DNA of 38,268 nucleotides. It comes from a virus. The notes under the pieces are model-generated. The model was not told where the DNA came from, did not search any database, and saw only the letters and a list, made by a program, of their open reading frames with translations. Positions 1-38,268 of the stretch are shown piece after piece. The stretch's first letter is position 1, and each line of letters begins with the position of its first letter. Both the position numbers and the translations under genes were made by a program. The DNA lies in the IMG/VR virus record IMGVR_UViG_3300030380_005324, positions 516-38,783 of that record; one strand, 5' to 3'.

Positions 1-552
1 TTTGTAGATTCTGATATATATTTTAAAGCAGAGTCTATTATTAAAATGTTAGATTTAGATAAAGAATTAATATCAATTCCTTACCCTTTAAAAACAATGA
101 TGTGGGATAAACTTTATGATAAATGGAACAAAGGTGAAGTAAAAAATCCTGGGGATATACATAGATGGTTAAATACTTATCCTATAAAAGTAGAGAACTC
201 TAAAAATATTAAGTTAGATAATGGTGTTATGGAAGTTACACATAGTCCTACAGGATGTATGTTAATTAAAAGAAGTGTGTTTGACAAAATGATAGAAAAA
301 TATCCAGATAAAAACATAGTTCAAAAGACTATTATAAATGGTGAGTATATAGACAGGCCTAATCTATGGAACTTTTTTGATTGTATACATGACCAAGAAA
401 CTAAGACATATATGGGGGAAGATTTCTCTTTCTGTAAACTTTGGAAAGATGTAGGTGGTAAATGCTACGTCTATATTAAGGACCCTATAATACATGTTGG
501 TGAACACCAATATGAGGGTTGTTTTCTTGATGAGTTGAAACCAAGCAAGTAA
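1..552 (+). CDS. Glycosyltransferase, GT-A-like (5' end missing)
   Basis: The reading frame is open from base 1, so the gene starts outside the window; the first ATG at 46 is internal. The visible part opens with FVDSDI, a DxD-type metal/nucleotide-sugar site, followed by a strand reading ISIPYPLK. Further on are TGCMLIKRSVFDKM, then GEDFSFCKLWKDVGGKCYV and a terminal HVGEHQYEG. This order (DxD, TGxMLIKR, EDxxFCxxW, HxG) is the pattern I know from small phage-encoded GT-A glycosyltransferases. It probably moves a sugar from a nucleotide donor onto a virion protein or host surface glycan; acceptor unknown. It ends 44 bases before the first virion gene. Family confidence is good, substrate unknown. 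Confidence 0.75.
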   Translation, partial: FVDSDIYFKAESIIKMLDLDKELISIPYPLKTMMWDKLYDKWNKGEVKNPGDIHRWLNTYPIKVENSKNIKLDNGVMEVTHSPTGCMLIKRSVFDKMIEKYPDKNIVQKTIINGEYIDRPNLWNFFDCIHDQETKTYMGEDFSFCKLWKDVGGKCYVYIKDPIIHVGEHQYEGCFLDELKPSK

Positions 553-596
553 AATGGTATTATTTTAATTTAAGATCTTAAAGGAGAATATATTTA

Positions 597-1568
597 ATGT
601 TACAATTCTTACCCTATGCATTAGCCGCTTACGGTGGTTACAAAGGATATAAATCAAGTAAAGACGCAGGTGGTTCAGGAATCCAAAGATTATTAGGAGG
701 CGCTACAGGAGCAGCTTTAGGTTATTACGGTGGTCAAGCAGGTTTAAAAGCATTTGCACCGCAGTCTTTTGCAGCTTTTGGAAAATCAGCTCCAACTTTT
801 TTACCTCAATTATCAGCACAGGGTAGTGATACTATTTTTAAACAAGCAGTTAAAAAAGAAGGTGAAAAACAAGTAGAGAGAAATATGCTTCAAAAACTTT
901 TAATGAGACAAAGATATGAGGGAGATACCCCTACAGGAGAATTTGAATTTGATCCTACAAAAGCAGGAATTGCAGCAGGTGGTTTAGCTTATTTATCTGG
1001 AGCATTTGAACAACAACCAATTGATCAATTTCAACCAACTTATAATTTAGGTTACGCAGACTTTGCTAAGAACCAACCAGGTTATTCTTATATCGATCCA
1101 AATACTGGACAAGAAAAAAAATATGAAAAAGTTTATATACCTGAAGCAAATAGACCCGATAATGTAGAAAGAATGGGTCCTTACGAAATTGCAAGAAATA
1201 AATTTAACACAGGTGGGCTAGCTGAAATAAAAAAATTTAATGAAGGTGGTATAAATTATCTTCCATCAAAAGTCTCGCATGACGAAAACGATGCAAACAA
1301 TTATGTCAGAGCTTCTGGATATGTTGAAGATGGAGCAGGTGTAGGGAATAAAGATGAAGATACAATGTTAGCTCAACTAGCTGATGGGGAATTTGTGACA
1401 CGTGCAGATGGAGTGTTAGGTGCTGGCATAATTGCTGGAGCTAATCCTAAAAGCATGAAAGATATGAGAGAAAAAGGTGCTCAATATTTTTACGATCAAC
1501 AAAAAAAGTATAAAAGAGTGTTTGATTTAATTAAGGATAATAATGAAACAAACAAAGAAAAAAATTAA
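597..1568 (+). CDS. Glycine-rich virion-associated protein, function unknown
   Basis: 323 aa, preceded by AAAGGAGAATA, a clear ribosome site. The N-terminal ~60 residues are Gly/Ala/Tyr-rich with glycine-zipper spacing (GGATGAALGYYGG), which suits membrane contact. The middle is Pro/Tyr/Gln-rich. Around residues 205-220 are two KFNxGG boxes (KFNTGGLAE, KKFNEGGIN). The C-terminal third carries EDTMLAQLADGEFVTRADGV followed by GAG, a block I recognise from many marine phage tail or internal proteins (D-AMLSDGEFV-type). It opens a run of tightly packed virion genes. A structural or tail-assembly role is inferred; the exact function is not known to me. Confidence 0.7.
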   Translation: MLQFLPYALAAYGGYKGYKSSKDAGGSGIQRLLGGATGAALGYYGGQAGLKAFAPQSFAAFGKSAPTFLPQLSAQGSDTIFKQAVKKEGEKQVERNMLQKLLMRQRYEGDTPTGEFEFDPTKAGIAAGGLAYLSGAFEQQPIDQFQPTYNLGYADFAKNQPGYSYIDPNTGQEKKYEKVYIPEANRPDNVERMGPYEIARNKFNTGGLAEIKKFNEGGINYLPSKVSHDENDANNYVRASGYVEDGAGVGNKDEDTMLAQLADGEFVTRADGVLGAGIIAGANPKSMKDMREKGAQYFYDQQKKYKRVFDLIKDNNETNKEKN

Positions 1569-2007
1569 ACCATTAGTAAACGTCTTATCTGTGGAACCTA
1601 AAGACATTGAAAGATTTTGGCCTTTAGCTGAGTTTATGGTAGCTGAAGCTTTAAAATATTCTGGTAATTATGCAGAGCCAAAACATATTTTTGATTTCTT
1701 AAAGAAAGATATGATGCAGTGTTTTATAATGTTTGGCTCAGATGAGTTTGAAGAAAATAAAGTTTTTGGTGTTGGGGTTACTAGAATATCTGAAATGCCA
1801 AATTTTCAACAATTAGAAGTTGTTATATGTACTGGTAAAAGAAGGGACTTATGGGAGGATCAATTTGTTGATATAATAACTCAATTTGCAAAAAGTAACA
1901 ATTGTAAACGATTGTGTCTTTGGGCTAGACCAGGTTGGGAAAAAGTTTCCAAAAAATGGGGATGGCAAAAGAAACACGTTCAACTAGAGAAATGGATTAA
2001 TAAATGA
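1543..2007 (+). CDS. GNAT-like N-acetyltransferase-fold phage protein
   Basis: 154 aa, overlapping the previous gene by 26 bases. The start is supported by AAGGA five bases upstream. The layout is GNAT-like: an N-terminal helix region (ERFWPLAEFMVAEAL), central strands (VFGVGVTRIS, LEVVICTGKR) and a C-terminal strand/helix with CLWARPGWEKVSKKWGW. The canonical acetyl-CoA P-loop (Q/RxxGxG/A) is not clear; CTGKRRDLWEDQ sits in its place. Similar 150-residue proteins occur beside tail or internal virion genes in podovirus-like phages. Catalytic activity is uncertain; the fold assignment is by pattern only. Confidence 0.6.
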   Translation: MKQTKKKIKPLVNVLSVEPKDIERFWPLAEFMVAEALKYSGNYAEPKHIFDFLKKDMMQCFIMFGSDEFEENKVFGVGVTRISEMPNFQQLEVVICTGKRRDLWEDQFVDIITQFAKSNNCKRLCLWARPGWEKVSKKWGWQKKHVQLEKWINK

Positions 2008-2861
2008 GTTTTATAGGCGGATTATTTGGAGGCGGAGGCGGTGGAGGACAATCTACTCCTTCATCTCAAACACAGTTTGTAAGAGAAGCACCAGGTATAG
2101 AAGAAAGAAAAATAGAATTAATGGATATTGCGCGACAGGTAGCGCAACAACCAATTAACTTACCTGATTATCAAGTAGCAGGTTTAGGTGCATTAGAACA
2201 ACAAGGCATTACAGCAGCAGGAAAAACTGGTATTGGAGGAGCTGCAGTTGGTCAAGGAATTTCAGGAGTACAAGGAGCAATGGCTCCAATAGGTGCTAAA
2301 CAAATATCTCAATATTTAAATCCTTATCAACAGTACGTTACTGATGAAATTGGAAGACAAGGCCAAATGATGCAAAACAAATTAGGAGCTACAGCAATTA
2401 GTTCCGGAGCATTCGGTGGTGGTAGAGAAGGTGTTCAACAAGCAGAACTTCAAGGTAGAACTTTATCTGAAATGGGTAGAGCACAAGCTCAAGGATTTAC
2501 TACTGCTTTAGGCGCAGCACAAAACCAACAAAGAATTGGTTTACAAGGCGGACAATTATTAGGAGCGCTTGGTGCACAACAACAACAAATGGCACAAGCA
2601 GATTTACAACAAATGATGGCAGCTGGAGGTTTACAAAGACAACTGGCTCAACAAGCTTTAGATGCTAAGAGACAATCAATTTTACAGCAACAATACGAAC
2701 CTTACCAAAGAGCTGAGTTCTTAAAAAATATTTATGCTGCAGGACCAACATCTCAATCTTCAATTACAATGGGAACTGCACCAGGAGCAGCACCGTTGGC
2801 ACAATCAATAGGTACAGGTTTAGGAGCGTTTCAAGCATTTTCAGGCACAGGGCAGGCTTAA
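2004..2861 (+). CDS. Gln/Ala/Gly-rich virion protein (possible DNA-ejection or internal protein)
   Basis: 285 aa, starting in an ATGA overlap with the GNAT-like gene. The N-terminus is a poly-glycine stretch after MSFIGGLF. Residues ~100-250 are a long Gln/Ala/Gly-rich region predicted to be helical (QQQQMAQADLQQMMAAGG), with NPYQQYVTDEIGRQG and GATAISSGAFGGGREGVQQA as recognisable blocks. The family is shared with marine podovirus-like phages, where it sits among internal or tail proteins. There is no enzyme motif. Position between the GNAT-like gene and two larger helical proteins suggests it leaves the capsid with the DNA, as P22 gp7/gp20-type proteins do; this is inference. Confidence 0.65.
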   Translation: MSFIGGLFGGGGGGGQSTPSSQTQFVREAPGIEERKIELMDIARQVAQQPINLPDYQVAGLGALEQQGITAAGKTGIGGAAVGQGISGVQGAMAPIGAKQISQYLNPYQQYVTDEIGRQGQMMQNKLGATAISSGAFGGGREGVQQAELQGRTLSEMGRAQAQGFTTALGAAQNQQRIGLQGGQLLGALGAQQQQMAQADLQQMMAAGGLQRQLAQQALDAKRQSILQQQYEPYQRAEFLKNIYAAGPTSQSSITMGTAPGAAPLAQSIGTGLGAFQAFSGTGQA

Positions 2862-4217
2862 ATGAATAAAGTTTTATTAAGACCTTTATTTAGAAAGGCG
2901 TACTTAAAAAAAACTGAAAAAAAATTACCTGTTAAAAAATTTAACGTAGGTGGTTTTTCTAAAGTAGAAAAAAGAAATTTATTATTAACACCTATTACTT
3001 CAGCATTATTACAAGCAAGAAGAATGCCTGGCGAAAGTCAACTAGGTTCTGTATTTAGAAGCATAGGTAAAGGTATGGAAAAATTACCTCAAACACAATT
3101 AGCTATTAAGCAAATAGAGTTAGAAGAAAAAGCTAGACAGGAAAGAAAACAAGATAAAAAATTTGCATCTTCCAAAAAAGTATTAGATCAAGATACAGGT
3201 AATGTAATTTTTGCAGACGAAGAAACTATTCAAACAACATACTCATCAAAACAACCAAATGAATTTAGATATGTTCCGGTTCCTGATGCTGAAAAAGCAG
3301 GTAAACCTATGAAAGTTTTTGATACAGAAACACAAAGTGTAGCATATGCTCCACAAGGAGATATTTTAACTGCTAAAAATTCTAGTGGAGAGTTGAGATA
3401 TTTACCAGTAGGTAAAGAAGAATCTTTTGTTAAAGCTTACCCTATTATAGATGGTGTTCAAAGTGATACAGCTGAGTTCGTAACAAAAGCACAAATTTTA
3501 GAAAACCCAAAAAGTTTTGTTCCTGTTGAAGGTAATTTAGAACAGATGATGAAAATAGGAGATATACAAAGAGAGAAAAAACAAAAATCAGATGCAGAAA
3601 ATGCTATGTTAGCGGCTAGAGATGTTGGGGAAATTATTACTAGAATTGAAAAAGATGTAGCTAAACAAGGTGCTTTCACTGGTAATGCAGCAGATACAGT
3701 ATTAGCTATAACAGGAATGACAGGATTTATTGATTCTTTTGTAAGTAGAAATAAACAAAAAGAAGGCAAGCTATTTACTCAACAGTACCAAGATACCGAA
3801 GATGCAATAGGTCAATTGACAAATGAAGACAGTCCAAACTTTAATGCAAAAATAACTGCTTACTTAAATGCACCAGAAACACAGGCAGCAAAAACATCTA
3901 TCATTAATTTAGCTTACGCAATAGCTAAAGCTAGAGAGCCTGGTGGAAGATTTAGTGTACCTGATATTGAATTAGCTTTACAATCAATTGGAGAAAGTTC
4001 TAACAAACAAACTTTCTTAGCAGGTTTAAGAAGAATAGGATTAGAGATAACGGGTAGAGCACTAACAGATTATGAAACTATATTTAATGTTACAAGAGAT
4101 GAAATACCAAAAGGATATAACAAAGTTGGTGATCAATATAATTATTTCTCAGGCGTACAATTTACTGAACAGGATAAAAATTCTATCAATCCTAAAAATT
4201 TATTTGGAGCAAACTAA
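2862..4217 (+). CDS. Virion protein, function unknown (internal-protein-like)
   Basis: 451 aa, beginning on the base right after the preceding stop, so translation is probably coupled. The N-terminus is very basic (RKAYLKKTEKKLPVKK) and carries a KKFNVGG box that matches boxes in other virion proteins here. Residues ~80-110 form a charged helix (IELEEKARQERKQDKK). The C-terminal half includes LAYAIAKAREPGGRFSVPDIELALQSIG, reminiscent of the helical C-terminal blocks of internal or ejection proteins in this phage group. No catalytic motif is seen. It is placed with the 1037-aa protein, which overlaps it by one base (TAATG). Confidence 0.6.
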   Translation: MNKVLLRPLFRKAYLKKTEKKLPVKKFNVGGFSKVEKRNLLLTPITSALLQARRMPGESQLGSVFRSIGKGMEKLPQTQLAIKQIELEEKARQERKQDKKFASSKKVLDQDTGNVIFADEETIQTTYSSKQPNEFRYVPVPDAEKAGKPMKVFDTETQSVAYAPQGDILTAKNSSGELRYLPVGKEESFVKAYPIIDGVQSDTAEFVTKAQILENPKSFVPVEGNLEQMMKIGDIQREKKQKSDAENAMLAARDVGEIITRIEKDVAKQGAFTGNAADTVLAITGMTGFIDSFVSRNKQKEGKLFTQQYQDTEDAIGQLTNEDSPNFNAKITAYLNAPETQAAKTSIINLAYAIAKAREPGGRFSVPDIELALQSIGESSNKQTFLAGLRRIGLEITGRALTDYETIFNVTRDEIPKGYNKVGDQYNYFSGVQFTEQDKNSINPKNLFGAN

Positions 4218-7200
4218 TGGCACTTTTATCAGTAGCAAATATTGATGAATATAGAAAACAGTATGCTGAAGAATTAGCTGCTCAAGAAGAAAAATTAGGG
4301 GCACCTATAAGTAATGAATTAATTACAGAAAAAATTTATGGTGTTATATCTCAAAAAGCAGATGTAGATTATTATTCTTTTTACAAAGCTTTTAATCCAG
4401 ATGGTAAATATTCTAATATAGATTCTTTTAGAGAGACACTTAAAGACAAAGATTTAAATGATACTGAAATTATTAACAAAGCTTACGGTGAGTTACAAAA
4501 CACAGGTAAAGTAAGATTTAAAGATTTTGTAAATACCTTTGCACCTAAAGAAGAAGATTTAAATGAAGCTGTTAGAAGAGATTTTAATATAATTGGTTTA
4601 AATATACCGGATGTAGAATATTCGGTAAAAGAAATAGCGGAAATGAGAGGAGTTAATCCCGACACCGATGTAGGATTAGCAGAAGTAGGATTTGCACAAA
4701 GCCTAGCAAGAAATGATGCAAATGAAGTTTTAGCGTCTAAAAAAGTTTTATCAGATTATTTTGGCCAAGAAATTCCGTTAAGGTACGGCCCTGAAACCGA
4801 AGAGTTAGAATTTTTAAATCCTCAGACTGGAAATTATGAACTATTAAATAAACCAGGAATAGATGCTGGGGATGTTGCAAAGTTTGGATCAACTGCAGCA
4901 GTAGTAGTTCCAGAAATAGTTGCTACAATATTTGCAACCGGTGCTACAGGACCTACTGGTGGAGTAATTACTTCAGCAGCTACTAGTGCTGCATTAGAAA
5001 CAGCAAGACTTGCTTTAGGTCATCAACTTTACGGTATCAATCAAACAGAAAAAGGTTTTACCGATTATCTTAAAAACGAAGGAAAAGACATAGCTGTTCT
5101 TAACGGAGCATTAACAACAGGTGGTTTTACTGTGCCTAAACTTTATCGAATGATCAAATCATTTAGAAATATGGGTAAAATAAATGCTTCTGATTTTGGT
5201 GGGACAATTAAAAATGCAGAACAAGCTCAACAATTAATAAAAAAAATAAATGATAGATTAGTAACTTTAGGCACTAAGAAAAAATTAAAATTTACATTGG
5301 GGCAAGCAGGAGATGACGCTGAACTACTAGCATTACAAAATGCTTATGAAAGCAATCCTAAATATGGTGTAAAAGGAATTTTTGATAGTTTTAATAAAGA
5401 ACAAGCTGAAGCATTAGATACCTTTTTTCTTTTAGCAAGTGATCCATATAATTACAAAGGTATATCAGGCAAGGATAATATTTTATCAGACGAGTTGGGT
5501 AAAAAAATACAAAATGTAATTCTTCAAAGATTAGAACCTAGACAAAAAATATTAACTAAAGCTTTAGAAGCAGCAGAAACAGATTTGACTGAAGCAGTTA
5601 TAAAACTTCCGGGAGGATCTCAAAAAGAAGCAGGACAATCTATTAGAGGAGTAATTGATACTTTGTATCAAGATTTTGATAAGCTTTACGACCAAAAGTA
5701 CACAACTCTTTTTGCAGCAGGTAAAGGGAGAAAAGTAGGCACTGACATAATAAGAGAAGCGGTAAAGAGTTTAAACAAAAGACAAAAAGATACATTATTT
5801 AAAAAATACCCAGATATAAAAAGTTTTTTCAATGCACCTAAAGGTAAAACAGTATCAGTTAATACGTTAAAAAATACTTTAAGTGATTTAAGAAAATTTG
5901 ATAGAAGTATTAAAAAGGGAACATTACCGATAGAGGGAGAACCTGTAGAGGGTGCTGTATCGAAGTTAATAGGATCTATAAAAGAACAATTTAAAAAAAG
6001 CTTAGGTCAAGACGATGTTTGGTATAAACAGTTTAGAACACTTGATCAGGAATACGCTACTAATAAAAAACTATATAGAGGGACTATCGGTAAATTATTA
6101 CAGTCTAAAGATGGTGTTTTAAAAATAGCAGATGAAGATGTATTTGCTCAAACCTTTAAAAAGGGTGCTGGTCAAGAAATGAGAATAGATCAGATTTATG
6201 AATTATTAAAAAGAAAACCAGAATTTATCCAAACTTACAAAGACTCTATATTAAAATCTTATAAAACATTTGTAGATCCTGCAGACACTGGAAAGATTAA
6301 TTTAGTAAAACATCAAAAATTTTTAAATGATTACAAATACGCTCTTGAAACATTCTTTGGTAAAAAAGGTTATAAAGAGATTACTAAAGTTGGTAATCTA
6401 GCAAAAAAAGTAACTGAAACATCTCTCAAAAGAGATAAAATAATGAAACAATTAGGGACTACTACAAAAGGTAAATTAGAGAATATGGATCCAGATAAAA
6501 TTTTTAGTTACCTATACAATAATAAATCACCTACAACTTTAAATAAAGTTATGACGATTATCAGACAGGATGATAATTTATTAAAAGCTTTTCAAACAGT
6601 TGCCAAGGACGATTTAATGTTTAAAGCAACTAACAATAGAGGGCAATTTGTATTCGATAAGTTTGCAGATTATATGAAAAATAATAAACAAATTTTAGAA
6701 AGAACTTTTGCTGACAACCCTCAGTACGTAAAAGATTTATCTTTGTTTAGAGATGCTTTGGAAATAACAACTAGAAAATCAACTCAAAAAACTATTAGTA
6801 AAGCAGAAACTGCTTTAAATGATATTATTAGAGCTAGACTTGGACAATTTACAGTAGCAGGTAGAACATTTACCGCTTTGAAAAAAATATTTAGATCAGA
6901 CATTGATAGACAATTAGCAGAAATAATGACAGATCCTAAAAAATTAGATCAACTTCTAAGTTTAAAGAATGTGAAAACAACTTCAGATACAGCTAAACAA
7001 ACTATATCCAGACTATTTGGTTACTATATGTTTGATGAAAAATTCTTTGAAGATGATGAATACAGTCCTTTAATTATTGATGCAGTGAATAATACACAAG
7101 TATCAGAAGCAGTAATTGATGCGCAAGAAGGAGATGATTCAGTTGAATTAGCAGAATTAGAAGGTGGTAAACTACCTTTAAACTTGACAGCAAGTACAGC

Positions 7201-7330
7201 TGCTCCAGGAGCAATGCCACCAATGGCACAACCTCAAGGAATTGCAGGAGTTCAAGCAAGACAAAACTATGAAGCAATGTTCCCTGATGATGCTTTAGGA
7301 ACAGCGATATCTAAAAGAGGAATTGCATAA
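4217..7330 (+). CDS. Large internal virion / DNA-ejection protein candidate
   Basis: 1037 aa, the longest protein in the window, starting in a TAATG overlap. It is Lys/Ala-rich and mostly helical in appearance. A hydrophobic, small-residue stretch near residues 225-262 (AAVVVPEIVATIFATGATG, then TGGVITSAATSAAL) could insert in a membrane. The rest has long charged helices; the C-terminal ~50 residues are Pro/Ala-rich and end in MFPDDALGTAISKRGIA. Size, one membrane-like segment and position at the end of the virion block fit internal core or ejection proteins (T7 gp16 / P22 gp16-like role). No lysozyme or transglycosylase motif was recognised. Confidence 0.6.
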   Translation: MALLSVANIDEYRKQYAEELAAQEEKLGAPISNELITEKIYGVISQKADVDYYSFYKAFNPDGKYSNIDSFRETLKDKDLNDTEIINKAYGELQNTGKVRFKDFVNTFAPKEEDLNEAVRRDFNIIGLNIPDVEYSVKEIAEMRGVNPDTDVGLAEVGFAQSLARNDANEVLASKKVLSDYFGQEIPLRYGPETEELEFLNPQTGNYELLNKPGIDAGDVAKFGSTAAVVVPEIVATIFATGATGPTGGVITSAATSAALETARLALGHQLYGINQTEKGFTDYLKNEGKDIAVLNGALTTGGFTVPKLYRMIKSFRNMGKINASDFGGTIKNAEQAQQLIKKINDRLVTLGTKKKLKFTLGQAGDDAELLALQNAYESNPKYGVKGIFDSFNKEQAEALDTFFLLASDPYNYKGISGKDNILSDELGKKIQNVILQRLEPRQKILTKALEAAETDLTEAVIKLPGGSQKEAGQSIRGVIDTLYQDFDKLYDQKYTTLFAAGKGRKVGTDIIREAVKSLNKRQKDTLFKKYPDIKSFFNAPKGKTVSVNTLKNTLSDLRKFDRSIKKGTLPIEGEPVEGAVSKLIGSIKEQFKKSLGQDDVWYKQFRTLDQEYATNKKLYRGTIGKLLQSKDGVLKIADEDVFAQTFKKGAGQEMRIDQIYELLKRKPEFIQTYKDSILKSYKTFVDPADTGKINLVKHQKFLNDYKYALETFFGKKGYKEITKVGNLAKKVTETSLKRDKIMKQLGTTTKGKLENMDPDKIFSYLYNNKSPTTLNKVMTIIRQDDNLLKAFQTVAKDDLMFKATNNRGQFVFDKFADYMKNNKQILERTFADNPQYVKDLSLFRDALEITTRKSTQKTISKAETALNDIIRARLGQFTVAGRTFTALKKIFRSDIDRQLAEIMTDPKKLDQLLSLKNVKTTSDTAKQTISRLFGYYMFDEKFFEDDEYSPLIIDAVNNTQVSEAVIDAQEGDDSVELAELEGGKLPLNLTASTAAPGAMPPMAQPQGIAGVQARQNYEAMFPDDALGTAISKRGIA

Positions 7331-7521
7331 TGGCTAAATCAGCTTTAGAAAAAATTGAGTCTCACGAAAAATTATGTAGAATAATGCAAAAACAAACACA
7401 CGATAGAATGGAAAAAATAGAAAGTTCTATTGGAAGAATAGAAAAAATATTAATAGGCTGTGCTAGTGGTTTACTGGCTGGCATGGGTTTTATAATTTTT
7501 GAACTCCTAACAAGGATATGA
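7330..7521 (+). CDS. Small coiled-coil plus C-terminal membrane-anchor protein (XhlA-like)
   Basis: 63 aa, TAATG overlap with the preceding gene. Residues 1-40 are a charged heptad-like helix (HDRMEKIESSIGRIEKIL); residues ~41-60 form one transmembrane helix (GCASGLLAGMGFIIFELL). This layout matches haemolysin XhlA-type phage peptides, which act with holins, and also small spanin- or holin-like proteins. A lysis role is a guess: no endolysin gene was identified near it. Confidence 0.55.
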   Translation: MAKSALEKIESHEKLCRIMQKQTHDRMEKIESSIGRIEKILIGCASGLLAGMGFIIFELLTRI

Positions 7522-7522
7522 T

Positions 7523-9244
7523 ATGCCAGTTCCTATCGGATTACCTTTATTGTTACAGGCAATAGCAACCATAGGTGTCGGTGGAGCTGTAGGATATAAA
7601 GCACAAAAAGATTTACAACCAGTAATAAAATCGTTAAAGAACAGTCCGGAAGATATGGATAGTTCAGAATTAAAAATGTTACGGGCACTATTGCTGCCTA
7701 ACCAAGCTGTAGCTCAAGAGTTAAAAGATATGACTACTTCAAAATCTGTAGGTACTACAGGAGATGGAACCGTTATAGGGCCTAGAATTAGTGATATTGA
7801 AAAACAAAAAAAAGATTTTGAAATAATTTTAAAACCACCAACAAGAGCACCCGAGCCAACTAAACCAGTTATAGAAATATTTCCTGATCAACCAAAAATA
7901 AAACAAGATCCTCCTATTCAGCCGGAAATAGATTTAGAAACAAAAGAAACGTTTCCAGATCTATCTGAAGAAACAAATAAACCCCAAATATTTCAACAAA
8001 AAGAAAACAAAGGTCTTGTAGGAGTAAATTCTCAAGAGGGTGGAAAAATAATTAAAGATGTAACTGCTGGAGTGTCCGCACAAAAGGATACTGTACCAAG
8101 CTTATTAGAACAAGGAGCATTAGCAAAACCAATTAAAGATTTCTTCAATGAAGATAATCAAGTGGTTAATTATAAAATTGGTGACACTATTGGAGCTTAT
8201 GGAGGAACTGTTGAAAGAAGTTTAGACATAGAAGCGAACGTAAAACCTGATTTTAACATAGATACATTTGGAGAAGTTATAAAACAAAGAGCAAAACAAT
8301 TTAACCAAGACGCTGTGTTTGTTGCTGAATCGGTTCCGGCAGATTTTGAAGGAGCTAACGTAGGCTTTAGTTTAGATTTTGGTTCTGATCTTAAAATGAA
8401 AGATGCTCTAAATATATCTGATCAATTATCTGAAACAGCTCAATTAGATGGATTTACTTTTAAGGTTAAAAACTTAGATACATCTGGTTCATCTATATAT
8501 TTACCACAAAATATTATTGATGCAGAGTTGGCAGAAAAAGCTATTAAAAGGTATGGAACAACCGATGAAATTAATAAAGCAGGTTTTATGATGCCTGATG
8601 GTAAAATGTTAAATTTTTCAATGAATGGAAATGTAAGGGACACCGAACACCGGAGAATCAATCTAACTATGGGCGGTTCTGATGTAAATGATTTTGGACC
8701 AATGTATGATTTTATGAATAAAACAGGTGCTATAAGATTAACGGGTAATGCTAATAGGCTTTATGCAGAATTATCTTCTAAACCATCTAATACACAACTA
8801 AGAAAAATTGTTGATGAATATAACAATAATAGAGAAAGATATGATTCAATGATTATAAGTATTACAGTTCCCGATAAAGAAAAAGGTAGTGGTCAGTTTG
8901 GTCAACCAAAAATAGAAGCACAAGAAAAAGGTATTGATCTAAGAAAACAAGATTATAGATTACCGAATGAAGCTTTTTACGAAGTGAATGGAGAGAAAGC
9001 AAATGCTACAGATATTTTAAATAAATTTAAATCTACTGATGTAGCAGGTAAAACTTTTACTGGCATAAGACAATTAAACATTCCTGATTTTTCAAATATT
9101 TCAGATCAAGAAGCTTTACAAAAAATAAGAAATTTACAAAACAATATGGGTCAGTTTATTGAATCTACTGGATTAAAAACTCTGGACAAACCTAAAACAA
9201 AATTTTATAACACTAAACTATATACAAAAGGAAAAGATTATTAA
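7523..9244 (+). CDS. 573-aa virion protein with polyvalent-protein-like domain
   Basis: Starts one base after the previous stop, with AAGGA upstream. Residues ~5-28 are hydrophobic (LPLLLQAIATIGVGGAVGY) and may be a membrane segment or export signal. Residues ~100-170 are a Pro/Glu/Lys linker. The second half has AVFVAESVPADFEGANVGF, a DGFTF strand, then GFMMPDGKMLNFSMNGNV, TEHRRINL and GAIRLTGNANRLYAEL. That succession (GFxxPDGxxLxFS, HRxI, AIRL, then a Leu/Pro-rich strand) resembles a domain I associate with large polyvalent phage or mobile-element proteins. Enzyme activity is unknown. It ends the virion block before the exonuclease gene. Confidence 0.55.
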   Translation: MPVPIGLPLLLQAIATIGVGGAVGYKAQKDLQPVIKSLKNSPEDMDSSELKMLRALLLPNQAVAQELKDMTTSKSVGTTGDGTVIGPRISDIEKQKKDFEIILKPPTRAPEPTKPVIEIFPDQPKIKQDPPIQPEIDLETKETFPDLSEETNKPQIFQQKENKGLVGVNSQEGGKIIKDVTAGVSAQKDTVPSLLEQGALAKPIKDFFNEDNQVVNYKIGDTIGAYGGTVERSLDIEANVKPDFNIDTFGEVIKQRAKQFNQDAVFVAESVPADFEGANVGFSLDFGSDLKMKDALNISDQLSETAQLDGFTFKVKNLDTSGSSIYLPQNIIDAELAEKAIKRYGTTDEINKAGFMMPDGKMLNFSMNGNVRDTEHRRINLTMGGSDVNDFGPMYDFMNKTGAIRLTGNANRLYAELSSKPSNTQLRKIVDEYNNNRERYDSMIISITVPDKEKGSGQFGQPKIEAQEKGIDLRKQDYRLPNEAFYEVNGEKANATDILNKFKSTDVAGKTFTGIRQLNIPDFSNISDQEALQKIRNLQNNMGQFIESTGLKTLDKPKTKFYNTKLYTKGKDY

Positions 9245-9414
9245 TGGCTACAGTTAAAGGATTATACGATTTAATTAAAAAAGAACAAGCTGAAGGTAAA
9301 CCTATAGGCATGTTTGAGCAATCTATCATTGATGCTTATGAAGCAGACAAAGAAAATAAAACAACAAAAGAAGTGGATGTTTCATTTGTAAAAAATAAAG
9401 ATGAAACTAATTAA
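9244..9414 (+). CDS. 56-aa hypothetical protein
   Basis: Starts in a TAATG overlap with the 573-aa gene and runs 14 bases into the exonuclease gene, so it fills the gap exactly. The translation begins MATVKGLYDLIKKEQ and has IGMFEQSIIDAYEAD in the middle; it is acidic and helical, without Cys or membrane segments. Compact coupling on both sides supports a real gene. Function unknown. Confidence 0.6.
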   Translation: MATVKGLYDLIKKEQAEGKPIGMFEQSIIDAYEADKENKTTKEVDVSFVKNKDETN

Positions 9415-10060
9415 AAAATATCCTTACACACATTATAATCGTTTTTCAGACACTACCGGAAGAAAATATTTAGTAGGTCAAGCTAAAGTTCCAAGTGTAA
9501 CAACAATACTATCAGCTACTAAAGACAAACGCTTTTTAGAAAATTGGAGAAGAAAAGTAGGTAATGAAGAAGCTGATAGAATAATGAGACAAGCATCTAC
9601 TATCGGTACAGAAATGCATCAAGTATTAGAGTACGCGTACAACGGACAAGGATACTATAATGCTAATGACGAAACGGGAAAACAACCTAGGATGATGGCT
9701 AAAATAATATTACAAAATTTAAAAATAGAAGAGGTTTGGGGCAATGAAGTATCTTTAGAATACGATAATCAGTTTGCAGGGACAACGGACCTTGTAGCAT
9801 TAGCTTACGGTAAACCATCTATTGTAGATTTTAAACAAGCTAACAAACCTAAAAGAGAAGAGTGGGTTGATGATTATAAATATCAACTAGGAGCTTATTA
9901 TTTAGCACACAAAAAAAACTATGGTCCTATTGAACAAGGAGTAATTAGTATATGTACAAGAGCACTCCAGTACCAAGAATTTAAAATGAATGAAGCAGAT
10001 TTAATAGAATACGGAGATAAGTTTTTAGAAAGAGTAGAACAATTTAAAAAGTTACAATAA
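9401..10060 (+). CDS. PD-(D/E)XK exonuclease, RecB/Cas4/MGME1-like
   Basis: 219 aa. A VPSVTTIL strand near residue 30 and GTEMHQVLE (69-77) match the entry helix of RecB-family nucleases. The catalytic core is visible: E116-VSLEYDNQFAGTTD130 (metal ligand D130), then IVDFK (D143-x-K145), and a QxxxY helix, YQLGAYYLA (161-169). This is the Cas4/AddB/MGME1 branch. In phages such genes degrade DNA 5'-3' or make 3' tails for recombination and host DNA turnover, the role T7 gives to gp6. It overlaps the previous 56-aa gene by 14 bases and the convergent helicase gene by 9 bases. Confidence 0.88.
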   Translation: MKLIKKYPYTHYNRFSDTTGRKYLVGQAKVPSVTTILSATKDKRFLENWRRKVGNEEADRIMRQASTIGTEMHQVLEYAYNGQGYYNANDETGKQPRMMAKIILQNLKIEEVWGNEVSLEYDNQFAGTTDLVALAYGKPSIVDFKQANKPKREEWVDDYKYQLGAYYLAHKKNYGPIEQGVISICTRALQYQEFKMNEADLIEYGDKFLERVEQFKKLQ

Positions 10061-11482
10061 CCAATCTTTAAGTTCTTCTTCACCTAAAGTTTTTGCAGCT
10101 ATCTGTCCTTTTATAGTCAAAGCTTTCATAATTTTTTCATCAATAGTATTTTCAGTTATAATATCAATGATTACAACAGTTCCTGTTTGGCCCGACCTAT
10201 GCGCTCTATCCTCAGATTGTTTTCTCACTTCTAAATTGTAATTGTTAGAAAAATAAACAACTGTATTAGCAGCAGTAAGTGTTAATCCATAACCTCCCGT
10301 TGTTGGGTTGCTTACAAAAAACCTTACCTTAGGATCGTTTTGAAATAACTCTATAGCTTTTTGTCTGTCTTTAACTTTAGTGGCTCCATAAATTTCAACA
10401 AAAGATTCTTTTCCATATTTTGTAGTAAGAAATTCTTTTATTTGTTCTATATTGTAAATGTAATTAGCCCATATAATTATTTTATCATCTGTTTCATCTA
10501 TAATTTCTTCTAAAGCATTAATTTTTTGCTTACCAAACTCCATCATTTTTCCATCATCATCTTTGCAAAACCCGTTAGTAACTTGATGTAATTTTATCAT
10601 TTCAGTTAGTTTATTACTAAAAGAAATGGTTGAGTCTCCTATAATTGCTAACGCACGTCTTCTTAATTTTTCATATAAAATACCTTGTTCACTAGACATA
10701 CTAACATATCTTTTTTGTCTTACTTTTGGTTTAAGATCTAAACATTCATCTTTACGAACCCTAAAAGAAAATCTATCTAATTTATGTTCTAATTCTTCTA
10801 TATTTTTATAATATTTAGGTATACTAATAAAACGATTAGCCCCCATTTGTATTTGGTGCATTTCTGCATATCTATTTCTAAAAGAATAAAAACTTTCAAA
10901 ACCTAATAGTTTAGGGTCTAAAAAGTAACATTGAGAATATAAATCTAAAGGAGATTTAGTTACTGGAGATCCAGTTAAAATCCTTCTAAATTTAATGTGT
11001 TTACTTAGAGATAAAATGTATTTAGTTCTTTTGGCCTTTGGATTTTTAATTGTAGTAGATTCATCTATGACCGCAAAGTTTTTAGGAAATTTTTTTAAAT
11101 AATTTTCTGCTTCCTTAAACCCTGTTTTTCCGCTTAAAGCTTCAACATTCATAAGAAAAATTTTTAATTTTTTACTTTTAATAAACCAATTCCAGGTTTT
11201 AGGTCTATCTAATTTCCATTGAAATATATCTCTCTCTACTACATCTGGTAGGTGCGCTTGTATTTCTTTACTCCATATAGTGTACACAGATTTAGGAGCA
11301 ACAATTAATACTGTATCAATTTCTTTTTTTAAGTATAAATACCCTATGTTATCAATAGCTGTTTTAGTTTTACCTGTACCCATTTCCATAAAATATGCGT
11401 ACGAATTAACTTCAGCTGATTTATTTAAAGCCGTCCTTTGATGTTCAAAAGGTTTGGTCTTATACGGGTACTTCCATTCCAT
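10052..11482 (-). CDS. SNF2/DEAD-type superfamily 2 helicase
   Basis: 476 aa on the opposite strand from its neighbours. N-terminal RecA fold: FEHQ (Q-like motif), MGTGKT Walker A (34-39), TVLIVAPKS (Ia), VIDEST Walker B (138-143, DEST in place of DEAH) and LTGSPV (motif III). C-terminal fold: IIWANYIYNIEQI, GGYGLTLTAANTVVYF and the arginine-finger motif AHRSGQTGTV near residue 445. This is the SNF2-like (COG0553) type common in marine podovirus-like phages; it probably moves on or remodels DNA at forks or recombination intermediates. No SD is present, and a promoter places the transcript start at the ATG. It overlaps the exonuclease gene tail-to-tail by 9 bases. Confidence 0.9.
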   Translation of the reverse strand: MEWKYPYKTKPFEHQRTALNKSAEVNSYAYFMEMGTGKTKTAIDNIGYLYLKKEIDTVLIVAPKSVYTIWSKEIQAHLPDVVERDIFQWKLDRPKTWNWFIKSKKLKIFLMNVEALSGKTGFKEAENYLKKFPKNFAVIDESTTIKNPKAKRTKYILSLSKHIKFRRILTGSPVTKSPLDLYSQCYFLDPKLLGFESFYSFRNRYAEMHQIQMGANRFISIPKYYKNIEELEHKLDRFSFRVRKDECLDLKPKVRQKRYVSMSSEQGILYEKLRRRALAIIGDSTISFSNKLTEMIKLHQVTNGFCKDDDGKMMEFGKQKINALEEIIDETDDKIIIWANYIYNIEQIKEFLTTKYGKESFVEIYGATKVKDRQKAIELFQNDPKVRFFVSNPTTGGYGLTLTAANTVVYFSNNYNLEVRKQSEDRAHRSGQTGTVVIIDIITENTIDEKIMKALTIKGQIAAKTLGEEELKDWLL

Positions 11483-11488
11483 AGAAAT

Positions 11489-11517
11489 TTTATAAATTTT
11501 TTTCTTGCATTAATCAA
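11489..11517 (-). promoter_or_regulatory. Leftward promoter of the SNF2 helicase (leaderless)
   Basis: On the minus strand TTGATT (11517-11512), a 17-base spacer, then TATAAA (11494-11489). Six bases separate the -10 box from the A of the ATG at 11482, so transcription should begin at or next to the start codon. No SD precedes the gene. Confidence 0.5.
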
Positions 11518-11522
11518 GAAAA
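11500..11522. promoter_or_regulatory. Dyad in the divergent helicase/early-gene promoter region
   Basis: TTTTCTTG (11500-11507), seven-base centre, CAAGAAAA (11515-11522): a perfect 8-bp inverted repeat. It covers the leftward -35 box and the candidate rightward -35 box TTGCAT (11505-11510; a poor -10, TATTAC, follows at 11527-11532). One bound dimer could control both directions. No repressor gene was identified in the window. Confidence 0.4.
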
Positions 11523-11549
11523 TAATTATTACACATACAGGAGGAAAAT

Positions 11550-12098
11550 ATGGATAAGTTAGATATAGAAAAGTTCTCTACAATTGAATTAAGTAAAGAT
11601 GATGTAAAATCTATTACTGTTAAATGTAATGAACTTAAAAGTCTTCATAAACAAATTGAAGATAAAGACGAAGAAATTTCTCAGTTAAAGAAAAAAGCTA
11701 AAGAGTATGAGGAAAGAATAATTCCTGATATGATGCAGGAGGCGGGTGTAGAAAAACTGGAGTTAAGCGATGGTGTTAAGGTCGAAGTAAAACAGTTTTA
11801 CGCAGCAAAAATTCCTGAGTCAAGAAATGATGAAGCTTTTAGTTGGCTGAGGGATAACGGTCATGGAGACATGATCAAAAATATCTTAACAGCAAATATA
11901 GATAAAGGTAAAGATAACCAAGTTTCAGAACTTATTAAAATTTGTGATGATCTAGGCTTTGCTTATTCTCAAAAACAAAAGGTAGAACCAATGACACTTA
12001 AAGCATTTGTTAAAGAACAAGTGGAAGAAGGTAAACCGGTTCCCTTTGATATGTTTGGGGTATATATTGCTAATAAGACAAAAATAACGAACAAATAA
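11550..12098 (+). CDS. Conserved phage coiled-coil protein of the replication module
   Basis: 182 aa with a strong SD (GGAGGAAA). Residues ~25-60 are a coiled coil (LHKQIEDKDEEISQLKKKAK), followed by IIPDMMQEAGVEKLELSDG and FSWLRDNGHGDMIKN. The C-terminus has PMTLKAFVKEQVEEGKPVP. I recognise this arrangement from replication modules of podovirus-like phages, where it sits beside an SSB-like gene and is usually left unnamed. It is the first gene of the rightward replication operon. A DNA-binding or accessory role is inferred from position only. Confidence 0.65.
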   Translation: MDKLDIEKFSTIELSKDDVKSITVKCNELKSLHKQIEDKDEEISQLKKKAKEYEERIIPDMMQEAGVEKLELSDGVKVEVKQFYAAKIPESRNDEAFSWLRDNGHGDMIKNILTANIDKGKDNQVSELIKICDDLGFAYSQKQKVEPMTLKAFVKEQVEEGKPVPFDMFGVYIANKTKITNK

Positions 12099-12111
12099 TA
12101 ACGGAGTAACT

Positions 12112-12903
12112 ATGAAGTTAAATGATAAAAAAGAAGTCGCTACTCAAAAAGCGGGTGGTGCTGTTGCAAATATAAATTTGGAACAATTTGCAGATGAAGG
12201 ATTTGAAAATGTAGACTCAAAAAGTTTAGCTCTACCATTTTTAAAAATCCTTGGTCAATTATCTCCACAAGTAACGCAAGGAGATTCTCAATTCATATCA
12301 GAGGCAAGACCTGGTATGATTTTTAACACTGTAACTAATCAATTATATGATGGTCAAAAAGGAATTTCAGTAGTTCCATGTTTTTATAAACTTGAGTATA
12401 TTGAGTGGAGAGATAGGGGTATGGACGGAAGTTCTGCGCCCGTAAATATTTATCCTGCAGACAGTGATATAATGTCAAAAACTACTAGAGACGATAAAAA
12501 TAAAGACAGGCTTGAAAACGGAAATTACGTTGAAGAGACTGCTTCACATTACGTTTTAATAGTTGAAGACAAAGATGTATCTAGCACTGCTATGATGACT
12601 ATGAAATCTACTCAAAGAAAAAAATCTAAAAAGTGGAATTCAATGATGATGTCAGTGAGAGAGAAGAAGAAAGATGGTTCCGGGTATTTTAAGCCTGCAC
12701 CATTTACTCAAATGTACACTCTTAAAACTGTATTAGAAAAGAATAATTTAGGTTCTTGGTACGGTTGGGAGATTGAACACCAGAGTACAATTCAATCGAA
12801 CGATGTTTTAGAGTCTGCTTATAATTTTTATAAAAGTTGTAAGCAAGGAGCCGTAAAAGTAAATCACGATAAAGAAGAGTCTGTAGAAAAATCACCATTC
12901 TAA
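12112..12903 (+). CDS. Probable single-stranded DNA-binding protein
   Basis: 263 aa; ACGGAG lies upstream. The N-terminus has a low-complexity lead, then SLALPFLKILGQLSPQV and FISEARPGMIF. The core looks like a beta-rich ssDNA-binding fold (ISVVPCFYKLEYIEW, TMYTLKTVL-type strands). The C-terminal tail is acidic and ends EESVEKSPF, like the acidic PF-ended tails by which SSB proteins recruit partners. It lies between the coiled-coil protein and the primase, where T7-like phages keep gp2.5. The family is common in marine phages; the SSB role is inferred rather than shown. Confidence 0.5.
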   Translation: MKLNDKKEVATQKAGGAVANINLEQFADEGFENVDSKSLALPFLKILGQLSPQVTQGDSQFISEARPGMIFNTVTNQLYDGQKGISVVPCFYKLEYIEWRDRGMDGSSAPVNIYPADSDIMSKTTRDDKNKDRLENGNYVEETASHYVLIVEDKDVSSTAMMTMKSTQRKKSKKWNSMMMSVREKKKDGSGYFKPAPFTQMYTLKTVLEKNNLGSWYGWEIEHQSTIQSNDVLESAYNFYKSCKQGAVKVNHDKEESVEKSPF

Positions 12904-12904
12904 T

Positions 12905-14479
12905 ATGGACCTACTTGACAAGACCCTGGAGGAGTTTGTAGAACTCTTCCAGGGTTCACTCACATATTTTGGAGCTTCTAAACCATTAGGCCAAACGCGT
13001 AGCCGGGATGGTAAGCAAGAATTCAGGCATTGGGTTGAACCCAAACCTATGACTAAGGATCATTGGGTACAACATTTAAAAGGAGAAGCTTACTATGGAT
13101 CAGTTCCCATTCGAGATGATAATACATGTAGTTGGGGGGTCATCGATGTTGATCGCTACAATATACAACATAAGGAAGTTATATCAGTTATACGGAAAAG
13201 GAAATACCCGCTCGTCCCGTTCAGATCAAAATCCAACGGACTCCACTTAATTTTATTTATTGATGGTGTAGTGCAGTCTTCGGACATGCGAAAAAAATTA
13301 ATAGAGCTTGCTTCTGATTTAGGAGTAAATGATACCACTACAGATATTTATCCCGCTCAAGATAAAGTAGATCTTACCCCCGAAAAGTGGGACGACAAAC
13401 ATAAGGGAAGTTACGTAAATCTCCCATACCAAAAAGCACACATGACAACAAGAGTTGCTATGGATGATGAAGGTAATTCTATTAAGTTAGAAAATTTATT
13501 TGAATTTGTAAAACAACACAGGCTTGATCCAGAAAATTTTAAAAAACTAAAAGTATTTCAAGATGATGAAACAAAAGATTATCCTCCTTGTGTTGTAAAT
13601 TTTATGAAAAATAAAGTACAAAAAGGTGAGGGCCGTAATGATGCTATGTTTAACGTAGCCGTATTAGGTAAAAAAATTAATCCAGATCCTGTCATGTACC
13701 AAGATTGGACTCGTAAGATGATGGGTAAAGTATGTTCCGAAGAATTACATCCAAAAGAATTAGAAAATATTTTTAGAGGAGTTGAAAATAAAGAATATGC
13801 TTATAAATGTAAAACATCTATTGCAAGAATGCATTGTTCATCAAGCACGTGTTTAAGACGTAAACATGGTATCGGTGCCAATGAGGCATTACCCGAAGTT
13901 GGAAAACTTGTTAAAGTAAATTCATATCCTGAGCCTTATTGGATTTTACCCATACAAGGAAAATCAGTTCGTTTATCTACAAAACAATTATATCAGCAAC
14001 AATTATTAGGAGAGCAGCTGTTAAATTATGATATTGTTTGGAGGCCTTTAAAAGCTACTAAAAGAGATCCAGATCCTTATAGAGATTGGCTTGAAGAATT
14101 AGTAACTAACAAACAAGACATGGAAGGTTTTGATGCTCATGAAGAACAGAGCGATGTATTTAACTCTAGATTATCTCAATTTTTGGAAGACGTTGAGGAT
14201 ACAACAGAGTTTGATCAAATAGACTCCGGGAATATTTGGATTGATAAAGTTGAGATGAGATTTAAATTAGAAACTTTTAGAAAATTTATGAAGAAGATGG
14301 GTTACAATTGGTCTGAAAAAGATTGCACAAAATTCTTAGAGGCAGGGGGAGCAATACCTAAGAAAAAATTTCAAAACATTGATACACGTCATTGGGTTGT
14401 GGAATTACCAAAACAAACAGAACATAAAAACAAAGATGTCACATTCGTTAAACAAAAAGCTGCGTGGGAAGACAATTAA
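12905..14479 (+). CDS. Archaeo-eukaryotic-type (AEP/PrimPol-like) DNA primase
   Basis: 524 aa. The AEP motifs are in order: motif I WGVIDVD with D81 and D83; motif II RSKSNGLHLILF, the SxxxH signature (H114); motif III TDIYPAQ (D147). A helical middle (VLGKKINPDPVMYQDWTRKM, then LHPKELENIFRGV) looks like a PriCT-type C-terminal region. It is followed by a Cys cluster (KCK, then MHCSSSTCLRRKHGIG) that may bind zinc. It probably makes primers for the PolA enzyme encoded 2 kb downstream. There is no SD; the ATG lies one base beyond the preceding TAA, so coupling is likely. The TOTE-type AEP clade is an alternative label. Confidence 0.75.
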   Translation: MDLLDKTLEEFVELFQGSLTYFGASKPLGQTRSRDGKQEFRHWVEPKPMTKDHWVQHLKGEAYYGSVPIRDDNTCSWGVIDVDRYNIQHKEVISVIRKRKYPLVPFRSKSNGLHLILFIDGVVQSSDMRKKLIELASDLGVNDTTTDIYPAQDKVDLTPEKWDDKHKGSYVNLPYQKAHMTTRVAMDDEGNSIKLENLFEFVKQHRLDPENFKKLKVFQDDETKDYPPCVVNFMKNKVQKGEGRNDAMFNVAVLGKKINPDPVMYQDWTRKMMGKVCSEELHPKELENIFRGVENKEYAYKCKTSIARMHCSSSTCLRRKHGIGANEALPEVGKLVKVNSYPEPYWILPIQGKSVRLSTKQLYQQQLLGEQLLNYDIVWRPLKATKRDPDPYRDWLEELVTNKQDMEGFDAHEEQSDVFNSRLSQFLEDVEDTTEFDQIDSGNIWIDKVEMRFKLETFRKFMKKMGYNWSEKDCTKFLEAGGAIPKKKFQNIDTRHWVVELPKQTEHKNKDVTFVKQKAAWEDN

Positions 14480-16049
14480 AATATTTGGACCACCAGGAAC
14501 AGGAAAAACTGAGAATCTTTTAAGAAGAGTTCAACGTTTTTTAAAACAAGGTATTTTACCTGAAGAAATTTGTTATATATCTTTTACTAACAAAGCTGTT
14601 GATGAATGCGTAAGTCGTATTCGTAAAAAATTTAGTGAGTATGATGAAGACTCCTTTAAGTATTTTAGAACTTTACATAGTTTAGCAAGACAACAGTTTG
14701 CAGAAATACCCGTGTTAGATCCTAAGGCAGATTTATTAATGTTTCATACTCAATATGGAACAGTAAAAGTAAATTTTAAAAATGAATATGATGATGTTAA
14801 AGTTTATAATAATTGGTCGCTTCAAATATATGACAGGGCAAGAAATATGAAGGTTGATCCTGTTTGGTTATATAAACAACAGCCAAGAAAAGCGGTGCGT
14901 CTACAGCAGTTCAAGTCTATTATTGCGGGATACGAGGAGTTTAAAACAATGGAAATGGAGAACGGAAACCGGACACCGGACAGATTAGATTTTACAGATA
15001 TGGTAAAAAAGTTTGTAGAGGATGCCGGGAGACTTCCTATAAAAGTTTTAATGGTAGATGAAGCTCAAGACTTAACCCCGTTACAGTGGGATATGGTCGT
15101 TAAAATTGCACAAAATGTTTGGAGAGTTTACATAGCGGGAGATGACGATCAAGCAATATACGAGTGGAATGGAGCTGAAGTAGAATACTTTCAAAGCTTT
15201 CCTGGAAGAAATGTAATTTTAAAAAAATCAGTAAGACTTAACAAAGACGTACATTTTTTTTCTAAATGTTTATTGTTAGGTATGAAAAACAACAGAGTAG
15301 AAAAAGAGTTTTATTCAAATGATAAAGATGGGGCCATATATTATTGGAATACCTTAAAAAAGGTACCATGGAATTTAACTGGTAGTTGGTTAATTCTAGC
15401 ACGCATTAACGATGTTAAAAAAGAATTACAAGAAGAGGCTAGGAATTTATCTCTTTATTATCAAGATGTTAAAGGTAACAAATCTTTTGACATGAACCAG
15501 TTTAAAGCTATTCAATATTGGGAAAAAGTATGTGAAGGAGGAAGTATTACTAGAGAGGAAGCTTGCATTATGTATGAGTATTTACTAAACATAGACCATG
15601 GATTTAGATCTCAAGATAGTAAAAAATGGTCGTTTGCTCATCCTAATCAGGTATTTAACTTTGACGAATTACATTTAAGATGTGGTATGACAGATAGTAA
15701 AGGTCCTTGGTTAAAAGTTTTTAAAAGAAAATTTAAAGAAAAAGATAAGCAATATTTTTTAAAAATGATTAAGGAGGGGGTAGATTTAAATCAACCTCCT
15801 AAAATTATTATAGACACAATACACCAAGTAAAGGGAGGAGAAGCAGATAATGTTGTTCTATCTAGTAAATGTAATTTTCCTTCGCACTTCGAGAAAAAAA
15901 ATTTAGCAGAAAAAATAAAAGAACTTAGGGTTTGGTATACGGGTGCTACCAGATCAAAGGGAACACTTCATTTGTTAGGCACTCATCATCAATTTAATTT
16001 TCCATTAGGAAAATATTATAAACTATACGAGGCTAATTATGTCAGATAA
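14436..16049 (+). CDS. Superfamily 1 (UvrD/Rep-like) DNA helicase
   Basis: I place the start at ATG 14436 (537 aa); a TTG at 14379 would only add 19 unsupported residues. Motifs: GPPGTGKT Walker A (18-25), ISFTNKAVDE (Ia), VDEAQDLTPLQWD (II), IAGDDDQAIYEWNGA (III), DTIHQVKGGEAD (V) and WYTGATRSKGTLHLL (VI). These define a UvrD/Rep-type 3'-5' translocase. It overlaps the primase gene by 44 bases, so the two are probably made together and may act as the replisome's primase and helicase. No DnaB-type ring helicase was found in the window. Confidence 0.9.
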   Translation: MSHSLNKKLRGKTIKIFGPPGTGKTENLLRRVQRFLKQGILPEEICYISFTNKAVDECVSRIRKKFSEYDEDSFKYFRTLHSLARQQFAEIPVLDPKADLLMFHTQYGTVKVNFKNEYDDVKVYNNWSLQIYDRARNMKVDPVWLYKQQPRKAVRLQQFKSIIAGYEEFKTMEMENGNRTPDRLDFTDMVKKFVEDAGRLPIKVLMVDEAQDLTPLQWDMVVKIAQNVWRVYIAGDDDQAIYEWNGAEVEYFQSFPGRNVILKKSVRLNKDVHFFSKCLLLGMKNNRVEKEFYSNDKDGAIYYWNTLKKVPWNLTGSWLILARINDVKKELQEEARNLSLYYQDVKGNKSFDMNQFKAIQYWEKVCEGGSITREEACIMYEYLLNIDHGFRSQDSKKWSFAHPNQVFNFDELHLRCGMTDSKGPWLKVFKRKFKEKDKQYFLKMIKEGVDLNQPPKIIIDTIHQVKGGEADNVVLSSKCNFPSHFEKKNLAEKIKELRVWYTGATRSKGTLHLLGTHHQFNFPLGKYYKLYEANYVR

Positions 16050-16287
16050 AAATATGTTCGATGAAGCTTTTCCTCAAGATAAACAAATTGGGGGATCTCA
16101 CTACCAACACTACCTCATTCAACCTTATGAATTTATATCTAAAAATGAACTTACATTTTTTCAGGGAAACGTTGTGAAATATGTTTTGAGATATCCTTAT
16201 AAAAATGGTATAGAAGACCTTGAAAAGATTAAGCACTATTGCGATTTAGAAATTAAAAAAATTAAAGATGCCAAAAAAGAAAAGTAA
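16039..16287 (+). CDS. DUF3310 protein (SaV-like)
   Basis: 82 aa. GGSHYQHYLIQPYEFI, then FFQGNVVKYVLRYPYKNG and DLEKIKHYCDLEI, is the full DUF3310 pattern (GGxHY, IQPxEFI, GNVxKYxxRY, GxEDLxKxxHY). The domain is nearly restricted to phages and has been linked to a nucleotide-kinase-like annotation, but I know of no firm function for this short form. It overlaps the helicase gene by 11 bases. Confidence 0.85.
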   Translation: MSDKNMFDEAFPQDKQIGGSHYQHYLIQPYEFISKNELTFFQGNVVKYVLRYPYKNGIEDLEKIKHYCDLEIKKIKDAKKEK

Positions 16288-16441
16288 ATTTATAAAGTGT
16301 GAACGTTGTGACACAACATTTGCCGTAATTGTTTATGAATATAATTATTATTGCGCTGATTGTGCATTGTTTGAATTAAATATACCTTTTAAAAAAGCAA
16401 TATCAATTGAAGACGCAAATTTAAGTAGAAAGAAACAATGA
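16268..16441 (+). CDS. 57-aa zinc-ribbon protein
   Basis: Short ORF between DUF3310 and polA, overlapping the first by 20 bases and the second by ATGA. The N-terminus is basic (MPKKKSKFIK), followed by CERC and, 15 residues later, CADC: a four-cysteine zinc ribbon. Such peptides often bind DNA, RNA polymerase or a partner protein. Exact packing supports a real gene; function unknown. Confidence 0.65.
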   Translation: MPKKKSKFIKCERCDTTFAVIVYEYNYYCADCALFELNIPFKKAISIEDANLSRKKQ

Positions 16442-18306
16442 CTCATCAACTAAATTTTATCTATAACGACTCTGATTGGGTTTGCCCTGCGGAGTATCCT
16501 GATTTATCTAAAGCAACTGAAATTGCAATTGACTTAGAAACAAAAGATCCAAACATAAAAACAAAAGGATCCGGTTGGGCAACGTTTGATGGCCACATAG
16601 TAGGTTTTGCTGTTGCTGCATTAGATCAACAATGGTATTTTCCAATTGCACATGATGCGGGAGGTAACATGGATATTTCAATGACAACCGCTTTTATACA
16701 AGACATTTTAAAACTACCCGCAACTAAAATATTTCATAATGCGAGTTACGATGTTGGTTGGTTATTGATTAATGGATTTGAAATAAGAGGTAAAATTATA
16801 GATACTATGATTGCGGCCGCTGTAGTGAATGAGAATAGATTTAGTTTTAGTTTAAATGCTTGTGCTAAAGATTACTTAGGTGAAATTAAAAATGAAACTT
16901 TTTTAAATGAAAAAGCTAAGGAATGGGGAATAGATCCGAAAGCAGATATGTGGAGATTACCCGCAGGATATGTTGGTTTTTATGCTGAACAAGATGCGGC
17001 CTTGACCTTAAAATTATGGCAAAGACTTAAACATGAAATAGTAAAACAAGATCTTCATGACGTATGGGAAATGGAAATGGAATTACTTCCTATTTTAATT
17101 GATATGAGAAGACGAGGGATAAGAGTAGACATTGAAAAAGCTCATGCAATAAAAAAAGAATTTAAAGAAAAAGAATCTATTGTTTTAAAAAAAATAAAAG
17201 ATGAAACTACTATTTCGGTAGATATTTGGGCCGCAAGATCTGTAGCGCAAGTTTTTGACCGTATCGGTGTTGATTACCCACGGACAACGAAAACCGAAGA
17301 ACCAAGTTTTACGCAAAATTGGCTAATGAATTGTAATAACCCGATAGCGCAACTAGTAAGAGAAGCAAGAGAAATAAATAAATTCCATTCAACATTCATA
17401 GACTCCATTTTAAGATACACTCACAAGGGTAGAATTCACTCTGAAATTAATCAGTTGAGATCTGACCAGGGAGGTACAGTTTCGGGGAGACTATCATATT
17501 CTAACCCAAACCTCCAACAAATTCCTGCAAGAAATAAAGAGTTTGGAGATAAAATTAGAAGTTTATTTTTACCTGAAGAAGGTAGGCAGTGGGGGAGCTT
17601 TGATTATTCACAACAAGAACCAAGACTGGTTGCTCATTATGCGGCATCAGTTGCAAAACAATTTCCGGGAGCTGAAGATTTTATTCAAGCTTATGAAAAC
17701 GAACAAGCAGACTTTCATCAAATAGTTGCTGACATGGCGGGAATATCTAGAACTCAAGCTAAGACAATCAACCTTGGTTTATTTTATGGTATGGGTAAAG
17801 CTAAACTTGCTAGAGAATTAGGTATTGATAAGGATAGTGCAGAAAGACTTTTAAATACTTATAATGATCGCGTGCCTTTTGTAAAAAAATTAGCTGTTGA
17901 GGTAACCTCAAGTGCCTCTAAATATGGTTTTGTTAGAACCATTAAAGGTAGAAAATGTAGATTTGATATGTGGGAACCATCTTCTTTTGGGATGAATAAA
18001 GCAATGCAGTATGAAGAAGCAAAAGCAATTTACGGGAATAATATTAGACGTGCTTTTACTTACAAAGCTTTAAACAGACTAATACAAGGATCAGCCGCTG
18101 ATCAAACTAAACAAGCGATGATTGATTGCCATAAAGCAGGTTACATGCCACTACTCCAAATACATGATGAATTATGTTTTTCAATTAATGAAGAAAAAGA
18201 TATTCTTGATGTAAAAGAAAAAATGGAAAATGCAATTGATACATTAAAAGTACCATCTAAAGTAGATATTGCTTTAGGTAAATCTTGGGGCGAAGCTAAA
18301 GAATAA
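16438..18306 (+). CDS. polA: DNA polymerase I-like (family A) with 3'-5' exonuclease
   Basis: 622 aa. The exonuclease domain shows AIDLET (D32, E34), FHNASYDVGWLL and FYAEQDAALTL. The polymerase domain has GTVSGRLSYSNPNLQQIPAR, motif A SFDYSQQEPR (D389), motif B AKTINLGLFYG and motif C QIHDELCF (H576, D577). There is no 5' nuclease domain, as is usual in phage PolA, and no DnaJ-like insert between the domains. The residue equivalent to E. coli F762 is Leu446, not the Tyr of T7-like enzymes. It replicates the phage genome with the upstream primase and helicase. Confidence 0.95.
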   Translation: MTHQLNFIYNDSDWVCPAEYPDLSKATEIAIDLETKDPNIKTKGSGWATFDGHIVGFAVAALDQQWYFPIAHDAGGNMDISMTTAFIQDILKLPATKIFHNASYDVGWLLINGFEIRGKIIDTMIAAAVVNENRFSFSLNACAKDYLGEIKNETFLNEKAKEWGIDPKADMWRLPAGYVGFYAEQDAALTLKLWQRLKHEIVKQDLHDVWEMEMELLPILIDMRRRGIRVDIEKAHAIKKEFKEKESIVLKKIKDETTISVDIWAARSVAQVFDRIGVDYPRTTKTEEPSFTQNWLMNCNNPIAQLVREAREINKFHSTFIDSILRYTHKGRIHSEINQLRSDQGGTVSGRLSYSNPNLQQIPARNKEFGDKIRSLFLPEEGRQWGSFDYSQQEPRLVAHYAASVAKQFPGAEDFIQAYENEQADFHQIVADMAGISRTQAKTINLGLFYGMGKAKLARELGIDKDSAERLLNTYNDRVPFVKKLAVEVTSSASKYGFVRTIKGRKCRFDMWEPSSFGMNKAMQYEEAKAIYGNNIRRAFTYKALNRLIQGSAADQTKQAMIDCHKAGYMPLLQIHDELCFSINEEKDILDVKEKMENAIDTLKVPSKVDIALGKSWGEAKE

Positions 18307-18340
18307 TTTAGAGCGCAGTATCCTTAGGAAAAAAATGTTT

Positions 18341-18361
18341 TTTTTTTAGCTAGTCTAGCTA
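18341..18361. terminator. Weak bidirectional hairpin between convergent genes
   Basis: TAGCTA (18347-18352), GTC, TAGCTA (18356-18361) follows a T10 run. It lies between polA and the convergent leftward genes and includes the stop codon of the 62-aa gene. On the minus strand an A-tract and then a T7 run follow the stem. The stem is AT-rich and short, so terminator activity is uncertain. Confidence 0.25.
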
Positions 18362-18543
18362 GCTATATCTAAAAGACCTTTTTGTGCGTCTTCAACACTT
18401 TGATCATTAATCTTAACTCTAAGCTCTTTGATCTTGATATCGATCCACTTCATATCAGGAGTTACTCGACCCTGAACCAATGCTTGGTTGGCCCATTTGG
18501 ACTCCAACTGAAGTTTCTCCGATATTAACTTTTGTAGTTGCAT
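18355..18543 (-). CDS. 62-aa hypothetical protein, out-of-frame overlap
   Basis: I choose ATG 18543 because GAGGAGG lies nine bases upstream; a TTG at 18552 would touch the SD. The protein is helical and charged (KLISEKLQLESKWANQAL, then WIDIKIKELRVKI). It overlaps the 3' end of the upstream 92-aa gene by 89 bases in another frame, unusual even here. Function unknown. Confidence 0.5.
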   Translation of the reverse strand: MQLQKLISEKLQLESKWANQALVQGRVTPDMKWIDIKIKELRVKINDQSVEDAQKGLLDIAS

Positions 18544-18733
18544 CTCGGTCAACCTCCTCGAAGGTTAAAAAAAGCATATTTGGATTTTCAAAACCCGCAC
18601 CTTCTTTTTCTGTTACATCCCCTGAGTCAACCTTCTTTACAAAATCCTCAAGGACGGCTGTATCGTTCTTGGCCTCAAGCATCTCATCAATATATATATT
18701 TTTATATTTTGCTTGGACGCGATATAGCTTCAT
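18455..18733 (-). CDS. 92-aa hypothetical early protein
   Basis: Begins MKLYRVQAKYKNIYID, a strand-rich start seen in many small phage proteins, followed by an acidic helix and NMLFLTFEEVDRD; the tail is Gly/Ser-rich. The 3' end encodes the SD of the overlapping 62-aa gene. The promoter just upstream implies a leaderless mRNA, and no SD is present. Function unknown. Confidence 0.6.
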   Translation of the reverse strand: MKLYRVQAKYKNIYIDEMLEAKNDTAVLEDFVKKVDSGDVTEKEGAGFENPNMLFLTFEEVDRDATTKVNIGETSVGVQMGQPSIGSGSSNS

Positions 18734-18738
18734 AAGGT

Positions 18739-18768
18739 ATTATATATCAAAATGTGATAGGATTGCAA
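18739..18768 (-). promoter_or_regulatory. Strong leftward promoter, leaderless
   Basis: Minus strand: TTGCAA (18768-18763), 18-base spacer, TATAAT (18744-18739), a perfect -10. Five bases separate it from the ATG at 18733. The -35 matches the TTGCAA/T box seen at other promoters in this genome. Confidence 0.6.
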
Positions 18769-19041
18769 CTATGTGTTAATTTTGGGTTTAGGAAGTGGGA
18801 TAATAGGTTTTGAAACTTCTACTGCTCTACATTCAAATTTAACAACAATTTTGTTATTTTCTACGTATTCTCTATCAAATTGCTCAGTTTCTTCTAATGA
18901 TTTAAAAGTACCATGAGCAACTCTATAGCCATATTCAACACAATTTGTGTGGTTATCAAATGAAAAACCAGGTATATGATGATTAGGGCATTCGCCCGAA
19001 ACCATACTACACATATACATAACTAATATAAATTTTGTCAT
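18769..19041 (-). CDS. 90-aa exported or Cys-rich small protein
   Basis: Starts MTKFILVMYMCSMVSGECP, a short hydrophobic N-terminus like a signal peptide or lipoprotein start, then a Cys (NHTNCVEYGYRVAHG) and a third near the end (KFECRAVEV). The pattern of hydrophobic lead plus spaced Cys and a YG helix is familiar from small marine phage proteins of unknown role, possibly periplasmic. AGGA lies four bases before the ATG. It ends 35 bases before the promoter of the 92-aa gene. Confidence 0.6.
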   Translation of the reverse strand: MTKFILVMYMCSMVSGECPNHHIPGFSFDNHTNCVEYGYRVAHGTFKSLEETEQFDREYVENNKIVVKFECRAVEVSKPIIPLPKPKINT

Positions 19042-19073
19042 AAAATCCTATATTATCCTAGCTTATTATTTAC

Positions 19074-19103
19074 TTGCATATCCCATAAAAATATATATAT
19101 AAG
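19074..19103 (+). promoter_or_regulatory. Rightward promoter before the ParB-fold operon
   Basis: TTGCAT (19074-19079) followed by an alternating TATATA run with TATAAG at 19098-19103 (18-base spacer) or TATATA at 19096-19101 (16). The next gene starts at 19158 with a good SD, giving a leader of about 50 bases. Confidence 0.45.
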
Positions 19104-19157
19104 AAAAGGCAATGGATAATAATATCACAAACAAAAACAAAAATAAAGGGGAAACAA

Positions 19158-19328
19158 ATGCCTAAAAACATATCAAAAAAAATTCACGTTATTCTAACCG
19201 AAATTGAAATAACAAATATTCTTAATAGATTTTCTGTTGGGATGTTATCTGACAATTTAGATGACGAAGATAAAAATTTAGCGCGTAAATTAAACCACGC
19301 GTTAAAACAATGCGAAAGTGAGGGGTAA
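19158..19328 (+). CDS. 56-aa hypothetical protein
   Basis: SD AGGGGA six bases before ATG. The translation is MPKNISKKIHVILTEIEIT, then FSVGMLSDNLDDEDKNLARK and ends KQCESEG. It is a basic strand followed by an acidic helix. Ends in a TAATG overlap with the next gene. Function unknown. Confidence 0.65.
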   Translation: MPKNISKKIHVILTEIEITNILNRFSVGMLSDNLDDEDKNLARKLNHALKQCESEG

Positions 19329-19579
19329 TGATAAAATCAAAATCTGAAGCTTTCCAGGATTGGGTGAACGAAATGGACAAGGTACTTTCTGAAACTCAAA
19401 CTATAACAATAGATGGTCAACCGATGGAAGCATCTGATGACCATTTTAAATCACAAATAAATAAACTTGCAAAAGTTCCACTAGTCCTAGATGATCAGGC
19501 TATATATCCACTTAATTTGTGGACCACATCTGATTTAGTCCATAGTGAAATTGATGCAAAAAATATGGAGGACGAATAA
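19328..19579 (+). CDS. 83-aa hypothetical acidic protein
   Basis: Coupled on both sides by TAATG overlaps. Acidic; begins MIKSKSEAFQDWVNEMDKVL and ends in VHSEIDAKNMEDE. No recognised motif. Its position just before the ParB-fold gene suggests a shared transcript from the 19074 promoter. Confidence 0.65.
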   Translation: MIKSKSEAFQDWVNEMDKVLSETQTITIDGQPMEASDDHFKSQINKLAKVPLVLDDQAIYPLNLWTTSDLVHSEIDAKNMEDE

Positions 19580-20352
19580 TGTCTAAAGCAAAAAAGAAAA
19601 ACGAAGATAATATAATACATATTACTCGTGATTACAGTATGTTTAAAACTGTAAAAGGTAACCGAACAATTGATAAAGGTCACGTCAAGAGATTGGTTAG
19701 AGAAATGAAAAAAAAGGATTTAGAACTCCCGATTTTTATTAACGAAAATGATGAAGTTATTGATGGTCAACATACCCTTGAGGCGCGTAAAGAGTTGAAC
19801 AAACCGATACGTTATATAAGAGGTAAATTCGAAAATGAATTTGATGTTGCTGTTATGAATGCCAATAGAAAAAATTGGCCAATGACTGCTTATCTAAACT
19901 TTCACATTGAAAATGGTAAAAAAGATTATCAAATTGTAAAAGCCATGACTAGACAATACAGTTTACCGCTTGAGTGCGCTATGTTTTTGTTGACAGGTCG
20001 GTACTCAATGTGGAATAATTTAAGAGATGATTTCAAACAAGGTAAATTGAAAATCACTCACTTACAAAGATGTAATGATATTGGATCTTCTTTGATGTAT
20101 TTAAAAAATAATTTTAACATCAAATTAACTAGAGGATTTATTACTGCATATGCGGTAGTGTCAGAACATCCTAAATTTAAGTGGGATCGTTTTAAAAATG
20201 CTTTGAAAACGAAGTCTGCTTTATTGTTGCGGGGTACGAATACAGAAGATTTTATTAGAGTATTTGATAAAGTCTATAACGGAAATACCCAAAATAAGAT
20301 AAACTTTATTAGATATTTTATCGATAGAGATTATCAAAAAGATGAAGACTAA
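19579..20352 (+). CDS. ParB/Srx-fold nuclease-like protein
   Basis: 257 aa, TAATG start. The N-terminal ~100 residues carry the ParB/Sulfiredoxin pattern: FKTVKGNRTIDKGHVKRLVR, LELPIFINEN and DGQHTLEARKEL (the DGQHR-type box). The rest is helical, with the WPMTAYLNFH and ILTGRYSMWNN-like blocks seen in phage ParB-domain proteins. No ParA partner or parS array was seen, so plasmid-style partition is unlikely; phage relatives are usually regulators or DNA-modifying enzymes. The exact activity is unknown. Confidence 0.7.
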   Translation: MSKAKKKNEDNIIHITRDYSMFKTVKGNRTIDKGHVKRLVREMKKKDLELPIFINENDEVIDGQHTLEARKELNKPIRYIRGKFENEFDVAVMNANRKNWPMTAYLNFHIENGKKDYQIVKAMTRQYSLPLECAMFLLTGRYSMWNNLRDDFKQGKLKITHLQRCNDIGSSLMYLKNNFNIKLTRGFITAYAVVSEHPKFKWDRFKNALKTKSALLLRGTNTEDFIRVFDKVYNGNTQNKINFIRYFIDRDYQKDED

Positions 20353-20372
20353 TATAAAACAGAAAGAAAAAA

Positions 20373-20588
20373 ATGGACATATCTAAATGGAAATCCTGTG
20401 CCGTTGACATTGATACTTATTGCATATTGCGTGCAATGGGTAGTCACGGTTTTAGGAAGCCCGCATCGATGATTGCTAAAATTACCGATGATGAGGTTAA
20501 GAAGATTGCTAAAAAGCAAAACGCCTCATATGAAAAAATAAAGGAAAATTTATTGGTGCAAGGGCGCAAGCTTTTGAACGGTAAATAA
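20373..20588 (+). CDS. 71-aa hypothetical basic protein
   Basis: Starts MDISKWKSCAVDIDTYCILR; the middle has a basic stretch (GSHGFRKPASMIAKI) and a helical C-terminus (YEKIKENLLVQGRKLL). A small strand followed by two helices is compatible with an Arc/MetJ-like DNA-binding fold, but this is weak. AGAAAG upstream may act as SD. Last gene before a structured noncoding stretch. Confidence 0.55.
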   Translation: MDISKWKSCAVDIDTYCILRAMGSHGFRKPASMIAKITDDEVKKIAKKQNASYEKIKENLLVQGRKLLNGK

Positions 20589-20596
20589 TGGCCATG

Positions 20597-20653
20597 TTGA
20601 GCGGTGTCCGGTAGCCTGGACCCGCTCAATTAAAACACTTGCAATGAGGCTAC
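20597..20653 (+). ncRNA. Candidate hairpin-pseudoknot RNA element
   Basis: TTGAGCGG (20597-20604) pairs with CCGCTCAA (20622-20629), and GTCC (20606-20609) with GGAC (20618-20621), with one bulged T. The loop GTAGCCT (20611-20617) is perfectly complementary to AGGCTAC at 20647-20653, giving a possible 7-bp pseudoknot. No T-run follows, so it is not a standard terminator. It lies nine bases after a stop codon; the pseudoknot arm falls in the spacer of the next promoter. Confidence 0.35.
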
Positions 20654-20667
20654 ATTCATTATAAAAT
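20639..20667 (+). promoter_or_regulatory. Rightward promoter before the structured leader
   Basis: TTGCAA (20639-20644), 17-base spacer, TAAAAT (20662-20667). The predicted start near 20674 gives a ~100-base leader to the 34-codon ORF at 20775 and ~205 bases to the gene at 20879. Confidence 0.4.
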
Positions 20668-20774
20668 TAATCATCGTATTCCAAATCACCTATATGGAAA
20701 AGTGGGGTTAAACACTTTACATTCAATAATCACGAAAAACTTTAATTAACTTAAATTTTGAGAGGTTAAGGTGT

Positions 20775-20879
20775 ATGGTTACGATAATTTTGTTTTTAGA
20801 CATATTTCCCGATTTTTTGGGAAACTTACATGCGGAGATTATCCATTCCATATCTTTTCCCTCTCCGCATGTAAAATAA
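20775..20879 (+). CDS. Putative 34-aa leader peptide
   Basis: ATG with GAGAGG nine bases upstream. The product is hydrophobic at the start (MVTIILFLDIFPDFLG) and ends SPHVK. Its TAA shares a base with the ATG of the next gene (TAATG), the overlap used by many confirmed neighbours. It contains both arms of the 13-bp hairpin, so ribosome progress would melt the structure. A GTG at 20771 in another frame would instead extend the next gene by 36 codons. Confidence 0.35.
   Translation: MVTIILFLDIFPDFLGNLHAEIIHSISFPSPHVK
20826..20874 (+). promoter_or_regulatory. 13-bp perfect hairpin in leader
   Basis: TTACATGCGGAGA (20826-20838) pairs without mismatch with TCTCCGCATGTAA (20862-20874); the loop is 23 bases. 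The stem ends five bases before the ATG at 20879 and there is no U-tract, so it looks more like a translation-control structure than a terminator. Confidence 0.45.
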
Positions 20880-21070
20880 TGGAAGATTTAGATAGCCTAG
20901 CTGAAGAAAAATTAGAAATGTGTAAGGGCCTCTCAGGGGAGGAGCGATCTGAATTTATAGAAAATCATTTAGATGATTATTATTTTGCCATGAATATTGT
21001 TTCTAACCCTAAAGTATTAAGGCATTATCGTGAATTATTCACTAAACTTGTTAAAGATTTTGGGCATTAA
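20879..21070 (+). CDS. 63-aa acidic hypothetical protein
   Basis: Starts MEDLDSLAEEKLEMCKG and continues FIENHLDDYYFAMNIVSN; acidic and helical. No SD is visible before the ATG, which fits coupling to the 34-codon ORF. Its last 41 bases overlap the next gene. Function unknown. Confidence 0.55.
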   Translation: MEDLDSLAEEKLEMCKGLSGEERSEFIENHLDDYYFAMNIVSNPKVLRHYRELFTKLVKDFGH

Positions 21071-21476
21071 TATATCACGAGAACTGCTTCGTGAACAACG
21101 GCTACCGGAGGAACGGTTGTTTCAGGCAATAATTCTACAAGCTTTTGAAGATTCATTAAGTGTTGGCGAGCATAAACACGATGCTTATTGTAAACAAGAT
21201 AGTTACGATTGGTTTACTAACGATACAAAAAATTTTAACAATGTTTGTTGGTTTGCTAATTTCGAGCCTGAAATTATTAGAGGTAAATTTAATGAATTAA
21301 TATCTAAAAAAATTATTCGATATACGAAAGTTCAGTTGAAATGGTTAAGATACCGTTGGTTATATAAACAATATCGAGCTACTATTGATAAGGATACTAG
21401 GAGAAAAATTCTTAAAGAGATAAAAAGTATTGAAGGTCTTAAAAAAGCCCCTGAGGATAATAAGAAAAAACAATAA
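21030..21476 (+). CDS. Conserved phage hypothetical protein (REQRLPEERLFQA family)
   Basis: 148 aa from GTG 21030 (AAGG seven bases upstream); TTG 21060 is an alternative that starts nearer the conserved part. The core RELLREQRLPEERLFQAIIL, then YDWF and FANFEPEIIRGKF, is a pattern I have seen in small proteins of marine phages. The C-terminal 60 residues are very basic (LKWLRYRWLYKQYRA, KKAPEDNKKKQ), suggesting nucleic-acid contact. Function unknown. Confidence 0.6.
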   Translation: MNYSLNLLKILGINISRELLREQRLPEERLFQAIILQAFEDSLSVGEHKHDAYCKQDSYDWFTNDTKNFNNVCWFANFEPEIIRGKFNELISKKIIRYTKVQLKWLRYRWLYKQYRATIDKDTRRKILKEIKSIEGLKKAPEDNKKKQ

Positions 21477-21563
21477 ATAAAAACCTCAGGAGCCAAGAGA
21501 GCAAATAATGAAAAACACTATTTAAGTGATTTATAGCACAGGACAACGGATCAGTAAACAATT

Positions 21564-21666
21564 TATCCTCCCGAAGGCCCGAGAGTGTTTAAAAGGCTTA
21601 TATGGACCATTAAAGGGTAAAATATCCTCCCCAGACCCCGAGAATTTATCCTCCCCAGACCCCAAA
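21564..21666. repeat. Three TATCCTCCC-type direct repeats
   Basis: Copies begin at 21564 (TATCCTCCCGAAGGCCCGAG), 21623 (TATCCTCCCCAGACCCCGAG) and 21647 (TATCCTCCCCAGACCCCAAA). The last two are 24 bases apart and identical over 17 positions. GC-rich direct repeats are rare in this AT-rich genome. Confidence 0.7.
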
Positions 21667-21725
21667 AATTATACTATATAGATTATACAGACCCCCGACA
21701 AAGAAAAAGTACCCCTTAGGGTAAA

Positions 21726-21833
21726 TATGGTGTCCCTCGTGTCCCTCTAAGCAAATAAACTAGTAATAACAATGCTTTAAGTACCTTTTTATGGTGTCCC
21801 TATGGTGTCCCTATGGTGTCCCTCAGGGACACC
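21726..21833. repeat. Iteron-like array of TATGGTGTCCC
   Basis: Exact 11-mers TATGGTGTCCC at 21726-21736 and, head to tail, at 21790-21800, 21801-21811 and 21812-21822; a partial GTGTCCC is at 21739-21745. The last copy is followed by TCA and the inverted half GGGACACC (21826-21833), giving an 8-bp hairpin. An 11-bp period puts sites on one face of the helix, as in initiator or terminase binding arrays. Confidence 0.75.
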
Positions 21834-21906
21834 TAACAAGTAATATTGCTTAAAGAGATACCCTTCGTAACTTTTTAGAGGTGTTCTAATGTGTTAAAAT
21901 AATCTA

Positions 21907-21912
21907 TATAGT
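21907..21912 (+). promoter_or_regulatory. -10 box of terS, leaderless arrangement
   Basis: TATAGT six bases before the ATG at 21919. The -35 (TTCTAA at 21884-21889, 17-base spacer) is weak. No SD precedes the gene, as at the other proposed leaderless starts. Confidence 0.35.
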
Positions 21913-21918
21913 AAAAAT

Positions 21919-22440
21919 ATGGCCCAGATAAAAAAAATAGAAAGATCCGACAAAGACTTAACTCCAAAACAAAGATTGTTTGTTGATATTCTCGTTGCCA
22001 ATTGGGGCGAGATCACTTATGCTGAAGCTTGCAAACAAGCAAAATATGAGTGTAAAAATCCCACAGATTATTCCGCCATAGCTTCGAGACTTTTAAATAG
22101 AAGATTAAATCCCCACATAGCAAAATATTTAGACAAAAAATATGAAGAAGAAGTAAATAAATTTTCAAAAGATAAATTAAAAAGATTTAGAAGATTAGAT
22201 AAGTTATCAAAAGAGGCTGAGAAAAATAAACAATTTAATGTATCTGTTCAAGCTGAATATAGATCCGGTCAGTTAGCGGGTATGTATGTTGATAAAAGAG
22301 AGGTTACCGTTTCAGGCCTTGAGGGTATGAGCCGTGATGAATTAGAAAATAAATTAAAAGAATTATCAACTAAAATAGACGGATACAATGCTAAAACAAT
22401 TGAAGCGGAAACAACCGAGATCAAAGAAATTGAAAATTAA
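21919..22440 (+). CDS. terS: Probable terminase small subunit
   Basis: 173 aa. LTPKQRLFVDILVANWGEIT, then AEACKQAKY and ASRLLNRRLNPHIAKYL, is the helix-turn-helix DNA-binding layout of TerS proteins (KQ-RFV, T-EA---AGY, A-RLL--P-I). A coiled oligomerisation region follows (LKRFRRLDKLSKEAEKNKQ), then QAEYRSGQLAGMYVDKREV and an acidic tail. Recognises phage DNA for packaging. It lies 6 kb upstream of terL, with a leftward gene block between. The repeat array about 90 bases upstream is a candidate binding site. Confidence 0.7.
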   Translation: MAQIKKIERSDKDLTPKQRLFVDILVANWGEITYAEACKQAKYECKNPTDYSAIASRLLNRRLNPHIAKYLDKKYEEEVNKFSKDKLKRFRRLDKLSKEAEKNKQFNVSVQAEYRSGQLAGMYVDKREVTVSGLEGMSRDELENKLKELSTKIDGYNAKTIEAETTEIKEIEN

Positions 22441-22514
22441 TAGTTTTAGTGATTGGGTAAAAGTTTTTAATAAAAAGCATAACCAACATTTAAAAACAAG
22501 TATGGGGGTAGTCA

Positions 22515-22808
22515 GTGTCAAAACGAAAAATAACAGTAAATAAAAAAGCTAAAAATTGGCAAGATAGATATCCAATGATATCTTGCACATGGCTTGATAT
22601 TTTATCGGATAGCTCCTGGCAATCAATTGATCAATTATTAAAATCAAATTTAGCAACGTGTGTTACTAAGGGCCACTTATTATCTCAAGCAAAAGGGGTT
22701 ACAAGAATTTTTGGTGATTACTCTGCAAATGAAAAAGGTGAAATTGAAGAAATAGGTAATACTACAATTATTCCGAATAGTGTTATAGTAAAGATACAAA
22801 AAATTTAG
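22515..22808 (+). CDS. 97-aa hypothetical protein
   Basis: GTG start with GGGGG upstream; no nearby ATG is in frame. Basic N-terminus (MSKRKITVNKKAKNWQDRYP), then ISCTWLDILSDSSWQS, TCVTKGHLLSQAKGVTRIFG and a strand-rich end (NTTIIPNSVIVKIQKI). It looks like a small beta-barrel protein; function unknown. Its stop codon lies in the left arm of the following inverted repeat. Confidence 0.6.
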   Translation: MSKRKITVNKKAKNWQDRYPMISCTWLDILSDSSWQSIDQLLKSNLATCVTKGHLLSQAKGVTRIFGDYSANEKGEIEEIGNTTIIPNSVIVKIQKI

Positions 22809-22918
22809 TCGAGGTTAAATGTTTGTTTACAATTATCCACTCCACAACGAGTACAACCAAAAAGCGGTAATCGAACATTTATAGGCATTCAGGATAAAAT
22901 ACCGGACCCCCTCGACTA
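22806..22918. repeat. 9-bp inverted repeat closing a 113-base structured gap
   Basis: TAGTCGAGG (22806-22814) and CCTCGACTA (22910-22918) are perfect complements. Inside, TAAATGTT (22816-22823) matches AACATTTA (22874-22881), and CGGTA (22865-22869) matches TACCG (22900-22904), crossing the former pairing. It lies between convergent genes and is followed by T-rich DNA, so it may be a two-way terminator or a small RNA. Confidence 0.4.
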
Positions 22919-22930
22919 GGCCAATTTTAT

Positions 22931-23179
22931 TTAATTTTTTAATTCTTTTCTTATTTTTTCGTAATTTTTTTTATTCCAAACCATTTGTTCTAATGGAATA
23001 ACATCATAGCATTCATAAGAAAGTGATTTAAAAGATATTTCGACCTCATCAGGTATTTCTCCAAATACTATAAACCACATATCTTTATGCTCAGCGCACC
23101 TAATGACACTGTCACCAAACAGCATTCCTCTATTACCCAGATACTGCTCACATTTTTTTATTAATTGTTTTTGTTTCAT
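22931..23179 (-). CDS. 82-aa hypothetical protein, leftward block
   Basis: Last gene of the leftward block; TAATG overlap with the gene before it. Helical start (MKQKQLIKKCEQYLG), then MWFIVFGEIPDEVEISFKSL and YDVIPLEQMVW, and a basic tail. No family recognised. Confidence 0.6.
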   Translation of the reverse strand: MKQKQLIKKCEQYLGNRGMLFGDSVIRCAEHKDMWFIVFGEIPDEVEISFKSLSYECYDVIPLEQMVWNKKNYEKIRKELKN

Positions 23180-23376
23180 TACTTATCCCTCCTTTTTGTT
23201 ATTTTAAATTTATAAGATACAATGTTTGGATCCCCGTAAGGATTTGAATTGTTTGCATACATTACCGGGCAATCCTCCAACCATTTTTCAAACTTTTTTC
23301 TTGTATCTGCTTCATATTTCTTTGCGTGATTTTCTGATATAACCTCAGGTATTCTCCATTTTGTTTGATCGTTCAT
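23179..23376 (-). CDS. 65-aa hypothetical protein, leftward block
   Basis: ATGA overlap with the 55-aa gene upstream and TAATG overlap with the next. Begins MNDQTKWRIPEVISENHAKK, then KFEKWLEDCPVMYANN; charged, one Cys. No family recognised. Confidence 0.6.
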   Translation of the reverse strand: MNDQTKWRIPEVISENHAKKYEADTRKKFEKWLEDCPVMYANNSNPYGDPNIVSYKFKITKRRDK

Positions 23377-23540
23377 TCTAATTTCCCTCCTTCTTTATGA
23401 ACATATTCCTCAATGTCTGAAAAAATACAGTTCATAGTTTCATCATCTAAATCTTCACTAGTTAAAACAACATCTTCATCATTTGGGTTTTTTAATATTA
23501 TTCTCGTTCGATCCCACTGCCATGTTTTTTCTTTACTCAT
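23373..23540 (-). CDS. 55-aa acidic hypothetical protein
   Basis: Fills exactly the gap between two neighbours (TAATG at its start, ATGA at its end), with GGAGGAG as SD. Translation: MSKEKTWQWDRTRIILKN, acidic middle (DEDVVLTSEDLDDET), and IFSDIEEYVHKEGGKLE. Acidity and size fit a DNA-mimic or inhibitor peptide, but no function is shown. Confidence 0.6.
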   Translation of the reverse strand: MSKEKTWQWDRTRIILKNPNDEDVVLTSEDLDDETMNCIFSDIEEYVHKEGGKLE

Positions 23541-23806
23541 TACTCCTCCTCCCCGTCTTCCTCTGTTTGTTTTATTTCGTCTCCTCCATACTCAGTTTGG
23601 CTATCATCACCAAATTCAGTTCCCTTAAACGTAGCCTGAAATCTTCTCCCGGTCCCGCCCCCTTGATAAGTGTATCCTTCAGTCATTGAACAACCCAATG
23701 CAATGTCTTGGATTTCTTCCTCTGTTAACATTACATCACTTGCTATTTCATAACTCCTGGTGTCTTGTGAATACTCCTCGTAAGTATAATTATATTTTTT
23801 TACCAT
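23540..23806 (-). CDS. 88-aa acidic hypothetical protein
   Basis: SD GGGGGAGGAG is one of the best in the window. Tyr- and Glu-rich: MVKKYNYTYEEYSQDTRSY, then LTEEEIQDIALGCSM, a Gly-rich turn and a very acidic tail (EIKQTEEDGEEE). Resembles small acidic phage effectors; function unknown. Confidence 0.6.
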   Translation of the reverse strand: MVKKYNYTYEEYSQDTRSYEIASDVMLTEEEIQDIALGCSMTEGYTYQGGGTGRRFQATFKGTEFGDDSQTEYGGDEIKQTEEDGEEE

Positions 23807-23952
23807 TACTCCTCCCCCTTTGCTCTGTTAAATGATTTTTCTAATTGTTCCTGTCTCCACTTATCCGTCTCCAAATTATCTAATTTTCTTACTATCCATA
23901 ACAATAAATATATTGGTGTTAAGAAAAGTGTTATTAACAAAGTTATTTTCAT
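23806..23952 (-). CDS. 48-aa single-pass membrane peptide
   Basis: SD AAGGAG; ATGA overlap with the gene before and TAATG overlap with the gene after. Residues ~3-21 form a transmembrane helix (ITLLITLFLTPIYLLLWIV), followed by a charged, helical cytoplasmic-type tail (RKLDNLETDKWRQEQLEKS). Possible inner-membrane effector. Confidence 0.6.
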   Translation of the reverse strand: MKITLLITLFLTPIYLLLWIVRKLDNLETDKWRQEQLEKSFNRAKGEE

Positions 23953-24098
23953 TTTTTTCTCCTTTTAATTCTTTCTTTTAATTCTTTTTTAACTTTTTTA
24001 ATGTTTTTGTTGTCCTCTTTAGAATTAAAAAAGGGCGCTCTCTCCATATTCTTAACCCAAGTTTTTAACTCGTTACCGTTCCAGTGTTTTATATTCAT
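23949..24098 (-). CDS. 49-aa basic hypothetical protein
   Basis: Starts MNIKHWNGNELKTWVKNM; the second half is Lys/Arg-rich (KKVKKELKERIKRRKK). ATGA overlaps on both sides. Probably binds nucleic acid; no family recognised. Confidence 0.6.
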   Translation of the reverse strand: MNIKHWNGNELKTWVKNMERAPFFNSKEDNKNIKKVKKELKERIKRRKK

Positions 24099-24265
24099 GT
24101 TAACTTCCTTTTTTTACAATCACTGCAAATTAAATCAAAATCAATTTCATTCAATTCTTGCATGTTTCCATATAATTCAACTCCATTACATTTTGAACAA
24201 ATATCAAAACCTTGATTAGGGTTTTTTTCAATAATATCTAATTGTTGTTGTTCATTTAATTTCAT
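24095..24265 (-). CDS. 56-aa zinc-ribbon protein
   Basis: CSKC (residues 23-26) and CSDC (47-50) form a four-Cys zinc ribbon within a mostly acidic peptide that begins MKLNEQQQLDIIEKNPNQG. TAATG and ATGA overlaps flank it; GGGGGATAA is the SD. It could bind RNA polymerase or a ribosomal target; function unknown. Confidence 0.6.
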   Translation of the reverse strand: MKLNEQQQLDIIEKNPNQGFDICSKCNGVELYGNMQELNEIDFDLICSDCKKRKLT

Positions 24266-24450
24266 TATTTATCCCCCTTTTGTTTACATAAACCTTGCTC
24301 AATTAAACTTTCTGCGGTCCTTCCAAACCTTCCCTGTAAACTCCAGGCCAGGCCCGTATCAATTAAATGTTGCCAAGCTTCCAGTATTTTCTCTTGATCA
24401 TCACACTCAATAAAACCTTCTGCAATTCCTGTTGCTGTAAAGTTATTCAT
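24265..24450 (-). CDS. 61-aa conserved phage protein (LIDTGLAWSLQGRFGRTA family)
   Basis: Core EAWQHLIDTGLAWSLQGRFG and RTAESLIEQGLCK. I have seen this short helical pattern (AWQxLxDTGLxxxLQGxFGRTAxxLI) in many marine phage genomes, never with a function. TAATG overlaps on both sides. Confidence 0.65.
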   Translation of the reverse strand: MNNFTATGIAEGFIECDDQEKILEAWQHLIDTGLAWSLQGRFGRTAESLIEQGLCKQKGDK

Positions 24451-24869
24451 TATTTACCCTCCTCATATACTCCAACCGTTAACTGGAATTGGCCCTCTGA
24501 ACAAATTGCAAAACCCAGATCTTTTTTAAAATCATAAAGTTTTGAAATCATCTCTAAAAATTGTTTTACTGATAATGCGGGTTCGTTGTCTGATCCAAAA
24601 CCCGAACTGTCCACAAACAAACCTCCATTGTTCAAAATCTTCCAACTAAAGGGAACATTTAATTTATCTGCTATCATTTTTGTGTTAAATCGTCTCCAAC
24701 CTTTAGGAACATAATCCCCAAGATTTACGATTTTTTTCAACGGTGTTACAAATCCCTCTTTAGCTTGTTCAATATCTTCTTCATCAAACCTTGTAGGCTT
24801 CACTGCATTCCGTTTTGATTTTCTTCCTTGCTCTTTGTTTAAAGCTACAATTGTTTCTATATCCATCAT
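24450..24869 (-). CDS. 139-aa hypothetical protein
   Basis: Start chosen at ATG 24869, with GAGG six bases upstream; an ATG at 24968 would add 33 residues and read through the GC hairpin at 24920. Begins MMDIETIVALNKEQGRKSKR; then GDYVPKGWRRFNTKMIADKL, a Gly/Ser turn (NNGGLFVDSSGFGSDNEPAL) and a strand-rich end. The DSSGFG segment resembles DSTGYG/DSMGGDSTGYH in two other block members, so they may share a fold. Function unknown. Confidence 0.6.
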   Translation of the reverse strand: MMDIETIVALNKEQGRKSKRNAVKPTRFDEEDIEQAKEGFVTPLKKIVNLGDYVPKGWRRFNTKMIADKLNVPFSWKILNNGGLFVDSSGFGSDNEPALSVKQFLEMISKLYDFKKDLGFAICSEGQFQLTVGVYEEGK

Positions 24870-24919
24870 ATATTTATCCTCTTTTCCTTTTTTTATGTTT
24901 TCTTTTGTTAGCTCAATGA

Positions 24920-24934
24920 GGCGGGTGACCCGCC
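24920..24934 (-). promoter_or_regulatory. GC-rich intergenic hairpin
   Basis: GGCGGG and CCCGCC separated by three bases, 50 bases upstream of the ATG at 24869 and 16 bases past the preceding stop. No U-run follows on the minus strand. Position resembles the two GNRA hairpins at 26531 and 26785 but the sequence differs. Confidence 0.4.
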
Positions 24935-24949
24935 CTAATTGAATTTTGT

Positions 24950-25231
24950 TTAATAAGTCCAATTCCATATTTTGTATGGGTCGTTTTTATCTTCTTCAAA
25001 CTCCAGGTGATAACCCGTTGAATCCCCACCCATGCTATCGTACTCTGAAATCATTTTATTATTAAGATTGAATAATGCCTGTAAGTATTTTTTCTTATCC
25101 CCTACAATTTCTCCATTTTCAATTTGCTCTTTAAGTTTTATGATCTCGTTTTTAATTCCCTCCATTGCAATTGTTAACGCAAACTCTGAAGGTCTTCCAT
25201 AATGTTCTTTTAAGTTTATTTTTTCATTCAT
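24950..25231 (-). CDS. 93-aa hypothetical protein
   Basis: GGAG seven bases before ATG 25231 supports this start. An in-frame ATG at 25273 would give 107 aa and lies five bases after the -10 box of the promoter at 25279, so a leaderless longer form is possible. Helical (FALTIAMEGIKNEIIKLKEQ) with YDSMGGDSTGYHLEFEE near the end, a segment echoed in two other proteins of the block. Function unknown. Confidence 0.6.
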   Translation of the reverse strand: MNEKINLKEHYGRPSEFALTIAMEGIKNEIIKLKEQIENGEIVGDKKKYLQALFNLNNKMISEYDSMGGDSTGYHLEFEEDKNDPYKIWNWTY

Positions 25232-25278
25232 TGTTTTTTCTCCTGTATTTATATTTATTAATTTATTAAACATAACCC

Positions 25279-25307
25279 ACTATATCCCATGTAAATAAGA
25301 CATTCAA
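25279..25307 (-). promoter_or_regulatory. Internal promoter of the leftward block
   Basis: Minus strand TTGAAT (25307-25302), 17-base spacer, TATAGT (25284-25279). It divides the block into an upstream part (27607-25368) and a downstream part (25273-22931). Predicted start at or next to ATG 25273. Confidence 0.5.
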
Positions 25308-25367
25308 GAACTTTTTTGTCGCACCTATATTCAACCTCAAGTTGTAATACTTTAGAACCATTCTAAA

Positions 25368-25565
25368 TTAGTCCTCTGAAAAATCTCTCCACCCGGCCCG
25401 TCTACCATTATTTTTTTTTACCAGTTTATCTATTGTGGACCACAGCTTATCCCAATCCCCTTTGCTCGCAATCCATTCTGCAAGAGTTGATTTACATGTT
25501 CCGTGAGTAACTTTAATTTTACCATTCCATAATTTTATTTTTATTTCCGCTGACCCCTTTTCCAT
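25368..25565 (-). CDS. 65-aa basic hypothetical protein
   Basis: Strand-rich start (SAEIKIKLWNGKIKVTHG), then TLAEWIASKGDWDKLW and a basic KKNNGRRAGW end. TAATG overlap with the gene before it. No family recognised. Confidence 0.6.
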   Translation of the reverse strand: MEKGSAEIKIKLWNGKIKVTHGTCKSTLAEWIASKGDWDKLWSTIDKLVKKNNGRRAGWRDFSED

Positions 25566-25810
25566 TATTCAAATGTCCCTTCTTGTTGGCTCAGGTTTGG
25601 AAGCGCCTCATAAACGCCTCCACTATTACAACCTACAGTTGAACTATCATAAGTCATAACCACACTGAGTGTTCTGTTATGCCAATCTAAAAATGGGTCT
25701 GATCCCATATCCTGGCGTATATTTTTGAAATAAATTTCCCGATTGCTTTTACACATCTTTAATTTTTTGCATTGCAATTTTAAAAAATCTAAATCTTTGT
25801 TTATTTTCAT
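25565..25810 (-). CDS. 81-aa hypothetical protein
   Basis: Basic, Cys-containing start (LKLQCKKLKMCKSNREIYFK), then DPFLDWHNRTLSVVMTYD and a GCNSGGVYEAL turn. TAATG overlaps both neighbours. Function unknown. Confidence 0.55.
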   Translation of the reverse strand: MKINKDLDFLKLQCKKLKMCKSNREIYFKNIRQDMGSDPFLDWHNRTLSVVMTYDSSTVGCNSGGVYEALPNLSQQEGTFE

Positions 25811-26295
25811 TATGCTCTAGCCCCCTCGTTTTTAAGACCGAATTGCTCAACCGCTTTTATTCTTTTTTCTTTTTCTTCATTGCTTAGACTGTCCCAATCT
25901 TCCGGGAAAGTTAGGCCCGCAATTTCGAAAAATCTTTTCTTTTGGGCTAGCTCTTTGTCTTTGTCCGTTGCTAATAATCCAAACATCATTGAAACCATTG
26001 ATGTTGTTTTTAGCATGTCGTTTGAGTTTTCACCTTCAGGGCCTCTAGCTTTCACTAGGGCCTCTTTGAACTCATTACGTTTTAGTCTGTTTTGTTTTCT
26101 AGGGTATCCGGCCCAGTCTTCAATCCAGTTCAAATGTTTAGCCGTTGTAATGGACCACACATTTTCACACACAACGACCTCACTCGAATTTCTAGGTTGA
26201 AACGCAACGGGTGTTACGTATGAATAAAAAACTTTCATTCCGTCTTCCATTTGAAAATATAAATTTCTTGTTGATCTTAAATATATTTTTTTCAT
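25810..26295 (-). CDS. 161-aa hypothetical protein
   Basis: ATG 26295 is chosen because AGAGGGGAT precedes it and it overlaps the upstream stop (ATGA). Opens with a strand region (MKKIYLRSTRNLYFQMEDG, then VVVCENVWSITTAKHLNWI), followed by a basic linker and a helical C-terminus with LTFPEDWDSLSNEEKEKRIK. It is the largest of the leftward block. No enzyme motif or family recognised. Confidence 0.6.
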   Translation of the reverse strand: MKKIYLRSTRNLYFQMEDGMKVFYSYVTPVAFQPRNSSEVVVCENVWSITTAKHLNWIEDWAGYPRKQNRLKRNEFKEALVKARGPEGENSNDMLKTTSMVSMMFGLLATDKDKELAQKKRFFEIAGLTFPEDWDSLSNEEKEKRIKAVEQFGLKNEGARA

Positions 26296-26510
26296 GATTG
26301 ATCCCCTCTGTATTTTACAATATCGCCCAATTGAATATTTTCCCATTGAGCTAAATATTCCGACAATTGTTTTTTAATACTTATGCAACTCATAGAGTTT
26401 TTGTCTTCTTTTTTTAATTTTTCATGAGTTGAATTAACTAAATCTAATAAAAAGACAGCATTATTAAAACCTAGTTTTAAACCATTTATATTTATTGTTC
26501 TTTTCGTCAT
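26292..26510 (-). CDS. 72-aa hypothetical protein
   Basis: Start at ATG 26510, after the AGGGAAAAG of the duplicated leader module; an ATG at 26561 would translate the hairpin and is rejected. Starts MTKRTININGLKLGFNNAVF and ends LGDIVKYRGDQS. Helical middle. Function unknown. Confidence 0.6.
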   Translation of the reverse strand: MTKRTININGLKLGFNNAVFLLDLVNSTHEKLKKEDKNSMSCISIKKQLSEYLAQWENIQLGDIVKYRGDQS

Positions 26511-26546
26511 TTTCTTTTCCCTTTTGTTATGGGGGCTTGCGCCCCC
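26510..26546 (-). repeat. Leader module copy 1: GNRA hairpin plus SD
   Basis: On the minus strand GGGGGC-GCAA-GCCCCC (26546-26531), then a 20-base linker ATAACAAAAGGGAAAAG... ending at ATG 26510. The stem is six G:C pairs closed by a GCAA tetraloop. It begins eight bases after the previous stop. Nearly identical to the copy at 26764-26800. Confidence 0.75.
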
Positions 26547-26554
26547 TGTTTGAT

Positions 26555-26764
26555 TTACCATAATTTTTTTGTACCTTTTAAATCATGGGCTTTTCTTAGT
26601 TCCGATCTTCTAGCTTCTTTGATGTCACTTTGAACTACTGTTTCATTAACAGCTTCTTCTTTAGTGAAGATCTTCTCTAATTCTTTTAAAACTTTTGGAT
26701 CATTAAGCTTTTGAAAATTTATAGCTTTTGTAAATCCAAAAGGATCATTTATTTTTTTTGGCAT
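26555..26764 (-). CDS. 69-aa hypothetical protein
   Basis: Start at ATG 26764, preceded by AAGGAAAA in the leader module. Begins MPKKINDPFGFTKAINF; then an acidic helix and a basic end (EARRSELRKAHDLKGTKKLW). Function unknown. Confidence 0.6.
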   Translation of the reverse strand: MPKKINDPFGFTKAINFQKLNDPKVLKELEKIFTKEEAVNETVVQSDIKEARRSELRKAHDLKGTKKLW

Positions 26765-26800
26765 TGTTTTTTCCTTTTTGTTATGGGGGCTTGCGCCCCC
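26764..26800 (-). repeat. Leader module copy 2: GNRA hairpin plus SD
   Basis: GGGGGC-GCAA-GCCCCC (26800-26785) followed by a 20-base linker ATAACAAAAAGGAAAAA... and ATG 26764. Begins seven bases past the previous stop. Hairpin identical to copy 1; linker differs at a few positions, all outside the GG core. Confidence 0.75.
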
Positions 26801-26807
26801 GTTGTTG

Positions 26808-27278
26808 TTAAAGTTCGCTAGCATGATCGCACACACCAGTCATTGAGTGAAATGGCTCAAAATACATTCCGTAAGTTTCCATATCTTTTTGAAGACCCTC
26901 AATAGCCTTTTCGTTATTTAATACCCCGTAGCCCGTACTGTCACAAAAATAATCTTGTGAAGGCAATCCGTCTATTGAGTAGTAAAATTTGTTATTAAAA
27001 TTTTCATCAATTCCAAATTGAACCCATTTAACACCGAACTCATCTGATTGTTTAAGGTTGTCCCCTTTTTTCCATTCAATCCAACCAGTGTAGTGTTCAT
27101 CATCAACCCATTTTTTGTAATCTTCTTTTGCGATATTATCCGGGTATCGAATATCACAAAGTACATAAAACCTTTTATCGTCAATTTTTTGTACTCTGAT
27201 ATTTTCCGCGTGTTCCTGGTTATCTTTTACTAGCTTAATCATTATTTTTTCTAGTTTTTTTAGTGTTAGTTTTTTCAT
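26808..27278 (-). CDS. 156-aa hypothetical protein
   Basis: Starts MKKLTLKKLEKIMIKLVKDN. Strand-rich middle (KRFYVLCDIRYPDNI, HYTGWIEWKKGDNL, VKWVQFGIDE) followed by FCDSTGYGVLNNEKAIEGLQ and FEPFHSMTGVCDH. The DSTGYG loop plus helix recurs in the genes at 27281, 24950 and 24450 in variant form. No enzyme motif recognised. Ends just before leader module copy 2. Confidence 0.6.
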   Translation of the reverse strand: MKKLTLKKLEKIMIKLVKDNQEHAENIRVQKIDDKRFYVLCDIRYPDNIAKEDYKKWVDDEHYTGWIEWKKGDNLKQSDEFGVKWVQFGIDENFNNKFYYSIDGLPSQDYFCDSTGYGVLNNEKAIEGLQKDMETYGMYFEPFHSMTGVCDHASEL

Positions 27279-27280
27279 TG

Positions 27281-27607
27281 TTATTTATCCTCTCTATTTA
27301 GTTTTTGGTTAAATTTTTCGCATGCTTCCTGGATAGATTTATAATATTTATTAGCTTCGGGGTGATCTTCAATTTTTGTAATACCCTTCTCCATTTGGCT
27401 AATTAAAGCTTTTTTCATTATTTCTTTTGCTTCCTTGAAACCAAGAATTGCGTCTTCATTTTGAAAACCGTAACCGTCCCAAAATTTTAAATCATAATCG
27501 TTCACACCTTCAACTTTTTCTTCTCTCTTTTCGATCTGTCCGATTATTTTATTTTGAAAAATAAAATCGTGAGTATTTTCCCATTTGCTCATTTTAACTT
27601 TAATCAT
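27281..27607 (-). CDS. 108-aa hypothetical protein, first of the leftward block
   Basis: Start at ATG 27607, with GAGG five bases upstream; starts at 27694 or 27643 would add a hydrophobic or basic lead of doubtful value. Begins MIKVKMSKWENTHDFIFQNK; then YDLKFWDGYGFQNEDAILGF, a loop comparable with DSTGYGVLNNEKAI in the next gene. C-terminus helical and acidic. A -35-like TTGACA lies upstream near 27684 but with a long spacer to TATATC. Confidence 0.6.
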   Translation of the reverse strand: MIKVKMSKWENTHDFIFQNKIIGQIEKREEKVEGVNDYDLKFWDGYGFQNEDAILGFKEAKEIMKKALISQMEKGITKIEDHPEANKYYKSIQEACEKFNQKLNREDK

Positions 27608-27723
27608 TGTATCCTCGTTGTTTGTTGTCTTATTTTTTCTCATAAAGATAAGATATACCAAGACAATTTTTTTTAATACTGTCAAAAGTGTCACACCCCC
27701 AAATTAATTTCGTGTGTAAGTTG

Positions 27724-27754
27724 TGTTGTATTTTTACAACATTTATTGTAATTA
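27724..27754 (+). promoter_or_regulatory. Promoter and dyad of the VRR-NUC gene
   Basis: TTGTAT (27726-27731), 17-base spacer, TAATTA (27749-27754); six bases then the ATG at 27761, with no SD. A perfect dyad TGTTGTA-TTTT-TACAACA (27724-27741) covers the -35 box, as an operator would. The region separates the leftward and rightward transcripts. Confidence 0.4.
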
Positions 27755-27760
27755 AATCGC

Positions 27761-28153
27761 ATGGCTAATCCTGAGAGTTTATTTTGGAAACAAATCAAAA
27801 CCGCTTTATCCGAGCAAGGATATTTTTTAACGCGTGTTGAAACTCTCACCGTCTCAGGTGTTCCAGATGTTTTTGGAATTTATAAAGGGCGATCATTTTG
27901 GTGTGAATTAAAATCAAATCAGGTCAGTTATCCGGCATTAAATAAATATCAAATCGTATGGATCAATAGAGCTGTTAAGCATGGCGCGACTGTGTTGATC
28001 TTAGTTAAGGCCCAAAAGGACAAGGCCCTTAAAATATACAGAGTGAGTGATTTCTTTACTGATCCGCGTACCCTTAGCCCCGATTTTATTATTAAAATTC
28101 CTGTCAATTGGCCGTTGTTCGTGGATAAGTTTTCGCGTGCGCTGTTGACTTGA
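27761..28153 (+). CDS. VRR-NUC endonuclease (PD-(D/E)XK)
   Basis: 130 aa. SGVPDVFGI with D36, then FWCELK with E49-x-K51, then NKYQIVWINRAVKHGATVLI with Q64: the complete VRR-NUC pattern (GxPD, ExK, QxxW). The family includes stand-alone phage nucleases with a likely branched-DNA or Holliday-junction role, as T7 gp3. It is the first rightward gene after the leftward block and is followed by a noncoding gap. Confidence 0.88.
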   Translation: MANPESLFWKQIKTALSEQGYFLTRVETLTVSGVPDVFGIYKGRSFWCELKSNQVSYPALNKYQIVWINRAVKHGATVLILVKAQKDKALKIYRVSDFFTDPRTLSPDFIIKIPVNWPLFVDKFSRALLT

Positions 28154-28319
28154 TTAGTAGTGATAACTTTTCTTATCGTTAGTAATAAATCCTGGACCGT
28201 TGACCGTTATGAAGGCTCATTGGCCCGGCAATCCCGGACCGGTTTCCGCGCACAAAAAAGCACCTCGCGCGTAATTAGGTACTTACAAACGTGGCGCTTG
28301 TGGCAAGTCGAATACACGC

Positions 28320-28388
28320 AAAGGGGACCCATTTAAAATGGAATAGTTGCAAGTGTTTTTTTATTAGTTTATGTTAAAAGGGGACCCA
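28320..28388. repeat. AAAGGGGACCCA direct repeat pair
   Basis: Copies at 28320-28331 and 28377-28388, 57 bases apart, one on each side of the TTGCAA promoter. The core GGGGACCC is nearly palindromic. Confidence 0.6.
28347..28375 (+). promoter_or_regulatory. Rightward promoter of the packaging/head module
   Basis: TTGCAA (28347-28352), 17-base spacer, TATGTT (28370-28375). A second -10-like TATAAA at 28420-28425 lies seven bases before the SD-less terL ATG and may start a leaderless transcript, though without a clear -35. Confidence 0.4.
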
Positions 28389-28432
28389 ATAGTTTTAGGT
28401 ACCATAAGCACCCCCAGGGTATAAAAAAATTT

Positions 28433-29911
28433 ATGAATTTAGATCAACTATCAGATGAGGAACTAAAAGACTTAGTTTTAAAAAGACAATTAGAATATAT
28501 TAAAATTTGCCAAGATGACTTCTTAGCTTTTGCAAAAGCAGTATGGCCAGATTTTATTTATCGTAAAACAAAAAATCCAAGAAAATATGGACATCATCAA
28601 TTAATTGCAAAGTCCTTTGAAAATATTGCTTTAGAGAAAGAAAAAAGATTAATTATCAACATGCCTCCAAGACATACTAAATCAGAATTTGCTTCCTATT
28701 TATTTCCAGCGTGGATGATTGGCCGTAATCCTAAAATGAAACTAATGCAGGTTTCACACAACGCTGAACTTGCAACAAGGTTCGGTAGTAAAGTAAGAAA
28801 CTTAATGGAGACTGAAGAATACAAAATGATATTTGGAGATGTTAAACTAAGAGAAGATAGTAAAGCAAAAGGTAGATGGGAAACTAATCACGGTGGTGAA
28901 TACTTTGCAGCTGGTGTGGGTGGTGCAATAACTGGACGGGGCGCTGATCTTTTAATAATAGATGATCCACATACGGAACAAGACTCAATGTCTGATTCAG
29001 CTATGGATCGTGCTTATGATTGGTATAGCTCAGGACCTAGACAACGTTTGCAACCAGGCGGAAGAATTGTAGTTGTCATGACCCGGTGGGCGACAGACGA
29101 TTTAACTGGACGATTAGTAAAATCACAATCAGAACCAAAAGCAGATAAATGGAAAGTAATTGAGTTCCCAGCAATACTTCCGTCAGGAAAACCTGTTTGG
29201 CCTGAGTATTGGGACCTTAAAGATTTAGAAGCGGTCAAAGCATCAGTGTCCACTAAAAACTGGAACGCACAATATATGCAGGACCCAACTAGTGAAGAAG
29301 GTGCAATTATAAAAAGAGATTGGTGGAATAACTATGACAAGGAACATTTACCAAGACTACTACATGTTATTCAAAGTTATGATACAGCCTTTAGTGCTAA
29401 AGAGTCAGCCGATTATTCTGCAATAACCACGTGGGGAATATTTCAACCCGTTGAAGGATACGAAGATCATATAATATTATTAGATGCAATGAAGGGTAGG
29501 TATGACTTTCCAGATTTAAAAAATGTAGCAATTGAACAATATCATTACTGGGAACCAGAAACAGTAATCATTGAAGCTAAAGCTTCAGGTCAACCTTTAA
29601 TTCATGAACTACGTAGAGCAGGAATACCAGTAATTGATTTTGTGCCTGCAAAAGGAAGGGACAAGTATACCAGAATAAACTCATGTGCCCCAGTATTTGA
29701 GTCCGGTATGGTTTGGGCCCCTTTAGATGATAAGTTTGCTCAAGACGTGGTAGAGGAATGTGCAGCATTTCCTAACGGACAATATGATGACTATGTTGAT
29801 TCTATGACACAAGCTGTGTTAAGATATCGACAAGGTGGATTTGTTACAACGTACTCGGACGATTGGGACGACCCGCCAATAAAATTAGAAAAAGAATACA
29901 AATATTATTAG
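28433..29911 (+). CDS. terL: Terminase large subunit
   Basis: 492 aa. ATPase domain: a Walker A variant INMPPRHTKSE (75-85), then LMQVSHNAELATRFG and Walker B LLIIDDPH (173-180). The C-terminal RNase H-like nuclease begins VIQSYDTAF (D317), with ADYSAITTWG, then VIIEAKASGQPLI and a final DDYVDSMTQAVL. Packages DNA into the prohead and cuts it. No SD; the ATG follows a TATAAA box. It is separated from the probable terS gene by 6 kb. Confidence 0.95.
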   Translation: MNLDQLSDEELKDLVLKRQLEYIKICQDDFLAFAKAVWPDFIYRKTKNPRKYGHHQLIAKSFENIALEKEKRLIINMPPRHTKSEFASYLFPAWMIGRNPKMKLMQVSHNAELATRFGSKVRNLMETEEYKMIFGDVKLREDSKAKGRWETNHGGEYFAAGVGGAITGRGADLLIIDDPHTEQDSMSDSAMDRAYDWYSSGPRQRLQPGGRIVVVMTRWATDDLTGRLVKSQSEPKADKWKVIEFPAILPSGKPVWPEYWDLKDLEAVKASVSTKNWNAQYMQDPTSEEGAIIKRDWWNNYDKEHLPRLLHVIQSYDTAFSAKESADYSAITTWGIFQPVEGYEDHIILLDAMKGRYDFPDLKNVAIEQYHYWEPETVIIEAKASGQPLIHELRRAGIPVIDFVPAKGRDKYTRINSCAPVFESGMVWAPLDDKFAQDVVEECAAFPNGQYDDYVDSMTQAVLRYRQGGFVTTYSDDWDDPPIKLEKEYKYY

Positions 29912-29919
29912 GAGATATT

Positions 29920-30552
29920 ATGCTTAAAGGTAAACAACATAAACTAGATAAAAACAAAGATGGCAAAATATCTGGTGAAGATTTTAAAATGATGAAAAGA
30001 AAAAGAGGAGGAGCTACGAGAAAAAATCCAAACTCTCCTAAAGGGCAAAACCCTATTTCAGAATACGATAGAAAAGGTAAATTAAAATACACAGCTGCAA
30101 ACAAAGGAGCTATAATGAATAAACCAGGAAAAGTTAAACCAATTAAAGCTGTATTAGGTATTGCTACAATGGGATTACTTGGTGCTAAAATGTTAAAAGA
30201 TAAAAAGAAAAAAGCATTAGCGCTTCCAGGAGTTGGTGCTGCCGCACTTCTAGCTAAAAAGAAAAAAGATATTCTTGGTAAAAGATCTGGAGGTATGATG
30301 AAATATAAAAAAGGTGGCGGAGCTGATTCTGGTAAAGTTGGAGAAATGAAAAGTAAACTATCAGTTGGTTTAATGAAAGCTAATAAAATTTTTAGTAGAT
30401 CAAAACCAAAAAGACCAAAAGGACCTAAACAAAGAACAATGACTCCACTTAAAAAAATGGGTGGCGGCATGATGATGAAACAATATAATAAAGGTGGTTC
30501 TGTTACTGCTAGCTGCAAGCTTGGTAGAAACAAAGCAACAAAACTTTATTAG
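29920..30552 (+). CDS. Basic virion-associated protein with EF-hand-like loop
   Basis: ATG 29920 (210 aa) is preceded by AGGAGA; the upstream in-frame ATG at 29863 lies within terL. Residues 10-21 read DKNKDGKISGED, a canonical Ca-binding EF-hand loop (D10, N12, D14, S18, D21). A long Lys-rich region follows, with a hydrophobic helix (AVLGIATMGLLGAKML) and another (ALALPGVGAAALLA). Two aromatic-xx-GG boxes (MKYKKGGGAD, QYNKGGSVT) and CKLGRNKATKLY end the protein. Role unknown; position between terL and portal suggests head association. Confidence 0.6.
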   Translation: MLKGKQHKLDKNKDGKISGEDFKMMKRKRGGATRKNPNSPKGQNPISEYDRKGKLKYTAANKGAIMNKPGKVKPIKAVLGIATMGLLGAKMLKDKKKKALALPGVGAAALLAKKKKDILGKRSGGMMKYKKGGGADSGKVGEMKSKLSVGLMKANKIFSRSKPKRPKGPKQRTMTPLKKMGGGMMMKQYNKGGSVTASCKLGRNKATKLY

Positions 30553-30592
30553 TTGCTATTCAGCCACGGTAAGGTTAAAAGGATAAATATAT

Positions 30593-32920
30593 ATGGCTGT
30601 TGAGAAAAGTAACATTCCTGAAATAACTGAGGAAGAAAAAATGGTTCTAACAAAACCATACTTAGAGCCAGTAGATGAAATAACTATAGAAGGTGAAGAA
30701 GTTGAAGAACCTAATCTAGAAGATGACTTTAATGCAAACCTTGCAGAAGGTATGGATGAAAGAACTTTAGCTCGTATGGCAACAGAGCTAGTTGCTGATT
30801 ACAAAAAAGATAGAGAATCAAGAAAAGATTGGGAAGATGCTTACATAAAAGGTTTAGATCTTTTAGGTGTTAAATATAGAGAAGTATCCAAACCGTTTAA
30901 AGGTGCTTCCAATGTCACTCATCCGTTGCTCGCGGAATCTGTTACGCAATTTCAAGCACAAGCTTATAAAGAATTAGTACCCTCTGATGGTCCGGTTAGA
31001 ACTCAAATAGTTGGAGTGCAAAGTCCTCCAATAGAATTACAAGCAGATAGAGTTAAGGATTACATGAACTACATGTTAATGGAGAAGATGGAAGAGTATA
31101 CAACAGATATGGACCAGATGCTTTTCTATTTACCATTGTCCGGTAGCACTTTTAAAAAAATATATTACGACTCATTAATGCAAAGGCCCGTATCTAAATT
31201 TATTCCCGCAGAAGATTTAGTGGTTCCTTATTATGCATCTGATTTGAAAGATACAGATAGAATTACACACGTGCAAAAGATGACGGAAAACGAAGTCTTA
31301 AAACAAATGGCAGCAGGTTTTTACCGTGAGGTAGAGTTGGCTAACAGCAACGAGACAACGGACAACGTGCAACAAAAAATTAATGAATTAGAGGGTGTTA
31401 AAAATACTGGAGACGATGCTTTAAATACTGTTCTTGAAATGCATGTCGATTTACATTTGGACGATTATGAAAAATTTGATTCAAGAGCAAAGAGTATTAA
31501 GATTCCTTATGTTGTAACTATCGATGAAGGTTCAAATGAAATTTTATCTATCTATAGAAACTACAGACCCGATGATCCTACCTATAAAAGAATAGAATAT
31601 TTTGTACATTACAAATTTTTACCTGGTTTAGGTTTTTATGGCTTTGGCCTTACACACATGATTGGTGGTTTATCACAAGCTGCAACTCAATCTTTAAGAC
31701 AATTGATTGATGCAGGTACTTTAAAAAATTTACCAGCAGGATTTAAATCACGTGGTATCAGAGTCAGAGATGATGACCAACCAATTCAGCCAGGAGAGTT
31801 TAGAGATGTAGATGCTCCAGGCGGAAATATAAGAGATCAATTTTTTAATTTACCATTTACAGAACCATCAACAACATTATTTAATCTTTTAGGATTTTTA
31901 GTTCAAGCAGGACAAAAATTTGCAGCAATAACAGATAATAATATTGGTAATGACGCTCAAAATAGAGCAGTTGGTACTACAGTTGCTATGATGGAACGAG
32001 GATCACGTGTAATGAGTGGTGTTCACAAGCGTTGTTACTACGCTATGAAGATAGAATTTAAAATTTTAGCAAGAATTATGGGTGAATTTTTACCTCCAGA
32101 ATATCCTTACGATGTTTATGGTGGCCCGAGAATGATTAAAGCTGCAGATTTTGATAACCGAGTAGATATTTTACCGGTCGCTGATCCAAATATTATGAGT
32201 ATGGCCCAAAGAGTTATGCTTGCACAAACACAATTACAAGTTGCTAGTTCAAATCCACAAATTCACAACATTCATGAAGCGTATAGACGTGTTTATGAGG
32301 CGTTAGGTACTAAACAAATAGAAGCATTATTGAAACCACCGCCACCGGCTCCCGAACCAATGGATCCTGCGAAGGAAAATGCACGTGCTTTACAGATGCA
32401 ACTATTAACTGCTTTTGAATTTCAAGATCACGATGCTCATATTGCAGCTCACATGGCTTTTATGCAATCTAGAATGGTTCAAATAAACCCACAAGTTTAT
32501 GCACTACTACAATCACACATTTCTGATCATGTTTCTTTTAAAGCAACACAAGAAGTGAGAGAACAATTAATGAATGACCCTAATATGGTACTACTTCAAC
32601 AATCAAATCCACAAGAATTTCAAATTCGTTTTGATAAAGCAGTTGCAACAGCTGTTGCAGAGATTACAGAACAATTAATTCAAGGGGAAATGCAACAAGC
32701 AGCAGGAAAACAAGACCCACTTGTAAAATTAAAACAACAAGAGATAGATTTGAAAGCTATGGATCTACAAAGAAAAGCTGAAGAGACAAAAATGAAAGCT
32801 CAAATGGATATGCAGCAGGAAGCAGCACGATTAGATTTCCAATACGATAAGTTAAGTGAACAAGCACAACAGTCTGACGAACGATTACAAGTAGCAAGAG
32901 AAAAAATAGCAAGAAAATGA
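30593..32920 (+). CDS. Portal protein
   Basis: 775 aa with SD AAAGGAT. N-terminal region: DYKKDRESRKDWEDAYIKGL, then PFKGASNVTHPLLAESVTQF and QAYKELVPSDGPV. These blocks, length, and place after terL match portal proteins of podovirus-like phages. The middle carries strand/turn-rich wing-like sequence; GLTHMIGGLSQAATQSLRQL and AVGTTVAMMERGSRVMSGVH mark the stem and channel helices. The C-terminal ~100 residues are a Gln/Lys-rich coiled coil (LVKLKQQEIDLKAMDLQRKA), probably the barrel. It is the connector ring through which DNA enters and leaves. Confidence 0.88.
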   Translation: MAVEKSNIPEITEEEKMVLTKPYLEPVDEITIEGEEVEEPNLEDDFNANLAEGMDERTLARMATELVADYKKDRESRKDWEDAYIKGLDLLGVKYREVSKPFKGASNVTHPLLAESVTQFQAQAYKELVPSDGPVRTQIVGVQSPPIELQADRVKDYMNYMLMEKMEEYTTDMDQMLFYLPLSGSTFKKIYYDSLMQRPVSKFIPAEDLVVPYYASDLKDTDRITHVQKMTENEVLKQMAAGFYREVELANSNETTDNVQQKINELEGVKNTGDDALNTVLEMHVDLHLDDYEKFDSRAKSIKIPYVVTIDEGSNEILSIYRNYRPDDPTYKRIEYFVHYKFLPGLGFYGFGLTHMIGGLSQAATQSLRQLIDAGTLKNLPAGFKSRGIRVRDDDQPIQPGEFRDVDAPGGNIRDQFFNLPFTEPSTTLFNLLGFLVQAGQKFAAITDNNIGNDAQNRAVGTTVAMMERGSRVMSGVHKRCYYAMKIEFKILARIMGEFLPPEYPYDVYGGPRMIKAADFDNRVDILPVADPNIMSMAQRVMLAQTQLQVASSNPQIHNIHEAYRRVYEALGTKQIEALLKPPPPAPEPMDPAKENARALQMQLLTAFEFQDHDAHIAAHMAFMQSRMVQINPQVYALLQSHISDHVSFKATQEVREQLMNDPNMVLLQQSNPQEFQIRFDKAVATAVAEITEQLIQGEMQQAAGKQDPLVKLKQQEIDLKAMDLQRKAEETKMKAQMDMQQEAARLDFQYDKLSEQAQQSDERLQVAREKIARK

Positions 32921-33039
32921 GGAAAGGTTTAAGCGGAGGAGTCAAATCTGGGCCACCACCTAAAAAAGGGCCAAACCCACAAGGAATTAAACTCAAGAAT
33001 GCTAAAAAACTCTTACGAAAAGTTGTCAGAAAAAAATAA
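32917..33039 (+). CDS. 40-aa basic peptide (GVKSGPPPKKGPNPQG)
   Basis: ATGA overlap with the portal gene. Sequence MRKGLSGGVKSGPPPKKGPN followed by PQGIKLKNAKKLLRKVVRKK. Pro/Lys-rich peptides with SGPPPKRGPNPQ directly after the portal gene recur in this phage group as I recall. The homing endonuclease ORF begins inside it. Confidence 0.55.
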   Translation: MRKGLSGGVKSGPPPKKGPNPQGIKLKNAKKLLRKVVRKK

Positions 33040-33337
33040 ATTAATTTTTTTAGCTGGTTTATTTGATGGCGAAGGAAGTTTTGGTATCTGGGGTAAGGGT
33101 AATGGAAGAAAAACATTTCAGTGCGGTATTGAAATGGTAGATAAAGACATTTTAGATAGATTTTCAGAATTTTTTGGTGGAAGCGTCATGAAAGTTAGAA
33201 TTAGAAGACCTCACTGGACTCAAACATGGAGATGGAGGCTCTCGGGTGCTAGGGCTTTCGAATGTATTGATCTTTTGATAGAATATATGTGTCAACGAAG
33301 ACAGGAGAAATATTATAATGTGGTTAAGCGCAATTAA
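32999..33337 (+). CDS. LAGLIDADG homing endonuclease, free-standing
   Basis: 112 aa. FLAGLFDGEGSFGI at residues 17-30 is a LAGLIDADG helix followed by its catalytic acidic residue and first strand (DGEG). Strands FQCGIEMVDKDIL and MKVRIRRPHWTQTWRWRLSG follow. Only one LAGLIDADG motif, so it should act as a homodimer. It is not inside an intron: the ORF overlaps the 40-aa gene by 41 bases and the next gene by 20. A selfish gene inserted between portal and the membrane protein. Confidence 0.8.
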   Translation: MLKNSYEKLSEKNKLIFLAGLFDGEGSFGIWGKGNGRKTFQCGIEMVDKDILDRFSEFFGGSVMKVRIRRPHWTQTWRWRLSGARAFECIDLLIEYMCQRRQEKYYNVVKRN

Positions 33338-33698
33338 ATTAGCTGTTAGTGCTGGTAGTAAAATTTACGCAAACAAACAAAAAGCTAAAATGGCAATGTC
33401 AGATGCACAATTATTACATGCAGAGCGACAAGCCCGAGGTGAGGAAGCTTACCAAGGAAAACTTTTAGAAGCTAGACAATCGGACTGGAAAGACGAGGCC
33501 GTTCTCGTAATTCTCACTCTGCCAATTTTGGTGATTGCTTGGGGGGTCTTCTCAGACGATCCGGGATCAGCAGAAAAGATAAAAATGTTCTTTGACCAGT
33601 TTCAGCAGCTCCCGGGATGGTTTACAAATTTATGGATTCTTGTCGTTGCGAGCATTTATGGTATAAAGGGAACACAAATATTTAAGGGTAAAAAATGA
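33318..33698 (+). CDS. Two-TM membrane protein, holin-like
   Basis: 126 aa; GGAG upstream lies within the endonuclease gene. A charged N-terminal helix (MSDAQLLHAERQARGEEAY) precedes WKDEAVLVILTLPILVIAWG (TM1, ~57-77) and WFTNLWILVVASIYGIKG (TM2, ~101-119). Comparable proteins next to portal or head genes in marine podovirus-like phages are listed as membrane or holin candidates. No endolysin nearby, so a holin role is unproven. Confidence 0.6.
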   Translation: MWLSAIKLAVSAGSKIYANKQKAKMAMSDAQLLHAERQARGEEAYQGKLLEARQSDWKDEAVLVILTLPILVIAWGVFSDDPGSAEKIKMFFDQFQQLPGWFTNLWILVVASIYGIKGTQIFKGKK

Positions 33699-33808
33699 AA
33701 CAAATAATTTTATTTATTTACCATTGGTCTACAAAACTAGCTTCATGGTCTTGGACAAAATTATATCAAAATAGAAATAGCATAGGTTATAAAAATGCCC
33801 AAAAATAA
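33695..33808 (+). CDS. 37-aa aromatic peptide
   Basis: ATGA overlap at its start and 14-base overlap with the next gene. MKQIILFIYHWSTKLASWSW then TKLYQNRNSIGYKN. An amphipathic aromatic helix that may associate with membrane. No family recognised. Confidence 0.45.
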   Translation: MKQIILFIYHWSTKLASWSWTKLYQNRNSIGYKNAQK

Positions 33809-34430
33809 AAAAATTAAAAGTTATAAAAAGGGTGGAAGAACTGACGCTGAATCTCAATATGGTTCAGGATCTGTAGGATCTTATGATTCCTCAGCTAATA
33901 GATCGGGAAGAACACAAAGCACAAGGGGAGAAAATGGAGGAAGTGGTTATTCACAAAAATCTAAAATCGGTCCTGTTGTAAAAGACGTACCGTTTAAAAA
34001 ACCTCTAGGTCCTATTGGATCAGCTGTTGTTTCAAGTATATTTCCTGGTTTAGGACCAGCTATTAATTATGGTGCTAAACAACAATACAAAAGTAGACAA
34101 AAGTTTGCAAAAAAAAAGGGTTTGTATAGAGATAATTACAAAACTACAGGTAAAGTTTTACAACCCAATTCACCTACTGGAAAACAACTTGTTAAAGATG
34201 CGGGATTTAATAAACGAATACCCCAGCCTATAATAGATCGAAATAACGGAAAAAAATTATTACCTATACCCCCTAAAGCTGCAGAAGCTGCAGAAGCTGC
34301 ATCAGTGAATGAAAGTTCTTACAAAAAACCTACAGTCACGGATGGTGTTTTTAATTACAGTGTAGGGTTAAAAAAAGGTGGTTTATTAATTCAAGGTAAA
34401 CCAAAATTAGCTAAAAAAGGATGGAAATGA
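33795..34430 (+). CDS. Basic GG-motif protein, 211 aa
   Basis: Lys-rich throughout. An aromatic-xx-GG box near the start (KSYKKGGRTD), a Gly/Ser-rich stretch, and LGPIGSAVVSSIFPGLGPAI (mildly hydrophobic). KGLYRDNYKTTGKVLQPNSP follows; an AAEAAEAAS repeat near residue 165 and GLKKGGLLIQGKPKLAKKGW end it. Probably a virion or DNA-condensing protein by composition; no known function. Confidence 0.6.
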   Translation: MPKNKKIKSYKKGGRTDAESQYGSGSVGSYDSSANRSGRTQSTRGENGGSGYSQKSKIGPVVKDVPFKKPLGPIGSAVVSSIFPGLGPAINYGAKQQYKSRQKFAKKKGLYRDNYKTTGKVLQPNSPTGKQLVKDAGFNKRIPQPIIDRNNGKKLLPIPPKAAEAAEAASVNESSYKKPTVTDGVFNYSVGLKKGGLLIQGKPKLAKKGWK

Positions 34431-34582
34431 ATTTAGAAAGAGACTTACAAAAACTAAAAAAAGAAAAACAACAAAAAGAATCTGCGATTGCTCAGCTTCG
34501 TAAAAGAAGTAAAGATTCAATGGCTAGACCAAGAGCAGAAAAAAATATACTATCAACTAATCCAAGGATGCAAAGAATATGA
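34427..34582 (+). CDS. 51-aa charged helical peptide
   Basis: ATGA overlaps on both sides. MNLERDLQKLKKEKQQKESA then IAQLRKRSKDSMARPRAEKN. A basic coiled-coil start with an Arg/Lys tail. No family recognised. Confidence 0.55.
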   Translation: MNLERDLQKLKKEKQQKESAIAQLRKRSKDSMARPRAEKNILSTNPRMQRI

Positions 34583-35082
34583 CAAAGTTATGTGCTAGAG
34601 GCAAATCAGCTGCTAAAAGAAAATTTAAAGTTTACCCCTCAGCTTATGCAAACGCATATGCATCTAAAATTTGTGCTGGAAAAGCTAAAGATCCCTCAGG
34701 AGTAAAAAGAAAAGATTGGGGACCTAAGAAAGCCAAAGTTGGTATGGCTGTGACTGCAGGCTCACAATCTGCTACAGGTAGATTAGAAAAATCTGGTATG
34801 AAAATGATGAGCGGTGGTTTTGGTATTTTTAGCAAGAAAAAAAAGAAAGAAGAAAAATCTCAACAAGTAAAAAATACTAAAAAGAAAAAAAATAGATTAG
34901 AAGAATTAAAAAAAGAAATTAGTAATATGAATACTGGTGGCGAAATGAAAATTAAAAAAGTAGTCAAAGGTTTAGAAAAAGCATCTAAACTTCATGCTAA
35001 TCAAGCTAAAACTTTAAAAACAATCAAAGTTAGGGGCGGTGGCATGGCAATTAAAGGAACAAATTTTAAAGGTGTGTTTTAA
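34579..35082 (+). CDS. Basic protein with LCARGKSAAKRKFKVYPSAYAN domain and GVF tag
   Basis: 167 aa. The N-terminal LCARGKSAAKRKFKVYPSAY, then ANAYASKICAGK and RKDWGPKK, is a domain I recognise from marine phages and some giant viruses, of unknown function. A Lys-rich helix follows (KKKKNRLEELKKEISNM). The last 16 residues, RGGGMAIKGTNFKGVF, match those of the 59-aa protein at 35550. Probably a packaged or head-associated DNA-binding protein; inference. Confidence 0.65.
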   Translation: MTKLCARGKSAAKRKFKVYPSAYANAYASKICAGKAKDPSGVKRKDWGPKKAKVGMAVTAGSQSATGRLEKSGMKMMSGGFGIFSKKKKKEEKSQQVKNTKKKKNRLEELKKEISNMNTGGEMKIKKVVKGLEKASKLHANQAKTLKTIKVRGGGMAIKGTNFKGVF

Positions 35083-35414
35083 TGAACAAGAAAGGTTCTT
35101 GTTGGGAAGGCTACATCCAAAAAGGAATGAAAAAAAAAGGGAATCGTATGGTTCCTAATTGTGTACCTGGCATGAAATCAGGTGGACTAACAAAATGGTT
35201 TAATGAAAAATGGGTAGATATAGGAGCAAAGAAAAAAGGTGGAAAGTATCAAGAGTGTGGAAGAAAATCTGCCAGTGGTTCAAAACGGAAGTATCCGAAG
35301 TGCGTGCCACTTGCAAAAGCCACAGCGATGTCAAAGTCGCAAAAGGCCTCTGCTGTTGCCAGAAAAAGGTCAGCAAGTAATGCAGGGCCAAAACCAACTA
35401 ACGTGAGGACATAG
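35082..35414 (+). CDS. DUF5872-like Cys/Lys-rich protein
   Basis: 110 aa. N-terminal GSCWEGYIQKGMKKKGNRMV then PNCVPG (two Cys 22 apart), a GG box (GMKSGGLTKWF), then WVDIGAKKKGGKYQECGRKS and YPKCVPLAKATAM, the DUF5872-type segment. The basic tail ends AGPKPTNVRT. Related pieces occur in phages and large eukaryotic viruses, function unknown. Starts with TAATG overlap. Confidence 0.65.
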   Translation: MNKKGSCWEGYIQKGMKKKGNRMVPNCVPGMKSGGLTKWFNEKWVDIGAKKKGGKYQECGRKSASGSKRKYPKCVPLAKATAMSKSQKASAVARKRSASNAGPKPTNVRT

Positions 35415-35415
35415 A

Positions 35416-35550
35416 ATGTGGAAATGGATAAAAAATTTATTTAAGCCAAAAAGAATATCACCAGATATTGAGTCTGTTAAACCAAAAATAGACTTAACAG
35501 GTCTTACTAAAGGTGATATAAAGAAATTAAAAGCAAAAGGAAAATTATAA
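35416..35550 (+). CDS. 44-aa basic peptide
   Basis: GAGG eight bases before ATG. MWKWIKNLFKPKRISPDIES then VKPKIDLTGLTKGDIKKLKA. Amphipathic aromatic start, Lys-rich tail. TAATG overlap with the next gene. Function unknown. Confidence 0.55.
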   Translation: MWKWIKNLFKPKRISPDIESVKPKIDLTGLTKGDIKKLKAKGKL

Positions 35551-35729
35551 TGAGTAAAGAAAAAAAACCTAAAGTAAAAGTTATTGGTGTAGGAAAAGCA
35601 AAAGACTATCCAGGCATTAAAAAAATTATTGAGATGAATAAAAAAGGCAAAAAAAGATTCTCAAAAGGTGGAATGTCTAGAGGTGGTGGAGCTGCAATAA
35701 AGGGAACAAAATTCGAAGGCGTTTTTTAG
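35550..35729 (+). CDS. 59-aa basic protein with RGGG-AIKGT-F-GVF tag
   Basis: MSKEKKPKVKVIGVGKAKDY starts it; KRFSKGGMS is a copy of the aromatic-xx-GG box and the end is RGGGAAIKGTKFEGVF, the same C-terminal tag as the 34579 protein. Function unknown. Last gene before a new promoter. Confidence 0.6.
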   Translation: MSKEKKPKVKVIGVGKAKDYPGIKKIIEMNKKGKKRFSKGGMSRGGGAAIKGTKFEGVF

Positions 35730-35757
35730 TTTACAAAAATATTAAATAATATATAGA
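35730..35757 (+). promoter_or_regulatory. Promoter of the methyltransferase/GroES/scaffold operon
   Basis: TTTACA (35730-35735), 16-base spacer, TATAGA (35752-35757), then six bases to ATG 35764, which has no SD. Fits the leaderless pattern seen at other SD-less starts. Confidence 0.4.
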
Positions 35758-35763
35758 TTCTTT

Positions 35764-35970
35764 ATGAGTCTACGAACTACGCTTTTACAAGCATTAGAAG
35801 ATAGATACAATGCTCAAATATCTGAAGCTGATGCAACTATACAAATTTATTTAGAAAAACCTGTAGCAATTGGAGAGCACCCCCAACACCTTGATGAAAT
35901 AGATAAATTGCTCGAAAAAATTTCTACAGCTGAAGAAAAACTTGAAGCTCTTCAACAATTTAAATTATGA
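35764..35970 (+). CDS. 68-aa helical protein
   Basis: MSLRTTLLQALEDRYNAQIS, then EHPQHLDEIDKLLEKISTAE; acidic, two helices. No SD but a -10 box six bases upstream. ATGA overlap with the methyltransferase gene. Probably a small head-module protein; function unknown. Confidence 0.6.
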   Translation: MSLRTTLLQALEDRYNAQISEADATIQIYLEKPVAIGEHPQHLDEIDKLLEKISTAEEKLEALQQFKL

Positions 35971-36545
35971 TTGAAGGTGATAGTCAAGAATACGAAATAT
36001 TAATTGAAGCTTGTAAATCTTTAACCTCTGATAATTTATTTACAGCAGAAATTGGTGTGAGACGAGGATTAGGTTCAAAATTAATATTAATGAACTTAAA
36101 AAATAAAAATCATTGGCACATAGGTATAGATCCATATGGTAATTTATCCTACGCTCATTTTGATAAACACAAACCTATTACTTGTAATTATACAAACAGC
36201 ATGAAACTTGAATTAATAAAAGACTTAGATTATGAAAATTTTACATTGTTTCCAATGGAAGACGATGAGTTTATGAAAAGATTTTCTGACGGTGTGCCTA
36301 TCTACAAAAAAAATAAACAAATAATTAATACATATGATTTAGTTCATTTTGATGGACCACATAAAACAAAAGATGTTATAAAAGAAGCTATATTTTTTGG
36401 AGAAAGATCTAAAGTAGGTTCAATTTTTGTTTTTGATGATTATCCGTATTACGATATAGATGCAGTTTTAAAAATTATTGTAAATGAATTTAGTTTTGAT
36501 TTATTAAAACAAGGTAAAAGTAAACTTTCATTAATTAAAAAATAA
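35967..36545 (+). CDS. Class I SAM-dependent methyltransferase-like
   Basis: 192 aa. AEIGVRRGLGSKLIL is a motif I (E/DxGxxxGxxS, SAM-binding), WHIGIDPYGN is motif II with its acidic residue, and TYDLVHFDGPHKTKDVIKEA with IFVFDDYPYYD are the later strands typical of the Methyltransf_24/macrocin-type group. Substrate unknown; a small molecule, sugar or protein are all possible. It sits between head genes, where such metabolic or modification genes are often carried by marine phages. Confidence 0.75.
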   Translation: MIEGDSQEYEILIEACKSLTSDNLFTAEIGVRRGLGSKLILMNLKNKNHWHIGIDPYGNLSYAHFDKHKPITCNYTNSMKLELIKDLDYENFTLFPMEDDEFMKRFSDGVPIYKKNKQIINTYDLVHFDGPHKTKDVIKEAIFFGERSKVGSIFVFDDYPYYDIDAVLKIIVNEFSFDLLKQGKSKLSLIKK

Positions 36546-36764
36546 ATGGACATAGATACAATTTCACTCGTACAGCACAGACTTAAAAAAAGAATTAATC
36601 AAATAAAAGAACAAGCATTCTACGGAGTTGACACTATGGAAAAACTGCAATATGCTAGAGGGCAAATCAGATCTTTAGAAGATCTGCAACAGGATCTTAA
36701 AGACCTGCTGTCAACAACGGAGTATGAAGATGAACAAGTCCACGGAAATACCGAAGAGGACTAA
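36546..36764 (+). CDS. 72-aa helical head-module protein
   Basis: MDIDTISLVQHRLKKRINQI, then MEKLQYARGQIRSLEDLQQD and an acidic end. Coiled-coil-like. Overlaps the GroES-like gene by 35 bases. Function unknown. Confidence 0.6.
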   Translation: MDIDTISLVQHRLKKRINQIKEQAFYGVDTMEKLQYARGQIRSLEDLQQDLKDLLSTTEYEDEQVHGNTEED

Positions 36765-37176
36765 TGCACTTCTCGATGCTTATAAAGCTAAAGAAGAAAT
36801 TGAAACAGTCCTTGATCCAAAAGCGATCGACAAATCAACATTAGAAAGTTTACCAACCCCGACTGGTTATAGAATTTTAGTATTGCCATTTTCGGGCCCT
36901 AAAAAAACTAAAGGTGGTTTATGGCTTTCTGACACAACACAAGAAACAATACAGATGACTACCGTGTGTGGTCTAGTGTTAAAAATGGGAGATCTTTGTT
37001 ATCACGACAAAGAAAAATTTCCAAAAGGGCCTTGGTGTAAACTAAATGAATGGGTTATTTTTAGTAGATACGCTGGTTCAAGATTCAAAATAGATGGAGG
37101 AGAAGTAAGAGTTTTAAATGACGATGAAGTTATTTCAACTATTAAAGATCCTAACGATATTTTGCACCATTATTAA
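36730..37176 (+). CDS. GroES-like co-chaperonin
   Basis: ATG 36730 (148 aa) is chosen because GGAG lies eight bases upstream; ATG 36724 is too close to it. From residue ~45 the Cpn10 fold is clear: PTGYRILVLPFSGPKKTKGG (start and mobile loop, with GLWLSDTTQ), VCGLVLKMGDLCYHDKEKFP, WCKLNEWVIFSRYAGSRFKI and GGEVRVLNDDEVISTI. A 40-residue N-terminal extension is unusual for GroES. Likely replaces or helps host GroES in folding the capsid protein, as T4 gp31 does. Confidence 0.85.
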   Translation: MNKSTEIPKRTNALLDAYKAKEEIETVLDPKAIDKSTLESLPTPTGYRILVLPFSGPKKTKGGLWLSDTTQETIQMTTVCGLVLKMGDLCYHDKEKFPKGPWCKLNEWVIFSRYAGSRFKIDGGEVRVLNDDEVISTIKDPNDILHHY

Positions 37177-37185
37177 GGAGGATAA

Positions 37186-38202
37186 ATGGCAGAAGACAAA
37201 ACAAATCCAGAAGTTGAAATAGATACTTCTGGTGTTAACGAAGAAACAATAGAAGTAGATGCACCAAAAGTTTCAAATGAAGCTTTTGAAAAAAAACAAG
37301 ATGTAGACTTAGGTTATGTAGATGTAAGCGGTGGTGGTAAAACTGCCAAAGAACTTTTACAAGAAACAAAAGAACAAACTGAGGAAGAACCTAAACCTAC
37401 TGAAACTGAAGTTGAGGTAAAACCTGAAGCTGAAACAGATGAAGAAGGTCTTCAAGATTATTCTGAAAAAGTTAAAAAAAGAATTTCTAAATTAACTTTT
37501 CAAATAAGAGAAGCTGAAAGAAGAGAAAAAGCTGCAGTTGAGTATGCAAAAGGTATCAAAAATAAATACGAGACAATTGAGAAAAAGTTTAATGAAACTG
37601 ATTCTAATTATCTCAAGGAATACGGTTCTAGAGTAGATGCTGAAAGAGAAAAAGTAAAAAATTCTTTAAAAGCTGCGCTTGAAGCTAATGATGTTGATGC
37701 AATTACAGAAGCTCAAGATTCGCTTTCTAGGCTTTCGGTAGAAAAAGAAAAGGTAGCTTTAGCTCAAGCTGAAAAAGAAGTTAAAGCTAAAAAAGCCGAA
37801 GAAGAAAAAACAGAAGAAGTACCGTCACAATTATCCCCTAAAATATCTACAAAAGCTCAAACTTGGGCTGAAGATAATGAATGGTTTGGATCTGACAGAG
37901 TGTTAACTTCTGCTGCTATGGGTATTCACGAAGATCTTGTACAGCAGGGAATTGACGCAGAGAGTGATGAATACTATAATCAAATAAACAAACGTATGAA
38001 GGAGTATTTCCCTCAAAAGTTTGCACAGAAAACTACAGAAGAAGTTACACCTACGAAGCAACCCGTCCAAAACGTAGGCTCAGTTAGTAGAAGATCTGGA
38101 GGACGCAAATCTGTGAAACTCACCAAATCACAGGTAGTTATCGCTAAGAAATTAGGGGTGCCGCTAGAGGAATACGCAAAATACGTGAAGGAAGGAGCCT
38201 AA
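37186..38202 (+). CDS. Capsid scaffold protein
   Basis: 338 aa with SD AAGGAGG. Very acidic N-terminal half, then a long charged coiled coil (KRISKLTFQIREAERREKAA). A block WAEDNEWFGSDRVLTSAAMG and IHEDLVQQGID follows. The basic C-terminal ~40 residues (RRSGGRKSVKLTKSQVVIAK, then KLGVPLEEYAKYV) would bind the capsid protein. Layout matches scaffold proteins of T7-like and marine podovirus-like phages, and it lies where one is expected, between portal and capsid. Confidence 0.85.
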   Translation: MAEDKTNPEVEIDTSGVNEETIEVDAPKVSNEAFEKKQDVDLGYVDVSGGGKTAKELLQETKEQTEEEPKPTETEVEVKPEAETDEEGLQDYSEKVKKRISKLTFQIREAERREKAAVEYAKGIKNKYETIEKKFNETDSNYLKEYGSRVDAEREKVKNSLKAALEANDVDAITEAQDSLSRLSVEKEKVALAQAEKEVKAKKAEEEKTEEVPSQLSPKISTKAQTWAEDNEWFGSDRVLTSAAMGIHEDLVQQGIDAESDEYYNQINKRMKEYFPQKFAQKTTEEVTPTKQPVQNVGSVSRRSGGRKSVKLTKSQVVIAKKLGVPLEEYAKYVKEGA

Positions 38203-38203
38203 T

Positions 38204-38268
38204 ATGAATAAATTAAAAACTTCACGCGAGTCTGAATCTAGAACTAAACTTTCTAGAAAGAAAGATTG
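38204..38268 (+). CDS. Start of the next head-module gene (cut by window edge)
   Basis: GGAG precedes ATG 38204. Only the first 21 codons are present: MNKLKTSRESESRTKLSRKK. In related phages I recall a small protein with a basic start here, just before the major capsid gene; that cannot be confirmed. Confidence 0.55.
   Translation, partial: MNKLKTSRESESRTKLSRKKD

Follow-up and report, generated by a model that had tools for sequence, protein, structure and literature searches.

Introduction

Iteron origins that carry an IHF site are known from pSC101 and R6K, and in P4 the type I iterons, GGTGAACA, occur in both ori and crr. Repeats and IHF sites are likewise combined in lambda cosB, arranged as R3-I1-R2-R1 upstream of Nu1, and in P1 parS, where an IHF site lies between ParB boxes. 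The alpha protein of P4, the primase of which is of the Toprim type, uses a winged helix to bind the repeats of its origin, after which it unwinds the DNA and primes synthesis (PMC4234260). The replication protein of pRN1 also contains a C-terminal winged helix, in this case together with a prim-pol; the origin of pRN1 lacks iterons and contains a large stem-loop (PMC4234260). In geminiviruses, iterons differ between close relatives, and these differences are paired with changes in the iteron-interacting domain of Rep (PMC12548392).

For pelagiphages, a literature search in combination with iterons or replication origins found no pelagiphage paper, and a literature text search for the motif described below yielded no relevant paper. 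The text of a study on HTVC023P-type pelagiphage genomes mentions neither a replication origin nor an intergenic element (PMC9599517). Here, we describe a repeat array of an HTVC023P-type pelagiphage that, judging from sequence comparisons, is probably the replication-initiation site of this phage, with origin-type iterons that would be bound by the phage primase.

Results

The window, i.e., the whole stretch of DNA analyzed in this study (38,268 nucleotides), corresponds to positions 516-38783 of a 38,783-bp IMG/VR virus record (IMGVR_UViG_3300030380_005324). Since its TerL shares 68% identity with the TerL of Pelagibacter phage HTVC023P, the window was assigned to an HTVC023P-type pelagiphage. 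The replication genes (primase, helicase, and PolA) are followed by the gene of a ParB-like protein, by u2 and u1, by the array, and by terS (Table 1). Pfam searches gave no match to the ParB-like protein, searches of Rfam and for tRNAs gave no matches, and the GC skew displayed no clear switch at the array. A gene for the ParB-like protein (phrog_12305) was found near most arrays, with no match in the record G010, in HTVC023P, and in the searched stretch of HTVC027P.

Table 1. Positions of the array, its flanking elements and the surrounding genes in the window.
Feature	Position	Strand	Basis
AEP (PrimPol-type) primase, proposed initiator binding the array	12905..14479	+	phrog_21866, Pfam AEP-TOTE, CAPP prim-pol structures, array co-variation
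Primase residues 450-500, predicted core of the C-terminal winged helix	14252..14404	+	AlphaFold2 models, modest confidence
Primase codons 487-493, (predicted) wing residues tracking the repeat class	14363..14383	+	co-variation
UvrD-like helicase	14379-16049		
PolA	16438-18306		
ParB-like gene	19579-20352		phrog_12305
u2	20771-21070		
u1	21030-21476		
Flanking element CTATATAGATTAT, left arm of inverted pair	21674..21686	.	sequence; kept in relatives
Site 1, GGTGTCCCT, first of doublet	21729..21737	+	sequence; kept in relatives
Site 2, CGTGTCCCT, second doublet copy, start 9 bp from that of site 1	21738..21746	+	sequence; kept in relatives
IHF-like site TAACAATGCTTTA in spacer, 1 mismatch to WATCAANNNNTTR	21767..21779	+	consensus enrichment across relatives
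Site 3, GGTGTCCCT, first of triplet	21793..21801	+	sequence; kept in relatives
Site 4, GGTGTCCCT	21804..21812	+	sequence; kept in relatives
Site 5, GGTGTCCCT	21815..21823	+	sequence; kept in relatives
Site 6, inverted copy (AGGGACACC on + strand), hairpin with site 5	21825..21833	-	sequence; relatives
Flanking element ATAATCTATATAG, right arm of inverted pair, directly preceding the ATG of the downstream gene	21899..21911	.	sequence; kept in relatives
terS, array neighbor, not tracking the repeat class	21919..22440	+	phrog_51

The array is composed of five direct 9-mers and one full inverted copy, with an IHF-like site in a spacer of 45-47 bp. The preliminary description had reported four exact copies of an 11-mer within 97 bases, three of them head to tail at an 11-bp period, and these are indeed present (TATGGTGTCCC at 21726 and, head to tail, at 21790, 21801, and 21812); the maximum number of 11-mer copies within 108 bp was two in 100 Markov-simulated windows, as compared to the four observed. 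The fifth of the direct copies, CGTGTCCCT (21738-21746), had been overlooked. The supposed inverted half-site does pair with the last direct copy in the described 8-bp hairpin, but turned out to be a complete 9-bp copy (21825-21833). The probable terS about 90 bases downstream was identified correctly, as a phrog_51 TerS starts at 21919, 85 bp past the inverted copy. Being non-coding and made up of several short direct repeats spaced by roughly one helical turn, the array has the repeat structure of an iteron origin.

A single TerS scan of IMG/VR yielded 291 relatives, and an array profile detected 305 distinct array loci. The repeats were present in hundreds of relatives, so the objection that they might be missing from close relatives falls away. 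The 11-mer had to be given up as the unit, since the unit kept across relatives is GGTGTCCCT; at the 305 loci the site starts are nearly constantly 9, 53-55, 11, and 11 bp apart, and the inverted copy lies 8-9 bp after the last start. The sequence of the spacer is variable in the relatives, with an IHF consensus that is overrepresented on a single strand and, in most cases, at a single offset. Among 174 unique spacers, 17% contain the perfect consensus (0.6% after shuffling) and 50% contain it with at most one mismatch (9% after shuffling). An IHF consensus is hence found at a fixed place above chance, as expected for a nucleoprotein site bent by IHF, an action of IHF that is predicted here.

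In the large records searched, one array was found per genome. In many relatives the array is separated from terS by at least one small ORF, so it is not simply a terS leader. A BLAST search of the array against phage isolates gave no match above chance, and the array search in bacterial genomes gave a single Streptomyces match, which was taken as chance. Left contig ends near the last repeat were noted for L103, L112, L145, L158, L175, L179, L271, and L272.

The inverted pair CTATATAGATTAT/ATAATCTATATAG surrounds the array in nearly all relatives, with its right arm ATAATCTATATAG located approximately 10 bp before the ATG of whichever gene comes next. This pair may be promoter-like or constitute a second protein site. 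Additionally, three copies of a 24-bp unit of the TATCCTCCCCAGACCCC type are located at 21566-21670 of the window; this unit is found in near relatives only, at variable copy number.

The repeat unit occurs in alleles, with GTGTCCC in 178 and GTGTATC in 121 of the 305 arrays (GGTGTCCCT for the CCC class and GGTGTATCT for the ATC class). The six arrays of a third class, the G class, have GGTGGGTCT-type sequences in the two sites of the doublet and in the inverted copy, and GTGTCCC in the triplet. No array mixing CCC and ATC copies was found among the 305 loci. Such a concerted change of all copies is expected of binding sites that are bound to match one protein. The joint change of doublet and inverted site in the G class, with an unchanged triplet, hints that these three sites act as a set. 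Further triplet classes of the form GGTG[ACG]NNCT were found only in unrelated phages. Genomes of the array family with GTGTCCC and with GTGTATC share the metagenomes 3300012920, 3300025101, and 3300030106.

The proteins with at least five sequences per class provided 5,370 alignment columns for a column-by-column comparison with the repeat class. Perfect separation of the classes was found in only two of these columns, both of them in the primase (residues 487 and 493), and primase residues 490 and 491 nearly separate the classes. The primases of GTGTCCC genomes have K487, Q490, and D/S493, those of GTGTATC genomes S/A487, K/Q490, G491, and Q493. After two extra primase scans had been added, all 41 contigs carrying both array and primase were consistent with this assignment (27 C, 13 A, and 1 G). 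For the 40 C or A contigs, the agreement extends over about five switches on the primase tree. The naive probability of this agreement is 8e-11, the contigs not being independent. On the primase tree, which was built without the motif columns, six class changes over three classes are found, and each independent pair shows the corresponding change of motif. Only two independent class switches are on strongly supported branches; the best tree has five. These numbers are too small for a formal sign test.

The closest comparison is provided by the CCC genome L543, which is nested with the ATC genomes L389, L531, and L540 on the primase tree. Of the 524 primase residues, 31 differ between L389 and L543, and five of these differences fall at 487-494 (p = 2.6e-5), a residue window chosen beforehand from other genomes. 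In L269, helicase columns 349, 355, and 357 are of the ATC type and ParB is identical to the ParB of an ATC genome, and both the primase motif and the array are CCC, so that this genome looks like a natural recombinant. In L401, an ATC array is accompanied by local genes of the CCC-like type; the primase is absent from the contig of L401. PolA reaches up to 97% identity across classes, and the gene after terS reaches 100%. Because primase and array are 7.2-10.3 kb apart in the relatives and the intervening genes do not track the class, physical linkage is an unlikely cause of the agreement. The choice of the allele follows primase residues 487, 490, 491, and 493 better than it follows any other protein tested. 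A match between the C-terminal domain of the primase and repeat specificity, as in a P4 ori-like system, was accordingly found solely by co-variation.

The catalytic domain of the primase is of the AEP (PrimPol) type and matches CAPP prim-pol structures. For the C-terminal region, AlphaFold2 (input without three rows from isolate records) predicted the order helix-strand-helix-helix-strand-wing-strand, i.e., that of a winged helix, with residues 487-493 in the wing. As the pLDDT of these models is modest (58-61) and a Foldseek search of the C-terminal domain against the PDB yielded no significant match, we only infer the winged-helix fold. The changes between the classes would be consistent with guanine being read by a lysine and adenine by a glutamine.

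Discussion

The fixed geometry, the all-or-none alleles, and the co-variation with the primase support the view that the repeats form a protein-binding array, as had been suggested. Two functions had been proposed for it, a packaging site and a replication origin, and the co-variation with the primase argues for the latter. In the mechanism that we propose, the C-terminal winged helix of the AEP primase would bind all six GGTGNNNCT units (five direct, one inverted), and the wing would read the three bases at the center of the unit. A host IHF-like protein would bend the spacer and thereby bring the doublet and the triplet/inverted site into one complex. This complex would place the primase and, through the primase, also the UvrD-type helicase and PolA on the DNA, and strand opening and primer synthesis would start at the array. 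Points that weigh against this reading are the 7-10 kb separating the array from the primase gene, the GC skew without a clear switch at the array, the modest winged-helix models, and the small number of independent class switches.

The best reading is that the array would work like P4 alpha/ori, which is meant by analogy, homology not being claimed. Both systems have a primase with a C-terminal winged helix (predicted for the pelagiphage) and short direct and inverted origin repeats, and the pelagiphage unit also begins with GGTG, as do the P4 iterons. In contrast to P4 alpha, a Toprim-type primase fused to a helicase, the pelagiphage has an AEP-type primase and a separate UvrD-like helicase, and the fixed IHF-like spacer distinguishes it from P4 as well. 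Since primase type and domain layout differ, the pelagiphage system lies outside the P4 alpha family. An AEP-type prim-pol with a C-terminal winged helix, here predicted, is shared with ORF904 of pRN1, the origin of which has a large stem-loop instead of iterons. The direct repeats of about one helical turn together with an IHF(-like) site resemble pSC101 and R6K; however, no Rep of those families was seen, the co-varying protein being the primase. The paired drift of repeats and protein is similar to that of geminivirus iterons and Rep, although geminiviruses are unrelated single-stranded DNA viruses with a rolling-circle Rep.

The layout also resembles lambda cosB, with repeats on either side of an IHF(-like) site upstream of a small terminase gene, which might suggest a pac or cosB-like site, where TerS would bind the repeats, an IHF bend would join the two halves and packaging would start nearby. 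The array is always located upstream of terS, and left contig ends are enriched, with eight of 140 lying 26-77 bp before the last copy as compared to about one expected. Nevertheless, we consider this reading unlikely. The contig ends are spread over tens of bases instead of marking a single position, large contigs pass through the array, and a short sequence common to co-occurring strains can break assemblies; as assembly breakage suffices to explain ends that are enriched yet scattered, they give no clear indication of a packaging end. Unlike at cosB, a fixed genome end was not found at the site, and ORFs may sit between the array and terS. Moreover, TerS does not track the repeats. Genomes of opposite class share TerS and the ParB-like protein at 98-100% identity, which means that neither protein sets the repeat sequence. 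For TerS, opposite-class pairs at 99-100% identity, N-terminal part included, were found; the 100% pair (L359/L269) may be an assembly chimera, and the 99% pairs are not simple chimeras, as their DNA differs at several percent of the positions. The pac site bound by TerS that the preliminary description had put forward therefore finds no support, and TerS was rejected as binder.

The ParB-fold protein, which had been named as another potential binder, fares no better. Its gene lies upstream of most arrays, the layout is reminiscent of P1 parS, and an apparent co-occurrence with the array across whole genomes made it an early lead. This lead fell with its identity across classes and with G010, a near-complete 57-kb record in which an array (diverged, and found by a sensitive profile) is present and no ParB match was detectable, so that a partition or regulatory site bound by this protein in the manner of P1 parS is highly improbable. 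It is also very unlikely that u2 or the helicase binds the array and that the link to the primase results from hitchhiking. Although u2 clusters by class for 160 of 164 nearest neighbors, helicase columns 349 and 355 nearly separate the classes, and array and primase occur together on 41 contigs only, neither protein has a perfect class-separating column. L269 breaks the link to the helicase, and u2, the best local tracker, was rejected because in L401 a CCC-like u2 is found beside an ATC array. Finally, the array might be bound by the primase as an operator, a copy-control element, or a recombination-start element (comparable to P4 crr) instead of serving as the main origin. The presence of P4 iterons in both ori and crr and the position of the array ahead of a gene start are compatible with such a role, which is quite unlikely all the same, as one array per genome leaves no separate iteron origin in the large records searched.

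If the array is the replication-initiation site bound by the primase, then origin, initiator, and specificity residues of a widespread pelagiphage type would have been obtained from sequence alone, and the system would be a clean natural example of iteron/initiator co-variation. It would also serve as a warning that a position upstream of terS is no ground for naming repeats a pac site. It is possible, if somewhat less than probable, that the alleles represent two interchangeable origin specificities, with arrays swapped whole by recombination along with matching changes in the primase wing. These would then be natural replication-compatibility groups that limit the cross-use of replication proteins, e.g., by co-infecting phages or satellites.

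HTVC023P, the primase of which is 26% identical to that of the window, does not contain GTGTCCC. At the same place upstream of terS it has ACTAGGAAAA-type repeats in a related layout, in which a doublet with 8-bp spacing is followed, beyond a gap of 44 bp, by two copies spaced 11 bp, then by an inverted half and finally by another copy. Other repeats are found near terS in HTVC027P and 023Pt_psg01. As far as these genomes indicate, the position of the repeats is kept while their sequence differs along with the primase. In HTVC027P (L086), TTTCACGTGAAACA near terS (about 15838) matches the core of the bacterial parS consensus.

GTGTCCC arrays were also seen in unrelated phages (L187, L192, L197, L240, L205, L219, L227, L238, and L251), where they were found only by the pattern GTGTCCCTnGTGTCCCT. 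They adjoin VapE-type primase genes and often terS, and in some of them inverted halves enclose a perfect IHF consensus (AAATCAACAACTTAG). Their location beside VapE-type primases is suggestive of primase-linked origins. As no detectable match was found between the C-terminal domain of the pelagiphage primase and the fetched ORFs of these VapE-type phages, the arrays were not taken as evidence of homology. A distant lineage (L222, L230, L232, L234, L241, and L250), with a G+C content of about 0.46, a phrog_51 TerS, and a similar PolA, carries AAAATGGTGTCCCTAGTGTCCCTAGTGTACCC directly before terS. In the unrelated phages L559, L560, L561, and L566, head-to-tail arrays of TATGGTGACCC have the same 11-bp period as the pelagiphage triplet.
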